NCBI RefSeq assembly: GCF_003970795.1
Contig: NZ_RWKW01000012.1
Location: 1-64,000 of the forward strand
From: Aquibium carbonis
GTDB taxonomy: Bacteria > Pseudomonadota > Alphaproteobacteria > Rhizobiales > Rhizobiaceae
Reading direction: 5' to 3'
DNA length: 64,000 bases
The position numbers and the translations under genes are program-made. Shown here in pieces: positions 1-64,000 of the stretch (positions are counted from its first letter, which is position 1; the number at the start of each line of letters is the position of its first letter). The notes under the pieces are model-generated. The model searched no databases. It was given only the letters and a program-made list of their open reading frames with translations, and was not told the origin of the DNA.

Positions 1-108
1 GCAGGGCGTCTCCTTCGACATCGACTAGGGATGCGATCGAGCGGCCGGCGCGAGCGCGCCGGCCGTTGGCCGGGCGCAGAGCCCATTCCCGCGGGCGCGG
101 CGAAAGCC

Positions 109-1014
109 CTAGGCCGGAGCAGTCGCGCGCCGCGCCATGCGGACGTGATCGACCATGGCCCGCAGCTTGGGCGACAGGTCGCTGCGCTGGGGGAAATAGA
201 GGTAGAACCCGGGGAACGGCTGCAGGTAGTCTTCGAGGAGCGAAACGAGCTCGCCCTTGGCGACGTGAGGTTCGAACGTGTCGGCGGTGGCGAAGGTGAT
301 GCCGCCCCCGGCGAGTGCGGTTCGCAGCAGGAAGCGCAGGTCGTTCGAGGTGATCTGCGGGTCGACCGCGATGTCGAAGGCCTTGCCGTCCTTCTCGAAC
401 TCCCACCGATACGGCGCTACGCGGGGGCTGGGACGCCAGCCGATGCAGCGGTGGCGCAATAGGTCCGAAGGCGTCTCGGGGCGCCCATGGCGGGCCAGAT
501 AGTCCGGAGCGGCCACGACCATCTCGCGCTGATCCCCCGTCAGCGGCACCGCGATCATGTCCTGTTCGATCACCTCGCCCAGTCGCACGCCGGCATCGAA
601 TCCCCCGGCCACGATGTCGAATTCCTCGTCCGTCACCGTCACGTCCAGCGTCACCAGGGGATGGGCTGCGGCAAAGGAGGCGACGAGCGGACCCGACAAG
701 AACCGCTCGGCGATGGAGGTGGCGGCGATTCTCAGGCGCCCGCGCGGCACGGCGTCGTCGGCGCCCCGTTCCATCGTCTCCGCGATCTCGGCCAGCGGTC
801 GCGACAGCGCATCGCGCAGACGTTCGCCCGCCTCCGTCAGCGTGACCGCGCGCGTCGTGCGCGTCACCAGCTGCGCGCCGAACTGGTCTTCGAGCCGCCG
901 GATCCCCTGGCTGACCGCCGAACGCGTGACGCCCAGCCGGTCGGCCGCGGCACGAAAATTATGCGTTTCCGCGACGGCGAGGAACAGCGGCAGCAGATTG
1001 AGGTCGGCCTTCAT
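109..1014 (-). CDS. LysR-family transcriptional regulator
   Basis: A 301-residue protein with the standard LysR layout. An N-terminal winged helix-turn-helix (about residues 5-65, including FRAAADRLGVTRSAVSQ and the RRLEDQFG recognition segment) is followed by a periplasmic-binding-like effector domain (about 90-295, starting GRLRIAA). Length is normal for the family. It is divergent from the secreted NTF2-like gene at 1133 across about 118 bases, so that gene and the two behind it are the likely targets. The effector cannot be told from sequence; the domain resembles the many LysR proteins of the DsdC/GcvA-like group found beside small oxidoreductase or CMD genes. Confidence 0.93.
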   Translation of the reverse strand: MKADLNLLPLFLAVAETHNFRAAADRLGVTRSAVSQGIRRLEDQFGAQLVTRTTRAVTLTEAGERLRDALSRPLAEIAETMERGADDAVPRGRLRIAATSIAERFLSGPLVASFAAAHPLVTLDVTVTDEEFDIVAGGFDAGVRLGEVIEQDMIAVPLTGDQREMVVAAPDYLARHGRPETPSDLLRHRCIGWRPSPRVAPYRWEFEKDGKAFDIAVDPQITSNDLRFLLRTALAGGGITFATADTFEPHVAKGELVSLLEDYLQPFPGFYLYFPQRSDLSPKLRAMVDHVRMARRATAPA

Positions 1015-1132
1015 TGGTTAGCAGCACTCTCCATTCAGTCCAGTCATCGACAGATACAAGCGACAGTGCGGGCAGTCTACCTGTTGCCGTGATGCGAGGC
1101 GCTGGCCTCGCGCCACCTGAAAGGAAAGAGAC

Positions 1133-1678
1133 ATGAAGGCTTTCATGATGACCGCCGCGCTGGTGTTGGCTGGAACGGGCCTCGCGCCCGCCTGCCCCGC
1201 CACGGGCCCCGACGCCCCCGGCGCCCTGCATGCCGACTGGATGATGCAGGGCTGGGAGCGCAACGAAGGCGACCCGGATTTCGTCTTCGCCGGGAAGATG
1301 GCACGCTACTACGATCTCGAGGACACCGGCGGTGTCTTCTACGACAATTTCGCCCCGGGAGAGGCGCAGCTGTTCGGTGACGCCGCGGTCTACGGCGCCA
1401 ACTGGCAGGGGCTGCAGAACGCGGCGCGCTCCGTCCGCCACGGGCTGACCGACGCCAACGAGGCGCTGGTGGGCGACACCGTGGCCTCCACCACGCTCGG
1501 TTTCGTCGGCCGGATCGATCGCCTCGACGGCGCGGTCATCGCCTTCGACGGGCGTTCGCAGCTTGGCTGGGCCTGCGTGGACGGCGCATGGAAGATCCGC
1601 CACGAACTGAACTACGCCTGGATCGTCGAGCCGGAGGAGATCGCGCGTTTTTTGGGTCGGCGGGGGAGGGATCGGTGA
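1133..1678 (+). CDS. Secreted NTF2/SnoaL-like protein
   Basis: A 181-residue protein that begins with a probable signal peptide (hydrophobic MMTAALVLAGTGLAPA, then a break near residue 22). The rest has the look of an NTF2-like/SnoaL cone fold: an early helix with MARYYDLED, a central NFAPGEAQLFGDA stretch, and a C-terminal strand pair ending in CVDGAWKIRHEL, the usual 'xDGxWKIxHxH'-like end of these folds. The start is preceded by GAAAGGAAAGAG. It heads a three-gene run with the GTGA-coupled gene at 1675 and the CMD gene at 1962. Substrate is unknown; family assignment is by motif shape only. Confidence 0.7.
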   Translation: MKAFMMTAALVLAGTGLAPACPATGPDAPGALHADWMMQGWERNEGDPDFVFAGKMARYYDLEDTGGVFYDNFAPGEAQLFGDAAVYGANWQGLQNAARSVRHGLTDANEALVGDTVASTTLGFVGRIDRLDGAVIAFDGRSQLGWACVDGAWKIRHELNYAWIVEPEEIARFLGRRGRDR

Positions 1679-1914
1679 CGGTCCCTGCCGATTTCACCGG
1701 CCTTTGGGTCACCGATGACGGGCACATCCGTCATCGACTGCTCGCGAATGGCCGATACGTCGAGGCACGCGGCACACGCGAACGCGCCTATGAGGGCCGG
1801 TACGAGATATCCGGCACCCATATCGAGTACTGGGACGACACCGGCTTTACCGCCGACGGCGACTTCGTCGACGGCGTTCTCCACCACGCGGGCATGGTCC
1901 TGCGACGCCGATGA
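1675..1914 (+). CDS. Atu4866-like small protein
   Basis: About 79 residues from a GTG start that overlaps the previous stop in GTGA; a GGGGGAGGG ribosome-binding site lies just upstream. A longer reading is possible in this frame from 1588, but it would overlap the upstream gene by about 90 bases and the recognisable domain begins after 1675. The sequence (TGLWVTDDGHIRHRLLANGR, then RYEISGTHIEYWDDTGF) matches the compact beta-barrel Atu4866 family, whose members are common beside NTF2-like or cupin proteins in proteobacteria and have no established function. Translationally coupled to the NTF2-like gene. Confidence 0.75.
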   Translation: MTVPADFTGLWVTDDGHIRHRLLANGRYVEARGTRERAYEGRYEISGTHIEYWDDTGFTADGDFVDGVLHHAGMVLRRR

Positions 1915-1961
1915 GGCGGCAAGACCGCTCAACTCTGACCATTCCATGGAAGGACCACAGC

Positions 1962-2354
1962 ATGACCACCGAAACCAGACTGGAACGGGGCCGCAGGATG
2001 CTCGACCGGATCGACGGTCAGGCCGGACAGGCCGTCATCGACGCGCTCCAGGACATCGCGCCCGACTTCGCCGACTATCTGTTCGAATACCCGTTCGGCG
2101 ACATCATGTCCCGGCCGGGCCTTGGCCTGCGGGAGCGAGAGATCGCGACCGTTGCGGCCCTTTGCGCGCTCGGCACCGCCGAGAACCAGCTCAGGGTTCA
2201 CATCCAGGCCGCGCTGAACTGCGGGGTCAGCCGTGACGAGATCGTCGAGATCCTGATGCAGATGTCGGTCTACGCGGGCTTTCCCGCCGCGCTGAACGGC
2301 TTGATGGTCGCAAAGCAGGTGTTTTCGCAGGGCGAGCACGGCGGCGAGCGCTGA
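1962..2354 (+). CDS. Carboxymuconolactone decarboxylase-family protein
   Basis: A 130-residue all-helical protein of the CMD/AhpD superfamily. The core is LGLREREIATVAALCALG, then ENQLRVHIQAALNCGVS, then EIVEILMQMSVYAGFPAALN, which is the CMD fold with the conserved Glu, His and YAGFPA elements. It lacks the CxxC pair of AhpD, so it should be read as the decarboxylase-like branch and not as a peroxidase partner. The ATG at 1962 was preferred over 1911 because the extra residues are not domain-like and a GGAAGGACCAC site precedes it. Last gene of the small operon; followed by a strong hairpin. Confidence 0.88.
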   Translation: MTTETRLERGRRMLDRIDGQAGQAVIDALQDIAPDFADYLFEYPFGDIMSRPGLGLREREIATVAALCALGTAENQLRVHIQAALNCGVSRDEIVEILMQMSVYAGFPAALNGLMVAKQVFSQGEHGGER

Positions 2355-2369
2355 ACGACGCGAAACGAA

Positions 2370-2406
2370 GCCACCGGAAGCGGCCGGACCGACCGCTTCC
2401 GGTGGC
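2370..2406. terminator. Convergent bidirectional terminator hairpin
   Basis: A perfect 14-base stem (GCCACCGGAAGCGG at 2370-2383 with CCGCTTCCGGTGGC at 2393-2406) and a 9-base loop lie between the convergent CMD and DUF1761 genes. Read on the minus strand it is followed by a moderately T-rich TTCGTTTCG. It probably ends both transcripts. Confidence 0.8.
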
Positions 2407-2441
2407 AGCCGCGCATTCGCCCTGCGTGCGAGCGCTGCGCG

Positions 2442-2852
2442 TCAGAAGAACGACAGCACGAGCGCGATGACCAGTCCAGCCGCCAGATGATATCCGCCGC
2501 TCACCGCGCCATAGAGCATCGGGTTCGGAATGTTCGGATTGATGCCGGTGTTGATCGTCGTGGCGGCCAGAAAGCCGAGGCCGACGAAGAAGCCCAGCCC
2601 GAGCGCTTCCGACGTCGTTTCGATGCGCAGGCTAGCCATCAGTACGGCCATGGCGAAGGCCGTGACCAGGCTCCACACGGCGGGCCCGGCGATCATCAGG
2701 GGCGCGGGCCTGGCGTTCGGGTCGTGCATGCGCCCGAGGGCCGCCGAATAGGCCCTTCCAAACAGCGCGGTGAACCAGAGGCCGCCGAGCCCGAAGGATG
2801 CGACCGTGGCCGCGATGATGCCGATCCAGCTGATGTCGGTGAAGGTGAACAT
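2442..2852 (-). CDS. DUF1761 small membrane protein
   Basis: A 136-residue protein with four hydrophobic segments (about residues 8-28, 50-70, 80-100 and 115-135). It carries the DUF1761 pattern: an N-terminal FGLGGLWFTALFGRAY (GxxWYxxLFGxxW-like) and a C-terminal NPMLYGAVSGGYHLAAGLV. These proteins are inner-membrane proteins of unknown function. The start at 2852 was chosen because the longer reading to 2930 adds 26 polar residues running into the divergent promoter, and an AAAGGCAGGGACC site precedes this ATG. Divergent from the WYL regulator at 2924, which probably controls it. Confidence 0.85.
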   Translation of the reverse strand: MFTFTDISWIGIIAATVASFGLGGLWFTALFGRAYSAALGRMHDPNARPAPLMIAGPAVWSLVTAFAMAVLMASLRIETTSEALGLGFFVGLGFLAATTINTGINPNIPNPMLYGAVSGGYHLAAGLVIALVLSFF

Positions 2853-2923
2853 GGTCCCTGCCTTTTGAGTTTTCGCCGAGAGGTTGATAGAGCACCCCTG
2901 CTGACAGATTCCGGCAGTTTGAA

Positions 2924-3691
2924 ATGGCACGATCCGATCGCCTCTTTCGCCTGTTGCAGGCCATGCGCCAGATGCCGGCGCCGATCACGGCGGCGCGGCT
3001 GGCCAGTGAAACCGGCGTCTCTCTCCGCTCGCTGTACCGGGATATCGACAGCCTGCGGGCCGCGGGCGCCCGGATCGAAGGCGAACGCGGCTATGGCTAC
3101 CGGCTGATCGAGGATTACGCGCTGCCGCCCCAGACCTTCGACCGCGCGGAAATCGAGGCGATCGCGCTCGGTCTGGCCGAGGTTCGGCACATGGGCGACC
3201 CGTCGCTGGAAAAGGCCGCCGTCTCGGCGATCGCCAAGATCGCCGCCACGCTGCCGGACGAGCGCGAGCAATACTTGTTCCATGCCGTCTCGAAAGTATA
3301 CCGCCCCGAGATGCGATATGAAGCGACGGTGGACGTCGACGTCATTCGCCAGGCCTGCTGGACGGAAGAAGCCCTCGGCATCCGCTACGTCGACGAGGGC
3401 CAGTCCGTCACCGAGCGCACCATCCTGCCGCTGGCCCTGGCCTATACCGATCGAACGCTGACGGTCATGGCCTGGTGCTGCCTGCGGGAGGCCTTTCGGA
3501 TGTTCCGCGTCGACCGGATCAGCGCGGTGCGAACCGTCGGAACGAGCTTTCGTCCAAGGCGCGCCTTGCTCCTGCGGCAGTTCGTCGGCGAACTGGAGGC
3601 GCGGGACGCTTTAGACCTCGACGAGGACACCCATCGCACGGCGCCTCCGATGCGCGCCGTGGGACGACGCAACCAACGACCGGGGCCATGA
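2924..3691 (+). CDS. YafY-type HTH/WYL transcriptional regulator
   Basis: A 255-residue regulator. An N-terminal HTH_11 domain (residues 1-60, ITAARLASETGVSLRSLYRD) is followed by a WYL domain (about 135-215) that binds ligands or nucleotides. In the WYL core the usual W-Y-L triad is degraded (MAWCCLREAFRMFRVDRI). It is divergent from the DUF1761 membrane protein and its stop overlaps by context with the GTG start of the downstream hydrolase (only one base between), so it may regulate both. The C-terminal tail of about 30 residues is Arg/Pro-rich and not part of the domain. Confidence 0.9.
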   Translation: MARSDRLFRLLQAMRQMPAPITAARLASETGVSLRSLYRDIDSLRAAGARIEGERGYGYRLIEDYALPPQTFDRAEIEAIALGLAEVRHMGDPSLEKAAVSAIAKIAATLPDEREQYLFHAVSKVYRPEMRYEATVDVDVIRQACWTEEALGIRYVDEGQSVTERTILPLALAYTDRTLTVMAWCCLREAFRMFRVDRISAVRTVGTSFRPRRALLLRQFVGELEARDALDLDEDTHRTAPPMRAVGRRNQRPGP

Positions 3692-3692
3692 C

Positions 3693-4466
3693 GTGCTGCA
3701 TCATGTTCAATCGGGGCCGCCGGACGGTGCGCCCATCGTCTTTCTGCACGGCGCGAGTTTCGACGGACGGATGTGGGGCGGGATGCTCCCCTTCCTGCCG
3801 GACTGCCGCTGCCTGGTGGTCGATCTGCCGGGGCATGGTCGAAGCGCAGGCGTGCACTTCACCAGCTTCGACGAGGCCGCCGACGGCGTGGCCGCCGTGG
3901 TCCGGCGTTCGGCTCATGGCAAGGTGACGATCGTCGGCATCTCCATGGGCTCCTATGTCGGCTTGCGCCTTCTGGTGCGTCATCCCGATCTGGTCGGGCA
4001 TGCCGTCTTCAGCGGCTTTCAAAGCGGCCCCATCGCCATGGGTCGATCCATGCGGGCGGTGATGGCCGTCTCATCCTGGATGATGAACTTCAAAGCCGTC
4101 CGGGAGAACATGGTCCGGTCGATGGGGAGCTCGGACGTCGGTCTCGTCAGCACCCTGGACGGAAAGCCCAATGCATCGGCGGCAACGACCCGGCACGTCG
4201 GACGGCTCGCCATGGATTTCGATGCCCGGCCCGACCTGCCCAAGGTCGCCGCGCGCACGCTGGTCCTCGCCGGGGAGAAAGAGCATCCGGCCATCAGGCA
4301 GTCCCTGGCCGTCTTCGAACGGTCCATCCCCTCTTGCGTCTCGGCCATCGCGCCTGGAATGGGTCATGGCTGGATCGCACAGGCGCCGGAGCTGTTTGCC
4401 CGCACCGTACATGCGTGGATGAGCGACAGCAGCCTTCCGTCCGCCCTGCTCCCGGCAGACCGCTAG
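3693..4466 (+). CDS. Alpha/beta hydrolase
   Basis: A 257-residue single-domain alpha/beta hydrolase starting at GTG. Visible elements are the oxyanion HGASFDGRMW (HGxx), the strand VVDLPGHGRS, the nucleophile elbow GISMGS (catalytic Ser), the acid-bearing strand TLVLAGEKEH, and the C-terminal catalytic His in GMGHGW. The pattern fits esterases and lactonases of the 3-oxoadipate enol-lactonase-like group, but the substrate cannot be named. It lies directly behind the WYL regulator in the same direction and is probably co-transcribed with it. Confidence 0.85.
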   Translation: MLHHVQSGPPDGAPIVFLHGASFDGRMWGGMLPFLPDCRCLVVDLPGHGRSAGVHFTSFDEAADGVAAVVRRSAHGKVTIVGISMGSYVGLRLLVRHPDLVGHAVFSGFQSGPIAMGRSMRAVMAVSSWMMNFKAVRENMVRSMGSSDVGLVSTLDGKPNASAATTRHVGRLAMDFDARPDLPKVAARTLVLAGEKEHPAIRQSLAVFERSIPSCVSAIAPGMGHGWIAQAPELFARTVHAWMSDSSLPSALLPADR

Positions 4467-4704
4467 CCGGGGATGCGGCGGTCGGGCGTTCCCGGTCGCC
4501 AGGGGCCGGTGGCGCGCACAGGCGATTTCATCTCGTGGTCGCGATCGGGATGGCCGCGACGATGGTCTTCGCCCGCGAGCGGACGGGCGTCCTGCCCGGC
4601 CTGCCGTTAAGACGGGGAACCCGCTGACCGACGCCGCGAGGAAAGACCTGGCCGAAGGGCGCGAGGTCCGCCCGGCCGCGTCGCAGCGCCCGTCGAAGCA
4701 CCGG

Positions 4705-5427
4705 TCATCGGACGGTCGGGGTCTTGCTGCTCCCGAGACGTTCGATCCGGTCGAGCCAGGCGCAGAGACCGGGGCGGGACTTGATGTGGTCGGCGACCGG
4801 CGTGGACATCGGCCATCTGGCCATTGGCTGCATCATGCCATAGGCCGACACGTCGGCGAGCGAAGGCCGGTCCCCGGCCAGATAGGCCTGGTCTCCCAGC
4901 GCCGCCTCGATGGCGTCGACGTCGGCGATGCCCTTGCGCACGATGACATCGTCGGCGTGGCGGGCGATGCCGCGCGCGTGCAGCTGCTTGCCCAGCTGCC
5001 GGCAGACCATGGTCGCCGCCAGCCCCGCCAGGGGTCGTGGCGCCATCGACCGCGCGACCTCCATCACGAAAGGGCGGCCGTTCGGGTGAACGAACATTTC
5101 CCACTCGAACACCATGTGCAGGTGCTCCTCGATCATGCGTCGAAAGCCATGCAGCCGCGCGCGCTCGACAGAGTCGAGGCCGGCATCGATGTCGAAGCCG
5201 TAAACGCGCGCGAGCCTGTCGATGATGATCTCGGAATCGGGAATCCGCTCGCCGTCGAGCTCGATCCACGGGTTCTTCTTGTTCGGCCCCTTGCCGGAAT
5301 TGTTCTCGATCACCTGCTCGTAGGCAATTCCCCCGATGTCCAGCCATTTGAGAACCTTCAGGGCGAAGGGGCCGCCCGTGGGCAGGCCGAAGGCGGGGAA
5401 GAAGGTGAAGACGCGAAGCTGGGGCAT
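4705..5427 (-). CDS. Metaxin/FAXC-type glutathione S-transferase-like protein
   Basis: A 240-residue protein with a thioredoxin-like N-terminal half (LRVFTFFPAFGLPTGGPFALK, then NPWIELDGERIPDSEIIIDR) and a helical C-terminal half containing LAGDRPSLADVSAYG, the usual end of the GST C-domain. The N-domain belongs to the metaxin/failed-axon-connections GST branch and lacks a clear catalytic Ser/Cys. It is divergent from a TetR gene, with two tandem operators lying between their starts, so a repressor-controlled detoxification or stress role is likely. The substrate is unknown. Confidence 0.85.
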   Translation of the reverse strand: MPQLRVFTFFPAFGLPTGGPFALKVLKWLDIGGIAYEQVIENNSGKGPNKKNPWIELDGERIPDSEIIIDRLARVYGFDIDAGLDSVERARLHGFRRMIEEHLHMVFEWEMFVHPNGRPFVMEVARSMAPRPLAGLAATMVCRQLGKQLHARGIARHADDVIVRKGIADVDAIEAALGDQAYLAGDRPSLADVSAYGMMQPMARWPMSTPVADHIKSRPGLCAWLDRIERLGSSKTPTVR

Positions 5428-5441
5428 GGCCGTGTACCTTG

Positions 5442-5479
5442 CTTACCATCGGTAAGTCATCCTACTTACCAATGGTAAG
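5442..5479. promoter_or_regulatory. Tandem TetR operators in divergent promoter
   Basis: Two perfect inverted repeats, CTTACCatcGGTAAG (5442-5456) and CTTACCaatGGTAAG (5465-5479), share 6-base arms and 3-base spacers and have centres 23 bases apart. They fill the gap between the GST-like gene (start 5427) and the TetR gene (start 5496). Binding by that TetR protein is an inference from position and symmetry. Confidence 0.8.
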
Positions 5480-5495
5480 CTGTCAAGGGGGCGAC

Positions 5496-6119
5496 GTGGC
5501 GACACGCAGGCGGGTGACCAGGGAGATGATCGTCGCGGAGGCGAGGCGGCTGGTGGCCGAGCATGGCACGTCGGCCCTCACGTTCCAGGCGCTCGCCAGC
5601 AGTCTGGGCGTCAGCAAGCAGGCCATTCTCTACTGGTATCCCAGCAAGCGCGCGCTCGCGAAAGACTTCTGCCTGCCCATCCTCAAAGAGGAAAGAGACG
5701 TGGTGGTTGCGGCCATTGCCGAGGCAAGCTCGGCGACCGAAGCGATCACGGCCTTCGTTCGGGCCCTCGTGCGCTATCATCTGAGCGATCTCGGCCGGTT
5801 CCGGATGCTCTATCTCTGGCTGCAGTTCGAGCCGGGGGTGGCGCTGCGGCCGGGCGACGAGCACCTGCTCGACCCCATCCACGAAACGACGGGCTCCAGC
5901 TATGACGTGCTCGAAGCCAAGATCACCGCCGACCCATCCTTCCTGGGCGATGGCGATGCGCGCAAGCTGGCGGTCGCGGTCGACATGGCCGCGCTCGGGC
6001 TGGTCACGATGATGGCCATGGCCGAGGCCATGAACGATCCGTGGCGGCATTCGACGGACTCGATGGTCGATGCGCTCGTCGACCTGCTCACCGGCAAGCA
6101 CGGGTCCGTTCGGTCGTGA
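5496..6119 (+). CDS. TetR-family repressor
   Basis: A 207-residue TetR protein from a GTG start preceded by AAGGGGGCG. A longer frame begins at 5439 but would run through the operators, so the GTG is favoured. Residues about 8-55 form the DNA-binding domain (VAEHGTSALTFQALASSLGV, then KQAILYWYPSKRAL). The C-terminal half is helical and variable, as expected for the ligand pocket. It is divergent from the GST-like gene and should repress both it and itself through the two palindromes at 5442-5479. Confidence 0.92.
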   Translation: MATRRRVTREMIVAEARRLVAEHGTSALTFQALASSLGVSKQAILYWYPSKRALAKDFCLPILKEERDVVVAAIAEASSATEAITAFVRALVRYHLSDLGRFRMLYLWLQFEPGVALRPGDEHLLDPIHETTGSSYDVLEAKITADPSFLGDGDARKLAVAVDMAALGLVTMMAMAEAMNDPWRHSTDSMVDALVDLLTGKHGSVRS

Positions 6120-6178
6120 CGAGATCGCCAATGCCCCGTCGGACACGACGGATCGCCCGTCGACCATGTGGGCCCGGG

Positions 6179-6349
6179 GAAACCCTGCAGCCTGCCGGAG
6201 ACCTCATCGGACGCCTGCGCGTCGCGATGCCGCTCACCTTCGGCCCGACGCATCTCGCGCCGGTCCTGGCCGAACCGGCGCGCCGCGATCCCAGGCTTTA
6301 CATCCACTCTTCCTACAGCGACCGCCTCGCCGATCTCGTCGCCGAGGGC
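6179..6349 (+). pseudogene. LysR-family effector-domain remnant
   Basis: In one frame this stretch reads ETLQPAGDLIGRLRVAMPL and continues through LAPVLAEPARRDPRLYIHSS to DRLADLVAEG. That is the start of a LysR substrate-binding domain of the common GxLRVxxPxxFGxxHLAP type. There is no helix-turn-helix upstream and no coherent domain downstream, where the next gene starts. It is a 57-residue fragment of a decayed regulator, unrelated in frame or position to the intact LysR at 109. Confidence 0.75.
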
Positions 6350-6399
6350 TCCAAACTCATCGGCAGATGCGCGCGTCGATACCGCTGTTTTCAGGACGC

Positions 6400-7413
6400 T
6401 CAGTCTGCTCGCCAGACATCCTTCATGACGCGCAGCCAGTTGCCGGAACGCACCTTGTCGATGTCGGACTGCGAGTAACCCCGCGCCTTCATCCCGTCCC
6501 AGATGCGCGGCGTGTGCGCCAGGGACTGGAAGTCGACGTTGAGGCGCTTTTCGTAGGTGTACCAGTCTCCGAGCACGCCGGTGATGTTCGGGCTGTATCC
6601 GTTCGGCCCGTAGGACTTGTCCCATTTCTCCGGGCTCGGCGCCTGTCCTTCGGTCACGTCGCTGGCGAAAGCGACGTGTTCGATCCCGCCGATCTTCACG
6701 AGATGATCGATGTGGTTCAGATAGTCATCGAGCGTGGGGCGCTGATCGTGGCGTACGGCTGGCGACCACATCACTGCGCCAATCAGCCCGCCGGTTTTGG
6801 CGACGGCGCGGATATGCTCGTCCTTCTTGTTGCGAAGGCTTGGACACACTTCGAAGGCGTTCGCGTGGCTAATGACCATGGGCCCCTTGGCTGCCGCGAG
6901 ATAGTCGCTCGTCGAGCGGTGTCCGCAGTGGGACAAGTCGATGATCAGGCCGAGACGCGTCATCTCGTCGATCCATTCGACGCCTTTCGGCTTCATGCCC
7001 TTGTCGGCCTCCCTCTCGAAGGGTGCGCCATAACCGAGCGTGTTTTCCTCGTTGTAGGTCGGCTGCAGGATGCGGACGCCAAGCCGCTTCATGGTGGCGA
7101 GGAGGCGGAGATCGTCCTCGACCATCATGGAGTTCTGGGTGCCGAGAATGTAGCCGAGCTTGCCTGAGCGATGCGCGCTTTCGATGTCGGCGACTGATTT
7201 CACCACCGTTGCCACATCGCTCATCGCGTCGATCCTGGCGCAATTGGCTTCGAGTTCGACGAGGGAATCCGACAGTCCGACAAAAGGCGACATGGCTGTC
7301 AGATTGACCGCCGATACGCCGCCCTCGAGCGTGCGCATGACCTGGTCGCGCGAAACCGCTGCGCAATTCAATCCGTCGATCGTCAGTGGGGAGCCCGCGG
7401 TCGTGCCTGTCAT
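6400..7413 (-). CDS. Peptidase M19-like protein (divergent membrane dipeptidase family)
   Basis: A 337-residue TIM-barrel protein of the renal dipeptidase (M19) family, recognised by LGVRILQPTYNEENTLGYG, IIDLSHCGHRSTSDYL, VISHANAF and HVAFASDVTEG. Family knowledge places metal ligands at His/Asp in an N-terminal DGHxD, a Glu in a VEG segment, and two later His. Here the N-terminal motif is DGLNC and the Glu position is Gln (LGTQNS), while both later His are kept. Function as a true metallopeptidase is therefore doubtful. It has a paralog at 11713 in the peptide-importer operon. The adjacent XRE gene at 7465 runs in the same direction, upstream of it. Confidence 0.85.
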   Translation of the reverse strand: MTGTTAGSPLTIDGLNCAAVSRDQVMRTLEGGVSAVNLTAMSPFVGLSDSLVELEANCARIDAMSDVATVVKSVADIESAHRSGKLGYILGTQNSMMVEDDLRLLATMKRLGVRILQPTYNEENTLGYGAPFEREADKGMKPKGVEWIDEMTRLGLIIDLSHCGHRSTSDYLAAAKGPMVISHANAFEVCPSLRNKKDEHIRAVAKTGGLIGAVMWSPAVRHDQRPTLDDYLNHIDHLVKIGGIEHVAFASDVTEGQAPSPEKWDKSYGPNGYSPNITGVLGDWYTYEKRLNVDFQSLAHTPRIWDGMKARGYSQSDIDKVRSGNWLRVMKDVWRAD

Positions 7414-7464
7414 CGCATTTGCCTCGTTTATCTGTTTGTCGGTTTGGGGAGAGGTGGCGAGAGA

Positions 7465-8076
7465 TCACTTCTCGCGGTAATTGACCCACAGGGCCTTGGC
7501 CGGACGGTCCCCGGCGTTCCGGAACTGGTGCGGCCGGTTGCTGTTGAAGCGAAAGCTATCACCTTCGCCGAGGATGTGCTTCTTGCCGTCGACGATCAGC
7601 TCGATGCCGCCTTCCATCACGAACCCGGCCTCCTCGCCGCTGTGCGCATAGGCTTCATCCCCGGACTTTCCGCCCGGTTGCAGCGTGATCATGAAGATGT
7701 CGAGCCGCGGCACGCGACTGAAAGGCGTGAGCAGTTCCTTCGAGGCCCCCGAATCCGCCAGGTCGATCCGCTTGCGCTCGGCGGGACCGGCCGTGATGCG
7801 GTGTCCTTCGTCGCTCGACGGTTCGGAGGGAAAGACGTCCCCGATGCTGACCTCAAGTGCCTCCGCGATGCGCGCCAAGGCGCGAACCGACGCCGAGGAC
7901 AAGCCCCGCTCGATCTGGCTCAGGAAGCCGACCGAGAGACCGGCGCGGACCGCCAGTTCCTTCAGCGATCGTCCGCGAACCTTCCGCAACTGCCTGACGC
8001 GATTGCCGACGGCAACATCGGTTTGATGCTGGTCGTCTCCGATGGCGTCCTTGTCAGCCAGTGAATCCTTCGACAC
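7465..8076 (-). CDS. XRE-family regulator with C-terminal cupin
   Basis: A 203-residue regulator. An N-terminal XRE helix-turn-helix (about residues 23-80, VRQLRKVRGRSLKELAVRAG, then VGFLSQIERG) is joined to a cupin domain (about 125-200, HSGEEAGFVMEGGIEL and the GDSFRFNSNRPHQF half). This layout is typical of regulators of amine, amino-acid and peptide catabolism such as PuuR-like proteins. It is divergent from the peptide-binding protein gene at 8241 and upstream of the M19-like gene at 6400, so it probably controls both sides in response to a small ligand bound by the cupin. Confidence 0.92.
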   Translation of the reverse strand: MSKDSLADKDAIGDDQHQTDVAVGNRVRQLRKVRGRSLKELAVRAGLSVGFLSQIERGLSSASVRALARIAEALEVSIGDVFPSEPSSDEGHRITAGPAERKRIDLADSGASKELLTPFSRVPRLDIFMITLQPGGKSGDEAYAHSGEEAGFVMEGGIELIVDGKKHILGEGDSFRFNSNRPHQFRNAGDRPAKALWVNYREK

Positions 8077-8117
8077 GAATCGTCCTCGCTGTGAACCTTA
8101 CTTATACACCAATCATA

Positions 8118-8145
8118 TTTGTGAAATTTTCGTTTGTAAATTCAC
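8118..8145. promoter_or_regulatory. AT-rich repeat in XRE/ABC divergent promoter
   Basis: An AT-rich patch, unusual for this window, contains TTTGTGAAATT (8118-8128) and TTTGTAAATTC (8133-8143), direct repeats 15 bases apart. It also has the inverted arms GTGAA (8121-8125) and TTCAC (8141-8145). It sits between the XRE-cupin gene and the substrate-binding protein gene. Operator function is an inference. Confidence 0.45.
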
Positions 8146-8240
8146 TCTGGTCTGCATAGCATCGGAAATGTTCAGCCAACCTCCAGAGAGAGCGCTGATC
8201 CAGGAGGTCCGGCGATGGACCGCAACAATGGGAGCCGCAA

Positions 8241-9752
8241 ATGAAGAATACCATTCGCAAGCTGCTGCTCACGGGCATGCTGAGCGTGGCGACGCTCGCC
8301 GGCGCCCCGGCCGCGACCCTCACCGTGGCGCAGAACTTCGATCCGCAGACGCTATGGCCCAACGGCACGACCGCGTCGGACAATCTCAACGCCGGCTCTG
8401 CAATCGTGGAGGCGCTTTTCTGGGTCGATCCCCACGGCGAGGAGTTCAAACCTCTCCTGGCGACCTCGTACGAACTCGAGGACGACACCGCCGTGCTGGT
8501 CAAGCTACGCGAGGGCGTCAAGTTCACGAACGACGAGCCGATGAATGCCGATGCTGTCGTTCACAGCTTCAATGTCTTCATCGACAAGGAGAAGAGCCCC
8601 GCCTATGCGCGTGTCTCCGATCCGTTTGCGAGCATCGAGAAGGTCGACGACCTGACGGTGCGCATCAAGCTCAAGTACCCCTTCCCGCCGATCGAGCTCG
8701 CGTTGAGCCAGCTCTACATCACGCCGCCCGGCTACTGGAACGAAGTCGGGCTCGAGGCCTACGGACAGAAGCCGGTCGGAACGGGCCCATTCGTGTTCGA
8801 CACCTGGGCGCGCGATGACCGCCTGGTCATGAAGGCGAACGCGGACTACTGGGGCAAACTGCCCGAGGGCATCGACGAAATCGTCTGGAGACCGGTCCCT
8901 GACGACATCGCCCGCGCCGCCGGCCTCACCACCGGCGAATACGACGTCGCTTCAAATCTCGCCGTGACGTCGGCAATGGAGTTGGAAAACAACCCGGATG
9001 CCAAGTTGGTCCCGGTGCCGAGCTATCGAATCTATCAGATCATCCTGTCCTCACTTGAGGAGCACAAGAGCCCGCTGATGGACAAGAAGGTGCGCCAGGC
9101 CCTCAACTATGCCGTCGACAAGCAGGCCATCATCGACAACCTGTTCTTCGGCAATGCCGTGGCTCTGAAGGGCCAGGTCCTTCGCGAGCCGCAGATCGGC
9201 TTCAACCCGGATCTCGAGGACTATCCCTACGATCCGGAGAAGGCGAAGCAGCTTCTGGCCGAGGCGGGCTATCCCGACGGGTTTGAGATAACCTACAAGT
9301 TCCCGTCCGGACGCTATGCCCAGGATCGCGAGGTCTCGGAAGCGGTCGCCGGCATGCTGACCGAAGTCGGCGTGAAGACCAACATGGTCGTCCTGGAGCC
9401 CGGAGAGTTCCTGCGACAGCTCCGTGCGAAGGAGCTCCAGCCGATGGCCTTCGTCGGACTCGCGCCGCAGGACGATCCGGACCTGCAGGTGTCTCAGTAC
9501 CACTCGTCATGGCGCTATTCCTACATGAACAGCCCCGAACTCGACGCGTTGATCGATGCCGGCAAGCAGGAAATGGACCGCGATAAGCGTGTTCAGATCT
9601 ATCGGGACGCCATGACCCTCATGCGGGACGAAGCACCGATCATCTTCCTCTATGGCGGCGTGGACTTCTATGCCGTGACCAACAGGCTGGAGAACTTCAT
9701 GGCCCGCGGTGACGGCCGGTTCTTCTTCTACGACACCAGGCTCCAGGAGTAG
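8241..9752 (+). CDS. Peptide/oligopeptide ABC transporter substrate-binding protein
   Basis: A 503-residue family-5 solute-binding protein (DppA/OppA type). It begins with a signal peptide (KLLLTGMLSVATLAGAPAA). The body has the family hallmarks: VKLREGVKFTNDEPMNADAV, GTGPFVFDTW, and KVRQALNYAVDKQAIID. It has no lipobox Cys, so it should be a free periplasmic protein. It heads the importer operon with permeases at 9852 and 10777, an M19-like gene at 11713 and ATPases at 12723 and 13766. A strong hairpin follows its stop, which would favour accumulation of this cistron over the rest. Confidence 0.95.
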   Translation: MKNTIRKLLLTGMLSVATLAGAPAATLTVAQNFDPQTLWPNGTTASDNLNAGSAIVEALFWVDPHGEEFKPLLATSYELEDDTAVLVKLREGVKFTNDEPMNADAVVHSFNVFIDKEKSPAYARVSDPFASIEKVDDLTVRIKLKYPFPPIELALSQLYITPPGYWNEVGLEAYGQKPVGTGPFVFDTWARDDRLVMKANADYWGKLPEGIDEIVWRPVPDDIARAAGLTTGEYDVASNLAVTSAMELENNPDAKLVPVPSYRIYQIILSSLEEHKSPLMDKKVRQALNYAVDKQAIIDNLFFGNAVALKGQVLREPQIGFNPDLEDYPYDPEKAKQLLAEAGYPDGFEITYKFPSGRYAQDREVSEAVAGMLTEVGVKTNMVVLEPGEFLRQLRAKELQPMAFVGLAPQDDPDLQVSQYHSSWRYSYMNSPELDALIDAGKQEMDRDKRVQIYRDAMTLMRDEAPIIFLYGGVDFYAVTNRLENFMARGDGRFFFYDTRLQE

Positions 9753-9759
9753 TCCCAAG

Positions 9760-9793
9760 GCCCGGCCCGGGAACAGTAACCCGGGCCGGGGCC
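9760..9793 (+). terminator. Intercistronic GC-rich stem-loop after binding-protein gene
   Basis: CCCGGCCCGG (9762-9771) pairs perfectly with CCGGGCCGGG (9781-9790) around a 9-base loop, with extra flanking G-C pairing. There is no T-tract. Position between a solute-binding-protein gene and its permease suggests a partial terminator or a 3'-end mRNA stabiliser, not a full stop. Confidence 0.65.
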
Positions 9794-9851
9794 CGTTGCG
9801 CTCCACCCGTCCGCCCGCTTGCCTGTCGATGCGATCCGATCGGAAACGCCG

Positions 9852-10769
9852 ATGCTTCAGTACGTCGCCCGAAGATTGATCCTCACGCTTCCCGTTCTGT
9901 TCGGAATTCTGCTGATTTCGTTCATGCTGACCCATATCAGCGGCGACCCGACGGATCTTATCCTTTCGCCCGATACGCCGGACGAGGCGCGCGAGCTGTT
10001 TCGTCGGAAGCACGGCCTCGACCAGCCGATCTGGGTGCAGTTCTATCAGTTCTGCGTCCATGCGCTGCAGGGCGACTTCGGCAATTCGCTGCGCTTCAAC
10101 GAACCCGCCACGAAGCTTGTGCTGGAACGGCTGGGCGCCACCACGGAACTCGCCGTCACGGCGATGCTTCTTGCCATTCTCGTCGGCGTGCCGGCGGGCG
10201 TGATCGCCGCCTACCGGCGCAACACCGCCGCGGACGTTGCCGTGAGGACGATCACGTTGCTCGGGCAAGCAGTTCCGTCATTCTACCTCGGCATCCTGAC
10301 CATCATCATCTTCGCGGTCTGGCTGCGCTGGCTGCCGAGCGGCGGGCGCGGCACCTGGCTCCACCTGATCCTGCCGGCTACCACGCTGGCGCTCAACCTC
10401 GTCGCTCTCATTGCCCGCACGACACGCTCCTGCATGCTGGATGTCCTCAATCAGGACTACATCCGTACCGCGCGTGCCAAAGGGCTTGGCGAAAGCTGGA
10501 TCGTCTGGGTTCACGCGCTCCGCAACGCCTTCATTCCCGTGTTGACTGTGATTGGCCTGCAGGTCGGGCTGCTCATGGGTGGCGTAGTCGTGACGGAGAC
10601 GGTGTTTTCTTGGCCGGGCGTCGGCCGGCTCGCGATCCAGGCGATCTATGCCCGCGACTTCCCCGTCGTGCAGGCTGTCGTGCTCTTCTTCGCGTTGATC
10701 TTCGTCGGTGTGAACCTGATCGTCGACCTGCTCTACGCCGTGCTGGACCCGCGCATAGGATACCGTTGA
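9852..10769 (+). CDS. Peptide ABC transporter permease, DppB-like
   Basis: A 305-residue inner-membrane protein with about six membrane segments. Its start MLQYVARRLILTLPVLFGI is the family's characteristic N-terminus, which supports the ATG at 9852 over an upstream TTG at 9819. The ATPase-contact EAA loop is visible in RTARAKGLGESWIVWVHALR, and the C-terminal ETVFSWPGVGRL is conserved in DppB/OppB. It follows the binding protein and lies 7 bases from the second permease, and together they form the translocation channel. Confidence 0.95.
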   Translation: MLQYVARRLILTLPVLFGILLISFMLTHISGDPTDLILSPDTPDEARELFRRKHGLDQPIWVQFYQFCVHALQGDFGNSLRFNEPATKLVLERLGATTELAVTAMLLAILVGVPAGVIAAYRRNTAADVAVRTITLLGQAVPSFYLGILTIIIFAVWLRWLPSGGRGTWLHLILPATTLALNLVALIARTTRSCMLDVLNQDYIRTARAKGLGESWIVWVHALRNAFIPVLTVIGLQVGLLMGGVVVTETVFSWPGVGRLAIQAIYARDFPVVQAVVLFFALIFVGVNLIVDLLYAVLDPRIGYR

Positions 10770-10776
10770 GTTGCCG

Positions 10777-11688
10777 ATGACGATCGCCACGCTCCCCCTC
10801 CAGAACGACGACGACCTGCCGCCGCGCCGGAGCCTCTCCCGCATAGTCCTGAAACGCCTCCTCACCAAACCGGCAGCGGTGTTCGGGCTCGTGATCATAC
10901 TGCTCTTCGTTGCGTTCGCCCTCGTGCCGGACCTTTTTTCCCCACACGATCCCTACGCCCAGTCGCTGATCAGGCGCCTGAAGCCGCCATCCTTCCTCGA
11001 TCGCGGCGTGGACGGTTATCTGCTCGGCACCGATCATCTCGGACGCGACACGCTCTCGCGCATCATCCACGGCGCCCGGACCACGCTGCTGGTCAGCCTG
11101 TTTGCTGTCGTGGTGTCGGCGGTCGTCGGCATCTGGGCCGGCCTCGTGGCCGGGTTCTTCGGCGGCAAGACGGATGCTGTGATCCTGCGTCTCATCGACA
11201 TGCAGCTCGCCTTTCCGGTGGTGCTCCTCGTCATCGCCATTGTCGCCGTGGTGGGGCCATCGCTGACGAACCTGATCGTCCTGATGGGACTGTCGGCCTG
11301 GCCGCGCTTCGCACGCATCGTGCGTGGCTCGGTGCTTTCGGTGCGCGGGCTGGAATACATCGAGGCGGCCCGGTCGATCGGTGCCGGCAAGCTGCGCATC
11401 ATGCTGCGACACATCCTGCCCAACATCCTGTCGGCGATCATCGTCTACGCGAGTTTCGAGCTCGCCCGTATGATTCTGCTCGAAGCGACGCTGTCCTTCC
11501 TGGGGCTGGGCGTTCAGCCTCCCACGCCGACCTGGGGCGGAATGATCAACGACGGCAAGAACTACCTCTCGATCTCCTGGGCCGTATCGCTGTTTCCCGG
11601 GGTAGCCATCGCTCTCATCATCCTCGCCTTCAACCTTCTGGGCGACGAAATCCGCGACGCGCTCGATCCCCAGCTCAGCCACGATTGA
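10777..11688 (+). CDS. Peptide ABC transporter permease, DppC-like
   Basis: A 303-residue permease. It carries the OppC N-terminal domain (one membrane helix, then FSPHDPYAQ and LLGTDHLGRDTLSRIIHGAR, the DppC signature), then five helices. The EAA loop is EAARSIGAGKLRIMLRHILP. A TTG two codons earlier (10771) is an alternative start. It pairs with the DppB-like permease just upstream to form the channel of the peptide importer. Confidence 0.95.
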   Translation: MTIATLPLQNDDDLPPRRSLSRIVLKRLLTKPAAVFGLVIILLFVAFALVPDLFSPHDPYAQSLIRRLKPPSFLDRGVDGYLLGTDHLGRDTLSRIIHGARTTLLVSLFAVVVSAVVGIWAGLVAGFFGGKTDAVILRLIDMQLAFPVVLLVIAIVAVVGPSLTNLIVLMGLSAWPRFARIVRGSVLSVRGLEYIEAARSIGAGKLRIMLRHILPNILSAIIVYASFELARMILLEATLSFLGLGVQPPTPTWGGMINDGKNYLSISWAVSLFPGVAIALIILAFNLLGDEIRDALDPQLSHD

Positions 11689-11712
11689 ACCGCAATCCGA
11701 AAGGACCAAGCC

Positions 11713-12726
11713 ATGAACATGATTTCCACGCGCAGCCATCGCGAACGCACCCCGGTCATCGACGGGCTGAACTGCGCGGTTCTCACGCGCGACCAGTTCG
11801 AGCGGACGCTGGAGGGCCGGGTCGCCGCGCTCAATCTCACCTCGATGCGGCCGGCGAACGATCTCGCGGCTTCGATGGAGGACGTGGCGAAGGCGCTTGC
11901 CGTCGTCGCAGCGAACGCCGATCTCGTGTCCGTCGTCGCCTCCGTGGCGGAGATCCGCCAGGTGACGGCGCAGGGAAAGCTCGGCATCATCCTCGGCACG
12001 CAGAACTCGACCTTTCTCGAGCACGACCTGTCGCTCCTGCGGGTCATGCAGCGCCTCGGCGTGCGCATCATGCAGCCCACCTACATGGAACAGAACGAAC
12101 TCGGTTCCGGCGTCCTGGCCAAGCAACCCGGCGGCCTCACCGCGAAGGGGCACGAGTGGGTCGCGCTGATGAACGAGACCCGCATGCTCGTCGATCTCTC
12201 CCACGTCGGCTACCAGACGGCGATGGATGCGGCGAAGGCGTCGAAGCGCCCGGTGATCTGCAGCCATTCGAACGCGCGCGCCTTGTGCGACAGCCTTCGC
12301 AACATTCCCGACGACCAGATCCGCGCCGTCGCCCGGACGGGCGGCACGGTCGGCGTCACGCTCTGGCCGCCGATGCTGCGCCACGCTACGCGCCCGACGC
12401 TCGACGATTTCTTCGATCAGGTGGATCATATGGTGAAGCTGGTCGGGATCGACCATGTCGCCTTCGGCAGCGATTGCTCGGAGCAGACCAAGACCGAGGA
12501 ACAATGGCAGGCGTCGTTCGGACCTCGCGGCATCTATCCGGAGGTGACCGGCATTCTCGGCGACTGGTTCATCTTCACGCAACGCTTCACCGAAGGCTAC
12601 GAGAGCCTCGCCCATACCGGACGCCTGATCGACGGCCTAGGCGCGCGGGGATTCAGCGAGGCCGATGTGGACAAGATCATGGGCGGTAACCTGCTAAGGG
12701 TCTACGAGGACGTCTGGGGAGAATGA
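11713..12726 (+). CDS. Peptidase M19-like protein, second paralog
   Basis: A 337-residue paralog of the protein at 6400, of the same length and with the same changes from the M19 family. The N-terminal motif is DGLNC in place of DGHxD, and Gln replaces the Glu ligand (LGTQNS). The two later ligand His remain (DLSHVGYQT and CSHSNAR), as does the barrel-end Asp (FGSDCSE). It sits inside the importer operon between the permeases and ATPases and its stop overlaps the next ATG (ATGA), so it is certainly co-translated with the transporter. It probably acts on whatever is imported, though canonical zinc dipeptidase chemistry is unlikely. Confidence 0.87.
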
Positions 12727-13769
12727 ATGCCCTCGCGACCATACCGGACAGGATCGACATGGCCGACCCGATCCCGGTCCTGAGCGTCTCCGGGCTGAAG
12801 ACGCGGCTCTTCCTGAAGGACGGGGTACTCCCCGCCGTGGACGACGTCTCGTTTTCGGTGATGCCGGGAGAGACGCTCTGCATCGTCGGCGAATCGGGCT
12901 GCGGCAAGAGCATGACGGCCCTGTCCATCATGCGGCTCCTGCCACGTCCGGTCGGGCGCATCACCGGCGGGTCGATCATGGTCGACGGCGTCGGCGACCT
13001 GGCCGAGCTGTCGGAACGCCAGATGCGGCGCGTGCGCGGCAATCACATCTCGATGATCTTCCAGGAGCCGATGACGTCGCTCAATCCGGTGTTCCGGGTC
13101 GGCTACCAGATCAGCGAAGCCATCCGTGTCCACCACCGGGTCTCCGCCTCCGAGGCAAGGGATCGGGCCATCGACATGCTCGAGCAGGTTCGCATTCCGC
13201 TTCCTGCGGAGCGCTACCGGAGTTTCCCGCACCAGCTTTCAGGTGGCATGCGCCAGCGCGTGATGATCGCTATGGCGCTCGCCGGGCGACCGAAATTGAT
13301 GCTCGCCGATGAACCCACGACCGCGCTCGACGTCACCATCCAGGCCCAGATCCTGAAGCTGATGAACGAATTGAAGCGCGAGATCGGGATGTCGCTGGTG
13401 CTGATCACGCACGACCTCGGCGTCGTCGCCAAGATGGCCCAGCGCGTCCTCGTGATGTATGCGGGCGTCGTGGTCGAAGAAGCGGACGCAAATTCGCTCT
13501 TCGCCCGGCCCCTTCACCCATACACGCAGGGCCTGCTCCGCTCGATTCCCCGGCCAGCGGTCCGCAGGGAGCGCAAGGGAGAGATCGACACGATCGAGGG
13601 GACGGTGCCGGCTCTGACCGCCTTGCCAACGGGTTGCCGATTTTCCGACCGTTGCCCGATGGTGCACGAGCCCTGCCGCAAGTTGGAACCGCCGCTTGCG
13701 TCCCCCGACGACATAGCCGCGCCGCATCGCAAGGTGCGTTGCTGGCTGCATGCGAGTCCACCGCAATGA
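12723..13769 (+). CDS. Peptide ABC transporter ATP-binding protein, DppD-like
   Basis: A 348-residue ATPase with Walker [11 protein letters not shown], signature [15 protein letters not shown], Walker [13 protein letters not shown] and the H-loop LITHDLG. The C-terminal oligopeptide-transporter extension is present ([15 protein letters not shown]). Translationally coupled to the M19-like gene at its start and to the second ATPase at its stop, both by ATGA. Functions as one half of the heterodimeric ATPase. Confidence 0.96.
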
Positions 13770-14785
13770 CCGCGCCGCTGCTCGACGTGAAAGGCCTCAA
13801 GCGTCATTTCCCGACGGAGAGTCCCCTCTTCGGGGCGAAGCGCTTCGTGAAGGCCGTCGATGGCGTCGACCTCGCCATCGGCAAGGGCGAGACGCTCGGG
13901 CTGGTCGGCGAGAGCGGTTGCGGGAAGTCGACGCTCGGGCGTCTCATCGCGCGGCTGGACGAGCCGACGGCGGGCGAGATCGTCTTCGAGGGGCGCGACA
14001 TCGCCCGTCTCGACGACCGCGCGCTGCTGCCCGTGCGCCAGTCGATCCAGATGATCTTCCAGAACCCCTTCGCCTCGCTCAACCCGCGCATGACCGTCGG
14101 CGCCATCCTCGAGGAGCCGCTGATCATCCACGGCAAGGGCGACCGGTCGAAGCGGCGGCGGCGGGTGATGGACCTGCTCGGCCAGGTCGGCCTGCGGCCC
14201 GACCACGTCGATCGCTATCCGCACGAGTTCTCGGGCGGCCAGCGGCAGCGGATCGGCATCGCGCGGGCGCTCGCGCTGGAACCGGACCTGATCGTCTGCG
14301 ACGAGCCCGTCTCGGCTCTCGACGTGTCCATCCAGGCGCAGATCATCAACCTTCTGCAGCGTCTGCAGCGGGAGCTTGGCCTGTCCTACCTGTTCATCTC
14401 GCACGATCTCAGCGTGGTTGAGCACATCAGCGATCGCGTGGCGGTGATGTATCTCGGTCGAATTGTCGAGGAAGCGGACGCGGTCGAGATGTACCGGCGG
14501 CCGCTGCATCCCTACACCGAGGCGCTGCTCTCCGCGCATCCAGAGCCGGATCCGCTGGCGGTCTCCCGCGAGATCATCCTCGAAGGCGGCGTGCCCAGCC
14601 CCGTCAATCCGCCGGCGGGATGCCATTTCACCACGCGTTGCCCCTACGTGCAACCAAGGTGCAGCGAGACGACGCCGCCGCTCGTCGACCACCACCCCGG
14701 CCACAAGGCGCGATGCCTGCGCCTCGACGAGATCGAGGGGAACCGGCTGACCGAGGGAGCCCGCACGGTCGAACACAAGTCGTGA
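13766..14785 (+). CDS. Peptide ABC transporter ATP-binding protein, DppF-like
   Basis: A 339-residue ATPase with Walker [13 protein letters not shown], signature [15 protein letters not shown], Walker [13 protein letters not shown] and H-loop FISHDLS, plus the C-terminal [15 protein letters not shown] motif. The ATG at 13766 overlaps the previous stop; the open frame runs further upstream but only through the preceding gene. Last gene of the importer operon. About 270 bases without a recognisable gene separate it from the convergent RutR-like regulator. Confidence 0.95.
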
Positions 14786-15055
14786 AGCGGATCGGCTCGG
14801 CGATGGCGAGCCACATCCGCCGTCGGCGTCTGGCGAATATGGGCGGTCGTGAGTGTGCGAGTTCCCGGTGGGTTGTGCGGCAGGATAGGGCCGCCCTCTC
14901 GCGCCGATGTGAAGCTCGACACGGCCCCTTGCCAGCGGCACGGGAAAACTCCGAATGGGTCGTACAGGCCGGCGGACGCCCTTTCGGCCTCAAAGCCGGA
15001 GCGTGCACGTTGCCTGCGAAACATTCTCCAGTGCGACCAGGAACGGGCTGAAATG

Positions 15056-15721
15056 CTAGGGCCGGCTTTCGGCGGCCAGGCAACCCGCAACGATGACGTC
15101 GACCACGGTCCTTCGCGCCGCCTCGTAGTCGGCTGCATCGAGTTTGGGCTTTCCGAGTGTCATGGCCGCGACCTCTGCGAAGTCTGCATAGAACTGGGTC
15201 GAAGCCCAAAGCATCATGAAGAAGTGCCTGGGGTCTAGCGGGCGCAACCGGCCGTCCCGGACCCAGCCGTCGACCACGTCCACCCGCTCGCGGGTGATTT
15301 CCTGCATATGGCGGCGCTGCGCCTTCGACAGGAAAGCGCCGCCCCGCATGATTTCGTTGGCGAAGAATCGCGACTCGGTTCCATGGCGGCGCGAATAGTC
15401 CAGCTTGGCCGCGATATAGGCCGCGATCGCCTCGCGCGGTTCCCGGTCGGCACGGATGTGCTCGAGTGCCTTGTCCCACCCCTTCAGCAGGCGCTCGATC
15501 AGGGTCGCGTAGATCGCCTCCTTGGTCTCGAAATAGTAGTAGACATTGGCTTTGGGCAGCCCGCTGGCCTCGGCGATCTCGGCGATGCGGGTCCCGTCGA
15601 AACCCTTCCGGGCGAACAGTTCGACGGCGGCGCGCAGGATCGTCGCCTCGTTGCGCGCGCGGATGCGATCCTCGGGTGCCTTGGGCGTCCTGCGTTTCGC
15701 CGTCACGCTTTCCCGCGCCAT
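15056..15721 (-). CDS. RutR-like TetR-family regulator of nucleobase catabolism
   Basis: A 221-residue TetR protein closely patterned on RutR. The DNA-binding domain is RAAVELFARKGFDGTRIAEI, then SGLPKANVYYYFETKEAIY. The C-terminal domain has RFFANEIMRGGAFL, DGWVRDGRLRPLDPRHFFMM and LWASTQFYADF, which match RutR's conserved GWxxxGKLxPxDPxHLxFMIWASTQxYADF block. The start at 15721 drops 24 unlikely upstream residues. RutR of E. coli binds uracil or thymine. Here the gene is divergent from a nucleobase/nucleoside locus and two RutR-box-like palindromes lie between, so it very likely regulates 15898-25831. Confidence 0.88.
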   Translation of the reverse strand: MARESVTAKRRTPKAPEDRIRARNEATILRAAVELFARKGFDGTRIAEIAEASGLPKANVYYYFETKEAIYATLIERLLKGWDKALEHIRADREPREAIAAYIAAKLDYSRRHGTESRFFANEIMRGGAFLSKAQRRHMQEITRERVDVVDGWVRDGRLRPLDPRHFFMMLWASTQFYADFAEVAAMTLGKPKLDAADYEAARRTVVDVIVAGCLAAESRP

Positions 15722-15806
15722 GCCGTGCGCCTCCAACCACTCACCCGGCAACCGGCATACATCGACGCGGGCGCCATTCCAACGTTGCAGCACGGTTTAT
15801 TGGAAC

Positions 15807-15856
15807 CTGACGATCCGGTCAAGAAAAGTGCGGCAGGAACTTGACATTCTGGTCAG
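15807..15856. promoter_or_regulatory. Two RutR-box-like operators
   Basis: CTGACGATCCGGTCAA (15807-15822) and TTGACATTCTGGTCAG (15841-15856) each match 11 of 14 defined positions of the known RutR consensus TTGACCAnnTGGTCAA. Their centres are 34 bases apart, between the RutR-like gene (start 15721) and the first target gene (start 15898). The consensus is established knowledge; binding here is an inference. Confidence 0.72.
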
Positions 15857-15897
15857 GTTTTGGATTCATTCCCGACAGAAGGGGAGCGTCGGCGGAC

Positions 15898-16746
15898 ATG
15901 GCTGCAAGACTGGTCGATGCTTTGCGCGAAACGCTGGAGGGCTGGCAGGACGATCTGCCTGCAGCCTGGCTGCCGGTTCTCGGTGATGTCGAGCTGGGCT
16001 TCGAGGACTGCGACCCCGCTCTCGAATTCGAGGCCTGGGAGCCGATCTTCCCGGCGCGACGGGGGCGCATTTTCCCCGGCGCTCCGGCCGGCGCGCACGC
16101 GCTTCGCGCCTTCGACGTCATCGAGCCCGATGCTGTTCGCTGCGTTCTGCTCGGGCAGGATCCGTATCCAGAGCCGGGCTTCGCCACCGGCCGTGCCTTC
16201 GAAGCCGGCAACGTGGCGGCCTGGTGCGAACTCGACAAGATGTTTTCCAGGAGCGTGCGCGCCTTCACCCAGCAGATCTGCGCCGCGCGAACGGGCCGCC
16301 CCGAACTCGCCGCCTCGTTCGAAGCCTGGCCGACGCTGCTCGACGAGATCGAGGCCGGGAGGATCGGGATCGAGGCGCCCGGCGCCATCGCCGACCGCTG
16401 GGTCGGGGAGGGGGTGCTGCTCCTCAATTCCTCGCTGACGCTGTCGCGGTTCCAGGTGGCGGTCGACCCGCACCAGTCGCGCGGCCACCTGCCGGTCTGG
16501 CGGCCCCTGATCCAGGCGGTGCTGCGCCATCTCGCGGCCAGCGGACGTCCCATCGTCTATCTCGGCTTCGGCGACGCTGCGGCCGACAACCTGCGGCTCG
16601 CGGGCCTCGATACGCCGATCGCGCCCCAGGCCACCCTCCAGCGGCCGCATCCGGCCTTCGCGGACGCGCTGTTCTCGCTCGAAAATCCCTTCGTCGCCTG
16701 CAACCGCCATCTGGCGGCGGCCGGCGTGAAGCACATCGACTGGTGA
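15898..16746 (+). CDS. Uracil-DNA glycosylase (family 1)-like protein
   Basis: A 282-residue protein resembling UNG. The catalytic-water loop is CVLLGQDPYPEPGFATGRAF (family 1 GQDPY), a core strand is EGVLLLNSSLTLS, the uracil-DNA clamp His appears in QRPHPAFADALFS (the HPSPLS position, altered), and it ends AAGVKHIDW as UNG proteins do. An upstream TTG at 15841 would sit inside an operator, so the ATG at 15898 (after AGAAGGGGAG) is preferred. It is longer than typical UNG, with an extra N-terminal segment. First gene of the RutR-like-controlled operon, 4 bases before the GMC gene, which is unexpected for a DNA-repair enzyme. Confidence 0.72.
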   Translation: MAARLVDALRETLEGWQDDLPAAWLPVLGDVELGFEDCDPALEFEAWEPIFPARRGRIFPGAPAGAHALRAFDVIEPDAVRCVLLGQDPYPEPGFATGRAFEAGNVAAWCELDKMFSRSVRAFTQQICAARTGRPELAASFEAWPTLLDEIEAGRIGIEAPGAIADRWVGEGVLLLNSSLTLSRFQVAVDPHQSRGHLPVWRPLIQAVLRHLAASGRPIVYLGFGDAAADNLRLAGLDTPIAPQATLQRPHPAFADALFSLENPFVACNRHLAAAGVKHIDW

Positions 16747-16750
16747 CGTC

Positions 16751-18385
16751 ATGACGAAGGCCGCGACCTACGACTACATCATCGTCGGCGCCGGCTCGGC
16801 CGGCTGCGTGCTGGCCAACCGGCTCTCGGCCGATCCGGCCAACAGGGTGCTCCTTCTGGAAGCCGGCGGCCGCGACCGCAACCCGCTGTTCCGGCTGCCG
16901 ATGCTGATGGGCAAGCTGTTCCAGTCCGGCATCTACAACTGGCACTACCACACCGAGCCCGAGGCTCATCTCGGCGGGCGCTCGCTCTACTGGCCGCGCG
17001 GCAAGGCGCTGGGCGGTTCCTCCACCATCAACGGCATGATCTACGTCCGCGGCAACCGCCACGACTATGATCGCTGGGCGCAACTCGGCCTGCCCGGCTG
17101 GTCCTACGAGGAGGTGCTGCCGGCCTTTCGCCGGTCCGAGGGGCACATCCAGCGCCAGGATGAGTTCCATGGCGGGAGCGGCGAGCTCACCGTCTGCCGC
17201 GCCCGAAGCAAGAGCATGCTGCACGACGTGTTCGTGGAGGCCGGCACCCAGGCCGGCCATCCCGCCAACGACGATTTCAACGGCGCCGAGCAGGAAGGCG
17301 TCGGCAAGTTCGACTTCACCATCAAGGACGGCAAGCGCTGGTCGACGTCCTTCGCCTTCCTGCGGCCGGTGCTGGCGCGGCCGAACCTGACGGTCGAGAC
17401 CGAGGCGATGACCCAGCGCGTGCTGATCGAGAACGGCCGCGCGGCGGGCGTGCGCTTCGTGCAGGGCGGCGTGGTCCGCGAGGTCCGGGCCGAGCGCGAG
17501 GTCGTGCTGGCCGCGGGCACCGTGAATTCGCCGCAACTGCTGATGCTGTCGGGCATCGGGCCGGCGGACGAGCTCGCCGCGCACGGCATCGACGTGGCCC
17601 ACGACCTGCCAGGCGTCGGCAAGAACCTGCAGGACCATGTCGATTGCGTGATGTCATGGGAATGCCGCCAGCCGGTGACCCTCTATGGCGACCTGCGCGC
17701 CGACAAGCTGGTGTGGTCCGTCGCGCAGGGCATGCTGTTCGGGACGGGCATCGTCACAACCTTCCCCTACGAGGCGGGCGCATTCCTCAAGTCGCGGCCG
17801 GACCTCGTGGCGCCCGACATCCAGCTGCATTTCATGCCCGCGCTCGAGAAGACCGCCAACCTGCACTTTCCCAATCCGTTCCGCCGCAGGCAGGCTGTCG
17901 AAGCCAATCACGGCTTCACGCTGCGCGTCGGCCCGGTCAACCCGGAGAGCCGCGGCGAGATCACGCTGCGTTCCGCCGATCCCGCCGACAAGCCGCGGAT
18001 CGTCGCCAACTATCTCCAGTCCGAGTTCGACCTGCGCACCATGATTTCGGGCATCCGCATGACCCGCGAGATCATCGCCCAGGAGGCGTTCGCTCCCTAC
18101 CGGGGCCGCGAACTGGCGCCGGGCCCCGATCGACTGGACGACGGCGAACTGGAGGCCTGGCTGCGCGCAACGGCGATGACGACGTTCCACCCGGTCGGCA
18201 CCTGCAAGATGGGGATCGATCCGATGGCGGTCGTCGACGCGCGGCTCGAGGTCCACGGCATCGAGGGCCTTCGCGTCGCCGACGCCTCCATCATGCCGGT
18301 CATTTCAAGCGGCAACACCAACGCGCCCGCCATCATGATCGGCGAGCGGGCGTCCGACTTCATTCTTGGAAAGGCAGCGGCATGA
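16751..18385 (+). CDS. GMC-family FAD-dependent oxidoreductase
   Basis: A 544-residue flavoprotein of the glucose-methanol-choline family. The FAD fold begins YDYIIVGAGSAGCVLANRLS, followed by GMC signature 1 (YWPRGKALGGSSTINGMIYV) and signature 2 (GTVNSPQLLMLSGIG). The active-site His lies in TFHPVGTCKMG, and the C-terminal block is SGNTNAPAIMIGERASD. Such enzymes oxidise an alcohol to an aldehyde or ketone. Length matches choline-dehydrogenase-like members. The neighbours suggest a nucleoside-derived or sugar-like alcohol substrate, but nothing in the sequence fixes it. Coupled to the NIPSNAP gene by ATGA. Confidence 0.94.
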   Translation: MTKAATYDYIIVGAGSAGCVLANRLSADPANRVLLLEAGGRDRNPLFRLPMLMGKLFQSGIYNWHYHTEPEAHLGGRSLYWPRGKALGGSSTINGMIYVRGNRHDYDRWAQLGLPGWSYEEVLPAFRRSEGHIQRQDEFHGGSGELTVCRARSKSMLHDVFVEAGTQAGHPANDDFNGAEQEGVGKFDFTIKDGKRWSTSFAFLRPVLARPNLTVETEAMTQRVLIENGRAAGVRFVQGGVVREVRAEREVVLAAGTVNSPQLLMLSGIGPADELAAHGIDVAHDLPGVGKNLQDHVDCVMSWECRQPVTLYGDLRADKLVWSVAQGMLFGTGIVTTFPYEAGAFLKSRPDLVAPDIQLHFMPALEKTANLHFPNPFRRRQAVEANHGFTLRVGPVNPESRGEITLRSADPADKPRIVANYLQSEFDLRTMISGIRMTREIIAQEAFAPYRGRELAPGPDRLDDGELEAWLRATAMTTFHPVGTCKMGIDPMAVVDARLEVHGIEGLRVADASIMPVISSGNTNAPAIMIGERASDFILGKAAA

Positions 18386-18702
18386 TCGTCGAGCATCGCA
18401 CCTATACGTTCCGGCCGGGCACGGTCGATGGCTGGCTGAAGAAGTACGAGGCCGAAGGGCTGCCGATCCAAAGGCGCCATCTCGGCCGATTCATCGGGCT
18501 CTTCGTCAGCGAGATCGGCCCCTTGCACACCACGGTGCTGATCTGGGGCTACGACAGCCTCGCCGACCGGGAGGCGCGGCGCGCGGCGATGTATGCCGAT
18601 CCCGAATGGCAATCCTTCATTTCCGGCGTCTGGTCGCTGAACGCGATCCAGACCCAGAACGTGATGATCATGAACCCGGCATCCTTTTCACCGGGAGCCT
18701 GA
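18382..18702 (+). CDS. NIPSNAP-family protein
   Basis: A 106-residue ferredoxin-like alpha+beta protein. It begins IVEHRTYTFRPGTVDGWLKKYE, the standard NIPSNAP opening, and ends near NAIQTQNVMIMNPASFSP. It has the central IWGYDSLADREARRAAMYAD helix (usual W-x-Y-x-S/D-L-xxR). NIPSNAP proteins often accompany oxidoreductases in catabolic operons; their biochemical role is unclear. The start overlaps the GMC stop, so the two proteins are probably made together. Confidence 0.9.
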   Translation: MIVEHRTYTFRPGTVDGWLKKYEAEGLPIQRRHLGRFIGLFVSEIGPLHTTVLIWGYDSLADREARRAAMYADPEWQSFISGVWSLNAIQTQNVMIMNPASFSPGA

Positions 18703-18769
18703 TCGGTAGCAGCAGTCCACCCAACCACCACGAGACCGGCAAACGGCGACATCCAGAGGAGCTAAACTC

Positions 18770-19834
18770 ATGACCAGCAAGCAGACACTCACTTTCCCGC
18801 GGCTGTCGTTCGACCGCCGAACCTTCCTGAAGACCGCAGCCGGTACGGCGGCACTCACCATGACCGGCGCCCTTGCGGCCGCGGTCGCCCACGCGCAGGG
18901 CGGGCTGATCGCGCTCGTGCACACCCAGGCCGCCGGCGATGCCGGTCCCGTCGATTCCATGATCGCCAAGCTCAAGCAACTGGCCGAGGAGAAGGGCCTG
19001 GAGCACCGCGCCATCTATGCGCAGGACCCGGCGACCTACGAGACCATCTTCCGCACGCTCGGCGATGCCGGCGCGGCGGTGGTGGTGTCGACCTTCAACG
19101 AGGTGGCCGAGCCGTTCAAGGCGGTTGCGCCGTCCTATCCCGACACCAAGTGGATCCAGCTCTTCGGCGACCCGTTCGAGCCGGCGATCCCGAACGTGGT
19201 GACGGTGTCCTACGACTATTATCTCGGTTGCTACCTGTCCGGAATCTTCGCCGGCCGCATCAGCAAGACCGGAAAGATCGGCTTCATCGGCGGCATTTCC
19301 ATCCCGCCGCTCAATGCCGACTTCAATGCGCTGAAGGCGGGCGTCCTGTCTGTGCGTCCCGACGCGACGGTCACGGCAGCCTTCGCCGGATCCTTCCAGG
19401 ATCCCGCCAAGGGCCAGGAGATCGCCACCCAGATGTTTTCCGACGGCATCGACTACATCCAGACCGATGCGGCGGCGACCGATTTCGGCATCATTGCGGC
19501 GGCCAACGAAGGACCGGGGCGCTATGTCAGCGCGCTCGATCCCGCGCAGTTCAAGCTCGGGCCGAAGTCGCTGATCTCCATCGTCGGGCTCGATTTCGGC
19601 GTCTCGCTCTACAACGAGGCGACGAAAGCGGTCGATGGCGACTGGACCGGCGGATCGCACGTCAACACGGGACTTGGCACCGGCGTGATCGAGTTCATGC
19701 TCTCGCCTCTGTTCCAGGACGAAGGCGACCCGGACATGGTTGCCAGGTCGAAGGAGGTCTGGGCCGAAATCGAGAAGGCCAAGGCCGGCATCCTCGACGG
19801 ATCGATCGAGGTGCCGTTCAACACGACCCTCTGA
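18770..19834 (+). CDS. BMP-family nucleoside-type ABC substrate-binding protein
   Basis: A 354-residue binding protein of the basic membrane protein (BMP) family, which in characterised cases bind nucleosides or purines. The N-terminus has a twin-arginine signal (DRRTFLK, then AGTAALTMTGALAAAVAHA), so export should be Tat-dependent in a folded state. The mature protein has the BMP periplasmic fold with KTGKIGFIGGISIPPLNADF and GQEIATQMFSDGIDYIQTDA. It is followed by the matching ATPase (19865) and two permeases. The operon partners, a nucleoside hydrolase and an amidohydrolase, support a nucleoside or nucleobase ligand. Confidence 0.92.
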   Translation: MTSKQTLTFPRLSFDRRTFLKTAAGTAALTMTGALAAAVAHAQGGLIALVHTQAAGDAGPVDSMIAKLKQLAEEKGLEHRAIYAQDPATYETIFRTLGDAGAAVVVSTFNEVAEPFKAVAPSYPDTKWIQLFGDPFEPAIPNVVTVSYDYYLGCYLSGIFAGRISKTGKIGFIGGISIPPLNADFNALKAGVLSVRPDATVTAAFAGSFQDPAKGQEIATQMFSDGIDYIQTDAAATDFGIIAAANEGPGRYVSALDPAQFKLGPKSLISIVGLDFGVSLYNEATKAVDGDWTGGSHVNTGLGTGVIEFMLSPLFQDEGDPDMVARSKEVWAEIEKAKAGILDGSIEVPFNTTL

Positions 19835-19864
19835 CCAGACCCAGACGGAAAAGGGCATGCCGCG

Positions 19865-21424
19865 ATGAGGGGCAATGACGACGCGATCCTCGCCTGCCGG
19901 AATGTCGCCGTACGCTACGGCGACGTGACGGCTCTCGACGACGTCTCGATCGCCTTTCCGCGCGGCATGATCCACGCCGTCGTCGGACAGAACGGCGCGG
20001 GCAAGACCACCTTCGCCCGCGTCGTCTCCGGTCTCGTCCGTCCCGACCAGGGCGCGGTCGAGATCGGTGGAAAGCTGATCGCGGGCGGCAACGTCAATGA
20101 CGCACGGCGGGCCGGCGTCGAACTGGTTCACCAGAGCTTCGCGCTGCCGCCGTCCTTCACGGTGGCCGAAGCGATGCAATTCGGCGCGGCGGGCGGTGCG
20201 CTCTACACGCGGGCCGCGCTGGAGCGCCGCTGGCAGGCGCATCTCGACGCGCTCGACGTCAAGGTTTCGGCGGGGGCGCGGATCCGCACATTGACGGTGG
20301 AGCAGCAGCAGGCCGTGGAGATCGCCCGTGCGCTGGTGACCGACGCCCGCCTGCTCATCCTCGACGAACCGACCGCGGTGCTGTCGCCCGAGGGCGCGAA
20401 AAAGCTGTTCGAGCGCGTCCGTCGGCTCAAGGAGCGCGGCGTCACCGTGCTGCTCATCCTGCACAAGATCCGCGAGGTGCTGGCCATCGCCGACACCGTC
20501 AGCGTGCTGCGTGGCGGCAGGCTGATCGACGGGCCGCTGCCGGCTTCGGACATCGACGCCGACGCGCTCGCATCCCTGATCATCGGACCTTCGGCGAAGA
20601 TGCTTGCGGGCGAGGATCGCGCGGCCCTCACCGGCGCCGCGGCGCCGCGGGGCGCTGAAACCGAGACAGGCCCGATTGCCGGTCCCCCGGTGGTGAGCCT
20701 TCGCGGCGTCTCGACACGCCCGGACGCGGACGGCCCCGCGTTGCAGGCGGTGGACTTCGTCGTGCAGCCCGGCGAGATCGTCGGGATCGCGGGCGTGGAA
20801 GGCAACGGGCAGCGCACGCTGGTGCGCGCGATCTCGTCACTGGCCGATATCGCCGAAGGATCGCTCGAACTCGCGGGTCGTGACGTGACCAACGCAACGC
20901 TGTCGCAGCGCCGCGCCGCCGGACTGCGCGTGATCCCCTTCGAGCGCAATGTCGAGGGCCTGAGCCTGACCAGCCCGCTGTGGGAGAACTGGTCCGCGGG
21001 CCAGCTCTTGGCCCGGCCATTGCTGGCCGCCATCAGTCCTTCCGCATTGCGACGCGAGTGCAAATCCGCGCTCGACGCCTGGGACGTGCGCTATGCCGAG
21101 GTCGGCCAGCCGGCCGGATCGCTTTCGGGCGGCAATGCCCAGAAGGTCATCCTTTCGCGCGAGATGGACGAGTCGGGCAAGCTCATCATCGCCGCGCAGC
21201 CGACGCGTGGCCTCGACATCGGTGCCACCGCCTTCGTGTGGGATGCGCTGCGCAAGGCCCGCGATGGCGGCTGCGGCGTCATCTTCGTGTCGTCCGACCT
21301 CGACGAGGTCTTCGATCTCGCCGATCGCGTGGTGGTCATGCTGTCCGGCCGCATCGTCGCCGAGTTCCGGCCGCCCTTCGACCTGACGCGCGTCGGCGCG
21401 GCGATGACGGGAGCACGCGCATGA
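19865..21424 (+). CDS. Nucleoside-type ABC transporter ATPase, two domains
   Basis: A 519-residue tandem ATPase like RbsA and the nucleoside importers. The first domain has Walker A GQNGAGKTTFARV, a degenerate signature (LTVEQQQAVEIARAL) and Walker B LLILDEPTAVLSP. The second has GVEGNGQRTLVRA, a canonical LSGGNAQKVILSRE and a Walker B changed to LIIAAQPTRGLDIG. Such asymmetry is normal for the family. Its stop overlaps the first permease by ATGA. Confidence 0.94.
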   Translation: MRGNDDAILACRNVAVRYGDVTALDDVSIAFPRGMIHAVVGQNGAGKTTFARVVSGLVRPDQGAVEIGGKLIAGGNVNDARRAGVELVHQSFALPPSFTVAEAMQFGAAGGALYTRAALERRWQAHLDALDVKVSAGARIRTLTVEQQQAVEIARALVTDARLLILDEPTAVLSPEGAKKLFERVRRLKERGVTVLLILHKIREVLAIADTVSVLRGGRLIDGPLPASDIDADALASLIIGPSAKMLAGEDRAALTGAAAPRGAETETGPIAGPPVVSLRGVSTRPDADGPALQAVDFVVQPGEIVGIAGVEGNGQRTLVRAISSLADIAEGSLELAGRDVTNATLSQRRAAGLRVIPFERNVEGLSLTSPLWENWSAGQLLARPLLAAISPSALRRECKSALDAWDVRYAEVGQPAGSLSGGNAQKVILSREMDESGKLIIAAQPTRGLDIGATAFVWDALRKARDGGCGVIFVSSDLDEVFDLADRVVVMLSGRIVAEFRPPFDLTRVGAAMTGARA

Positions 21425-22467
21425 GCGGTCAGCTGGGCGCCATCATCCGGGCCGTGGTCTTCATCCTGCTGGCGCTCGCGGCGTGCGGCGTGATCTTCGA
21501 ATTCGCCGGCTACTCCGCCTTCCAGATGTTCCACTCGATCGTCGACGGGGCCTTTCTGCGCCGCAACGCGCTGGAGCATGCGCTGCGCTGGGCGCTGCCG
21601 CTGTTCATCACCGCCACCGGCGTGGTGATCTCGTTTCGCGCCGGCTACTTCAACATCGGCGCGCAGGGCCAGTTCTATGTCGGCGCCATCTGCGCGGCTT
21701 TCGTCGCCGAATGGCTGCGAGGCTATCCGGGCGGCGTCGTCATTCCGCTCTGCTTTGCCGCCGGCATGACGGGCGGGGCACTCTGGGCGCTCTGGCCGGG
21801 CCTCTTGCGGCTACGGTCGGGCGCCGACGAGGTGATCACCACGTTGATGGGCAATTTCCTCGCCGGGCTGCTCCTGGTCTACGTGACGGCGGGGCCGCTC
21901 AAGGATCCGTCCGGTTCCGGCCAGCAGGCGTCCAGCCGTCCGCTGGAGGCGGCCTACCGGATCAGCACCTCGAACGGCGTCTCGCCGACCATCATCGGCA
22001 TCGCGATCCTCGTCGGGCTCGCCATGTGGTGGCTCGTCAACCGCACCGCCTTCGGCGTCCTGTCGGGGCTTGGCGGGCGAAACCCGACCATGGTGCAGTG
22101 GCAAGGCGCCAGCACCTGGAAGATCGGGCTGGCCAGCTTCCTGATCAGCGGCGCGCTCGCGGGCCTGGCGGGGACCATCGAGCTCATGGGACCGAACGGG
22201 CGGCTGGCGGGCGGCTTCCTCCCCGCGCACGGGTTCACCGCCGTTCTGATCGCGCTCGTGGCCGGATTGTCGATCACCGGCGCGGCCATCGCCGCCTTCT
22301 TCTTCGGCGGACTGGCGTCGGCAGCGCTCTATCTTCCCGTCATGGCTGGCCTGCCATCCGCGGCCATCGACATCGTCAATGCGTCGATCGCGCTTTTCAT
22401 CACCGCGCGGTCGCGCCTCGTCGACACACTCACCAAGGCCTGGAGGCGACCATGGAAGACGTCGTGA
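21421..22467 (+). CDS. Nucleoside-type ABC transporter permease 1
   Basis: A 348-residue permease of the BPD_transp_2 family with about nine membrane segments. Recognisable blocks are FRAGYFNIGAQGQFYVGAIC and GADEVITTLMGNFLAG, which are conserved in the larger permease of BMP importers. The open frame extends back into the ATPase gene, but the ATG at 21421 overlaps that gene's stop and starts the membrane protein. Overlaps the second permease by 16 bases. Confidence 0.94.
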   Translation: MSGQLGAIIRAVVFILLALAACGVIFEFAGYSAFQMFHSIVDGAFLRRNALEHALRWALPLFITATGVVISFRAGYFNIGAQGQFYVGAICAAFVAEWLRGYPGGVVIPLCFAAGMTGGALWALWPGLLRLRSGADEVITTLMGNFLAGLLLVYVTAGPLKDPSGSGQQASSRPLEAAYRISTSNGVSPTIIGIAILVGLAMWWLVNRTAFGVLSGLGGRNPTMVQWQGASTWKIGLASFLISGALAGLAGTIELMGPNGRLAGGFLPAHGFTAVLIALVAGLSITGAAIAAFFFGGLASAALYLPVMAGLPSAAIDIVNASIALFITARSRLVDTLTKAWRRPWKTS

Positions 22468-23348
22468 TCGCCATCCTGCGGTCGGGTACGCCGCTCGTCT
22501 ATGTCACGCTGGCCGGCGTCATCGCGCAGCGGGCAGGGGTGTGGCATCTCGGCCTCGAAGGCCTGATGATCACCGGCGCCTGCGCCACCATCGTCGGCAT
22601 CGTGCTCACCGGCTCGGTCGTGTTTGCGCTGCTGGTCGCCGTGCTGATCTGCATCGCGGGCTCGGTGCTGTTCTGGTTCGTCGTCGAAAAGCTGAAGGCC
22701 AACCAGATCATCGCGGGTCTCGGCCTGACCGGTCTCGGTCTCGGCGGCACCTCGCTCGCGATCCAGTCGATCTTCGGCAGCCAGGCGGCCATCAGCGCTC
22801 CGTTTGGGCTGCCGCGGCTTGGCGCGGCCTTCGGCGCCTATGGCGTGCTGTCGGTGCTGGTGCTCGTGATGCCTGTCGTCGTGTTCCTGTGTTGGGTGCT
22901 CCTGTGCCGAACCCGCTTCGGGCTCCGGCTGGCGGCGTCCGGCGAGCATCCGTTCGCCGCGCGGAGCGTGGGCGTCGACCCGTCCGCCATGCGGCTCGCC
23001 GCCCTCGTGATCGGCGGCGCGCTCTGCGCGCTGGCCGGGGCGGAACTCGCCGCCGGCAGCCTGCAGATCTTCTCGCAGAACATGACCGCCGGGCGCGGCT
23101 TCATGGGCTTCGCCGCCGTCATCTTCGGCGCCGGCCATCCGCTCTGGGCGACGCTCGCCGCCCTTTTCTTCGCGGTGGTCGGGGCGCTCGGCATTCGCGC
23201 CCAGCTCGTTTTCGGCGACCGCGTCCCCCATGATCTGCTTCTCGGCCTGCCCTACATCGCCACCATCTTCGGCGTCTGGCTCTCGGCGCGGTTGCGCGGC
23301 GGCGCCAAATCCGCGACGGGCGGCTTCGGCGAATTGCGGGATTCCTGA
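22452..23348 (+). CDS. Nucleoside-type ABC transporter permease 2
   Basis: A 298-residue permease, the smaller partner of the BMP importer. It starts with PLVYVTLAGVIAQRAGVWHL and GLEGLMITGA, the standard beginning of this family. It has the interaction loop GLRLAASGEHPFAARSVGVD and about eight hydrophobic segments. The ATG at 22452 is 16 bases inside the previous gene. Completes the transporter; a nucleoside-hydrolase-like gene follows after three bases. Confidence 0.94.
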   Translation: MEDVVIAILRSGTPLVYVTLAGVIAQRAGVWHLGLEGLMITGACATIVGIVLTGSVVFALLVAVLICIAGSVLFWFVVEKLKANQIIAGLGLTGLGLGGTSLAIQSIFGSQAAISAPFGLPRLGAAFGAYGVLSVLVLVMPVVVFLCWVLLCRTRFGLRLAASGEHPFAARSVGVDPSAMRLAALVIGGALCALAGAELAAGSLQIFSQNMTAGRGFMGFAAVIFGAGHPLWATLAALFFAVVGALGIRAQLVFGDRVPHDLLLGLPYIATIFGVWLSARLRGGAKSATGGFGELRDS

Positions 23349-23351
23349 ACG

Positions 23352-24293
23352 ATGACGAGAAAGCTCATCATCCTGACCGATCCCGGCCAGGACCAGGCCG
23401 CCGCGATCCTGATGATTCTCGGCGCGCCGGCCGCGTTCGAGGTGCTGGGCCTCGTCGCCACCGCGGGCAATATCGACCTGCGCCACACCGTGGCAAACTG
23501 CCTGAAGCTGCTGGAACTGGCCGACCGGCCCGACATTCCCGTCTTTGCGGGATGCCCGAGGCCATTGACGCGGGACCTCGTCACCGCCGTCCACGTGCAT
23601 GGCCCGACCGGGCTCGACGGCCCCGATCTTCCCGAGCCGGTCATCGAGGCATCGCCCGTCCACGGCGTCGACTTCATCATCGACACCTTGCGCAAGGCCG
23701 AGCCTGGAACAGTGACGATCTGCTCGCTGTCGCCACTGACGAACCTCGCGATGGCCCTGGTCAAGGCGCCCGACATCGCGCCGCGGGTCCACGAGATCGT
23801 CGCCATGGCCGGGGCCTATTTCGAGGTCGGCAACATCACGCCCTCGGCCGAGTTCAACGTCTATGTCGATCCGGAGGCGGCGCGCATCGTGCTCGATGCC
23901 GGCATCCCGACCACGCTGCTGCCGCTCGACGTCACCCACGAGATGCTGTCGACGCGGGCGCGGCTCGACGCCATGCGCGCGCTCGGCAACCGCTGCGGCG
24001 TCGCCACCGCCGAGATGCTCGAATTCTCCGAGAGCTTCGATCTGGGGAAGTACGGTTGGGACGGCGCGCCGCTGCACGGCCCCTGCGTGCCGGCCTACAT
24101 GCTCGATCCGACGATCTTTTCGGGCCGGCACGTCAATGTCTCGGTCGAACTCGCCGGAACGCTGACGCAAGGCATGACGGTCGCGGACTGGTGGGGGATC
24201 ACGGACCGGCCGAGAAACGCCTTCTGGGTGCGCGACGGCGACGCCGATCGCTATTTTGCGTTGCTGCTCGAGTGCCTGGGACAGCTGCCATGA
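23352..24293 (+). CDS. Nucleoside hydrolase-like protein with altered metal site
   Basis: A 313-residue member of the inosine-uridine nucleoside N-ribohydrolase family, recognised by KLIILTDPGQDQAAAIL, the VATAGNIDL strand, AGCPRPL, VHGPTGLDG, TICSLSPLTNLAMAL and EFNVYVDPEAARIVL. Canonical members have DxDPGxDD at the N-terminus and HD near the C-terminus, binding calcium. Here the first is LTDPGQDQ and the second is LHGP. The catalytic-type His is kept, but the second Asp of the DD pair and the Asp after that His are replaced. It is coupled to the amidohydrolase by ATGA. It may act on a modified nucleoside or have lost hydrolysis. Confidence 0.85.
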   Translation: MTRKLIILTDPGQDQAAAILMILGAPAAFEVLGLVATAGNIDLRHTVANCLKLLELADRPDIPVFAGCPRPLTRDLVTAVHVHGPTGLDGPDLPEPVIEASPVHGVDFIIDTLRKAEPGTVTICSLSPLTNLAMALVKAPDIAPRVHEIVAMAGAYFEVGNITPSAEFNVYVDPEAARIVLDAGIPTTLLPLDVTHEMLSTRARLDAMRALGNRCGVATAEMLEFSESFDLGKYGWDGAPLHGPCVPAYMLDPTIFSGRHVNVSVELAGTLTQGMTVADWWGITDRPRNAFWVRDGDADRYFALLLECLGQLP

Positions 24294-25831
24294 CCGGCAT
24301 CCTCATTCGCGGCGCGACCATCCTGACTCTCGACCCCGTGCACGGGACCGAGCCGATCAGCGGCGACGTGCTCATCGACGGCACGCGGATCGCGGCCATC
24401 GGGGCGGGTCTCGACGCGGGACCGGACGTCGAGGTGATCGACGGGCGCGGCAAGCTGGTCATGCCGGGTCTCGTCAATGCGCACACGCATTCGAGCGAGA
24501 CCTTCTTTCGCGGCCGCTACGAGAAGATGCCGCTCGAGGTCTGGCTGCTCTATGCCTATCCCTTGCTGATGGGGCCGGTCATCGACAGGGATCTGCTGCG
24601 CCTGCGTTCGCTCCTGCTGGCGACGGAATCGCTGAAGGCCGGCGTCACCGCGATGACGGACTGCTTCTTCGATCCGCCGCACCACGATCTCGACCGGCTG
24701 GGGACGGTCTTTTCCGCCTATGAACTCGCCGGCATCCGGGCGACCGTGTCGAGCGACGTGATGAACATCCCGACGCTCGCGGCGCTGCCCTTTGCCGGCG
24801 AGGTCTTCCCGCCAGATATCCAGCGCATGCTCGATGTCGGCCCGATGATCGGCGCCCAGGCCTATCTAGACTTCTGCCGGGCCGCCATCGCGGCCTTCCA
24901 CGGCCGTGCCGGGCGGTTGAACTTCCAGATCGCGCCGTCCGCGCCGCAACGCTGCACGGCCGATCTCCTGACCGGCTGCTTCGACCTGGCCGTCCAGCAC
25001 GGCCTGCCGTTCCACTGCCACGTGCTGGAGACGATCACGCAGGCCGTGACAGGTCCCGAACTCCACGGCCGCAGCCTGGTCCGCTACATGGACGATCTCG
25101 GCGTGCTCGGGCGAAACACCACCATGGCGCATTCGGTCTGGGTGGACGACGCCGACATGGCTCTGATGGGCCGCGCCGGCGTCAGCGTCGTCCACAACGC
25201 GGTCTCCAATCTCAAGCTCGGCGCGGGCGTGGCGCCGGTGCGCCGGCTGATGGATGCCGGGGTCACCCTCGCGCTCGGCACCGACGGCATATCGTCCAAC
25301 GACACGGCCAGCATCTTCGACGTCATGCGCGTCGCGGGACTGCTGCACGGCGCAAGCGGGCCCGATGCCGACACCTGGCTCTCGGCGGCAGAACTCCTGC
25401 GGGCGGCGACGTTGGGCGGCGCGCGCAGCGCCATGATGGAGCACGTCTGCGGCTCGCTGGAGCCCGGCAAGGCGGCCGACCTGATCCTGCTCGATCTCGA
25501 CGACTGCGCCTTCACGCCGTTGAACGACATCGCGCGGCATCTGGTCTATGCCGCCAGCGGCTCGAACGTGAAGACGGCGATCGTCGCGGGCGAAGTGGTG
25601 ATGCGCGATCGCCGCATGACGCGCTTCGACGAGGATGCGATGTTCGCCGAGATCCGCGCCCGCGTTCCGGCCTATCTGGCCGCGCATGGCGAGATCGAGG
25701 AGAAGAACCGGTTCCTCGAGCCCTACTTCGCCGAGATCCATCGCCGTTCCGCGGCCGGTCATTCGGGCGTCTACCGATATGCGGGCGATGCTCCGCTCCG
25801 ACAGCGCGGCTGGCCGCCGCTGCGGGACTGA
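24290..25831 (+). CDS. Amidohydrolase / nucleobase-type deaminase
   Basis: A 513-residue metal-dependent hydrolase of the TRZ/ATZ and cytosine/guanine deaminase branch. Metal-binding motifs are visible in order: PGLVNAHTHSSETFFRG (HxH), FHCHVLET (His), MAHSVWVDDADM (His) and LGTDGISSNDTASIFD (Asp). A C-terminal beta-sandwich (GSLEPGKAADLILLDLDD) is complete. Members deaminate or dechlorinate triazines and purines. Next to a nucleoside importer and hydrolase, a nucleobase or its oxidised derivative is the likeliest substrate. It is about 50 residues longer than most, because of a C-terminal tail. Confidence 0.92.
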   Translation: MTGILIRGATILTLDPVHGTEPISGDVLIDGTRIAAIGAGLDAGPDVEVIDGRGKLVMPGLVNAHTHSSETFFRGRYEKMPLEVWLLYAYPLLMGPVIDRDLLRLRSLLLATESLKAGVTAMTDCFFDPPHHDLDRLGTVFSAYELAGIRATVSSDVMNIPTLAALPFAGEVFPPDIQRMLDVGPMIGAQAYLDFCRAAIAAFHGRAGRLNFQIAPSAPQRCTADLLTGCFDLAVQHGLPFHCHVLETITQAVTGPELHGRSLVRYMDDLGVLGRNTTMAHSVWVDDADMALMGRAGVSVVHNAVSNLKLGAGVAPVRRLMDAGVTLALGTDGISSNDTASIFDVMRVAGLLHGASGPDADTWLSAAELLRAATLGGARSAMMEHVCGSLEPGKAADLILLDLDDCAFTPLNDIARHLVYAASGSNVKTAIVAGEVVMRDRRMTRFDEDAMFAEIRARVPAYLAAHGEIEEKNRFLEPYFAEIHRRSAAGHSGVYRYAGDAPLRQRGWPPLRD

Positions 25832-25860
25832 AATCGCGACTTCGAAGACTACGCGGCCAG

Positions 25861-26049
25861 ATGCTGCGCGCGGCGGCGCGGGGCGCACGGATCGTCGCCT
25901 TGCATCATTTGCGCAGTTTCGATGATGCAGCGATCCTTCCCCATCTTGCCCGGAAGGCCGGCCGGGACCATTGCGGGCGCCATATGCGCCTCGTCTGCCG
26001 GCACGACGGGTTGCGGTTCCAATGCGTAGCCTTTGCCAAAGCCGGCTGA
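25861..26049 (+). pseudogene. 3' fragment of a NodS-like methyltransferase gene
   Basis: This frame reads MLRAAARGARIVALHHLRSF and on to a terminal RFQCVAFAKAG. It matches the last 62 residues of the methyltransferase at 54888 (minus strand) with only scattered changes, and the DNA, including the bases just past the stop, is similar too. No upstream part of the gene is present. The fragment lies between the amidohydrolase and the esterase, and marks an old duplication or recombination with the cluster 29 kb away. Confidence 0.85.
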
Positions 26050-26192
26050 CGGACGACGCCACGAGGCCCCGATCTGCGAAGTCTGTCGGGCAAAGACGCC
26101 CCGCAGGACGTCTTCCGATCTCGTGAGTTCGAGCTTCCTCGCCAAAGGGGCGTTTGCGGCCAGTCCATCTGATTTCCGGATCGAGATGGTGT

Positions 26193-26220
26193 CCCACCGC
26201 CAGCTACACCACGCGGTGGG
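26193..26220. terminator. Hairpin between convergent operons
   Basis: CCCACCGC (26193-26200) and GCGGTGGG (26213-26220) form an 8-base stem that extends a few pairs further outward with one G-T. The loop is 12 bases. There is no T-run. It sits between the amidohydrolase operon (plus) and the esterase (minus), where a bidirectional terminator is expected. The rest of 26050-26275 holds no gene I can recognise. Confidence 0.5.
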
Positions 26221-26275
26221 GCACGATGCTTTGCTGACTGGTGATGCTGGTGTCTGTGACCACCATATGCGTCAT

Positions 26276-27169
26276 TCACGCCAGGTAATCGAATGCTTCG
26301 TTTTCCCACCGGCTGCGGACGTCTTCCGGCAGGGGGAGCGACAGGAAGCCGTGCACCATGCCTACAGCGGTCGTTCCCACGGCATCGACCCCGGCCGCCT
26401 TGAGGTCCGTGAGGAGCATCTGGCCTTCGTCGCACAGAGGATCTCGGTCAGCGTTGAGCAGGAACGCCGGAGGGAAATCCGGGAGATTTCCAAGGTCACG
26501 AAAGTGACGGCCTGCTGGAATGCCGTGGGCCGCCCAGAACCATCGCATGGCTTCGCTCGTTAAAACCGGTCCGGCTCCGTTCCGTTCGTGGCTGTCCGTC
26601 CCGCAGTCCGGATCGAGGGCCGGATAGATGAGCACGAGGCGGTGGGGTCGCAAACCTTTTGACACCAGTCTCGATGTGGCATCGCAGGCAAGGTAGCCGC
26701 CCGCGCTGTCACCGCACAGCGAGACCGCGCAGCCGCGGTCAAGGCCGGCGATCTTGCCTTCCAGCACGGCGGTTGCGGCCAGGAGGACGTCGGTTTCCGC
26801 GGCCGGGAATGGCGCGTCGGGCGACAGGCGGTAGTCGACCGAGACGATTGTCGACCGTGTTCGGTCAGCCATACGGCGGCACAGACCGTCATGTGTGTCC
26901 AGCGAACCCCAGACGAAGCCGCCGCCGTGGCAGAACACGATCGCCTGGTTCGGCAGTGCGGCTGTGGGCCGATACACCCTCACGGGAACGGTCTCTCCGT
27001 CACTGCCGAGCCTGAGATCCTGCACAGCCGCCATCTTCGGCGCAGGCCCGACGGTCATTGCGGCATTGGCCGCGTTGCGGATGCGATCGAGCGGGATATG
27101 GGCGGGCGGGACTCGCACCGTCATCCGGGGATCGGCGACCAGTGCTTCGATGGCGGGGTGCAGATTCAT
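26276..27169 (-). CDS. HSL-family alpha/beta hydrolase (esterase)
   Basis: A 297-residue esterase/lipase of the hormone-sensitive lipase group. The oxyanion motif FCHGGGFVWG and nucleophile elbow GDSAGG are both present, followed by the acid in LNADRDPLCDEG and the catalytic His in GMVHGFL. The ATG at 27169 (MNLHPAIEALV) begins the normal N-terminal cap. The longer frame to 27412 would run through the TetR gene on the other strand. Divergent from the TetR at 27239. It could hydrolyse the ester product of the monooxygenase at 28012, which is an inference from context. Confidence 0.92.
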   Translation of the reverse strand: MNLHPAIEALVADPRMTVRVPPAHIPLDRIRNAANAAMTVGPAPKMAAVQDLRLGSDGETVPVRVYRPTAALPNQAIVFCHGGGFVWGSLDTHDGLCRRMADRTRSTIVSVDYRLSPDAPFPAAETDVLLAATAVLEGKIAGLDRGCAVSLCGDSAGGYLACDATSRLVSKGLRPHRLVLIYPALDPDCGTDSHERNGAGPVLTSEAMRWFWAAHGIPAGRHFRDLGNLPDFPPAFLLNADRDPLCDEGQMLLTDLKAAGVDAVGTTAVGMVHGFLSLPLPEDVRSRWENEAFDYLA

Positions 27170-27238
27170 GCTGTCAAAATACAGTAGAAATGTATACTTG
27201 TCAGTAGGATTTCCAGATTGCTGAAAGGACGCCTCGCC

Positions 27239-27880
27239 GTGAACCCACCCAAACCGGAGCGAAAGAAGATCAGAGAAGCGGTCGCCGACCTCAAGCGACG
27301 ACGCATTCTCGAAGCCGCGACGGACCTTTTCTACGATCTGGGTTTTACCAACACGACGCTGGACCAGGTCGCCGAACAGCTCGGGGTGACGAAGCCGTTC
27401 ATCTACTCGCATGTCGGTTCCAAGAGCGCCCTTCTCGGCGAGATCAGCTCGCAGGGCGTACAGCGTGCGCTCGAGGCGATCGACCAGGCCATCGCCATGG
27501 ATGGTTCCCCCGGCGAGATGCTGGCGCGTTTCGTGCCGGACTACGTCACCGCGATTCTCAGGTCACAGAAGAGCATCGCCATCAACATCCGCGAGGAGAA
27601 GAACCTCGATCCGGTGGATGCGGCGCGGCTTGCCGCCCTTCGTCAGCAGTTCATGGGGAAGATCGAAACCCTGCTCTCGCGCGGCGTGGAAAGCGGCGAA
27701 ATCCGCGTACCCGACACGCGCGTCGCGGCCTTCGCCCTCGTGGGGGCCGTCAGCTGGACGACGTTCTGGTTCCACCCAGCCGGCCCGCTGTCGATCGACG
27801 AGATTTCGGCCCGCATGACCGCGACCATCCTCAACCTCACGCATACGCGTACGGTTTCCAAGGCCGTTGAAGACGCCTGA
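27239..27880 (+). CDS. TetR-family regulator of the ketone/TRAP operon
   Basis: A 213-residue TetR protein. The GTG at 27239 follows AAAGGA; a TTG at 27218 is an alternative. The DNA-binding domain is ILEAATDLFYDLGFTNTTLD, then TKPFIYSHVGSKSALL. The C-terminal domain carries INIREEKNLDP and a SWTTFWFHPAGPLS segment common in TetR regulators of fatty-acid-like catabolism. It lies between the divergent esterase and the 12-kb operon starting at 28012, and is the obvious candidate to regulate both. Confidence 0.9.
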   Translation: MNPPKPERKKIREAVADLKRRRILEAATDLFYDLGFTNTTLDQVAEQLGVTKPFIYSHVGSKSALLGEISSQGVQRALEAIDQAIAMDGSPGEMLARFVPDYVTAILRSQKSIAINIREEKNLDPVDAARLAALRQQFMGKIETLLSRGVESGEIRVPDTRVAAFALVGAVSWTTFWFHPAGPLSIDEISARMTATILNLTHTRTVSKAVEDA

Positions 27881-27953
27881 ACCCATCCTGCTCGCAGTTC
27901 GCGAGCGTAGTGCCGGTCAAGGATCTGAACAAAAATACCATTCCCTCTTGAAC

Positions 27954-27969
27954 TCTACTCACGAGTAGA
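27954..27969. promoter_or_regulatory. Palindromic operator candidate before the monooxygenase operon
   Basis: TCTACTC ac GAGTAGA is a perfect 7-base inverted repeat with a 2-base centre, 43 bases before the monooxygenase ATG. The half-site CAGTAG recurs twice at 27182-27187 and 27202-27207 in the esterase/TetR divergent gap, near a second imperfect palindrome (ATACA...TGTAT). A shared TetR site is plausible. Confidence 0.55.
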
Positions 27970-28011
27970 ATTATGCTAATCACGGTAGATCGACGCGACC
28001 GGGAGGACGGA

Positions 28012-29640
28012 ATGCGTGATGTGGAGGTACTCGTCGTCGGGGCGGGGCTGGCCGGGCTGAGGGCCCTGTATGGCTTCCGTGCGGAGGGCTTCGAGACTCT
28101 CGTCCTCGAGGCGTCCGACGAGGTCGGTGGCGTCTGGAACCACAACCGCTATCCCGGCGCCCGCTGCGACGTGGAGAGCTACGACTATTCCTACAGCTTC
28201 TCGAAGGAGCTCGAGCAGGAGTGGCGCTGGACGGAACGATATCCGACACAGCCGGAAATCCTGCGCTACATCAATCACGTCGCCGACCGCTTCGCTCTGC
28301 GCCAGGACATCGAGTTCCAGGCACGGGTGGACGTCGCGCGCTTCGACGAGGCGACCGCGACCTGGGAGGTCGAGGTGCAGGACGGCCGGCGCTTCCGCTG
28401 CCGGTTCCTGGTGCTGTGCCTCGGCCAGCTTTCGGCGCCGAAGCTGCCGCATTACCCCGGCCAGGACAGCTTTGCAGGGGAGACGATCGTCAGCGCGACC
28501 TGGCCCAAGGACCGCGGCGTCGACTTCACCGGCAAACGCGTCGGCATCCTCGGCACCGGCTCGTCCGGCATGCAGATGACGCCCGTCATCGCGCAGACGG
28601 CGGCCCACGTCACCGTCTTCCAGCGCACTGCGAACTACTCCGTCCCCGCCGCCAACGCGCCGCTCGACGATGAGGAGGACCGGCAGGTCAAGGCCAACTA
28701 CGCGGCGCGTCGCGATCTGATGCGCAACTCGCCGACGGGACTGGGCTTCCTGCCGGGCAAGACGAAGACGCTCGACGTTCCGGAAGAGGAGCGCGAGGCC
28801 GTTTTCGAGAAAGCCTATCATCGCCTCGGCTTCGGTTTCGCCCTGGCCTATCCGGACATTCTCCTCGACGAGAAGGCCAACGACGCCGCCACCGAATTCC
28901 TCAAGCGGAAGATCGGCGAGCGGGTCAGCGATCCCGATCTTCGCCGCAAGCTCGTGCCGGACAACCATCGCTTCGGAACGCGCCGTCCGTCGGTCGACAG
29001 CGGTTACTACGAGGCGTTCAGCCGCGACAACGTCGAGCTTGCCGACATTCGCGCCCATCCGATCGTCAGCTTCACGCAAGACGGCATCATCACCGACATC
29101 AAGCACCATGAACTGGACGTCGTGATCTATGCGACCGGCTTCGACGCGCTGACCGGATCGATCCTGAAGCCCGATATCCGCGGACGCGGCGGCTTGCGCC
29201 TGCGCGACAAGTGGGCAGGCGGACCGCTGACCCATTTCGGCATCGGGACGTCAGGCTTCCCGAACATGCTGATCGTCGGCGGGCCGGGCAGCCCCTCGGT
29301 CCTGTCGAACGTGATGGTTTCGATCGAGGAGCAGGTCGACTGGTTCGTCGCATTCCTTTGTCATCTGCGCGAGTGCGGTGTCGGGGAGGTCGAGGTTACC
29401 GAGGCTGCCGAGCAGGAATGGACGGCGCATGTCCAGGAGCGGGCGCGCGAGACCCTCTACATGACCGCCGACAGTTTCTACAATGGTGGCGAACTGCCCG
29501 GAAAGCCGCGGGTCTTCATGCCGTACTCCGGCGGGGTCCGAAACTACCGTCGCCTCCTCCAGGCCGCGGCGACCAACGGCTACACCGGCTTCGAACTTCG
29601 CCCGGTGCCTAAGGCCGTGGAGGTCGCCCATGACCACTGA
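28012..29640 (+). CDS. Baeyer-Villiger-type flavin monooxygenase, non-canonical fingerprint
   Basis: A 542-residue flavoprotein. FAD and NADPH Rossmann motifs are at the N-terminus (VLVVGAGLAGLRAL) and centre (GKRVGILGTGSSGMQ), and an aromatic-rich ARCDVESYDYSYSFS region is typical of cyclohexanone/phenylacetone monooxygenases. The type I BVMO fingerprint FxGxxxHxxxWP reads FAGETIVSATWP, so the conserved His is Val. The ATG at 28012 follows GGGAGGAC and is favoured over 27973. First gene of a catabolic operon, overlapping the dehydrogenase by 11 bases. It probably oxygenates a ketone to an ester or lactone. Confidence 0.9.
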   Translation: MRDVEVLVVGAGLAGLRALYGFRAEGFETLVLEASDEVGGVWNHNRYPGARCDVESYDYSYSFSKELEQEWRWTERYPTQPEILRYINHVADRFALRQDIEFQARVDVARFDEATATWEVEVQDGRRFRCRFLVLCLGQLSAPKLPHYPGQDSFAGETIVSATWPKDRGVDFTGKRVGILGTGSSGMQMTPVIAQTAAHVTVFQRTANYSVPAANAPLDDEEDRQVKANYAARRDLMRNSPTGLGFLPGKTKTLDVPEEEREAVFEKAYHRLGFGFALAYPDILLDEKANDAATEFLKRKIGERVSDPDLRRKLVPDNHRFGTRRPSVDSGYYEAFSRDNVELADIRAHPIVSFTQDGIITDIKHHELDVVIYATGFDALTGSILKPDIRGRGGLRLRDKWAGGPLTHFGIGTSGFPNMLIVGGPGSPSVLSNVMVSIEEQVDWFVAFLCHLRECGVGEVEVTEAAEQEWTAHVQERARETLYMTADSFYNGGELPGKPRVFMPYSGGVRNYRRLLQAAATNGYTGFELRPVPKAVEVAHDH

Positions 29641-30496
29641 ACCGATCGGCGTCGCGGTGGTCGGTGCGGGCACCATGGGCGCCGGCATAGCCTATGTCTT
29701 CGCGATGGCGGGCTTCGACGTGCATCTTGTGGAGCCGGATGCCGCGCGCTCGAGAAGCGCGGTCCAGGTGATGGCGAAGGCCGGCGCGGACGCGGTCAGG
29801 CGCGGCAAGGCCGATGAGGATCTCGTGCGCCGGAGGCTCGGCGCGGTGACGCTCACCGCAAGCGTGGATGACCTGCCAGCCGGGCTCGGACTCGCCATCG
29901 AGAGCGTACCCGAACGGCTCGAAATCAAGCGGGCGGTCCTTTCGCAGATCGACCGACGCTCTCCCGGTCTGATCGCCACCAACACGAGTTCGCTCAGCAT
30001 CGACGATCTCAGCGCTTCGGTGTCGGATCCGGGCCGGTTCGTCGGGATGCACTTCTTCAATCCCGTCTGGTCGCTCATGCTCGTCGAGATCGTCCGCGGC
30101 GATGCGACGACGGACGCGGCGATCGAGGCGTCCAAAGGCTTTGCGACGGCGATCGGCAAGAAGACGGCCGTGGTCGCTGATCATCCCGGCTTCGCCACCA
30201 GCCGTCTCGATCTCGTGCTCGCCCTGGAAGCGATCCGGATGGTCGAGGCTGGCGTTTCGACGCCCGAGGACATCGATCGGGCCGTGACGACGGCGTATCG
30301 CCACCCGATGGGTCCGCTGCGACTGTCCGACGTCGTCGGGCTCGATGTCAGGCTCGACATCGCGCGGCACCTCGAAAAGGCACTCGGCCCGCATTTTTCA
30401 CCACCAAGGTTGCTTCAGGAGATGGTCGCGCGCGGCGACCTCGGCCGCAAGTCCGGCAGGGGTTTCTACGACTGGTCCGGAAGCACGGACTTCTAG
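29630..30496 (+). CDS. 3-hydroxyacyl-CoA dehydrogenase
   Basis: A 288-residue two-domain dehydrogenase. The NAD-binding domain begins GVAVVGAGTMGAGIAYVFAM, the catalytic His is in VGMHFFNPVW, and the C-terminal domain includes HPMGPLRLSDVVGLD and ends GRGFYDW. Length is that of the short, stand-alone PaaH/Hbd class. Starts 11 bases inside the monooxygenase gene, so the two are coupled. Provides the second oxidation step of a beta-oxidation-like route. Confidence 0.95.
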   Translation: MTTEPIGVAVVGAGTMGAGIAYVFAMAGFDVHLVEPDAARSRSAVQVMAKAGADAVRRGKADEDLVRRRLGAVTLTASVDDLPAGLGLAIESVPERLEIKRAVLSQIDRRSPGLIATNTSSLSIDDLSASVSDPGRFVGMHFFNPVWSLMLVEIVRGDATTDAAIEASKGFATAIGKKTAVVADHPGFATSRLDLVLALEAIRMVEAGVSTPEDIDRAVTTAYRHPMGPLRLSDVVGLDVRLDIARHLEKALGPHFSPPRLLQEMVARGDLGRKSGRGFYDWSGSTDF

Positions 30497-30514
30497 AACA
30501 GGACATCACAAGTC

Positions 30515-31690
30515 ATGGGATCGGTCTTCAACACGACGCTGGTCGACACGGAAGAGCATCATTCGATGCTGCGCGAGAACGTGGGCAAGCTGGTTGCGGG
30601 CTTCGGCCGCAAGTATTTCCAGGACGTCGTCAAGCGCAACGCAAAGCCTGACGAACTCTGGTCGGCTCTCGGCCAGGCGGGCTTCCTTGGTGTTCACGTG
30701 GCGGAAGAATATGGCGGCGGCGGTGGCGGCATGGCCGACTACAACGTCATCGTCGAGGAGACCGCGGCGCAAGGCTGCCCGATCCTCAGTCTGGTTATCG
30801 GGTCGATCTGCGCGCCCATCATCCAGAGCCATGCTAGCGATGAGGTGAAAAAGGCCTGGCTGCCCGGTCTGGCGTCCGGCGACAAGCGTCTCGCCTTCGC
30901 CATCACCGAGCCGAACGCCGGTTCGAACACGCACAAGGTCACGACGATCGCTCGACGGGAGGGCCGTGGGTGGCGACTGAACGGCCAGAAGTACTGGACC
31001 TCGGCCGTCGACGAGGTCGATGCGATCATGGTCGTGGCGCGTGGAGAAGAACTCGACGAGCGCGGGCGCGGGCGGCTGTCTCTCTTCCTCGTGCCGGTTG
31101 ACACCCCCGGCATCCGCAGGACGCCGATCGAGACCGTCCTGCATGTCCCTGAAACGCAGTTCATGCTGTGGTTCGACGAGGTCGTGATCCCGGCCGATGC
31201 GATCGTCGGCGAGGAGGGCAACGGGTTGAAGCACCTGTTCGCCGGGCTGAATCCCGAGCGCATCTGCGCGGCGGCCATCAACAACGGCATCGCGCGGTAC
31301 GCAATCGAGAAGGGCGCCCAGTACGCCGGTGAACGTTCGGTGTGGGGAACGCCGATCGGCAGCCACCAGGGCGTGGCTCACCCGCTTGCCGAAGCCTATG
31401 TCGGCGTGCAGCAGGCGCGCCTGATGACGGCGCGGGCCGCGCAGCTTTACGACGAGGGGTCGCACGAGGCGGGCGAGGTTGCAAACATGGCGAAGTTCGC
31501 CGCCGCCGACTCGTCGCTGAAGGCGCTCGACCAGGCGATCCAGGTCCATGGCGGCAATGGGCTCGCGATCGAGTACGGCCTGGCAGATCTCTGGTTCATC
31601 GCCCGTCTCCACAAGACCGCGCCGGTCAGTCGGGAGATGGTGCTGAACTACTTCGCGCAACATTCCCTGGGTTTGCCGAAAAGCTACTAG
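30515..31690 (+). CDS. Acyl-CoA dehydrogenase
   Basis: A 391-residue protein with the full three-domain acyl-CoA dehydrogenase architecture. The FAD-contact segment AFAITEPNAGSNTHK and the substrate-side GQKYWTSAVDEVDA are conserved. The C-terminal helical domain contains IQVHGGNGLAIEYGLADLW, the conserved (V)HGGxG block. The product should be an enoyl-CoA for the hydratase at 33991. The electron acceptor would be ETF, which is not encoded here. Confidence 0.95.
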   Translation: MGSVFNTTLVDTEEHHSMLRENVGKLVAGFGRKYFQDVVKRNAKPDELWSALGQAGFLGVHVAEEYGGGGGGMADYNVIVEETAAQGCPILSLVIGSICAPIIQSHASDEVKKAWLPGLASGDKRLAFAITEPNAGSNTHKVTTIARREGRGWRLNGQKYWTSAVDEVDAIMVVARGEELDERGRGRLSLFLVPVDTPGIRRTPIETVLHVPETQFMLWFDEVVIPADAIVGEEGNGLKHLFAGLNPERICAAAINNGIARYAIEKGAQYAGERSVWGTPIGSHQGVAHPLAEAYVGVQQARLMTARAAQLYDEGSHEAGEVANMAKFAAADSSLKALDQAIQVHGGNGLAIEYGLADLWFIARLHKTAPVSREMVLNYFAQHSLGLPKSY

Positions 31691-31721
31691 GGCCGGAGGC
31701 GATGTCAGGGAGGACGTAGCC

Positions 31722-33230
31722 GTGGACACATTCGCCAGCACCCTTCGACGCCATGCCCGCGCTCGGCCCGCTGCGCCTGCGCTCAGCTTCGGCGGGCAAA
31801 CCCAGTCTTTCGCGGAACTGGATGCTTCGAGCAGCCGCGCCGCAAACCTCATGCTTTCCAGAGGCGTGGCTGCCGGCGACCGCGTCGCGGTGCTTGCCAA
31901 GAATTGCGCGGCCTATTTCGAGGTGCTTGTCGGCGCCTCGAAGATCGGCGCGACCGTCGTCGGACTGAACTGGCGGCTTTCGCCCCGAGAGATGGCAGAA
32001 ATCCTCGCGGACGCAGATCCGAAACTGCTGTTCCACGACGAACGCGGCGCGCAGCTTCTGCCGGCCGAACACGGCTGGGAAATGCTGGCATTCGGCGCCG
32101 GCTACGCCGCCGCTCGCGACGCGATGCCGGAGCGTGATCCGGAACATCGCGGCCTGCCGGACGAGATCGCTCTCATTCTCTATACCTCCGGCACCACCGG
32201 CCTACCCAAAGGCGTCATGCTGACCAACGAGGCCATGTCCTACACGGCTCGGCTTGCCGAGGCCTGGGGGATGACGTCCTCCAGCGTCAACCTGGTGGCG
32301 ATGCCTCTCTTCCATATCGGCGGTTGCGGCTATGGCTCCTCGACCTTCATGGCCGGCGGGCACACGGTGCTCATCTCCGAGGTGGACGTCGGCGACATCC
32401 TCGACCTCGTGCCCAAACATGGCGTGACCCACACGTTCCTCGTTCCCGCGGTCGTGCAGATGATGCTGAACTCCGACGCGGTGAGGAATGCCGACCTGTC
32501 GAGCCTCGAGCTTCTGATGTACGGCGCGTCGCCGATGGGCGATGTTCTGCTGCGCCGGGCGATCGACGTTCTGGGCTGCAACTTCATGCACGCCTACGGC
32601 ATGACCGAAAGCGCCGGCACCGTCGTGATCCTCCCCCCCGACATGCACGATCCGGATGGCCCCCGTCCGGAGTTGCTGAAGTCCTGCGGCAAGCCGTTGC
32701 CGTGGGTGAGCCTGCGCATCATCGACCCGGCAACGGGACGTGACGCAGCGTTGGGCAAGGTCGGAGAGATCTGGCTGAAGACGGCCATGATCATGAAGGG
32801 GTACTGGAACAACCCGGCCGCGACGCGCGAGGTCTTCGCCGAAGACGGCTGGTTCCGCACCGGCGACGCCGCCTATCTCGACGAGGACGGCTACATCTAT
32901 CTCTTCGACCGGTTCAAGGACATGATCATCTCGGGTGGCGAAAACATCTACCCGGCGGAGATCGAGAATGTCTTGAACGGCCATGAAGCGGTTGCGCAGG
33001 TGGCTGTGATTGGCGTGCCGCACGAGAAATGGGGCGAGACCCCGCTTGCATTCGTCGTCCTCAGGCCCGGACGCTCGGCCACGCCCGAGGACCTGATTGC
33101 CTATACGCGGCGAAACCTCGCCACCTACAAGTGCCCGAGCACCATCAAGCTCGTCGAGACCCTTCCCCGCAATGCGACGGGCAAGCTTCTGAAGCCCGAA
33201 CTTCGACGTCTGCATGGGGTTTCAGGATGA
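31722..33230 (+). CDS. AMP-dependent acyl-CoA synthetase
   Basis: A 502-residue ANL-superfamily ligase from a GTG start after AGGGAGGAC. It has the P-loop ILYTSGTTGLPKG, the A5-like YGMTESAG, the hinge FKDMIISGGENIYPAEIENV and the catalytic Lys in ATGKLLKPEL. It would activate the acid produced or imported by this operon to its CoA ester. Its stop overlaps the next gene in ATGA. Similar in layout to FadD3/FadD13-type ligases; the exact substrate is not determined. Confidence 0.95.
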   Translation: MDTFASTLRRHARARPAAPALSFGGQTQSFAELDASSSRAANLMLSRGVAAGDRVAVLAKNCAAYFEVLVGASKIGATVVGLNWRLSPREMAEILADADPKLLFHDERGAQLLPAEHGWEMLAFGAGYAAARDAMPERDPEHRGLPDEIALILYTSGTTGLPKGVMLTNEAMSYTARLAEAWGMTSSSVNLVAMPLFHIGGCGYGSSTFMAGGHTVLISEVDVGDILDLVPKHGVTHTFLVPAVVQMMLNSDAVRNADLSSLELLMYGASPMGDVLLRRAIDVLGCNFMHAYGMTESAGTVVILPPDMHDPDGPRPELLKSCGKPLPWVSLRIIDPATGRDAALGKVGEIWLKTAMIMKGYWNNPAATREVFAEDGWFRTGDAAYLDEDGYIYLFDRFKDMIISGGENIYPAEIENVLNGHEAVAQVAVIGVPHEKWGETPLAFVVLRPGRSATPEDLIAYTRRNLATYKCPSTIKLVETLPRNATGKLLKPELRRLHGVSG

Positions 33231-33994
33231 CGGTCGCTCTCGCGCTCACGAGACGCTGGGTGTCGGACTATTTCAACCGTCACGACGCCGAGGCGGCGCG
33301 ACGGTTCTGCGCGGCGGACTACACGCTCAAGATCGGCGATGTCGTCCTGAGCGGCCGCGACGACGTCTGGCTGCCGGCCGTCGACCGACAGATGCGGGAC
33401 TATCCGGGTCTGACGATGACCGTGCACGAGACCCTCACCGGGCCCGGATGGGCCGCGGTCTGGTTCAGCGAGCACGGCCAGCGTGGCCAGAGCAGTGCCG
33501 TCTGGTCGGGCGTGGCGATCTACCGTGAAGCCGGGGGCATCCTCACGGGTTGCATCGCGCAGGAAGACTACATGACCCGACGCCGGCAACTGAAGGGCGG
33601 CGAAGCTGACCTCGTCGATCGGCCCTGCGCGGCGCCTTGGGACACGGCTGCGCAAGAACCAAATCGCGCAAACGAGGCTGCCGTTGCGGCATGGCTCGAG
33701 GGACGCTGGCCGAAAGATGGCGCCGTTCCATGCGACGATGAACATCTGACCGGCGACCCCATCGCGTTCGACGTCGAAACCATCGAAACGCGAGAGATGC
33801 TGTCGGCGGGAAACCGCGTTGCCTTCTCGGTGCGACAGCATGGCGTCTATCGGTCGGGGATCGAGGAGGAAGCGTCTGCGAGCGCGTTCTTCGACGTCAA
33901 TGGCCTGCTGACGGTCGAAAACGACCGCATCGTGTCCGGCCGCGTCATCCGCGACCGCATGGGGCTCGCTGGCCGACTCAGGGGGCTCCAATGA
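33227..33994 (+). CDS. Tandem NTF2/SnoaL-like protein
   Basis: A 255-residue protein that appears to hold two NTF2-like domains. The first (about 1-120) opens TRRWVSDYFNRHDAEAARRF and carries YTLKIGDVVLSGRDD. The second (about 145-250) has EAAVAAWLEGRWP and a strand series ending in FFDVNGLLTVENDRIVSGRV. Such folds bind or isomerise small hydrophobic or steroid-like ligands. Overlapped at both ends by ATGA junctions with the ligase and the hydratase, so it is a fixed member of the pathway. No catalytic residues can be assigned. Confidence 0.75.
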   Translation: MTVALALTRRWVSDYFNRHDAEAARRFCAADYTLKIGDVVLSGRDDVWLPAVDRQMRDYPGLTMTVHETLTGPGWAAVWFSEHGQRGQSSAVWSGVAIYREAGGILTGCIAQEDYMTRRRQLKGGEADLVDRPCAAPWDTAAQEPNRANEAAVAAWLEGRWPKDGAVPCDDEHLTGDPIAFDVETIETREMLSAGNRVAFSVRQHGVYRSGIEEEASASAFFDVNGLLTVENDRIVSGRVIRDRMGLAGRLRGLQ

Positions 33995-34755
33995 GCATAC
34001 GGCGCGACATCTCCGACGGCGTTCTCGTCGTCAGCATCGACCGGCCGGAGCGCCGCAATGCCATCGACCGCGCGACCTCGGAAGCAATCGCAGATGCGAT
34101 GGACCAACTCGATGCGGACGACTCGCTGCGGGTGGGTATCCTCACCGGCGCCGGCGGCAACTTCTCGACGGGCATGGACCTCAAGGCCTTCCTTGCAGGG
34201 GAACGGGTGGAACTGCCGGGCCGCGGCCTGGCCGGCATCATCAAGACGCCGCCGGAAAAGCCGCTGATTGCCGCGGTCGAGGGCTATGCGCTCGCCGGTG
34301 GCTTCGAGATCGCGCTGGCCTGCGACCTCATCGTCGCGTCGCATTCGGCCCGTTTCGGCTTGCCCGAGGCACGGCGCGGTCTGATCGCCGGTTCGGGTGG
34401 TCTGATCCGGCTCCCGGAGCGCATGCCGAGGCAGATCGCGATGGAATGCGCAATGACCGGGCGGATGATCGAAGCGGACGAGGCGTTGCGCTGGGGGCTG
34501 GTGAACCGGCTCGTCGAAACGGGCGAGGCCGTGGCCGGCGCCTTGGCGCTGGCTGCGGAGATATGCCTGAGCGCTCCAGCCGCGCTGATTGCGAGCAAGC
34601 GCATCGTGGCGCGCGCCGGACGCTGGCCGGAGGAGACGCTCTGGCAGCGGCAGGACGAACTGCTGGAGGACATCATCAATTCAAGGGACGCGCGCGAGGG
34701 AGCGGCTGCGTTCGCCGAGAAACGCGATCCGGTCTGGTCGACCGGAAGCGATTGA
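33991..34755 (+). CDS. Enoyl-CoA hydratase/isomerase
   Basis: A 254-residue crotonase-fold protein. The oxyanion-hole segments are TGAGGNFSTGMDLKAFLAG and AAVEGYALAGGFEIALACDL; the second catalytic region is LPEARRGLIAGSGGLIRLP. Length is typical. It should hydrate the enoyl-CoA from the dehydrogenase at 30515 for the hydroxyacyl-CoA dehydrogenase at 29630. Coupled upstream by ATGA; 55 bases separate it from the TRAP binding-protein gene. Confidence 0.94.
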   Translation: MSIRRDISDGVLVVSIDRPERRNAIDRATSEAIADAMDQLDADDSLRVGILTGAGGNFSTGMDLKAFLAGERVELPGRGLAGIIKTPPEKPLIAAVEGYALAGGFEIALACDLIVASHSARFGLPEARRGLIAGSGGLIRLPERMPRQIAMECAMTGRMIEADEALRWGLVNRLVETGEAVAGALALAAEICLSAPAALIASKRIVARAGRWPEETLWQRQDELLEDIINSRDAREGAAAFAEKRDPVWSTGSD

Positions 34756-34810
34756 AGACCGCCGTCGTGGCGGTCGTGTAGCCGGAAACGGCAAACCCTG
34801 GGAGGAAAGC

Positions 34811-35941
34811 ATGAAACTGAAAAGAGCATTATTTGCCTATGCCGCGGCGACGGCGCTAAGCCTGACTGTCGTGAATGCCCATGCCGCCGAGACGGTCCGG
34901 ATCGTCATCGGCGTGGGTGAAGGATCGGCCGTCCATTACGGCGTGGAGGCCTTCACGAAGGATCTCGGGGAGAGAACGAATGGCGATCTGAGGGTTCGGG
35001 TCTTCCCGTCGTCCCTGCTCGATCTCCGGCAGACGTTTGGCGGTATCCGCGACCGGGTCGTCGACAGCGGCTACATGGTGCTGAACCTGTTCCCTGGCGA
35101 GCTTCCCGAAGCACAGCTGCCCATCGAACTGGCCATGCTCGGCCGCAATTCCTACGCCATGGCAGGCGCCATGAGCGAGTACATTCTCACCTGCGAGCCC
35201 TGCATCCAGGAGCGGCTCTCGGCCAACATGGTACCGCTCGGCAATGCCTCGACCGGCACCTATGCCATCCTCGGAACTTCGCCGATGACGACCGAGGCGG
35301 AGCTTCAGGGCAAGAAGCTGCGTGCCGCAGGTGGCGCCTGGTCGCGATGGGCAGCCGCGATGGGAGCCGTCGGCGTCAGCCTGTCGGGGAACGAAATCTT
35401 CGAGGCGGTCAGCCAGGGCACGATCGACGGCGCCATGAACGCGCCGTCCGAGCTGACGTCGATCCGCCTGATCGACGTTGCCACGCACGTGACGACCAAC
35501 ATGCCCGGCGGCACGGTGCATGGCCTCGACCTGATGAGCGTCAATCGCGACTTCTGGCGCGGCCTGAACAATGAACAGCGGCGCGCCTACATGGATGCGG
35601 CCGCGCTCGCCAATGCCGCCACGACCTGGAAGTTCGCCGCCGACGTCGCTTCGAACCTCAAGATGGCGACCGAGAAAGGCATCACGATCTCTGAAGCCTC
35701 GGCGGAGGCGAAGGCCAGATCCGATGAGGCGATACAGGCCGATCTGGCCAACATCATCCAGATCACGACCGACACGCACAAGATCGAAGGCGCCGAAGAG
35801 AAGATCGCCCGGTTCCAGGATCTCGTCACGAAGTGGGGAGGACTCCTGCCGCTCGACCGCCAATGGAGCCCGGAAGAGATCGCCGAGGTATACCGATCGG
35901 AAATCTTCTCCAAGCTCGACGAAACGTCCTACGGTCTTTGA
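34811..35941 (+). CDS. dctP: TRAP transporter substrate-binding protein, DctP-type (operon 1)
   Basis: A 376-residue periplasmic binding protein with signal peptide (RALFAYAAATALSLTVVNAHA). The TRAP DctP fold is shown by LGERTNGDLRVRVFPSSLLD and the ligand region GKKLRAAGGAWSRWAAAMG, then EAVSQGTIDGAMN. A CEPC cysteine pair (LTCEPCIQ) has a counterpart in the paralog at 50736. The ATG follows GGGAGGAAAGC. It begins the transporter part of the catabolic operon, so the ligand is probably the carboxylate degraded by the surrounding enzymes. Only 8 bases separate it from the DctQ gene. Confidence 0.93.
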   Translation: MKLKRALFAYAAATALSLTVVNAHAAETVRIVIGVGEGSAVHYGVEAFTKDLGERTNGDLRVRVFPSSLLDLRQTFGGIRDRVVDSGYMVLNLFPGELPEAQLPIELAMLGRNSYAMAGAMSEYILTCEPCIQERLSANMVPLGNASTGTYAILGTSPMTTEAELQGKKLRAAGGAWSRWAAAMGAVGVSLSGNEIFEAVSQGTIDGAMNAPSELTSIRLIDVATHVTTNMPGGTVHGLDLMSVNRDFWRGLNNEQRRAYMDAAALANAATTWKFAADVASNLKMATEKGITISEASAEAKARSDEAIQADLANIIQITTDTHKIEGAEEKIARFQDLVTKWGGLLPLDRQWSPEEIAEVYRSEIFSKLDETSYGL

Positions 35942-35949
35942 GGTCCAAC

Positions 35950-36510
35950 ATGTCAACGTCTCACCACTTGGCAGAACGCCTCGTCAGAGGCGTTGACCGG
36001 ATCCTCCTGGTGATCGGGGCGGTGGGATTGCTCGCCATGATGCTGCATGTCGGCATCGACATTCTGTCGAGCCGGATCTTCAACGCCCCGATTGCGATCA
36101 CCTCCGCGATCGTGACGAACTACTACATGATCGCGGTTGCGTTTCTGCCGATCATGATCGCCGAGTATCGCGGCGCCCATATCGGTGTCTCGCTGATCAC
36201 CGACGTGCTCCCGGTTGGAGTGCGTCGGTGGATCGAGGTGTTGGTCGCAGTGGCGACCGCCGTGGTCTATCTACTGCTGACACTGCAATCGTGGCGGGAG
36301 GCGTCGGACAAATATGCCGCCGGCGCCTTCGTCGTCGAGCAGACGACCCGGATCATCATCTGGCCGGCCTACTTCATCGTCCCCGTAGCACTCGGGGCGA
36401 TGACGTTCTTCCTCGCTCTGAAGATCGTCCTGCGCGCGACCGGCCAGCAGCCACCGACTGTACCGGAGCCCGAGGTTCTCTCCATTACCCCGGGGGCGAA
36501 GAATGTCTGA
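35950..36510 (+). CDS. dctQ: TRAP transporter small permease, DctQ-type (operon 1)
   Basis: A 186-residue membrane protein with four hydrophobic segments (about residues 17-37, 50-75, 92-112 and 133-158). It carries the DctQ pattern: an early R-x-x-F/N-like SSRIFNAPI, YYMIAVAFLPIMIAEYRGAH (the conserved E-RG-H element) and a WPAYFIVPVALG end. The small subunit of the TRAP permease complex. Overlaps the DctM start by 8 bases. Confidence 0.92.
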   Translation: MSTSHHLAERLVRGVDRILLVIGAVGLLAMMLHVGIDILSSRIFNAPIAITSAIVTNYYMIAVAFLPIMIAEYRGAHIGVSLITDVLPVGVRRWIEVLVAVATAVVYLLLTLQSWREASDKYAAGAFVVEQTTRIIIWPAYFIVPVALGAMTFFLALKIVLRATGQQPPTVPEPEVLSITPGAKNV

Positions 36511-37807
36511 GATCATGATCGGTCTTGTCGGCATCATCGCCCTCCTGGGCCTGATCGCCGCCAACATGCAAATCGGGATCGCGCTGATCCTCGTTTCCTA
36601 TCTCGGTCTCTGGGCGCTCGTGGGTGAGCCTGCCGCCTGGGGAATGCTGCAGGTCGTACCCTTCTCTTTCATCTCGAACTGGACGCTGAGTTCGGTCCCG
36701 ATGTTCGTGCTGATGGGCTATATATGCTACCACGCCAACCTGACGAGCGGGCTCTTCGACGCTGCCCGGCTCTGGCTGTCGCGTCTGCCGGGCGGGCTCG
36801 CGATCGCATCCGTGTTCGGCTGTTCCGGCTTCGCGGCCGTGACCGGCTCCTCGGTCGCCTGTGCCGCGGCGATGGGCAAGGTCGCGGTGCCCGAGATGCT
36901 ACGTCACAGATACGACGCCAGCCTGGCGACCGGCACCGTCGCCGCCGCCGGAACCGTAGGCGCATTGATCCCGCCCTCTATCCTCTTGATCGTGTTCGGT
37001 GTGGTGGCGCAGGTCTCCATAACGGATCTGTTCCTTGGGGGTATCGGCGCGGGTATTGCGACGGCGATATCCTACATCCTCGTCATTCTTGTGCGCGTGA
37101 AGCTCAATCCCTCCCTTGCGCCCCGCGTGACGGAAGTCGTCTCTTTGCGGGAAAAACTTGCCGCCCTGCGCGAGACGCTGCCGATCGTGCTCCTCGTGGT
37201 CGGGGTGCTCGGAGGACTTTTCGCCGGGCTGTTCACGGCGACCCAGGCGGGCGCGGTGGGTGCGCTGCTGTCCATCGTCGTGGCGGCCTTCAAGAGAACC
37301 TTGAGTTTCGGCGTGCTGCGCAAGGCTGTGGTCGAGACGCTCGTGACTTGCGGCAGCCTCTTCATTATCACCATCGGCGCGTCCATGCTCACCCGGTTCC
37401 TGACCCTGTCGGGCATCGGCTGGGAGATCTCCGACGCGGTCCTGGCGTTCGATGCCGGGCCAATCGTGCTCCTGGTGGCCATTGCGGTGGTCTACCTCAT
37501 CCTCGGCATGTTCCTCGAGCCGATCGGGGCGATGCTGATCACGCTTCCCATCTTTCTGCCGCTGATCCTCCAGGCCGGCATCGATCCGATCTGGTTCGGC
37601 GTCTTCGTGGCAAAACTCCTGGAGGTCGGCATGATCACGCCGCCGATCGGGCTCAACGTCTTCGTCTTGAGTTCGACAGTGGGCAAACTTGCGCCGACGG
37701 CCGTGGTCTTCAGGGGCGTGCTCTGGTTCTTCGTCGCCGATATCGCGCTGCTGGCACTGCTGATCGCGGCGCCGGACATCATCACCTTCATTCCGAAGTT
37801 CTTCTGA
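36503..37807 (+). CDS. dctM: TRAP transporter large permease, DctM-type (operon 1)
   Basis: A 434-residue membrane protein of about twelve segments and the transport subunit of the sodium-driven TRAP system. Conserved blocks are [44 protein letters not shown] and [16 protein letters not shown]. It is clearly paralogous to the DctM at 52440, with blocks of near-identity. Overlaps DctQ upstream; the thiolase gene begins 28 bases after its stop. Confidence 0.95.
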
Positions 37808-37835
37808 TCAGACCTCGAATACGGAACCCAGTCCA

Positions 37836-39017
37836 ATGAGAGAAGCAGTCATCGTCTCAACCGCGCGCACCGGGATCGGGCGTGCGTTTCGGGGCGCGTT
37901 GAACAACACGAAATCGCCCACGATGATGGGGCATGCGATCCGCCATGCGGTCGAGCGCGCTGGTGTCCATGGCCGGGAGATCGACGACGCGGTCATCGGC
38001 ACCGTGCTTGCCGCCGGCACCGCCGGCCTCAATGTCGCGCGCAACTCCGTCCTCGCCGCCGGATTGCCGGACAGCGTGGCGGCCCAGACGATCGACCGGC
38101 AGTGCGCATCGGGACTGATGGCCATCGCGACGGCCGCCAAGCAGATCATCGTCGACGGCCAGAGCATCGTGGTCGCGGGCGGACAGGACAACATATCCGC
38201 CGTGCAGGGAGCCTATTTCGACTGGGCGATGAAGGAGAAGGATCCGAGCGTCGTCGAAATGTCCCGACATGCCTACATGCCGATGCTGAAGACAGCCGAG
38301 ATCGTCGCCGAACGATATTCGATCTCGCGCGAGGCGCAGGACGCGTACGCGCTCGAATCGCAGCGCCGCACGGCGGCTGCGCAGGAGGCCGGGCGTTTCG
38401 ACCAGGAAATCGCTCCCTTCGACGCGCTCATGCAGGTCAAGGACAAGGACACCGGCGAGGTCTCGATCCGGCAGGTGCGGCTGGATCGGGACGAGGGCAA
38501 CCGACCCTCGACGACGCTGGGCTCGCTACAGTCCCTGGCACCCGTTCTCGAGGGCGGCGTCGTGACGGCCGGTAACGCCAGCCAGTTGTCAGATGGCGCC
38601 AGCGCCTGCGTCCTCATGGAGCGTTCGGAAGCCGAGCGCCGTGGCCTCACGCCGATGGGCGTCTACCGGGGCATGGCCGTCGCGGGACTTGCGCCGGAAG
38701 AGATGGGGATCGGCCCGGTGTTGGCCGTTCCGAAGTTGCTGAAGCAGCACGGGTTGATGGTGTCCGACATCGGCCTGTGGGAACTGAACGAGGCGTTCGC
38801 ATGCCAGGCGATCTACTGCCGCGACACGCTCGGCATCGACCCGGACATCTACAACGTGAACGGAGGCGCGATCTCCATCGGACACCCCTATGGAATGACC
38901 GGCAGTCGCGTCGTGGGGCACTCGTTGATCGAAGGTCGGCGGCGGGGCGTTCGATACGTCGTCACCACCATGTGCGTCGGCGGTGGCATGGGCGCGGCCG
39001 CCTTGTTTGAAATCTGA
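37836..39017 (+). CDS. Acetyl-CoA acyltransferase (thiolase)
   Basis: A 393-residue thiolase with all catalytic residues visible: nucleophile Cys in [13 protein letters not shown], His in [14 protein letters not shown], and the second Cys in [12 protein letters not shown]. The active-site NEAFA motif is present ([11 protein letters not shown]). Length and order are normal for FadA/AtoB-type enzymes. It completes the CoA-dependent degradative set of this operon by cleaving the 3-oxoacyl-CoA. Confidence 0.96.
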
Positions 39018-39119
39018 TTCCACGCATCGAGGAGTTGCCGTGCCGGTCGACTGGTTCGCCCGGCAGGTAGCCGCAGACGCAAACACTGAAAAGACGGCAC
39101 TGAAGCAGGAGCGTGGCCG

Positions 39120-39851
39120 ATGGGTGAGTTCGACGACCGGCATTTCGTCATAACGGGAGGGGCAGGTGCGATCGGCAAAGCCTGTGCTCACGATCTCCTC
39201 TTGCGCGGGGCGCAGGTCACGCTCGTCGACGTTGACGACGATCGGCTGGTGCAGGCCAAGTCCGAACTGGGGCATGACGACCGCGTGATCTCGGTCGTGT
39301 CGCGCATTGAAAATGCGTCCGAGGCCGATGCGGCCCTCGGGGCTGCGGGGCGTCCGGTCCATGGCCTCGTCAACATGGCAGGGCTGCTCGAACACGACCC
39401 GCTCGATCCCGACGACACGTCGGTGTGGGATCGAAGCCTGGCGGCGAACCTGACGAATGCCTATCATCTCGCGGTCGCCTATCAGCGCCATCGGGATGCC
39501 GATGTGGTGGGACGGATCGTCATGTGCAGTTCGCTGGCTTTCAGGCGAGGTACCCCGGGCCATGTGCCCTACTCATCCGCCAAGGCGGGCATCGTTGGCA
39601 TGGTGCGTGCGCTGTCCCGTGAGTTCGCGCCGCATACGCTGGTGAATGCGGTTGCGCCGGGGCTCATCCACACCCCCATGTCTGCGACGATCGTGGAAGC
39701 GCGGGGCGAGCAGTATCTCGCCACGATCCCTCTGAAACGCTTCGGGCGTCCCGAGGACGTCGCCGGCGTCGTCACGTTCCTCTGCGGCGAAGCCTCGGCA
39801 TACATGACCGGACAGACGATCAATGTCGATGCCGGCATGTGGAATTCCTAG
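39120..39851 (+). CDS. Short-chain dehydrogenase/reductase
   Basis: A 243-residue classical SDR. The cofactor motif is FVITGGAGAIGKACA (TGxxxGxG), the NAG-like element is VNMAGLLE, the catalytic Ser lies in IVMCSSLAF and the YxxxK pair in VPYSSAKAG. The C-terminus GQTINVDAGMW is typical. An acidic residue after strand 2 (VDVDDDRL) suggests NAD over NADP. It is probably the last gene of the operon and may oxidise the pathway's alcohol intermediate. Confidence 0.94.
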   Translation: MGEFDDRHFVITGGAGAIGKACAHDLLLRGAQVTLVDVDDDRLVQAKSELGHDDRVISVVSRIENASEADAALGAAGRPVHGLVNMAGLLEHDPLDPDDTSVWDRSLAANLTNAYHLAVAYQRHRDADVVGRIVMCSSLAFRRGTPGHVPYSSAKAGIVGMVRALSREFAPHTLVNAVAPGLIHTPMSATIVEARGEQYLATIPLKRFGRPEDVAGVVTFLCGEASAYMTGQTINVDAGMWNS

Positions 39852-40012
39852 ACTCAGACTGTCTGCTCCTCCGCTGTTGCCTCTGGTTCATTGTCCGGTG
39901 GTCGGGTCGTCGGTCGCGGTCCTTGCGCTGCGATGGTCAGACGAAGCCGGCAAGTTCGCAGGCGATCGTGTTGGTCTTGGTGGTGGCCTGCTTCCCGGCT
40001 CTCGTGAACCTG

Positions 40013-40443
40013 TGACGACGGCCGTCACGCGCGCATGCACCTGACGCTCAAGCAGGAGGCCACCAAGCCGGCCTCGTTCAACGTCCTTCAACAGCAGGAG
40101 CGCTTCGACGACAGAGGCGGTCCGTCGAGCGATACAACATAGTCAAGAGAGCCTGAGGGCCCTCGCCAAACGCTACGGCATCAACCAGAAGACTGTGGCG
40201 AAGTGGAAGAAGCGGACATCGGTCGCTGATGTTCCGACCGGTCCGAAGGAGGCGCACTCCACGGTTCTGTCGCTGGAAGACGAGGCCGTCGTTGTCGCTT
40301 TCCGCAGGCAGGCGGCGGAAAGACCCGCATGGCGTTCGACGACTGCTTCTATCTGCAGGAACCCAAGCTGATGATGGCTCGTGCCTCTGTCTCCCGGTTC
40401 GGTTTCGAAATCGGGGTGATTACCGTGACATATCTTAAGAGTT
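40013..40443 (+). mobile_element. IS481-family transposase remnants, two fragments joined
   Basis: Two transposase pieces meet here in different frames. The first (40013-40109) reads DDGRHARMHLTLKQEATKPA and on to LQQQERFDD, which is the C-terminal catalytic-domain region of one IS481-type transposase. The second (about 40102-40311) reads TTEAVRRAIQHSQESLRALA and on to the end of VVAFRRQ, which is the N-terminal helix-turn-helix region of another. The downstream frame from 40329 (FDDCFYLQEPK) may be more of the second, shifted. Neither is functional. The rest of 39852-40581 shows no gene I can support. Confidence 0.8.
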
Positions 40444-40581
40444 AAGAGCGCGGATCCTGGGGCTTCCCGCTATTGTGCGCGAGCACATCTCGCGTGGGCC
40501 AGACGACCACTACGCCCCACCATTGGGAACATGGCGATGGTTTTCGTCGTTAGCCTTCGTTCTCAACGATGGAGGCCAGCC

Positions 40582-40896
40582 ATGCCGCGCGGCGACAAAT
40601 CGAAATACACCGCCAAGCAGGAGCGAAAGGCGGATCATATCGCCGAGGGCTACGAGAAGAAGGGCGTCTCCGAACAGGAAGCCGAACGCCGCGCCTGGGC
40701 AACCGTCAACAAGGATGACGGCGGCGGCAAGAAGTCCGGGTCTGGTCGTGGCAAGCACACCGGCCATCCGGCCGCGCACAAGGGCGGTGAAAAGGGCGGC
40801 GAAGCGTCAGCCTCCCGATCCGCCGAGGAACGCTCCGCCAGCGCGAGGAAGGCCGCGGCGACGCGCAAGCGAAACGCGGAACACAGGGTACGATAG
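40582..40896 (+). CDS. Small basic Lys/Gly-rich 'plasmid stabilisation' family protein
   Basis: A 104-residue hydrophilic protein. The N-terminal half (GDKSKYTAKQERKADHIAEG, then EKKGVSEQEAERRAWATVNK) is a conserved helical module found in small proteobacterial proteins often labelled plasmid stabilisation protein or KGG-motif protein. The second half is low-complexity, with KKSGSGRGK and AHKGGEKGGEAS repeats, and probably disordered or nucleic-acid binding. An ATGGAGG site precedes the ATG. It lies two bases before the reductase gene at 40899 and may be co-transcribed. The 'plasmid' label is not evidence of a plasmid. Confidence 0.85.
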   Translation: MPRGDKSKYTAKQERKADHIAEGYEKKGVSEQEAERRAWATVNKDDGGGKKSGSGRGKHTGHPAAHKGGEKGGEASASRSAEERSASARKAAATRKRNAEHRVR

Positions 40897-40898
40897 CA

Positions 40899-41525
40899 AT
40901 GGCTGGGGACAAGCATCTCAGCGCCTTCGCGCTCAACTGTTCGCTCAAGCCGACGAGAGCATCCGAGAAGAGTTCGACCGACAAGATGATCGAGGACCTG
41001 TTTTCGGCCCTCCAAAAGCATGGCGTTTCCGGCGAGGTCGAACGGGCGACGGACTTCGACATCAAGCCGGGTGTCCTGTCCGACGAGGGCGATGGTGACG
41101 AGTGGCCTGGCCTGCGCGAAAAGATCCTTGCTGCCGACATCTTCATCCTCGGCACGCCGATCTGGCTCGGACAGCCATCGAGCGTCGCCAAGCGGGTCGT
41201 CGAGCGGATGGACGCCTTCCTGTCCGAAGCGGACGACGAGGGTCGCATGCCACCGTCGGGCAAGGTGGCGATCGTCGCCGTGGTCGGCAACGAGGATGGT
41301 GCCCATCATTGCCACGCGGCGATGTTTCAGGCGCTCAACGACGTCGGGTTCACCATCCCCGCCAATGCTGGCGTCTACTGGGTCGGAGAGGCGATGAGCG
41401 ACGTAAATTACGTCGACCTGAAGTCCGTGCCGGCGGCGGTCCAGGAGACCATCGACATGGCCCCCTCGAACGCCGCCCATCTGGCGCGCGTCCTCGGGGC
41501 ATCCAGCTATCCTGGCGCGAAATGA
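40899..41525 (+). CDS. Flavodoxin-like NAD(P)H-dependent oxidoreductase
   Basis: A 208-residue FMN-reductase fold protein. The N-terminal phosphate loop is SAFALNCSLKPTRASEKSST, and the central flavin-contact strand is ADIFILGTPIWLGQPSSVAK, followed by KVAIVAVVGNEDGAHH. It belongs to the NADPH-dependent FMN reductase/flavodoxin_2 superfamily. Its stop overlaps the start of the molybdopterin oxidoreductase by ATGA, so a redox partnership between the two is likely. Confidence 0.9.
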   Translation: MAGDKHLSAFALNCSLKPTRASEKSSTDKMIEDLFSALQKHGVSGEVERATDFDIKPGVLSDEGDGDEWPGLREKILAADIFILGTPIWLGQPSSVAKRVVERMDAFLSEADDEGRMPPSGKVAIVAVVGNEDGAHHCHAAMFQALNDVGFTIPANAGVYWVGEAMSDVNYVDLKSVPAAVQETIDMAPSNAAHLARVLGASSYPGAK

Positions 41526-43804
41526 CCCGCCGCGTTTGGCATGAGCCGTATGACCAGCCCACGGGCGGCTGGGGTTCGGTCAAGTCGCTGGTCAAGCATT
41601 CGACGCAGCAGAAGGCGGTCTCGGGTACGGCGTCGTTGCTGCGCGATCACAACAAGACCGGCGGCTACATGTGCACCAGTTGCGCCTGGGCGAAGCCGGC
41701 CCGACCGCACCTCGCGGAGTTCTGCGAGAACGGCGCCAAGGCGACCTTCTGGGATCTGACGGCAAAGCGAACCACGCCCGACTTCTTCGCGCGCCATACC
41801 GTGACCGAGTTGATGGGCTGGTCCGACCATGACCTCGAGAACGAAGGCCGGCTGACGCACCCGATGCGCTACGATGCGGATGGCGACAGATACGTCCCGG
41901 TCGGCTGGGAGGAAGCCTTCGCGGCGATCGGGAGCAAGCTCCAGGGTTACGATCCCAAGAGCACCGTGTTCTACGCCTCCGGCCGTGCCTCGCTCGAAAC
42001 CTCCTACATGTACCAGCTGCTGGCGCGGCTCTACGGCAACAACAACCTGCCTGACAGCTCCAACATGTGCCACGAGACCACTTCGGTCGCGCTGCCGCAG
42101 AGCATCGGCACGCCGGTTGGAACCGTTCTTCTGGAGGATTTCGGCAAGACCGACTGCATCCTGTCCTTCGGCCAGAATATCGGCACCAACTCGCCCCGCC
42201 TGCTGCACAGCCTCCAGGAGGTCCGCGAGCGAGACGTGCCGATCATCGTGTTCAATCCGTTGCGCGAGCGTGGCTGGGAAAGCTTCGTCAACCCACAGCG
42301 GCCGGGCCAGATGCTGACGAACACGCCCACGCAAATCGCGACGGAATACCACCAGGTCCGGGCCGGCGCCGACATTGCCGCCATGATGGGCATCGCCAAG
42401 GCTGTCCTGGCGCTTGATGACGAGGCGAGGCGTGCTGGCGCCGCGCGGGTTCTCGACGAGGCCTTCATCGCCGAGCACACCCATGGTTTCGAGGCTTTCG
42501 AAGCCATGGTGCGCCAAACCGGATGGGCCGAGATCGAGCTGACGAGCGGCCTCCCGCGCGCAGCCCTCGAATCCGCCGCAACTACCTATGCACGGGCCCG
42601 CTCGGTCATCGCCATCTACGGCATGGGCCTGACCCAGCATCGGCTCGGCGTCGATAATGTGCAGATGCTGATCAACCTTCTCCTGATGCGCGGCAACATC
42701 GGCAGACCCGGTGCGGGCATCTGCCCGGTGCGCGGCCACTCCAATGTCCAGGGGCAGCGCACCGTCGGTATCGCGGAGAAGACGGATCTGGTCCCGCTCG
42801 ACAAGCTGGCCGAGCAATTCGGGTTCGAACCGCCGCGCGAGGACGGGTTGAACACGGTCGAAACCTGCGAGGCGATCGTCGCCGGCAGGATCAAGGCCTT
42901 CATCGGGCTTGGCGGCAACTTCGTGCGCGCCATTCCAGAGCGCGAACTGATGGAAAGGAAGTGGCGCGACCTCGGCCTCTCGGTCCAGATCGCGACAAAG
43001 CTCAATCGCTCGCACCTGATCACGGCGCGGTCGACCTGGCTCTTGCCGACGCTGGTTCGCTCCGAGATCGACATGCAGGCAACCGGGCCACAGATCGTGA
43101 CGATGGAGGATTCGACCACCTGCATCCACGCCTCGCGCGGCAAGCACCGGCCGGCGAGTGAGCACCTGCTTTCCGAACCGAGGATCGTAGCCGAGCTCGC
43201 CAAGGCGACACTTCCGCCCAATCCCAGGGTGCCGTGGGACGCGTGGGTGGCCGATTACACCCTGGTTCGCGACGCGATCGCTGAAACCTTCCCGGATGAC
43301 TTCCACGACTTCAACGCGCGCCTGGATATCCCTGGCGGCTTTCCCCGCCCCGTTGCGGCACGCCAGCGCAGGTGGGAAACAGATACGGGCAAGGCCAATT
43401 TCAAGCTGCCGAAGGCTTTGTTTGCCGGTTTCGACGATGGCACCGATCCGGAGATCTTCCGGCTCATCACGCTACGCTCGAACGACCAGTTCAACACCAC
43501 CGTATACGGTTACGCCGATCGTCTGAGAGGGATTCACGGTTCCCGAATGGTGGTCATGATCAATCGGGAAGATCGCGCGCGCTTGGGCATAGCCGAAGGC
43601 GGCTCCATGCGCCTGACGACGTCGACGGACGACGGCATCATCCGCAGCATGGGAGGGTTCCAGGCGGTCGACTATGACGTCCCAAGCGGAACGATCGCAG
43701 CGTACTACCCGGAGTGCAACGCACTGATCCCGCTTTGGCAGTACGCCGAGGAAAGCAAGACGCCGGCAGCTAAATCGGTCCCGGTGCGCATCACGGCGGA
43801 ATGA
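41522..43804 (+). CDS. FdhF/YdeP-family molybdopterin oxidoreductase
   Basis: A 760-residue Mo-bisPGD enzyme of the YdeP branch. Near the N-terminus, YMCTSCAWAKPARPHLAEFC carries the family's cysteine cluster. Pterin-binding and substrate-funnel segments follow (GRASLETSYMYQLLARLYGN, SNMCHETTSVALPQSIGTPV, MLINLLLMRGNIGRPGAGIC, LRSNDQFNTTVYGYADRLRG). The C-terminal MopB-CT domain is complete. YdeP has been tied to acid resistance and formate-dehydrogenase-like activity in enterics, but the substrate is not settled. No FdhD-like accessory gene is in the window. Confidence 0.93.
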   Translation: MTRRVWHEPYDQPTGGWGSVKSLVKHSTQQKAVSGTASLLRDHNKTGGYMCTSCAWAKPARPHLAEFCENGAKATFWDLTAKRTTPDFFARHTVTELMGWSDHDLENEGRLTHPMRYDADGDRYVPVGWEEAFAAIGSKLQGYDPKSTVFYASGRASLETSYMYQLLARLYGNNNLPDSSNMCHETTSVALPQSIGTPVGTVLLEDFGKTDCILSFGQNIGTNSPRLLHSLQEVRERDVPIIVFNPLRERGWESFVNPQRPGQMLTNTPTQIATEYHQVRAGADIAAMMGIAKAVLALDDEARRAGAARVLDEAFIAEHTHGFEAFEAMVRQTGWAEIELTSGLPRAALESAATTYARARSVIAIYGMGLTQHRLGVDNVQMLINLLLMRGNIGRPGAGICPVRGHSNVQGQRTVGIAEKTDLVPLDKLAEQFGFEPPREDGLNTVETCEAIVAGRIKAFIGLGGNFVRAIPERELMERKWRDLGLSVQIATKLNRSHLITARSTWLLPTLVRSEIDMQATGPQIVTMEDSTTCIHASRGKHRPASEHLLSEPRIVAELAKATLPPNPRVPWDAWVADYTLVRDAIAETFPDDFHDFNARLDIPGGFPRPVAARQRRWETDTGKANFKLPKALFAGFDDGTDPEIFRLITLRSNDQFNTTVYGYADRLRGIHGSRMVVMINREDRARLGIAEGGSMRLTTSTDDGIIRSMGGFQAVDYDVPSGTIAAYYPECNALIPLWQYAEESKTPAAKSVPVRITAE

Positions 43805-43898
43805 TCACGTGAGGGCGTCGGGCTGGAACAGGTTGGCTTCGCTGCGCGGCGTCACGTCGACGTTTCATCAGGTGCGACGGACACCACCACGCAGTCCG

Positions 43899-44174
43899 AT
43901 GCCCATTCCTTCGATCATTTCCCCGGCGACCGACCGAACAAACCTTTTCGCGGTTGAAGTCCAGGCCAAGATCACCAAGCCGGACACCCAGCGGATGGCC
44001 GAGGAACTGTCGACGGCTTTCGAGGCCAAGGGCACGGTCGACATCCTGATCATGATCACCTCCTACCGGGACGCATTTGAGCTTGGTGCGGCGGATCAGT
44101 TGGCGCGGCTGACAAACCTGGGCATCAGCTTCACGCCTCCTGGCCAGGATTGGACGGCTTCTCCATCCAGTTGA
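43899..44174 (+). pseudogene. SpoIIAA/STAS-like gene, apparently truncated
   Basis: About 91 residues from the ATG at 43899. The first 60 (TNLFAVEVQAKITKPDTQRM, then FEAKGTVDILIMITSYRDAF) resemble the SpoIIAA-like/STAS fold of about 120 residues. After ELGA the sequence loses similarity and runs into the antisense end of the next gene. It is probably a 3'-truncated gene fused by chance to non-homologous DNA. A GTG at 43809 would give a longer reading with an unlikely N-terminus. Confidence 0.5.
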
Positions 44175-44955
44175 GGCAACCGACGGGCAACAGCGTGTCG
44201 CTCACAAGCAGCGCGCCGCCACGGTAGAGCGCCATCCTGTCCGCGCCGTCGGGAAGTTCGATGGCCCATACACCGTCGTTCTTGTCCGACCAGATCAGCT
44301 TGCCGCCAGCTTCTATCGTCGCCGTCATTGCTTGTGCGGGCGTGATCCCAGGCGCGAAGACGACGACCGTCGCAGCATCGTTCAATCGGTTCGGCGGGAA
44401 CAGTGCCCCCGTGCCTGTCAGCAACGCAAGGGCCGCCACCGCTGCAGGCGCAACAGGGATCTTCGTTCCATGAGTCGGCCCCTTTGGCTTCAGCAGCCAT
44501 CCCCAGGCCACGAATGCGACCCCAAAGACGACGAACCAAAAGATGTCCCAGACCAGAGGTACGTCGGAATCCATCTTGATCCAATGTATTTGGAGGACCC
44601 AGTGCGAAGCGACGCCGTCGAGCATGTGCCAGGCGCCGAATCCGACAAGCGCGTTCGCCACAAGCAGCCGGTCTGCCTTCGGAAGGCCGAACTCGCCGCG
44701 AGAGCGCCAAAGCAACCACAGGCCCACGCCGCCGACGACATACATGATGACGTGGAAGAGCCCGTCCGCGAGAATCTGAAAACGAAGGTCGTCGAAACGT
44801 CCCCCCTCGAGGCCTGCAAGCAAGTGGTGCCACTGCAGCACCTGATGCAGGAGGATGCCATCGAAGAAGCCGCCGATCGAAAACCCCAGCGTATAGCCAG
44901 CCCAGCGGTAGGACGAGGATAGCCCCTGGGGTGAGAATTGAGCATTATCAACCAA
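44131..44955 (-). CDS. DUF2243 membrane protein
   Basis: A 274-residue protein. The N-terminal two thirds is the DUF2243 module with about four to five membrane segments and characteristic His-rich loops (GFFDGILLHQVLQWHH, ADGLFHVIMYVVGG, GAWHMLDGVASHWVLQIHWI), which may bind metal or haem. The C-terminal third (GVWAIELPDGADRMALYRGG) is a soluble tail not part of the basic family. Function is unknown. It is convergent with, and overlaps, the truncated STAS-like gene. Confidence 0.82.
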   Translation of the reverse strand: MVDNAQFSPQGLSSSYRWAGYTLGFSIGGFFDGILLHQVLQWHHLLAGLEGGRFDDLRFQILADGLFHVIMYVVGGVGLWLLWRSRGEFGLPKADRLLVANALVGFGAWHMLDGVASHWVLQIHWIKMDSDVPLVWDIFWFVVFGVAFVAWGWLLKPKGPTHGTKIPVAPAAVAALALLTGTGALFPPNRLNDAATVVVFAPGITPAQAMTATIEAGGKLIWSDKNDGVWAIELPDGADRMALYRGGALLVSDTLLPVGCLNWMEKPSNPGQEA

Positions 44956-45521
44956 GGCATCGCCTCCAGCGAGCTTTCATCAAATCAGCTTCATGCCGAG
45001 AAGACTGGCTGAACGACCGATATGGTCTGGTTGTTCCTCCTCAGCCTCATCTAGGTGGCATTCGTGATCGATCAGACGGCGAGAGTGCGGCGATCATCCT
45101 TCACCACGATGCGCTTGCCCCGGCGGTGCGGCTCCAGTGTCACCAGCGTCAGCGTGAGCAACGCCTCAGCCTCGTCGAGGACTTGGGCGACCTCGATCGC
45201 GGTCCGCTCAGCGATCCGTGCCCTGAAGCCTGCCACGCCGCCATCGTCCGGCACGGCGCCCGGCTTGGCGTCCACCTGGCCCAGCATGGCTTTGCTTCCG
45301 CGCTCGGCTTGATGTCGACAACCACACCCTACCGGAAGTTCCGATGACCAGCGCAACGTCGACTACACGCCACAGCCCATCGCGTGGGTGCTCGCGAGCG
45401 GCGTTGCCACCGTCCAACTATCCCACGCCATGGGACACGATCTTGAGACGACCGACGACAGTCGGATGGGCTATTCTGCTCGTGTCCCTTATAGCCGGTA
45501 CCGAACCCGACGCACCGTCGC
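44956..45521. other. 566-base stretch without a supportable gene
   Basis: No domain-bearing frame covers this gap. The best candidate is a minus-strand reading (45072-45299) with ARIAERTAIEVAQVLDEAEA and HRRGKRIVVKDDRR, which has coding-like composition but no family I recognise and no start context. The region lies between an IS-scarred zone and the second catabolic module and may be degenerated mobile DNA. Confidence 0.4.
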
Positions 45522-47174
45522 TTACGAGGACGCTGTCAAACGCTCGCCCTTAATGCGGATACCCGCTGCTTCCCTATCCCAGGTGGTGCCGGTAACTCCT
45601 TCAGCGCGCAACTCGTGCTTGAGCACCTTTGCCGATGGTGTCTTGGGTAAGGCCGGAAGCACCCGTACAAAACGTGGAATCATGAAATAGGCCATCCTCC
45701 CGCGCAAGAACTCGATCAGTTCGGCTGGATCGATCGTGCGGCCGGCCACGGGCGCTACGATCACCATCACCTCGTCCTCGCCCAGTTCGGAGGGTACGGC
45801 GACCGCGGCCACCTCAGATACGTCAGGATGCGTGACGACCTCGGCTTCGACCTCGAAGCTCGAAATGTTCTCCCCGCGACGGCGGATCGCATCTTTCATC
45901 CGGTCGACGAAGAAGTAGTTTCCGTCAGCGTCGCGGATGAAGGCGTCGCCAGTATGGAACCAGCCATTGCGCCAGGCTTTCGCGGTCGCTTCGGGGTTCT
46001 TGTAGTAGCCCGAGTTCATGCCCCATGGACGATCCGTCCGGACGAGCATTTCGCCCACCTTACCGACAGGCACCTCGCAGTCGTTCTCATCGACGAGGCG
46101 GACATCCACCCCGGAACGGGCCTTTCCGCAGGTACCGCGGATCGCAGGATTGGGTTCGGAGATGATCGGCGTCGATATCTCCGTCATGTTGAATATCGTG
46201 AAGACGTCGACGCCGAAGCGCTTGGAGAAGCTCTCCGAATTGGCGGCGAGGGGGACCATAAGTGCCAATCTCAGCGGATTGTCCGTATCGTCATCGCGCG
46301 GCGGCTGCTTTTCGAGGAAGGTCGCCATCACGCCAAGCAGGAACCCGACCGTGCAGCCGGTTTTGCGAACCGATTGCCAGTAGGTCGCCGTATCGAAGCG
46401 CTCAACCACGGCGAAGGACGCGCCGCGCGCCAGCATGCAGAACATAGGCCCCATGCCGCCAATGTGGAACATCGGAGAGTTGATCAGATAGCGGTCATCG
46501 CTCCGAACGAAGGTCCAGGTTTCGGGGCCGGCGTTCGTCCACAGGTGCAGGTAGGACGACAATACGCCCTTCGAGGGTCCGGTCGTGCCCGAGGTGAAGA
46601 TGATAGACATTGCATCCCAAGGTTCGATGGGATGATCCAGCGCGGCGAGCGTGCCCGACGACGGCAGCAACGCGTCCTCATAGCTGACGGCCGGCAAGGG
46701 CGCGGACGGCGCATTCCCGCCGACCACTACCAGGCTTTCGAGGCGGTGCAGCGCGATGCCGTTGAGACGCTCGACGAGAGCCGAATGCACCACAGCAAGC
46801 CTTGCATCGGAGACGTTGATCACGTGCTCCAGTAGATGACCCTTGTAGGCGGTGTTGATAGGCACATAGACGGCGCCGATGTAGTTGATGGCAAAGAAGA
46901 TGCGCACCTGCTCGCGGCTGTTGGGCGCGAAGACCAGGACGTGGTCGCCCTGTTTCACCCCGAGCGACTGGAGGCCGATGCCGGTCTGGACGACCAGATC
47001 GCGAAACGCCGCGTAGCTCCACTCTTCGCCATCGTCGTCATACTTGACAAGCGTGACTTCGGGTTGCTCCCGAGCGAGGCGATCGATGAGATAGCGTGTT
47101 ACCACCCGATCGCGGCGCGGAACGCGAGCGTCGGTCGTCTCGGGCGTCGTCGGGCTTTCGCAAACCGTGAACAT
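45522..47174 (-). CDS. CaiC-like ATP-dependent acyl-CoA ligase
   Basis: A 550-residue ANL-superfamily enzyme. P-loop SIIFTSGTTGPSKG, A5-like FNMTEISTP, hinge RMKDAIRRRGENISSFEVEA and catalytic Lys in TPSAKVLKHEL are all present. The RRRGENIS form of the hinge is typical of the crotonobetaine/carnitine-CoA ligase-like branch. It is downstream of the Baeyer-Villiger monooxygenase on the minus strand and should activate an acid released from its ester product. It is not a close copy of the ligase at 31722. Confidence 0.95.
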   Translation of the reverse strand: MFTVCESPTTPETTDARVPRRDRVVTRYLIDRLAREQPEVTLVKYDDDGEEWSYAAFRDLVVQTGIGLQSLGVKQGDHVLVFAPNSREQVRIFFAINYIGAVYVPINTAYKGHLLEHVINVSDARLAVVHSALVERLNGIALHRLESLVVVGGNAPSAPLPAVSYEDALLPSSGTLAALDHPIEPWDAMSIIFTSGTTGPSKGVLSSYLHLWTNAGPETWTFVRSDDRYLINSPMFHIGGMGPMFCMLARGASFAVVERFDTATYWQSVRKTGCTVGFLLGVMATFLEKQPPRDDDTDNPLRLALMVPLAANSESFSKRFGVDVFTIFNMTEISTPIISEPNPAIRGTCGKARSGVDVRLVDENDCEVPVGKVGEMLVRTDRPWGMNSGYYKNPEATAKAWRNGWFHTGDAFIRDADGNYFFVDRMKDAIRRRGENISSFEVEAEVVTHPDVSEVAAVAVPSELGEDEVMVIVAPVAGRTIDPAELIEFLRGRMAYFMIPRFVRVLPALPKTPSAKVLKHELRAEGVTGTTWDREAAGIRIKGERLTASS

Positions 47175-47269
47175 GAAGTCCTCCCTGTGTTGCTTCGGGC
47201 GTCCGAGCGGGGCCTCCTTACCCTGTCGCTCGCGCGCCGCCTCGTTCGGCAGATAGGCCCGCGGCCCCG

Positions 47270-49216
47270 TCAGGCCACAGCGTCGCTCATCGTGGCAGGC
47301 GGAGCGATCGTGTAGTCGCGCGGGTCGGCTCGACGGGTCATCCGCCAGAAGTCGTCGTTGCGCCAGGGCGTGATAGCCACAACCCGGCCACGCTTATTGC
47401 GGTACCAGTTCTCCATCCCGGCATGGGTCCACACCATCCGCTCGTGCGCGGCATCGACCCGCTCGTTGTAGGCGTCGTGGACGTCTTGGCGAACCTCGAC
47501 CGTCGCTGCGTGCTGGGAAAGCATCGTCGACAGGAGGCTCATAACGTAATCCATCTGGTTTTCGATTGGCGCGATGATGCTGCCGCCATGGCCGAGGCCG
47601 ACATTAGGACCGAGCAGGGTAAAGAAGTTCGGGTAGCCCGGAATAGCGGTTCCGAGATAGGCGCGGGCGTCGTCACCGTTCCAGACGTCGCGCAGGCGGC
47701 GGCCGCCGCGGCCGACAACATCCATCGACGAGAGTACTTCGGACGCCTTGAAGCCGGTAGCGAGCACAAGGACGTCGGCCTCGTGCAGGCTCCCGTCGCC
47801 GGCGATGAGCGTGCCGCTGCGCACCTCGGCGAGGCGTTCTGCCACGAGGGTGACGTCGGGGCGCGCGACGGTCCGGTACCAGCCATTGTCCAAGAGCATG
47901 CGCTTACCAAAAGGAGGGTAGTCCGGAAGCACCTTGTTGAGGAGATCCTGCCGCTCGCCAAGTTCGTCCTTCATGTAGTCGGTGAACTGGCGACGATGGC
48001 TTTCATTGATCGCGTTGAGCGAACGCTCCGGATGCGGCCAGTCCGGATCCTTCTGCAGCGAGGGGTGGATGCGATCGTTGAAGGTCCAGGCGAGCCTCTG
48101 GCGATACCAGGCCTGGTAGAGCGGCACCTCGCTCAGCAGGTAGCGGATCGGCGCCGGGACTTCGGCACGGAACTGCGGAAAGGGCGCTGCCCACTGCTTC
48201 GACCGGGCGAAGACAGTCAGGTGCGCGGTCGTTTCGGCGATAGCCGGAACGACCTGCATCGCCGTGGCGCCATTGCCGACGATCGCGACCCGCTTCCCGG
48301 CAAGATCGAGGTCGCGCGGCCAGGCCGACGTATGGAACACCGGGCCTGGAAAAGTCTCGACGCCCGGAATGTCGGGGATATGAGGGATATTGAGGACACC
48401 GACGCCCGAGATCACAACGTTGGCGCGCCGCGTTTCACGGTTCCCCTCGGCGTTGACGGTGGTCAGTTCCCACTCGCCGGCCGCTTCGTCCCAGGCGCAA
48501 GAGGCGACCTTGGTCCTCAGGCGGATGTGCGGCATCAGTCCGTACAGTTCGGCCACGCCGCGGAAATAGGCATAGAGCTCGTCGCGCAGGGCAAAGTAAT
48601 GGGTCCAGTCATGGGGGGCGAAACTGAAGGAATACAGATGGTTGGGCGTGTCGACGCCGCAACCGGGATACTGGTTCTCGAACCAGGTTCCGCCAACGGA
48701 TTTATCCTTCTCGAGGATCTCGAAGGCAATGCCCGCTTCCTTCAGCCGGATCCCTGCGCAGATTCCCGAAACGCCCGCGCCGACGATGAGCACGCGGAAG
48801 CCCTCGGGAGCGTCGAGACCCACGGGCCGGCGGGCGTCGGGGCCGAAGCCGAGTCCGGCAGCGATGTTCTCGCCGTAGTTCTCTGGCACCTGCTCCCCCA
48901 TCGAGACGGAGAGCATCCGAGCCAGGAGTTCGGGCGACGGTTCGGGGAGCGCAGGGGCGCGTCCGTCGCGCCAGGCACAGATCGCGTCGAGTGCGGCGGC
49001 ACGAACCTTCGCCTGGACGTCACTCGGCAGTCCGCCCGAGTCATTGTCGTCAAGCCCCCTGCCCCGGGTCGGTCGCCATGGCGCCTCCAGCCATTCGAGA
49101 TTCCCCGTCAGATGAACCAGCACCATGAGCAGCGTGGGGATGTTGGCGATGGCGATACCTTCCGCAAGCCGAGCACGATTGCTGGCCTTTGCTGGCCCGG
49201 CGGTTTTCATCGTCAT
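47270..49216 (-). CDS. Baeyer-Villiger monooxygenase, 4-hydroxyacetophenone-type
   Basis: A 648-residue flavin monooxygenase with an N-terminal helical extension of about 140 residues (IANIPTLLMVLVHLTGNLEW, then IAAGLGFGPDARRPVG), characteristic of HAPMO-like enzymes. FAD motif VLIVGAGVSGICAG, fingerprint FPGPVFHTSAWP (canonical FxGxxxHxxxWP) and NADPH motif GKRVAIVGNGATAMQ follow. The ATG at 49216 has a GGGAGGAC site; the longer frame to 49342 would cross the divergent promoter. It converts aryl or aliphatic ketones to esters. The esterase at 49466 is divergent from it. Confidence 0.94.
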   Translation of the reverse strand: MTMKTAGPAKASNRARLAEGIAIANIPTLLMVLVHLTGNLEWLEAPWRPTRGRGLDDNDSGGLPSDVQAKVRAAALDAICAWRDGRAPALPEPSPELLARMLSVSMGEQVPENYGENIAAGLGFGPDARRPVGLDAPEGFRVLIVGAGVSGICAGIRLKEAGIAFEILEKDKSVGGTWFENQYPGCGVDTPNHLYSFSFAPHDWTHYFALRDELYAYFRGVAELYGLMPHIRLRTKVASCAWDEAAGEWELTTVNAEGNRETRRANVVISGVGVLNIPHIPDIPGVETFPGPVFHTSAWPRDLDLAGKRVAIVGNGATAMQVVPAIAETTAHLTVFARSKQWAAPFPQFRAEVPAPIRYLLSEVPLYQAWYRQRLAWTFNDRIHPSLQKDPDWPHPERSLNAINESHRRQFTDYMKDELGERQDLLNKVLPDYPPFGKRMLLDNGWYRTVARPDVTLVAERLAEVRSGTLIAGDGSLHEADVLVLATGFKASEVLSSMDVVGRGGRRLRDVWNGDDARAYLGTAIPGYPNFFTLLGPNVGLGHGGSIIAPIENQMDYVMSLLSTMLSQHAATVEVRQDVHDAYNERVDAAHERMVWTHAGMENWYRNKRGRVVAITPWRNDDFWRMTRRADPRDYTIAPPATMSDAVA

Positions 49217-49465
49217 GCAGTCCTCCCTCTCGCGGACGCCTCCGGCGCCGCGGCAGGCGACGCTAGCGCGCCGCTTCCATCCCTTCGCTCTCCCCACCTG
49301 CCTCTTGACCAGGGCGAACGATGAAGCTACCGTTTTAAACAATCGCTTTATACATAGGATTTAGCCACTCGTTCCCAGCTGTCAAGCAGGTTTCGGACGA
49401 ACGGCCCGGGTGAAGGCAAGCGACGGCACTGCGAGGAGAAGCGGTGCTCAGGGAGGAGACTGCAC

Positions 49466-50704
49466 GTGCCCGATCAAGCAGCCCCGGCATTGGCCGAGCT
49501 TGCGGTGGCTGATGTCCATGGTCACTGGCATGCGGATTTCGCGCCGGTGGTCGAAGCCTTTGCGGAAAACTTCCGCAGGATGGACGAGATCGGCGCATCG
49601 CTCACGGTAATCGCCAAGGGTGCCGCCGTCGTCGACGTCTGGGGCGGCGTCACCGCGCCGGGCGGCAGCGCCTGGACGCGCGACACTCTGAATGTTGTTT
49701 ACTCCTGCACAAAGGCGGCGACGGCGCTCTGTGTGCATCTGCTGGCGGCGCGAGGCGCGGTCGATCTCGATGCGCCGCTGACCACGATGTGGCCCGAACT
49801 TCGTGCGGCGCAGGAGGGCGGCACCATCCGGATGATGCTGGACCATACGATCGGCCTGCCGGCGCTGCGTGAGCCGGTAAAGCCCGACGCAGTAACCGAC
49901 GCTTCCTACATGATCGCAAGGCTGGAGCGCGAGGAACCCTTCTGGGAGCCTGGGTCACGCCAAGGCTATCACGCTCTGACGTTCGGCTTCCTTCTGGGCG
50001 AGGTCGTCGCGCGTGTTTCGGGCCGAAGCCTCGGCGCCTTCTTCCGCGACGAGATCGCCACGCCTCTCGGGCTCGACTTCCACATCGGCCTGCCGGAAGC
50101 GGCGGAGCGGCGGGTGGCGCCGGTGTTTCCGTATCGTCCCGCCAAAGGCGAGCCGGACAGCGCCTTCATGGCGGCCGCCAAGACGCCGGGGATGGCGACC
50201 AATCTTTTTGTGTTCAATTCGGGCGATTGGGCTTCCCGCGCAGTCAACACTCGCGGCGGGCGAGAGGCCGAGATCGGTGCGGCCGGGGGCATCGCCAACG
50301 GTCGCGCGCTGGCGTCAATGTTTGCCGCGCTCCTCGACGGAGGCGGCCGGATCGGCCTGAATCGAGACATCGTGGCGGGCTTCTCGACTGCATCCGCTGT
50401 GACGCATAGAGACGAGGTCCTGCGCGTCCCCACCCGGTTCGGCCCAGGCTTCATGCTGAGTATGGACAATCGTCACGCCGGGCGCGGCGGCGAAGGCCTG
50501 ATCATTGGACGATCCGCTTTCGGACACGTCGGAATGGGCGGCTCGCTTGGCTTCGCCGACCCGGAGGCCGGCCTGGCCTTCGGCTACAGCATGAACCGGC
50601 TCGGGGCCGGGCTGCTGCTCAACCGCCGAGGCCAGTCACTGGTCGATTCGACCTATCGCTGCCTCGGCTATCGCACGACCGCGCCCGGCTTCTGGGCGCG
50701 CTGA
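49466..50704 (+). CDS. Beta-lactamase-fold serine esterase
   Basis: A 412-residue serine hydrolase of the class C beta-lactamase/EstB family. The SxxK motif is YSCTKAAT (about residue 87), the Tyr-x-Asn-type second motif is around GYHALTFGFLLGEVV, and the C-terminal HxG-like element is FGHVGMGGSLGFADPEAGLA. A GTG start follows GGGAGGAG. Divergent from the HAPMO-like enzyme by 249 bases, it is the natural candidate to cleave the ester that enzyme makes. No signal peptide, so it is cytoplasmic. Confidence 0.9.
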   Translation: MPDQAAPALAELAVADVHGHWHADFAPVVEAFAENFRRMDEIGASLTVIAKGAAVVDVWGGVTAPGGSAWTRDTLNVVYSCTKAATALCVHLLAARGAVDLDAPLTTMWPELRAAQEGGTIRMMLDHTIGLPALREPVKPDAVTDASYMIARLEREEPFWEPGSRQGYHALTFGFLLGEVVARVSGRSLGAFFRDEIATPLGLDFHIGLPEAAERRVAPVFPYRPAKGEPDSAFMAAAKTPGMATNLFVFNSGDWASRAVNTRGGREAEIGAAGGIANGRALASMFAALLDGGGRIGLNRDIVAGFSTASAVTHRDEVLRVPTRFGPGFMLSMDNRHAGRGGEGLIIGRSAFGHVGMGGSLGFADPEAGLAFGYSMNRLGAGLLLNRRGQSLVDSTYRCLGYRTTAPGFWAR

Positions 50705-50735
50705 CCACACCATTCACCACGTAAGGGAGGAATAG

Positions 50736-51875
50736 ATGAAACTTATGAAATCGGCACTTCTGGGTTGCGCCGCCGCATTGTTGTTCGGCGCTGGGGCCCA
50801 AGCGCGCGAACTGACCTTCGCCATCGGCCACCCGCCAGGCTCCTATCTCATCAAGGGCGGCGAGGATTTCGCCGCCACAGTATCTACCGAGACCGGTGGC
50901 GATCTCACCGCCAAGGTGTTCCCGATGTCGCTCCTCAACATGGCCGAGACCTCGGCCGGGCTGCGCGAGGGGCTGGCCGACATCGGCACTGTGATGTCGA
51001 CCTACTTCAACGCCGAGTACCCGCACACCAACCTGATCCTCGACGCGTCGATGCTCCTCAACACGATGGGCGATTCCTCCCGGGGGGTCGAGGGTCTCGC
51101 CTACGCGGCGGCGATGGCCGAGTTCATCCTAACCAAATGTCCGGAATGCAACGCTGAGTTCGATACCCAGAACCAAGTCTACACCGGCGCGGCGGGGACA
51201 CCCGGCTATGCCCTCAATTGTACCAAGCCCGTCGTAACAATGGCCGACCTGTCGGGTGCGCGGCTGAGGATCGGCGGCGCGAACTGGGCACGCTGGTCGC
51301 AGGCCGTCGGCGCGACTCCGGTAACGATGTCGGGCAATGAGATGCTCGAAGCACTTGCCCAAGGCGTGCTCGACTGCATCATCCTGTCGGTGCCGGACGT
51401 GCAGAACTTCGGCATGGGCGCCTCCGTCAAGCACATCACGCTCGGCGCTCCGGGCGGCGTATACGTCGCCTCGCTGACGAACGTCAACAAGGACACCTGG
51501 ACTGAACTGTCCGAGGCGCAGCGGACCGCGTTCATGAAGGGCGTGGCCAAGGCCAGTGCGACCGCGACCTGGGCCTACCAGTCCGGCGAGGCCGAGGTTC
51601 TCGAGAAGGTCAAGGCGAGCGGCGTCGAGGTGCATCAGGCAGATCCCGGCGTCGCCGCGGCGACGGCTTCCTTCGTCGAGAGCGATCTCGCCGGTCTCGT
51701 CGGCGCCTATTCCGAGAAGGGCGTGTCGCGCGGCGCCGAGATGCTCGCCGACTTCGAGGGCCTGCTGTCGAAGTGGGTCGGGCTAGTCAAGGACGTCGGT
51801 AGCGCGGAGGCCTTGGCCGACCTCTACTGGACCGAGCTGTACTCAAAGGTCGACGTCAGCAAGCACGGTATCTGA
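50736..51875 (+). CDS. dctP: TRAP transporter substrate-binding protein, DctP-type (operon 2)
   Basis: A 379-residue periplasmic protein with signal peptide (SALLGCAAALLFGAGAQA). The DctP fold is shown by FAATVSTETGGDLTAKVFPM and GARLRIGGANWARWSQAVGA, then MLEALAQGVLDCII. It carries the CPEC cysteine pair in LTKCPECNAEF, aligned with CEPC in the paralog at 34811, plus two further Cys (LNCTK and LDCII). A GGGAGGAAT site precedes the ATG. Followed by a strong hairpin and then the two permease genes. Confidence 0.93.
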   Translation: MKLMKSALLGCAAALLFGAGAQARELTFAIGHPPGSYLIKGGEDFAATVSTETGGDLTAKVFPMSLLNMAETSAGLREGLADIGTVMSTYFNAEYPHTNLILDASMLLNTMGDSSRGVEGLAYAAAMAEFILTKCPECNAEFDTQNQVYTGAAGTPGYALNCTKPVVTMADLSGARLRIGGANWARWSQAVGATPVTMSGNEMLEALAQGVLDCIILSVPDVQNFGMGASVKHITLGAPGGVYVASLTNVNKDTWTELSEAQRTAFMKGVAKASATATWAYQSGEAEVLEKVKASGVEVHQADPGVAAATASFVESDLAGLVGAYSEKGVSRGAEMLADFEGLLSKWVGLVKDVGSAEALADLYWTELYSKVDVSKHGI

Positions 51876-51881
51876 TACGAG

Positions 51882-51906
51882 GCGGGGCCGCGCTTCGCGG
51901 CCCCGC
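51882..51906 (+). terminator. Intercistronic stem-loop after dctP
   Basis: GCGGGGCCGCG (51882-51892) and CGCGGCCCCGC (51896-51906) form a perfect 11-base stem with a CTT loop, between the binding-protein gene and its small permease. There is no T-tract. It probably sets a higher level of the binding protein than of the permeases, by partial termination or 3'-end protection. Confidence 0.7.
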
Positions 51907-51927
51907 TCCCATCCCGAGGACACGCGA

Positions 51928-52443
51928 ATGCACATGCTCTGGCGCGCGGCGACCGGCGTCGCCCGGATCGGAACCATTCTCGGCGGCGTGGCCATTGCGC
52001 TGATGATGGTGCACGTCAGTCTGGACGTCTTCTTCCGCCACGTCCTCAACAGCCCGCTGCCAGGCACCCTCACCATGGTGACCTACTACTACATGATCAT
52101 CGCCACCTTCGTACCGCTCGCACATGCCGAGCACAAGAACGCCCACATCTCCGTCGAGGTGGTGACAGAGATGATGGGCGCGCGTCTACGCCATCACCTG
52201 CAGGGCTGGATGTACCTGGCCACCGGCGCGGTGCTGACCCTCCTTGCCTGGAGAGCCTGGAACGAGGCGGTGAAGGCAATGACGCTCGGCGCCTCGCAGG
52301 TGCAGGGCTCGGAGACGATCGCAGTGTGGCCGGCCTATTTCGCCCTGCCATTCGGGGCGGGGCTGATGGCTCTGCTGCTGATGCTGCGCTTCCTGGCCTA
52401 CTTGACCGGGCAGATGGCCCACATGGAACGGGCCGAGCAATGA
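51928..52443 (+). CDS. dctQ: TRAP transporter small permease, DctQ-type (operon 2)
   Basis: A 171-residue protein with four membrane segments (about residues 10-30, 48-68, 90-110 and 133-153). It has SLDVFFRHVLNSPLPG, TMVTYYYMIIATFVPLAHAE and HKNAHISVE, the DctQ signature, and a WPAYFALPFGAGLM end matching its paralog at 35950. Overlaps the DctM start by ATGA. Confidence 0.92.
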   Translation: MHMLWRAATGVARIGTILGGVAIALMMVHVSLDVFFRHVLNSPLPGTLTMVTYYYMIIATFVPLAHAEHKNAHISVEVVTEMMGARLRHHLQGWMYLATGAVLTLLAWRAWNEAVKAMTLGASQVQGSETIAVWPAYFALPFGAGLMALLLMLRFLAYLTGQMAHMERAEQ

Positions 52444-53747
52444 CCGGGGTCGAGCTTGGACTGGCCGCGCTCGCCGGCCTCCTGACGCTGATCGCGCTGC
52501 GCATGCCGATCGGGCCGGCGCTGCTCGGCGTTTCCTTCGTCGGGCTGTGGGCGCTGATGGGCTGGCGCGTCGCCTGGGGCTCGCTCGGCGTCATCCCCTA
52601 TCAGTTCTCGGCCAACTGGATCCTCAGCTCGGTGCCGATGTTCCTGCTCCTGGGCTTCATCTGCTTCCACACGCGGCTGACGCAGGGATTGTTCGATGCC
52701 GCTCGGCTCTGGCTGTCAGGCCTGCCGGGAGGGCTGGCGATCGCCGCCGTCTTCGGCGCCTCGGGCTTCGCCGCGGTCTCGGGATCGTCCGTCGCCTGCT
52801 CGGCCACCATGGGGCGCATCGCCATCCCGGAAATGCTGAAGGCCCGCTACCATCCCGAACTAGCGACCGGCACGCTCGCCGCCGCCGGCACGATCGGCGC
52901 CCTGATCCCGCCATCGATCATCCTGATCCTCTACGGCATCATCGCGCAGGTGCCGATCACCGACCTGTTCCTCAGCGGCATCGCGGCAGGGCTGATCACG
53001 GCGGCTGGCTACATCGTCGTCATCTTCATTCGCGTCATCCGCGATCCCTCGCTCGCCCCCTCCATCGCGGATAAGGCGACGATGGCGGAGAAGGTCGCCG
53101 CGCTGAAGGAGACCTGGCCGGTGATCCTGCTGGTCATCGGCATCTTCGGCGGGTTGTTCTCGGGCGTGTTCACGCCGACCGAAGCGGGCGCGGTCGGTGC
53201 GGCGCTCGCCACGCTGATCGCAGCGGCCAAGCGCACGCTCACCGTACGGGCCTTCGTCGACGCGATCCTGGAGACCGTCACCACCACGTCCTCGCTGATC
53301 ATCATCGGCATCGGGGCGAGCCTGCTGACGCGCTTCCTCGCGCTGTCAGGCACGGGCGACTGGCTGAGCGGAGCCGTGCTGTCGCTCGGCGCCGAGCCGC
53401 TGGTGATAATCGCCGGCATCGTGCTGCTCTACCTCCTGCTCGGCATGTTCCTAGAGCCGATCGGCGCCATGCTGCTGACGCTGCCGATCGTGCTGCCGAT
53501 CATTGCCGAGACCGGCTACTCGCTCGTCTGGTTCGGCATCCTTTTGTGCAAGCTGCTCGAGATCGGTATGATCACGCCACCGGTGGGCATGAACGTGTTC
53601 GTCATCAAGAGCGTCGTAGGCGACACCGTCAGCACGTCGGCCATCTTCCGCGGAATCGTCTGGTTCCTGGTGATGGACCTGTTCCTCGTGGTGCTGTTCG
53701 TTGCGATGCCCGAGCTGATCCTGTTCCTTCCCGCCGTTTTCGGCTAG
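52440..53747 (+). CDS. dctM: TRAP transporter large permease, DctM-type (operon 2)
   Basis: A 435-residue membrane protein, paralog of the gene at 36503 with long shared blocks ([78 protein letters not shown]). About twelve hydrophobic segments. The open frame extends back to 52326, but the ATG overlapping the DctQ stop is the natural start. Completes the second TRAP system. Confidence 0.95.
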   Translation: MTGVELGLAALAGLLTLIALRMPIGPALLGVSFVGLWALMGWRVAWGSLGVIPYQFSANWILSSVPMFLLLGFICFHTRLTQGLFDAARLWLSGLPGGLAIAAVFGASGFAAVSGSSVACSATMGRIAIPEMLKARYHPELATGTLAAAGTIGALIPPSIILILYGIIAQVPITDLFLSGIAAGLITAAGYIVVIFIRVIRDPSLAPSIADKATMAEKVAALKETWPVILLVIGIFGGLFSGVFTPTEAGAVGAALATLIAAAKRTLTVRAFVDAILETVTTTSSLIIIGIGASLLTRFLALSGTGDWLSGAVLSLGAEPLVIIAGIVLLYLLLGMFLEPIGAMLLTLPIVLPIIAETGYSLVWFGILLCKLLEIGMITPPVGMNVFVIKSVVGDTVSTSAIFRGIVWFLVMDLFLVVLFVAMPELILFLPAVFG

Positions 53748-53791
53748 ACCGCCTCCCGTCTCTCCGTCGATAGACGCTCGAAAGCCTGTGA

Positions 53792-54475
53792 ATGAATCGT
53801 TCCAACACCACTGTCGCCAATCAAGATCAGGCCGCACCGGACCCCACTCGCGAAAAGATCAAGGCTGCCGCACAGCGGCTTTTTTCCGCACGCGGCATCG
53901 ATGGTGTCTCCGTGCGCGACATCGTCGCTGCGGCCGGGCTGCGCAACGGAGCATCGCTCCACTATTACTTCGGGTCCAAGGAGGGTCTTTTACGGGAGTT
54001 GGTTGTGGATGGGGCGCGACGATCGGATTCGGCGCGTCGACGCGCGCTTGAGGAACTGGAACGCGCAGGTGGACCAGTGACCGTGACCGATGTCGTTCGT
54101 ATCTTGATCGACGTAGAGACCGGGGGACGAAACGAACCCGAAGCGGGTCCGAGTGTCGGGTTTGGTCACATGCGATTTATCGTCGCCCTACAAATCAACC
54201 ATCGAGCGATGCTCGGCGAAGCGCTCGATGGCGTGCAGAACACCGGATACCTGCGTTGCATCGCCCATATCCGGAAGCTCCTTCCCAATTTGCCTCCGCA
54301 CATCGTCAACCAGCGACTGATCTTTATGTACATCCTTTTGACGACCGCCCTCGCCGCCCGCGAAGCAGCTTTCGAAGCCGACGTCGGGGGAGGGAAATTG
54401 TGGTCTTCTCCAGACGCACTGGAAAACTTGATCGCATCGATTACCGGAATGCTCACCGCGCCATTTCCCAACTGA
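53792..54475 (+). CDS. TetR-family regulator
   Basis: A 227-residue TetR protein. The DNA-binding domain is KAAAQRLFSARGIDGVSVRD, then RNGASLHYYFGSKEGLL. The C-terminal half, with FGHMRFIVALQINHRAMLGE, resembles TetR regulators of the YP_614857-like/AcrR_C group. It follows the second TRAP operon after 44 bases in the same direction and is probably co-transcribed and regulates that module. The last 30 residues reach the IS-derived region. Confidence 0.9.
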   Translation: MNRSNTTVANQDQAAPDPTREKIKAAAQRLFSARGIDGVSVRDIVAAAGLRNGASLHYYFGSKEGLLRELVVDGARRSDSARRRALEELERAGGPVTVTDVVRILIDVETGGRNEPEAGPSVGFGHMRFIVALQINHRAMLGEALDGVQNTGYLRCIAHIRKLLPNLPPHIVNQRLIFMYILLTTALAAREAAFEADVGGGKLWSSPDALENLIASITGMLTAPFPN

Positions 54476-54562
54476 GCTCACATGGAGGGTGGCCTGTCAG
54501 CCTGGTGCTGGAAGGGTGCATCCGGAGGTAGGAGCCCTGCAGCATTGCCATCTGATTCCTTT

Positions 54563-54614
54563 ATGAGCATTGCGCGAACTTTGGGGGTATGAGCATTGCG
54601 CGAGCTTTGGGGGT
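54563..54614. repeat. 26-base tandem direct repeat, two copies
   Basis: Two adjacent copies (54563-54588 and 54589-54614) begin ATGAGCATTGCGCGA and end CTTTGGGGGT, with one A/G difference. They lie in the IS-derived gap between the TetR gene and the methyltransferase. Repeated terminal units of this kind occur at the ends of IS21-like elements, but no IstA or IstB gene is visible, so the origin is uncertain. Confidence 0.75.
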
Positions 54615-54756
54615 TAAGGCGCTTGCGAAAACTGCCTTTCCTACCGCAACAATCCCGGCGTGCCGGGCGACTGGGGGGCCTTGGACGACGCATGGCGACT
54701 TCAGCGTCGAGCTTTGGCTTCTTTTTTCCTGTCGTAGATCCAGGGGCGACGGTTGA

Positions 54757-54884
54757 ATTGCGGCGGCCCCTGCGCCAGATCGCCACGATGAGGGCGTCGG
54801 TGACGAGCAGGGCCGTCATCTCAGCCTCATCGCCCAGCCCACGACACGCCTGGAGAACAGATCGACGACTTCCGCGACATACGT
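54757..54884 (-). pseudogene. IS3-family transposase (OrfB) fragment, frameshifted
   Basis: On the minus strand the reading TYVAEVVDLFSRRVVGWAM, then after a frameshift TALLVTDALIVAIWRRGRRN, matches the catalytic-core region of IS3-family OrfB (VDLFSRRVVGW, then LV.DAL.MAIWRR). Both flanks of the domain are missing. The fragment starts only a few bases past the methyltransferase stop. The rest of 54476-54887 shows only the tandem repeat above. Confidence 0.8.
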
Positions 54885-54887
54885 CCG

Positions 54888-55481
54888 TTAGCCGGCTTTG
54901 GCAAAGGCTACGCACTGGAATCGGAACTCATCGTGGCGATAGACGAGGCGCATGTGTCGACGGAAGTGGTCCCGGGCAGCCTTCTGGGCAAGACGGGGAA
55001 GGATCGCCGCATCATCGAAGTTGCGCAAATGATGCAAGCTGACGATGCGTCCGCCCCGCGCCGTCGCGCGCAGCATCTGGCCGAGCAATCTTCGAAGATC
55101 GTTGGGATGCAAATAGTAGAGAATTTCCGATGCCACGATCAAATCGAAAGGGCCGCTGGGCATATCGGCGGGCAGAACCCCGGCGGCCAGCAACACGCGG
55201 TCATTCGACCCGATCCTTCGCTTCGCTTCCCGCAGCGCGGTTGGCGACGCGTCCTGCGCTGTCAGGCGCAGACATCGCGGTGCCAGTCGTTTCGTCGTCT
55301 CGCCGATCGCGCATGCCAGTTCGAACCCTCGCCCATAGTTGCGATCCCCGGCTGCGCGCAGCAGGATGCCACGCTTGTGCGCCTCGAACGGGGAACGGGT
55401 ATAGTTCCACGGGTCGATCTCTTGCCGGAACTTGGCCTCGAAGCCGGCGGCTTGGATCACTCGCGCACGCATGGGCGCCAA
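54888..55481 (-). CDS. NodS-like SAM-dependent methyltransferase
   Basis: A 197-residue class I methyltransferase. The SAM-binding loop is GRGFELACAIGETTKRLA (E-xAxGxGT-like), the acidic strand is RLTAQDASPTAL, and post-I motifs are PSGPFDLIVASEILYY and ATARGGRIVSLHHLR. It resembles the NodS family. The TTG start at 55481 lies inside the PIG-L gene (25-base overlap, different frame); an ATG at 55472 is an alternative. Known relatives are often one fused PIG-L/methyltransferase polypeptide, so this may be a frameshifted half. Last gene of the four-gene cluster. Confidence 0.85.
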   Translation of the reverse strand: MAPMRARVIQAAGFEAKFRQEIDPWNYTRSPFEAHKRGILLRAAGDRNYGRGFELACAIGETTKRLAPRCLRLTAQDASPTALREAKRRIGSNDRVLLAAGVLPADMPSGPFDLIVASEILYYLHPNDLRRLLGQMLRATARGGRIVSLHHLRNFDDAAILPRLAQKAARDHFRRHMRLVYRHDEFRFQCVAFAKAG

Positions 55482-56221
55482 TACACTTCCTCCGGCCCCG
55501 TCAGACGTTCGATCGTGCGGTCGCTCAGGACGAAAGCAGACGGATCATCCAAGATGAGTTGGCCAAGCTGGGATCGATGGGCCCTGACCGCATGCTTTTT
55601 GGCGTCCACCACGTCGGAAATGTCGAACCTCAGGATCTCCATTTCGATCGGTCGCGGTCGGTCCTCCGGCAAGCCGAGCTCGTCGAGCCAGATGGCGTAT
55701 TCCAGAACTTCGCAGGAATGGTCGGCCGCCGAAAGAGAATCCATCACCAGCGACCATGAATCCCTGTGATCGCAATGCGGATCGCGGCGCCAGGGAATGA
55801 TTGCGAACGCGGGCGACAGGTAACGCAGGATGGATACCATGTGAGCCTTCGCGATCCTGTAGGCAGAACTGTTCGGCGACGGCATGTCGGCATCCGGCAA
55901 TCCAAGAAAGCTCCGTGGCGATTGCTCCGCTCCCAGCCGTTTCAAGGCCTCGATCGCCTCCGCCTCCCGACGCGCAGCCAGTCGGGTCCTCGTCCATGAT
56001 GCGGAATTGCGATGAGACGCCCCTCCATCGGTGACGAACACGGTGTGAACCCGTTCGCCCCTGCGAACAGCCGCCGCGATCAGACCGCCGCATCCAAGCG
56101 ACTCGTCGTCGGGATGGGGCGCGACGACGAGGATCGGCCCGCGCGGCGGGAACCTGGCGGTCCTCACCCATTCCTCCCGCCGCTCAAGTTGCGGTAGCCA
56201 GCCGGGCTCCAGCGCGCACAT
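55457..56221 (-). CDS. PIG-L family deacetylase
   Basis: A 254-residue zinc-dependent N-deacetylase-fold protein. The metal site is visible: APHPDDESLGCGG (the AHPDDE motif) and PHCDHRDSW (the downstream His). Members remove acetyl groups from N-acetylglucosamine-linked lipids or glycosides such as mycothiol, bacillithiol and teicoplanin-type substrates. Its start overlaps the acyl-CoA-dehydrogenase-like gene by 58 bases and its end overlaps the methyltransferase. The cluster suggests processing of a glycosylated or acylated metabolite. Confidence 0.9.
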   Translation of the reverse strand: MCALEPGWLPQLERREEWVRTARFPPRGPILVVAPHPDDESLGCGGLIAAAVRRGERVHTVFVTDGGASHRNSASWTRTRLAARREAEAIEALKRLGAEQSPRSFLGLPDADMPSPNSSAYRIAKAHMVSILRYLSPAFAIIPWRRDPHCDHRDSWSLVMDSLSAADHSCEVLEYAIWLDELGLPEDRPRPIEMEILRFDISDVVDAKKHAVRAHRSQLGQLILDDPSAFVLSDRTIERLTGPEEVYWRPCVRE

Positions 56222-57273
56222 GCGATCGCCTCACCGAACGCGGCGAACGCCCCGTCCGGATTGGGTTGGCGCAGATAGGTCCGCAGGTCGCGCATGAGAC
56301 GTTCGAACGGATGCGGCGAGATCATCCCGGCCGCGCCAATGGCTTGCTCCGCCTCCTGCAACACGCACAGGGCGCCCTCTTCGACCACCATGCGGGCCGC
56401 GTTCGCGCTAGCCATGAGGTAGGCCTGGAGCTCCGTCGCATACGGGTTGGAGGCCGCCACGATCCAGGCTTCCGCGAGGCGGTCGAGCCAGAGATAGCCC
56501 GTCTCGACATGGGCGCCGAGGCGGGCGAGCCGATGCGACTGGTAAGGATTGGCGGCGCGGTTCGTTCGGTTCAAGTGGCTGACGACGGTGTCGAGGATCG
56601 TATGCATCCCGCCCACCTGAACGGCGACGAAGCGAATCGCGCCCGCAGAGAACCAAGGTTGGGCGATGTAGTCGTCCGGTTCTCCCAGCAGCCAGTCCTG
56701 GCTGGGCTCAAGCCCGGTCAAATCCGCGATGTGGCTTCCCGATGCTCGCATGCCGACCGGACGCCACCATGCGCGGTCGACTGTTAACTCGCTCACCGGA
56801 ACGACGATCATCTGCCGGCCGGCATCGATGGTGACTGTCACGATGGCGTGCGACAGCCCATCCACACCCGACGCGAAATTCTTCTTGCCGAAAAGCCGCC
56901 CGCCCTCCAGCCGCAGCGGATCCTCCGGGACATCGGTGTTCCAGACTCCGAAAGCGCCCCCACTGGCAGCAATGGTTGCGTAGCTCCGCCGCTGTGTGTC
57001 TGTGCCGTAGCGATCCATGAGAAAGAAGGCATTCACGTGGCCTTCGAAGAGTCGTCCGACGCTCAGGTCTCCGCGACCAACAGCGGCGAGAAGGCGCAGC
57101 AACGCCTTCATCTCGCCCGGTCTGACGGGAGGGTTCGCAAGCAGGTTCGCATGCCTCAACACGTCGAAGGCGGCTTTCGGAAACGCGCCGTCGACGTCGC
57201 GCGCCGGAGCGCCTTCGGCGATCTGGCGGAATAGCTCGTCCAGCCCGTCCTGGCTGTCTGGTTCAAGCAGCAT
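56164..57273 (-). CDS. Acyl-CoA dehydrogenase-family protein
   Basis: A 369-residue acyl-CoA dehydrogenase-fold protein, with N-terminal helices, a middle beta-domain (GGAFGVWNTDVPEDPLRLEG, then GKKNFASGVDGLSHAIVTVT) and a C-terminal helical bundle ending HPFERLMRDLRTYLRQPNPD. That end is the family's HxPxERLxRDxR element, without the usual following EGTSEI segment. It is a divergent member and the exact substrate is unclear. Within this cluster it overlaps both neighbours (GT2 by 11 bases, PIG-L by 58), implying tight co-expression. Confidence 0.87.
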   Translation of the reverse strand: MLLEPDSQDGLDELFRQIAEGAPARDVDGAFPKAAFDVLRHANLLANPPVRPGEMKALLRLLAAVGRGDLSVGRLFEGHVNAFFLMDRYGTDTQRRSYATIAASGGAFGVWNTDVPEDPLRLEGGRLFGKKNFASGVDGLSHAIVTVTIDAGRQMIVVPVSELTVDRAWWRPVGMRASGSHIADLTGLEPSQDWLLGEPDDYIAQPWFSAGAIRFVAVQVGGMHTILDTVVSHLNRTNRAANPYQSHRLARLGAHVETGYLWLDRLAEAWIVAASNPYATELQAYLMASANAARMVVEEGALCVLQEAEQAIGAAGMISPHPFERLMRDLRTYLRQPNPDGAFAAFGEAIACARWSPAGYRNLSGGRNG

Positions 57274-58324
57274 TGGCTAGCGCCCCCGATGTCGCGATCA
57301 TCTGTTCCAGCTGCGCGATGGCCAGAGCGGCCGGCATGGTTCCAACTGCATCGGGGTCGTCGGCGGCAAATCGCGCGATCAGTCCGGGCACCGTCGATCG
57401 ATAGGACGTCTCCGGAAGTCCCAGACGATCCAGGCAGGGACGAAGGAGCGAGGGCGGACGGCCCTGAAGCACTCGCAACCGTCGGCGCAGGATCAGTCTA
57501 GCTTGGACGGAACGGGGGCATTCGACTAGGATCGGCGCTCCGGACAGCTCTTCCCTGATCCAGTTGCGCAGGCATTCGGCCATGCCGCCGGCAGCGCGCC
57601 CCACCGTCCTGGCGGACACTGTCACCGAGACCTCGGGGGCATGCCTCAGGCGGAAACCCGCCGCCTGCACTTTTGCCACGAACGCGAGATCCTCGCGGAA
57701 TGGCAGCGGATCGAGACCGCCGACATCCCGATAGACGTTGTTTCGAACGGCCAAACTTGCACCCGTATGATCATGATGCCGCGGCCAGGGGTCATAATCA
57801 AGCGGATCGATCGCCGCCGCCAGCTGGTCGCGCAGGGCGGCATACCGAGCGTGCATAGCAGCGCGCCGAAGGAACTCCGGCCCCAGCAGGTCTTCTTCCT
57901 CGGGGTCGCCGACGATCCGTCCGCCGACGAGGTCGGCCCCGGCTGCAATTGCGCGCAGATTGCCGTCGATCCAGTCATCGCGGGGCACGGCATCCGCATC
58001 GGTCGTCAGGATCACTCCCGCACGGTCTCCAATCATCGCGCTGCCGATGCCCATAGCCAAGCTTCGTGCAGAACCGACATGGGCCTGCCCGGCGGGAAAG
58101 TGAACGTCCACCATGGTCAGGCGCAGCTGCGGCAAGCCCGCCACGGCGTGTCGCGCGGCCAGCCCGGAACCATCATCGGTGTTGTTGAGAACCACGACGA
58201 TCTCGAGCGGCTCGCGAAAGCGCGTCAGGATCGTCTGGCGGGAAAGGGCACGCAACAGCTTCGGAAGCAGGGCTTCCTCGTTCCGGGCGGGAACCACGAC
58301 GACGGGCATGCCTGGGTCAATCAT
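57263..58324 (-). CDS. Family-2 glycosyltransferase
   Basis: A 353-residue GT-A fold glycosyltransferase. The nucleotide-binding start is VVVVPARNEEALLPKLLRAL, the metal-binding DxD is LTTDADAVPRDDW, and later HTGASLAVRNNVYRDVGGLD and FREDLAFVAKVQAAGF are the GT2 acceptor and ED-containing blocks. There are no membrane segments, so it is soluble or peripheral. First gene of the four-gene cluster (GT2, acyl-CoA-dehydrogenase-like, PIG-L, methyltransferase). The sugar donor is not predictable. Confidence 0.92.
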   Translation of the reverse strand: MIDPGMPVVVVPARNEEALLPKLLRALSRQTILTRFREPLEIVVVLNNTDDGSGLAARHAVAGLPQLRLTMVDVHFPAGQAHVGSARSLAMGIGSAMIGDRAGVILTTDADAVPRDDWIDGNLRAIAAGADLVGGRIVGDPEEEDLLGPEFLRRAAMHARYAALRDQLAAAIDPLDYDPWPRHHDHTGASLAVRNNVYRDVGGLDPLPFREDLAFVAKVQAAGFRLRHAPEVSVTVSARTVGRAAGGMAECLRNWIREELSGAPILVECPRSVQARLILRRRLRVLQGRPPSLLRPCLDRLGLPETSYRSTVPGLIARFAADDPDAVGTMPAALAIAQLEQMIATSGALANAA

Positions 58325-58354
58325 GCGATTCTCGATAGGCCATTATGAACGAGA

Positions 58355-58692
58355 TCATTGCCGAACTACGAAGTCGGGCAATCGTTCCAATGGTTTGAAA
58401 TGGATGCGTTCGTCCGGCCCGATAACCGCCTGTCGGGTTGGGGCGGAATCGTCGATGACCGACACGACCGTGGCGATCTTCTGCGACCCCGCTTCGATGC
58501 GGTGCAGGCCTCGACGGCGTTGCCTACCACCTTCTGCGATGCGAGCGGGGCTTCCCGGGCATCGCTCGCCTGGGCACGCGTCTGCCGGATCTTCTCGGAT
58601 AACGAGCGGACGGTGGCGGTGATCTGCTCGAGCGCGGCGGAAGCCTGTTCGAGGACAGCCGCCTGCTGTTCGGTCCGCTGCTGTGGCAGCAT
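58355..58692 (-). pseudogene. Methyl-accepting chemotaxis protein remnant
   Basis: The minus-strand frame from 58692 reads RTEQQAAVLEQASAALEQIT and continues to SQKVVGNAVEA. After a 1-base shift it continues HRIEAGSQKIATVVSVIDD. This is the start of the coiled-coil signalling domain of an MCP. The N-terminal sensor and the conserved hairpin tip (FQTNLLALNA) are both absent. It then runs into an unrelated tail ending at 58355. The fragment separates the glycosyltransferase cluster from the integrase gene. Confidence 0.8.
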
Positions 58693-58928
58693 AGTTATCT
58701 ATGGGGAGAAATTCTGGGCTCCCAAGCCGAATCAGTCGTGCTAAGTATCGCGAACAATATCGTCGATGGCTCGCTGTGGGGAAAACCCGCGGAACAGGTC
58801 GATTTTGTGCTTAATTGGGAGAGAGTCCCCCCCTCTCCGCCAGTCCTCGAGGGACTCTTCCCCAATTTCGCTGAACGTCCGCCTGCCCGCAAAGTCGCAG
58901 TTTCACGGCTCCTGCAAGGGAGTTCGAA

Positions 58929-61091
58929 ATGCATATGCAAGCGGGTGTATCGTCCGATGTATCGCTGGACGTAGCGCCACGATCGGGGCCCGCTCCCCGT
59001 CCTGGCATCCAGAAGACCCCGAGGCGGGCCCGCGCGCCGGGCCCCGGAAAATATCTCGTCCGGTCAGGCTCCGTTTGTCTTTTTCAGATGAGAGTGCCGC
59101 AGGCCATCGTCGGCGGCACCGCAACCCGCATCCTGCGGATCGGGCTCGGCGCTATGACATCAAGCCAGGCGAGGGCGAGGGCCGAGCTCCTTGCCGCGCT
59201 GGCACGTGAGTGCTTCGACCGGGTGAAAGCGAGGCAGATGAACCAGAGCGATGCCGATCCGGCCCAGGGCGTCCCCACATTCGAGGGCGAGACGCCCGAA
59301 CTGACTGCTGCCGAAGTGAAGGGCTATCTTAAGGCCGTCCAGGCAATGCTGTCTCAGCCCGCACCGCCGACCGCCCCGCATCAGCTGCCAGCCTTCTCCG
59401 GCCTTCGCGACCTCGTCCTGCTGAACCGCGAACTGAGCAAGGGTCCAGGCGCCAACCCCTTGATCGTCGGCAATGCCGAAGGTCTCAAGCAAATGGCTAT
59501 CGGGCGCGTCTCGGAAACGCTCGACAACATCGATCGCAGCCGTCCCGCAGCGGCCCCGCTCACCGAGGCCCGACGCGCAGTTGGCGGCGACAACCAGGAT
59601 GGCCGGCGAACCCCTGCGGACGAGCAACCTGATCGAACTCCCGTTCAACAGGCAGCGCCGGGGGCGCCACGGTCAGCCACGACCGGACCATCGGACGAAC
59701 AAGCCCTGAATGCACCTGACCAGGCAGGTGATACCAACAGCCACACAATCGCACCATCGGCCGACGACATCGCCGCCTCAGTCGTGCCGGACGCTGCTCA
59801 GGTCGCGCATCTTGAAGGCCCACTCACCCCGACACCGATCGCCTTTGCCGTAGCTGCGTCGTCGGAGCCCGCCGGACCCGGCTCGCATCTGCGCCTCCAT
59901 CGCGACGCCGATGGCAAGATCATTCCCGCCCACAGGCTCGATCGCAGGACAGTCGAACGCAGGCCCTCGCGCCTGCCGCTGCTGAGCGAGATCGCGGACG
60001 AGTATTTCGACGCCCGCGCGATCAAGGTCGGCAAGAACAACAAGGATCTACTGACGGCGCGCAACCGCCTCGCTTTGTTCATCGAACTGATCGGCGATCA
60101 CCCCGTGGATACCTATTCCGGGGCCGATCTGCAGGCCTACATCGCACTCATGACGCATTGGCCAGCACTTGCGCGACATCGCCCGGCCGGGCTGTCGCCC
60201 TGGGAAATCCTGGCCGCGAACGCCGATCTCAGACACAGGCCGCTGAAGCGCTCCGCCCTGGAAGACGGCTACGTGTCGATCGCCAAGACGGTGATCGGGT
60301 CGAGAACGATCGAGTACGGCTACGACAATCCCCTGCTCGGCGTAAAGGTCCGCTATCCCGACACGGCCGCGCCGGCACAAGCCACCGAGCCGCTCAGCAC
60401 GCGCCAGTTGACGGACGTCTTTCGCGCCGGAGTGGACGGCGGCCTGCTCGACGAAGCGTTGCTTCCCCTTCTCGGCAATCTGACAGGTAGGCGCCTTGGC
60501 CTGTTGGTGCATCTGACGGGCAACGACCTGCGCGAGAAATATCCCGGCGTGTGGGTCGCGCAGACGTCGGGAATCGTCCTCTCGCCAGAGGGCCTGTGGA
60601 AGCGCGTGCCGATCAAGACGTATCAGAGCACGACCTTCTTCGTGCTCCATGATCTGCTCCTCAAGATCGGCTTCATCGACTGGGCGAGCGCCCAAGGTGA
60701 CGCGTTTCTCTTTCCTGCCCTGACCAGTCTCAAGGACCCAAGCAAGCAGGCAAGCACTTACATGCAGCGCCTTTTCCGCAAGGCCGGCATCGCAGGACAG
60801 CGACGGGAGGTGTTCCACTCGCTGCGAGGTGGCCACATCGAACTGATGCGGGACAACAAGGTGGACCCTCGCGATCGTCGGCTGCAGGCCGGACACAAGC
60901 TGGAGGAAGAGCATGACCTCTACGGCTTCAAGTCGATCAGCGAAGTGCGTGCGCGGGAACTTGCTCACGCGAAACTCAACCCGAAGTCGACTACTCGATG
61001 TTCGAGGGTCTCGACTTCCATCGCCTCGCCAAGGCCCGTCGAACCAAAGGGCGACGGCCGGGCAAGAACCCTTAGAACCGGGCAGCGGTGA
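58929..61091 (+). CDS. Long tyrosine recombinase/integrase
   Basis: A 720-residue site-specific recombinase. Near residue 40 an integrase-type N-terminal module (GKYLVRSGSVCLFQMRVPQA) is recognisable. There follows a long low-complexity linker (about 190-320, Pro/Ala-rich), then the core-binding domain (about 335-440) and the catalytic domain with Arg in LTGRRLGLLVHLTG, HSLR in VFHSLRGGHIE, GH in LQAGHKLEEEHD and Tyr in LYGF. All catalytic residues are kept, so it could be active. No attachment site or tRNA is visible nearby and it has no recognisable partner genes. It is flanked by pseudogenes. Confidence 0.85.
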   Translation: MHMQAGVSSDVSLDVAPRSGPAPRPGIQKTPRRARAPGPGKYLVRSGSVCLFQMRVPQAIVGGTATRILRIGLGAMTSSQARARAELLAALARECFDRVKARQMNQSDADPAQGVPTFEGETPELTAAEVKGYLKAVQAMLSQPAPPTAPHQLPAFSGLRDLVLLNRELSKGPGANPLIVGNAEGLKQMAIGRVSETLDNIDRSRPAAAPLTEARRAVGGDNQDGRRTPADEQPDRTPVQQAAPGAPRSATTGPSDEQALNAPDQAGDTNSHTIAPSADDIAASVVPDAAQVAHLEGPLTPTPIAFAVAASSEPAGPGSHLRLHRDADGKIIPAHRLDRRTVERRPSRLPLLSEIADEYFDARAIKVGKNNKDLLTARNRLALFIELIGDHPVDTYSGADLQAYIALMTHWPALARHRPAGLSPWEILAANADLRHRPLKRSALEDGYVSIAKTVIGSRTIEYGYDNPLLGVKVRYPDTAAPAQATEPLSTRQLTDVFRAGVDGGLLDEALLPLLGNLTGRRLGLLVHLTGNDLREKYPGVWVAQTSGIVLSPEGLWKRVPIKTYQSTTFFVLHDLLLKIGFIDWASAQGDAFLFPALTSLKDPSKQASTYMQRLFRKAGIAGQRREVFHSLRGGHIELMRDNKVDPRDRRLQAGHKLEEEHDLYGFKSISEVRARELAHAKLNPKSTTRCSRVSTSIASPRPVEPKGDGRARTLRTGQR

Positions 61092-61412
61092 AGCTGGGCA
61101 ATGTTTGACCGTGGCACCGACCAGTTCGAACGGCGACAACCGGGCCGCCGAACGAACCCGCTCCGCCTTGCCCGGCCAGAAGCTCGAATGGGCCGCCCGG
61201 ATCGTCAGCGCCAGCCTCTTCGAGGGACGGCACACCTTCATGCTCACGCCCACCGCGCGACGCATCTCGCCAATGTCAAGACCTTTTCCGGCATGGTCGT
61301 CTGGCCGTTCCAGCCGCTTTTCAGAAAGGGCGCGAAACCCTGCGCCAACGGGTATGACGGGTTCAATCAAGCCCTGAAGAGGCGCGTGGAGGGTCGGTAC
61401 AATATGGCATGA
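61090..61412 (+). pseudogene. SRPBCC-domain protein remnant, frameshifted
   Basis: One frame reads LEWAARIVSASLFEGRHTFM and the next THLANVKTFSGMVVWPFQPL, ending GYDGFNQALKRRVEGRYNMA before the stop at 61412. Joined, they give the second half of an SRPBCC (Bet v1-like, START-type) small protein, whose end 'FSGxxVP...GFxxMNxALKxRxE' is recognisable. A small deletion near 61255 breaks the frame. The first half is not clear. It overlaps the end of the integrase gene by two bases. Confidence 0.7.
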
Positions 61413-61466
61413 GAGCGAAGCGGACTTCGCATCTGCCCGCTCGCGATAGCGGCCTCCAGAGATCTT

Positions 61467-62573
61467 CTAAATGCGGTCGACGACGGCGGTCCCTCCAAAG
61501 ACCAGGTTCTGGCGCGCCGCCGGCGTGAAGAGGCCGTAGATCATCGCCCCCTCCGGACTGCTGGCCTCGTCGAGGGCCGCGATCTGCTCTGGCGGCAGGC
61601 AAAGCTTGGTCGCCGCGACGTTGTCATGCACCTGCGAGACCCGGCTCACGCCCATGAGGGCCGTGTCGACGCCGGGCTTCGAGAGAACCCAAGCCAGCGC
61701 CACGCGGGCCGGCGTCTCGCCGATCTCGACGGCGACACCGCGAAGCGCATCGACAATCCGCCAGTTGCGATCCGTGAAGAGCGTGTCGCCAAAAGGATTG
61801 CTTCCGTCGAGACGCTTGTCGCCTTCCGGTCGGGCGGCGCCGGTCCCGGCGTCGCTGGGAAGGCCCCCGGCACGCGGCGCGCCCGCTTCGACCGTGGCGC
61901 GATCGTATTTGCCGGTCAGCAGGCCGTAGGCGAGCGGGCTCCAGGGCATCATCCCGAGGCCCATATCGCGTGCCAGCGGCAGGTGCTCAGCTTCCACCTC
62001 GCGACTGACGAGAGAATAGAAATATTGAAGAGCGATCGGGCCCGGCATCGCATGGACCGAGGCAAGCGTCGCGATCTTCGCCACATACCAGGCCGGTGCG
62101 TTGGAAAGCCCCCAGTAGCGGATCTTGCCCGCCCGCACGAGGCCCGCCATCGTTTCCAGCAACTCCTCGGCAGGGGTCACCGAGTCCCAGACATGGACCC
62201 AGTAGAGGTCGATGTAGTCGGTGGCGAGCCGGCGCAGCGATCCGTCCAGCGCAGCATGGATATGCCTGGCGCCGTTGCCGCCGGCATGGGGACCCTTGCC
62301 AGCGGAGAAGCCGGATTTGGTCGCAACGACCAGACTGTCGCGAAGCCCGCGATCGGCGATCATGGCCCCGAGCATCTCCTCGCCGCGGCCACCCGCATAG
62401 ACGTCGGCCGTGTCGACGAGATTGCCGCCAGCCTCCACATAGGCATCGAAGACAGCCTCGGCATCGGTTCGTTCCATGCCCCACCGACCGACCCCGAAGG
62501 TCATCGTCCCTAGAGACAACGCACTGACGACGAGGCCGGATCGGCCGAGCGTGCGATATGTGTTCATCGACAT
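61467..62573 (-). CDS. Aldo/keto reductase
   Basis: A 368-residue AKR-fold oxidoreductase. Visible are YRTLGRSGLVVSALSLGTMT, the catalytic region NLVDTADVYAGGRGEEMLGA (Asp and Tyr), the catalytic Lys in VVATKSGFSAGKG, YIDLYWVHVWD (usual H) and the NADP-binding IRYWGLSN. The C-terminal domain carries VALAWVLSKPGVDTALMG. It resembles YajO/AKR11-type enzymes. Divergent from a TetR gene with a perfect palindrome between them, it is probably repressor-controlled. Confidence 0.93.
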   Translation of the reverse strand: MSMNTYRTLGRSGLVVSALSLGTMTFGVGRWGMERTDAEAVFDAYVEAGGNLVDTADVYAGGRGEEMLGAMIADRGLRDSLVVATKSGFSAGKGPHAGGNGARHIHAALDGSLRRLATDYIDLYWVHVWDSVTPAEELLETMAGLVRAGKIRYWGLSNAPAWYVAKIATLASVHAMPGPIALQYFYSLVSREVEAEHLPLARDMGLGMMPWSPLAYGLLTGKYDRATVEAGAPRAGGLPSDAGTGAARPEGDKRLDGSNPFGDTLFTDRNWRIVDALRGVAVEIGETPARVALAWVLSKPGVDTALMGVSRVSQVHDNVAATKLCLPPEQIAALDEASSPEGAMIYGLFTPAARQNLVFGGTAVVDRI

Positions 62574-62585
62574 GAGATCGTTTCC

Positions 62586-62597
62586 TAGTGATCACTA
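62586..62597. promoter_or_regulatory. Perfect palindrome, TetR operator candidate
   Basis: TAGTGATCACTA is a perfect 12-base palindrome 13 bases upstream of the AKR start and 56 bases upstream of the TetR start. A second inverted pair (CGTTC...GAACG near 62635-62650) lies close to the TetR start. A TetR-bound operator is an inference from position. Confidence 0.55.
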
Positions 62598-62652
62598 TGG
62601 AAGTCGTCTAGCGAGCTTGATCAGCCGGGTCAAGCGTTCTATAGCGAACGAT

Positions 62653-63264
62653 ATGGAATCCTCGCCTGCTCAGGTCGCGCGACGCACGGGACGGCCGCTC
62701 TCCTTCGACCGGGACGCGGCTCTCGTCACCGCCATGCATCTCTTCTGGCGCCACGGCTACGAGGCGACCTCCGTTGCCGACCTGACACGGGCAATGGGCA
62801 TCACGCCGCCCAGCCTCTACGCCGCTTTCGGAGACAAGCGCCGGCTGTTCCTGGAGGCGGTCGATCGCTATCTCGGAGGCATCGAGGCCATCGAACATGG
62901 AATCGCGGGCGCGGCGAGCGCGCGGGATGCAGCTCGCGACCTGCTGGTGGCCGCCGCGCTCGGCGACACTGGCGACGACACCCCGCCCGGCTGCCTTCTC
63001 GCCAGTTCGCTGGTCACGAGTTCCCCGGATGCCGAAGCCGTGCGGGAGACGCTGGCAGCGACCCGCCGTCGGATCGAGGCAGCCTTGCGAGCCCGGATCG
63101 AGCGGGACATCCACGAGGGCCTGTTGCCATCCGGATCAGACGCCGAGATGATGGCCGGCCATCTATTCGCGGTGGTTCAGGGCATGTCGACGCTTGCGAA
63201 GGACGGTGCAGGCCGCAACAAGCTGTTGGGGATTGTGGATTCCGCGATGGCCGCGTGGCCGTAG
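62653..63264 (+). CDS. TetR-family repressor
   Basis: A 203-residue TetR protein. The DNA-binding domain is LVTAMHLFWRHGYEATSVAD, then TPPSLYAAFGDKRRLF. The C-terminal domain has the LLVAAALGDTGDDTPPGCLL element common to TetR proteins of the YcdC/NemR-like group with a Cys-containing pocket (one Cys here). The ATG at 62653 is preferred; the frame back to 62476 would read into the AKR gene. Divergent from the aldo/keto reductase, its likely target. Confidence 0.9.
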   Translation: MESSPAQVARRTGRPLSFDRDAALVTAMHLFWRHGYEATSVADLTRAMGITPPSLYAAFGDKRRLFLEAVDRYLGGIEAIEHGIAGAASARDAARDLLVAAALGDTGDDTPPGCLLASSLVTSSPDAEAVRETLAATRRRIEAALRARIERDIHEGLLPSGSDAEMMAGHLFAVVQGMSTLAKDGAGRNKLLGIVDSAMAAWP

Positions 63265-63425
63265 CACGCCTGACCGATGAACTTAGTGCGAACGCCGGCT
63301 TGGGGGCCGTTTCCGGAAGCTCCGGTTTCAGCCTGTGACTGAAGAGAGCGGCCGTTCTGCCGGAGCGCTCCAGAAGACGCAGTGCGAGGTGGGTTCAGAC
63401 GCGACTAGATTTGATCACTATGCCG

Positions 63426-64000
63426 TCAATGACCGTGATAGTAGCTTATTAGCGGCGGGTAGTTTGGGTCATTTTGGGTCAGCCTGCGCTCCAGATGGTC
63501 GCCGAGCGTTGCTGGCGGCTCGAAATGCGTCTGGTCAATCATGATGCATTGCCAAGACTTAAGATCGGTATCTAACAGCCGATAAAGCTCGGTGTAAAAA
63601 TTCTGGAATATCTCCGGTTTGATGTCCGGGGTGATATTCTTCATCGGTGAGTCGATGAATATAAACCTTGGTAACGGCAGATGCCGTTGCGCCGCTGTCT
63701 GGTGCAGCGCAAGTGCGAAGCATATTTTGAAGAGCACCATTTTCCCGCCGGAGCCGGCGTCGCTGAACGTCCAGGCAAGGGACTCATCGCCTTTCGGATG
63801 AACATAAGGGAACTAGGTGCGCTGGTTCAGGAATACCTTGTCGTCCGCCTTGATTTCAGGAAAGTGGATGGCACGAAGCAACGCATAGAAGTTCTTTTCC
63901 AGCGTATGGACATTCTGCCGTCCCGCCTCGAAGCGGCCCTGTTCGGTCTGGATGTTCCGTTCAAGCTCGCTGATCCGCGTGACAGCGCGTCAGCCTCCTT
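63426..64000 (-). pseudogene. DUF3732 ATPase gene, interrupted, running off the window
   Basis: The C-terminal 104 residues (LPLPRFIFIDSPMKNITPDI, then WQCIMIDQTHFEPP and NDPNYPPLISYYHGH) match the end of DUF3732 proteins, large SMC-like ATPases with a coiled coil. Upstream in the same frame, SLAWTFSDAGSGGKMVLFKI is preceded by an in-frame TAG (63813-63815), where a sense codon is expected. Further upstream, ISELERNIQTEQGRFEAGRQ is coiled coil, with a frame change near 63980. The gene is therefore broken at least twice. I recall such proteins near ABC-three-component defence systems, but no partner is in view. Confidence 0.75.

Follow-up and report, generated by a model that had tools for sequence, protein, structure and literature searches.

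Organization of the cassette

The window analysed here, a stretch of 64,000 nucleotides from Aquibium carbonis, contains a compact cassette of four genes, all on the minus strand. The first encodes a GT2-fold glycosyltransferase (353 aa; 57263..58324), probably an amino-sugar transferase, with its donor presumed. It is followed by an ACAD-fold flavoenzyme (369 aa; 56164..57273), which in place of an acyl-CoA dehydrogenase is probably a class D flavin-dependent monooxygenase, a PIG-L/LmbE-family N-deacetylase (254 aa as listed; 55457..56221) and a NodS-like SAM-dependent methyltransferase (197 aa; 54888..55481) that would methylate nitrogen. Pfam searches with the four proteins return Glycos_transf_2, Acyl-CoA_dh_1 with Acyl-CoA_dh_2 (C-terminal domain), PIG-L and NodS/Methyltransf, respectively, and the catalytic motifs are intact: TDADA and RED in the glycosyltransferase, PHPDDE and DPHCDHR in the deacetylase and ELACAIG in the methyltransferase. 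The cassette is flanked by a TetR-type regulator and an integrase-like gene.

The preliminary description had these genes overlapping by 11, 58 and 25 bases, values that are counted from the most upstream start codons; strand and coordinates stand, with one correction. The overlap between the flavoenzyme and deacetylase genes is probably 4 bases rather than 58, because a GTG at 56167, the likely true start of the deacetylase, shares the letters GTGA with the upstream stop and has a GGGAGGA-like ribosome site directly before it, and because the PIG-L profile match starts only at 56149. The 25-base overlap between deacetylase and methyltransferase involves a TTG start, which is preceded by GGAGGA.

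Distribution and linkage of the four families

In the 80 loci from named genomes that were gathered through the ACAD-like gene alone, all four families are present in 65. The cassette had been described as a recurrent arrangement, to be abandoned if the families did not co-occur elsewhere, and these counts clearly uphold it. Its range is wider than the proteobacteria first named: besides Alphaproteobacteria, the hosts of the four-gene module include Bacteroidota, Cyanobacteria, Deinococcus and one Puniceicoccaceae MAG. The window's order was represented by 297 genomes; the 28 that contain the ACAD-like family are the same 28 that contain the GT2 family, with linkage between the two missing in some. 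The methyltransferase adjoins the flavoenzyme in 28 of 28. The families can also be present together though unlinked, as in three Dyadobacter genomes and in genomes G117 and G196 (the GT2 also in G272); in D. radiodurans the GT2 lies on the same replicon, 175 kb off. A glycosyltransferase-flavoenzyme fusion considered for Deinococcus was rejected, the first ~415 residues of the 779-residue protein having no Pfam match and the family GT2 being encoded at that distance.

Pairwise protein distances are correlated between the four families (0.88-0.96 over the 65 loci). Moreover, the PIG-L and methyltransferase domains lie within one open frame at seven loci (two of these checked), which points to consecutive steps for the two enzymes. 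The four genes are real and form a recurrent module, their co-occurrence is near-obligate and the four families have evolved in a correlated manner. Each family, taken singly, is large and common, which would suit an accidental meeting of unrelated genes; nevertheless, the cross-phylum co-occurrence, the unlinked co-presence, the fusions and the correlated distances make such an accident a reading that can practically be dismissed, and in our view the co-occurrence counts refute a chance neighbourhood.

The association is not strictly obligatory, since G267 and G277 have a PIG-L gene of the cassette kind without the flavoenzyme, as does a second PIG-L-methyltransferase-GT2 set in G100. The Afifella genomes possess the GT2, flavoenzyme and methyltransferase without PIG-L, so deacetylation is either not always required or achieved otherwise.

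Clustering of the neighbouring ORFs of at least 90 aa within 10 kb of the 80 loci, from which smaller proteins would escape, produced no fifth partner gene. Several large ORF clusters that lie over the four genes themselves are taken as shadow ORFs. The neighbour clusters that span phyla, each judged by eye on a single representative, are large generic families, among which ABC-type ATPases are the most widespread (18 of the 80 loci). A pattern scan confirmed no relatives in viral contigs.

The glycosyltransferase, deacetylase and methyltransferase

The first enzyme is a GT2 glycosyltransferase by its family (Glycos_transf_2 matches 50 of 50 members) and by the DxD motif (TDADA) of the window protein. 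Its model (pLDDT 94.8) is closest to WrtF (Z 21.8 over 223 residues, rmsd 5.6), and the predicted fold neighbours also include TarS and RmlT, all three of which we take to act on glycans. These neighbours would suit a cassette that modifies a sugar within some larger envelope component, be it a lipooligosaccharide, an exopolysaccharide or a glycolipid, with no small soluble metabolite being made. Glycosyltransferases do head the counts of neighbouring genes: of 132 neighbour proteins, 9 match families of the GT4 type and 7 match GT2 families. Moreover, some alphaproteobacteria have an additional GT2-like gene near the methyltransferase, and an Acinetobacter operon with the same gene names falls in colistin-dependent mutants, one of them with a disrupted lpxC. 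Against this, no glycan gene cluster recurs next to the four genes at the 80 named loci when inspected by eye, none of the four window proteins has a strongly hydrophobic segment, and the same four genes are found across phyla whose envelopes differ. We consider envelope tailoring rather unlikely.

The Foldseek rows for the glycosyltransferase are headed by AvpGT, at TM-scores below 0.6 and hence without evidence on function; AvpGT is described as a nucleoside glucosylating enzyme (PMC11959488).

The deacetylase belongs to the PIG-L/LmbE family (Pfam PIG-L 2.2e-26; 93.3 bits against a gathering threshold of 28.2), with HPDD and HxDH motifs at residues 35-40 and 147-153. The nearest solved structures to its family are diacetylchitobiose deacetylase, followed by TT1542 and GlcNAc-malate deacetylase, and this closeness to GlcNAc-acting enzymes supports the amino-sugar reading. 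Bacillithiol and mycothiol synthesis (BshA-B-C and MshA-D) likewise proceeds by GlcNAc transfer and then PIG-L/LmbE deacetylation. In these pathways the transferase is of the GT4 class, whereas that of the cassette is a GT2; the cassette also lacks a cysteine ligase and has a methyltransferase and a flavoenzyme in addition. A product of this kind, whether a low-molecular-weight thiol or an antioxidant resembling one, was part of the logic first proposed for the cassette. It would be consistent with the stress association of the Acinetobacter operon and with the deacetylase scores of 76.9 bits to BshB1 and 29.2 bits to MshB, both higher than background. The BshB1 score, however, is far below the curated NCBIfam equivalog cut-off of 182.5, so that the protein was rejected as BshB1. 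Furthermore, none of the four proteins is a cysteine ligase (BshC or MshC), nor was one recognised by eye among the recurrent clustered neighbours of the 80 loci. The thiol analogy is weak, and we regard a thiol product as very improbable.

The methyltransferase matches Pfam NodS at 2.1e-14, and its profile finds 4isc, an unassigned methyltransferase, ahead of NodS (3ofj) and phosphoethanolamine N-methyltransferases. An N-methylation step is supported because, after 4isc, the nearest relatives are N-methyltransferases; the enzyme is probably N-methylating, its similarity to NodS being no proof. As NodS itself it was rejected (63.9 bits against an NCBIfam equivalog cut-off of 300).

The likeness extends to the NodC-NodB-NodS stretch of Nod-factor synthesis, where NodS N-methylates deacetylated glucosamine: in both systems a GT2, an N-deacetylase and a NodS-type methyltransferase would act successively on an amino sugar. 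The differences are that the cassette deacetylase is of the PIG-L family and not NodB, which has another fold, that the methyltransferase scores far under the NodS cut-off, and that a flavoenzyme stands where the Nod pathway has the acyltransferase NodA. Many cassette hosts, moreover, do not nodulate plants. The Nod-factor-like logic suggested earlier, deacetylation and then N-methylation, is consistent with the PIG-L/methyltransferase fusions and with the N-methyltransferases among the near solved relatives.

A probable monooxygenase under a dehydrogenase name

The flavoenzyme has the ACAD fold (model pLDDT 94.9; Z 38.5 to TdsC, 349 residues at 2.4 A), as the preliminary description had recognised; that it functions as a dehydrogenase is doubtful. 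Against solved structures, the family profile is nearest the dibenzothiophene monooxygenases DszC (E 2.2e-27) and TdsC (2e-23) and the methanesulfinate monooxygenase MsuC (1.2e-21), with the best ACAD entry, 4u83 (5.3e-19), and SCAD (5.4e-14) behind them. In ACADs, the segment after the RDxR helix carries a conserved catalytic glutamate, although this base also has an alternative position within the ACADs. The corresponding segment of the family, RDLxxYLRQ(P/A)xxD (RDLRTYLRQP in the window protein), contains no glutamate in any of 28 sequences; for 62 sequences, the consensus and the conserved columns likewise lack one. Because the profile is nearest DszC/MsuC and the C-terminal motif lacks this glutamate, the name "acyl-CoA dehydrogenase" is probably a misnomer.

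The resemblance to DszC has its limits. The C-terminal motif of the cassette enzyme has TYLRQP in place of THSLHDP (in the fetched loci, three further profile matches, scoring 50-66 bits, resemble DszC at their ends, as in RNARTHTLHDP), and no sulfur-compound genes were recognised among the recurrent neighbours at the 80 loci. Another comparison is offered by the nitrososynthases KijD3, DnmZ and 3mxl, class D flavin enzymes that N-oxygenate amino sugars. They too are ACAD-fold flavoenzymes adjoining amino-sugar enzymes, although their substrates are TDP-sugars and their setting is antibiotic clusters. Their identity to the cassette enzyme is ~20%, and in the profile search (KijD3 8e-16, DnmZ 7.1e-14, nitrososynthase 6.4e-13) none is ahead of 4u83, the last two ranking even under SCAD.

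The flavoenzyme could instead be an ACAD-type dehydrogenase or oxidase that desaturates an acyl chain borne by the amino sugar or by a carrier. Acyl-CoA_dh_1 is found in 62 of 62 family members and outscores Acyl-CoA_dh_2 in the window protein; as a single sequence, this protein finds 4u83 as its best solved match (1.8e-4), followed by DnmZ (0.0033). The predicted fold is common to both types, and it does not separate monooxygenase from dehydrogenase because the Z scores are nearly equal (TdsC 38.5, SCAD 37.2, KijD3 36.1). Since the nitrososynthases do not surpass 4u83 and the single sequence favours an ACAD, we have placed less weight on the N-oxygenation pathway proposed below, also in its most specific form, and more on a dehydrogenase. 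The missing glutamate and the preference of the family profile nevertheless argue against the latter, and inspection of the clustered neighbours of the 80 loci by eye revealed no acyl-CoA ligase, acyltransferase or ETF; on balance, acyl-chain desaturation seems an unlikely function.

A proposed pathway and its possible role in stress

We would tentatively propose, as a reading that falls somewhat short of an even chance, that the four genes are a free-standing cassette making one small (or lipid-linked) amino-sugar glycoside. The GT2 would move an N-acetyl-hexosamine from a nucleotide sugar onto an acceptor, the PIG-L enzyme would then take off the acetyl group, and the NodS-like enzyme would methylate the freed amine, N-modification being presumed here over O- or C-modification. 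The flavoenzyme, as a class D monooxygenase, may oxygenate the product, most likely on the same nitrogen, giving a hydroxylamine or a more oxidised group in the manner of the nitrososynthases that act on amino sugars. The clustered neighbours of the 80 loci include no recognised flavin reductase; the reduced flavin would be supplied by a housekeeping reductase.

An operon of the hospital bacterium Acinetobacter, ACICU_02432-02435, has four gene names identical to those of the cassette (matched by published annotation, not by sequence) and the gene order of L150 and L151, two loci of the window's phylum outside its class. It adjoins the blue-light receptor gene blsA (PMC6240043, PMC9020721), whereas the window cassette sits between its TetR-type regulator and integrase-like gene. 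STRING predictions in PMC9948694 give LmbE, a glycosyltransferase and a methyltransferase as partners of BlsA by neighbourhood, KatE by co-expression and OtsB by co-occurrence. In Table 2 of PMC5660220, the same-named operon drops 31- to 62-fold jointly with trehalose and catalase genes. By analogy, this joint fall suggests that the cassette product is a stress metabolite. Mn-catalase, DUF892 and catalase genes also lie close to some cassette copies and, with the Acinetobacter co-regulation, point to a likely role during drying, osmotic or oxidative stress.

In its most specific form, the proposal would be a hitherto undescribed stress metabolite common to distant phyla: a glucosaminide both methylated and oxygenated on nitrogen (as a hydroxylamine, nitrone or nitroso compound), made by surface-living bacteria on drying or on exposure to oxidants, and serving as an antioxidant or protectant in place of bacillithiol or trehalose. 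So detailed an identification is, we think, improbable as it stands. If true, it would take nitrososynthase-like chemistry beyond antibiotic clusters and give stress survival a concrete molecule. More generally, a cassette whose genes have stayed together in groups as far apart as Alphaproteobacteria, Cyanobacteria and Deinococcus very probably yields a useful product, and a database name probably conceals one of its enzymes as an oxygenase. As the preliminary description had supposed, the set appears to be uncharacterised: the literature searched contained neither an assigned function for the four genes nor a description of their product. Deinococcus radiodurans and Nostoc are genetically manipulable hosts of the cassette.

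In alphaproteobacteria the general stress response acts through EcfG promoters of the form GGAAC-N16/17-CGTT. This strict pattern occurs at 1 of 32 related loci and is absent upstream of the window cassette. With a pattern loosened after that result, in an analysis that is exploratory, 4 of 33 upstream regions including that of the window match, against a background of 0.6%; a general-stress promoter is not conserved upstream of the cassette. The window site (58364..58388, minus strand), GGAAC and AGTT separated by 16 bases and 64 bases upstream of the GT2 start, is a weak candidate EcfG-type promoter, suggestive only. Two of the four matching loci, L052 and L069, have near-identical sites and are apparently related.

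Gene organization and starts

The four minus-strand genes named in the preliminary description are open reading frames whose family names are each backed by Pfam: a GT2 glycosyltransferase (57263-58324), an acyl-CoA dehydrogenase (ACAD)-like flavoenzyme (56164-57273), a PIG-L deacetylase (55457-56221) and a NodS-like methyltransferase (MT; 54888-55481). Their reported overlaps follow from these frames, except that the 58 bases shared by flavoenzyme and PIG-L are the product of choosing the most upstream ATG for PIG-L. A GTG at 56167, preceded by GGGAGGA and with its GTGA overlapping the upstream stop, is the better start, and this overlap is therefore likely to be 4 bases. The window belongs to contig C30 of the 5.34-Mb assembly, and the closest flavoenzyme among the best 80 of 548 relatives is that of Chelativorans (72% identity in the best segment).

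Co-occurrence of the four families

Loci were sought with the ACAD-like protein alone, without selection for the other three families: one flavoenzyme-family motif was scanned over 84,980 species' genomes, and the best 80 of the 548 stretches encoding a relative were scored with profiles of all four families. Although found through the flavoenzyme only, 65 of these 80 loci are complete, so the arrangement is indeed a recurrent one. The incomplete loci, several of them on short contigs, have flavoenzyme, PIG-L and MT (7), GT2, flavoenzyme and MT (2, both Afifella), GT2, flavoenzyme and PIG-L (1), flavoenzyme and PIG-L only (1) or the flavoenzyme alone (4). All four genomes with a solitary flavoenzyme encode PIG-L and MT elsewhere, and three encode GT2, the fourth being a MAG. 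Three Dyadobacter genomes (L074, L080, L115) have PIG-L, MT and GT2 together on a different contig from the flavoenzyme (two of the three places were read). Copies were read in Nostoc and relatives, Hymenobacter, Dyadobacter, Deinococcus, Aureimonas, Roseomonas, Bradyrhizobium and Komagataeibacter. A 66.7-kb Methylobacterium plasmid also encodes a flavoenzyme of this family (L033, 7905-9071), with no GT2, PIG-L or MT in the 17 kb read around it.

Among 297 genomes of the window's order, which are related and had only some six to nine candidates scored in each, so that counts are neither exhaustive nor independent, the flavoenzyme occurs in 28 (E up to 1e-30) spanning 10 of 123 genera. GT2 is found in exactly those 28, and the MT adjoins the flavoenzyme in every one (window counted in). 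PIG-L reaches the same threshold in 25 of the 297, 23 of them among the 28; in G034 it narrowly misses (3.1e-30) and adjoins the flavoenzyme. The flavoenzyme genomes without PIG-L (G028, G107, G138, G166) are of one genus, taken to be Afifella, and no PIG-L was detected at E up to 1e-5 in four genomes of that genus (G028, G138 and those of the two named Afifella loci). GT2, flavoenzyme and MT are adjacent in this genus (L047, L054, L133), which offers a natural test of what deacetylation is for. Two genomes, G267 and G277, have a cassette-type PIG-L and no flavoenzyme, and count against a strict obligation among the families. In a sample of 398 genomes of the phylum, at least 15 carry the flavoenzyme (E up to 1e-40), a lower bound with five candidates scored per genome.

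At least one member lies far off or on another contig in three genomes of the order (G117, G196, G272), and in Deinococcus radiodurans GT2 is 175 kb away from the flavoenzyme; such unlinked co-presence speaks more strongly for joint function than linkage does. The D. radiodurans flavoenzyme (L034, 6741-7985) has an extra N-terminal region of ~415 residues, for which no Pfam match was found. The window's own genome holds a second PIG-L (L002/L129, contig C61), probably of a different kind since it scores only 45 bits against the cassette PIG-L profile.

Correlated evolution, gene order and fusions

For the 65 complete loci, correlations between the pairwise distances of the four proteins are 0.88-0.96, and for the 29 alphaproteobacterial ones 0.71-0.86. 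Two orders prevail: GT2-flavoenzyme-PIG-L-MT on a single strand (30 of 80 loci) and flavoenzyme-PIG-L-MT with a convergent GT2 (32 of 80). Three Neolewinella species, Pricia and Leeuwenhoekiella encode PIG-L and MT in a single open frame, as do two genomes from the order of the window (L122, L153); for L094 and L153 the product was verified to contain both domains.

When the ORFs within 10 kb were clustered across the 80 loci, with clusters judged by eye, no fifth partner emerged; the large clusters that coincide with the four genes resemble shadow ORFs, and the phylum-spanning neighbour clusters, present in at most 18 of 80 loci, resemble generic families. Several alphaproteobacteria (L127, 9964-10821; L125, L134, L160, L164) have an extra gene of ~268-285 aa adjoining or near the MT, weakly GT2-like in the single one scanned and in some loci near a GT4 gene, which reads as an extended form of the cassette.

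The flavoenzyme: monooxygenase or dehydrogenase

The label "acyl-CoA-dehydrogenase-like" holds insofar as the NCBIfam and Pfam matches, all weak, are of the ACAD kind. With the family profile, the best solved chains are the monooxygenases DszC (2.2e-27) and TdsC (2e-23), followed by two ACAD-type-2 proteins (5z8t, entitled a flavin-containing monooxygenase, and 5gj7), MsuC (1.2e-21), the ACAD entry 4u83 (5.3e-19), a probable monooxygenase (4.3e-17), a putative ACAD (6.5e-17), the amino-sugar nitrososynthase KijD3 (8e-16), SCAD, an ACAD structure (5.4e-14), DnmZ (7.1e-14) and a nitrososynthase (6.4e-13). In this ranking the DszC/MsuC group leads, but none of the amino-sugar nitrososynthases scores ahead of the best ACAD, 4u83. 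Searched by itself, the window's flavoenzyme has 4u83 as its top match and DnmZ next, both weak. Nor does the fold decide between monooxygenase and dehydrogenase, since the Z scores of the predicted model (pLDDT 94.9) are tied or nearly so: TdsC 38.5 (2.4 A over 349), DszC 38.1, MsuC 37.4, SCAD 37.2 and KijD3 36.1.

The C-terminal segment, RDLxxYLRQ(P/A)xxD or with F replacing Y, lacks a glutamate in 28 sequences. ACADs have their base in YEGT at the corresponding segment; the alignments made do not extend to that motif in a true ACAD. Three other proteins in the fetched loci that match the profile at 50-66 bits have the C-terminal motifs RNARTHTLHDP, RNARTLSSHNP and RNARTLASHNP, which resemble that of DszC and not those of ACADs; they are a partial control, two of the three having been fetched for resemblance to the window protein. 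All 28 sequences carry the EGHxN signature (77-81) unchanged; its invariance in a 62-sequence set was imposed by the search motif. Acyl-CoA dehydrogenation is doubtful in view of the DszC-led profile and the glutamate-free segment, and we rate the flavoenzyme as clearly more likely an oxygenase than a dehydrogenase. N-oxygenation would be the most fitting reaction.

Partner enzymes and likeness to known systems

By profile, the closest relatives of PIG-L are diacetylchitobiose deacetylases, TT1542 and a GlcNAc-malate deacetylase, and those of the MT are 4isc (a methyltransferase without an assigned role), followed by NodS and phosphoethanolamine N-methyltransferases. The GT2 model (pLDDT 94.8) matches GT2-type enzymes, with WrtF, PcManGT and chondroitin polymerase as the best rows (Z about 21-22); these fold relatives are too distant for naming donor or acceptor.

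Family membership, motifs, co-occurrence, correlated evolution and nearest relatives are established here, and we read the cassette as a four-step amino-sugar tailoring set, in which donor and acceptor are putative, the steps would follow a presumed order and nitrogen would be the modified site. It may work somewhat like the NodC-NodB-NodS chain, and to that extent the suggested Nod-factor-like logic survives, but the tests made rule out that its MT is NodS. They likewise rule out that the deacetylase is BshB1, which weakens the suggested likeness to low-molecular-weight thiol pathways. It may likewise resemble amino-sugar nitrososynthase pathways in its working, an analogy that makes no claim of family membership for the flavoenzyme. 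Literature searches on the four-gene set yielded no report of a product, in agreement with the original view of the arrangement as uncharacterised.

Stress genes and surroundings

Many of the hosts listed above are noted for their tolerance of light and desiccation. The cassette may have a role in stress. Pfam scanning of 132 neighbour proteins from 25 sampled loci gave, among the 25 of 127 families listed, GT4-type (9), GT2 (7), Crp-type regulators (6), Mn-catalase (4) and DUF892 (4). A large catalase recurs by clustering in four loci (one identified). Of the copies annotated on plasmids, the one in Bradyrhizobium has Ku, LigD and a BLUF-domain gene in its vicinity, and the one in Komagataeibacter a gene for a general stress protein. 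All these neighbours are raw observations, not set against a background rate. An EcfG-like promoter upstream is at most suggested.

Passages on the blue-light receptor gene blsA place it beside glycosyltransferase, methyltransferase, LmbE-like and acyl-CoA dehydrogenase genes in A. baumannii (PMC6240043) and likewise in A. nosocomialis (PMC9020721). Table 2 of PMC5660220 gives ACICU_02432-02435 (glycosyltransferase, methyltransferase, LmbE, acyl-CoA dehydrogenase-related) as one operon, whose expression drops 31- to 62-fold in two colistin-dependent mutants; the genes for trehalose-6-phosphate synthase and phosphatase and for a catalase go down with it. This operon is likened to the cassette by published gene names, not sequence. 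Its gene order is shared, by sequence, by L150 and L151 (GT2 match weaker, ~105 bits), which belong to the window's phylum outside its class, and probably to the Gammaproteobacteria.

Directly upstream of the cassette, a divergent gene (58929-61091, plus strand) encodes a 720-aa protein with a phage integrase match (PHROG phrog_1, E 1.2e-11) and no Pfam or NCBIfam match; the cassette may border a mobile island. No tRNA gene was detected by ARAGORN anywhere in the window. A 108-aa ORF (58366-58692, minus strand) that separates the cassette from the integrase-like gene matches part of methyl-accepting chemotaxis proteins and is probably what is left of a disrupted gene.
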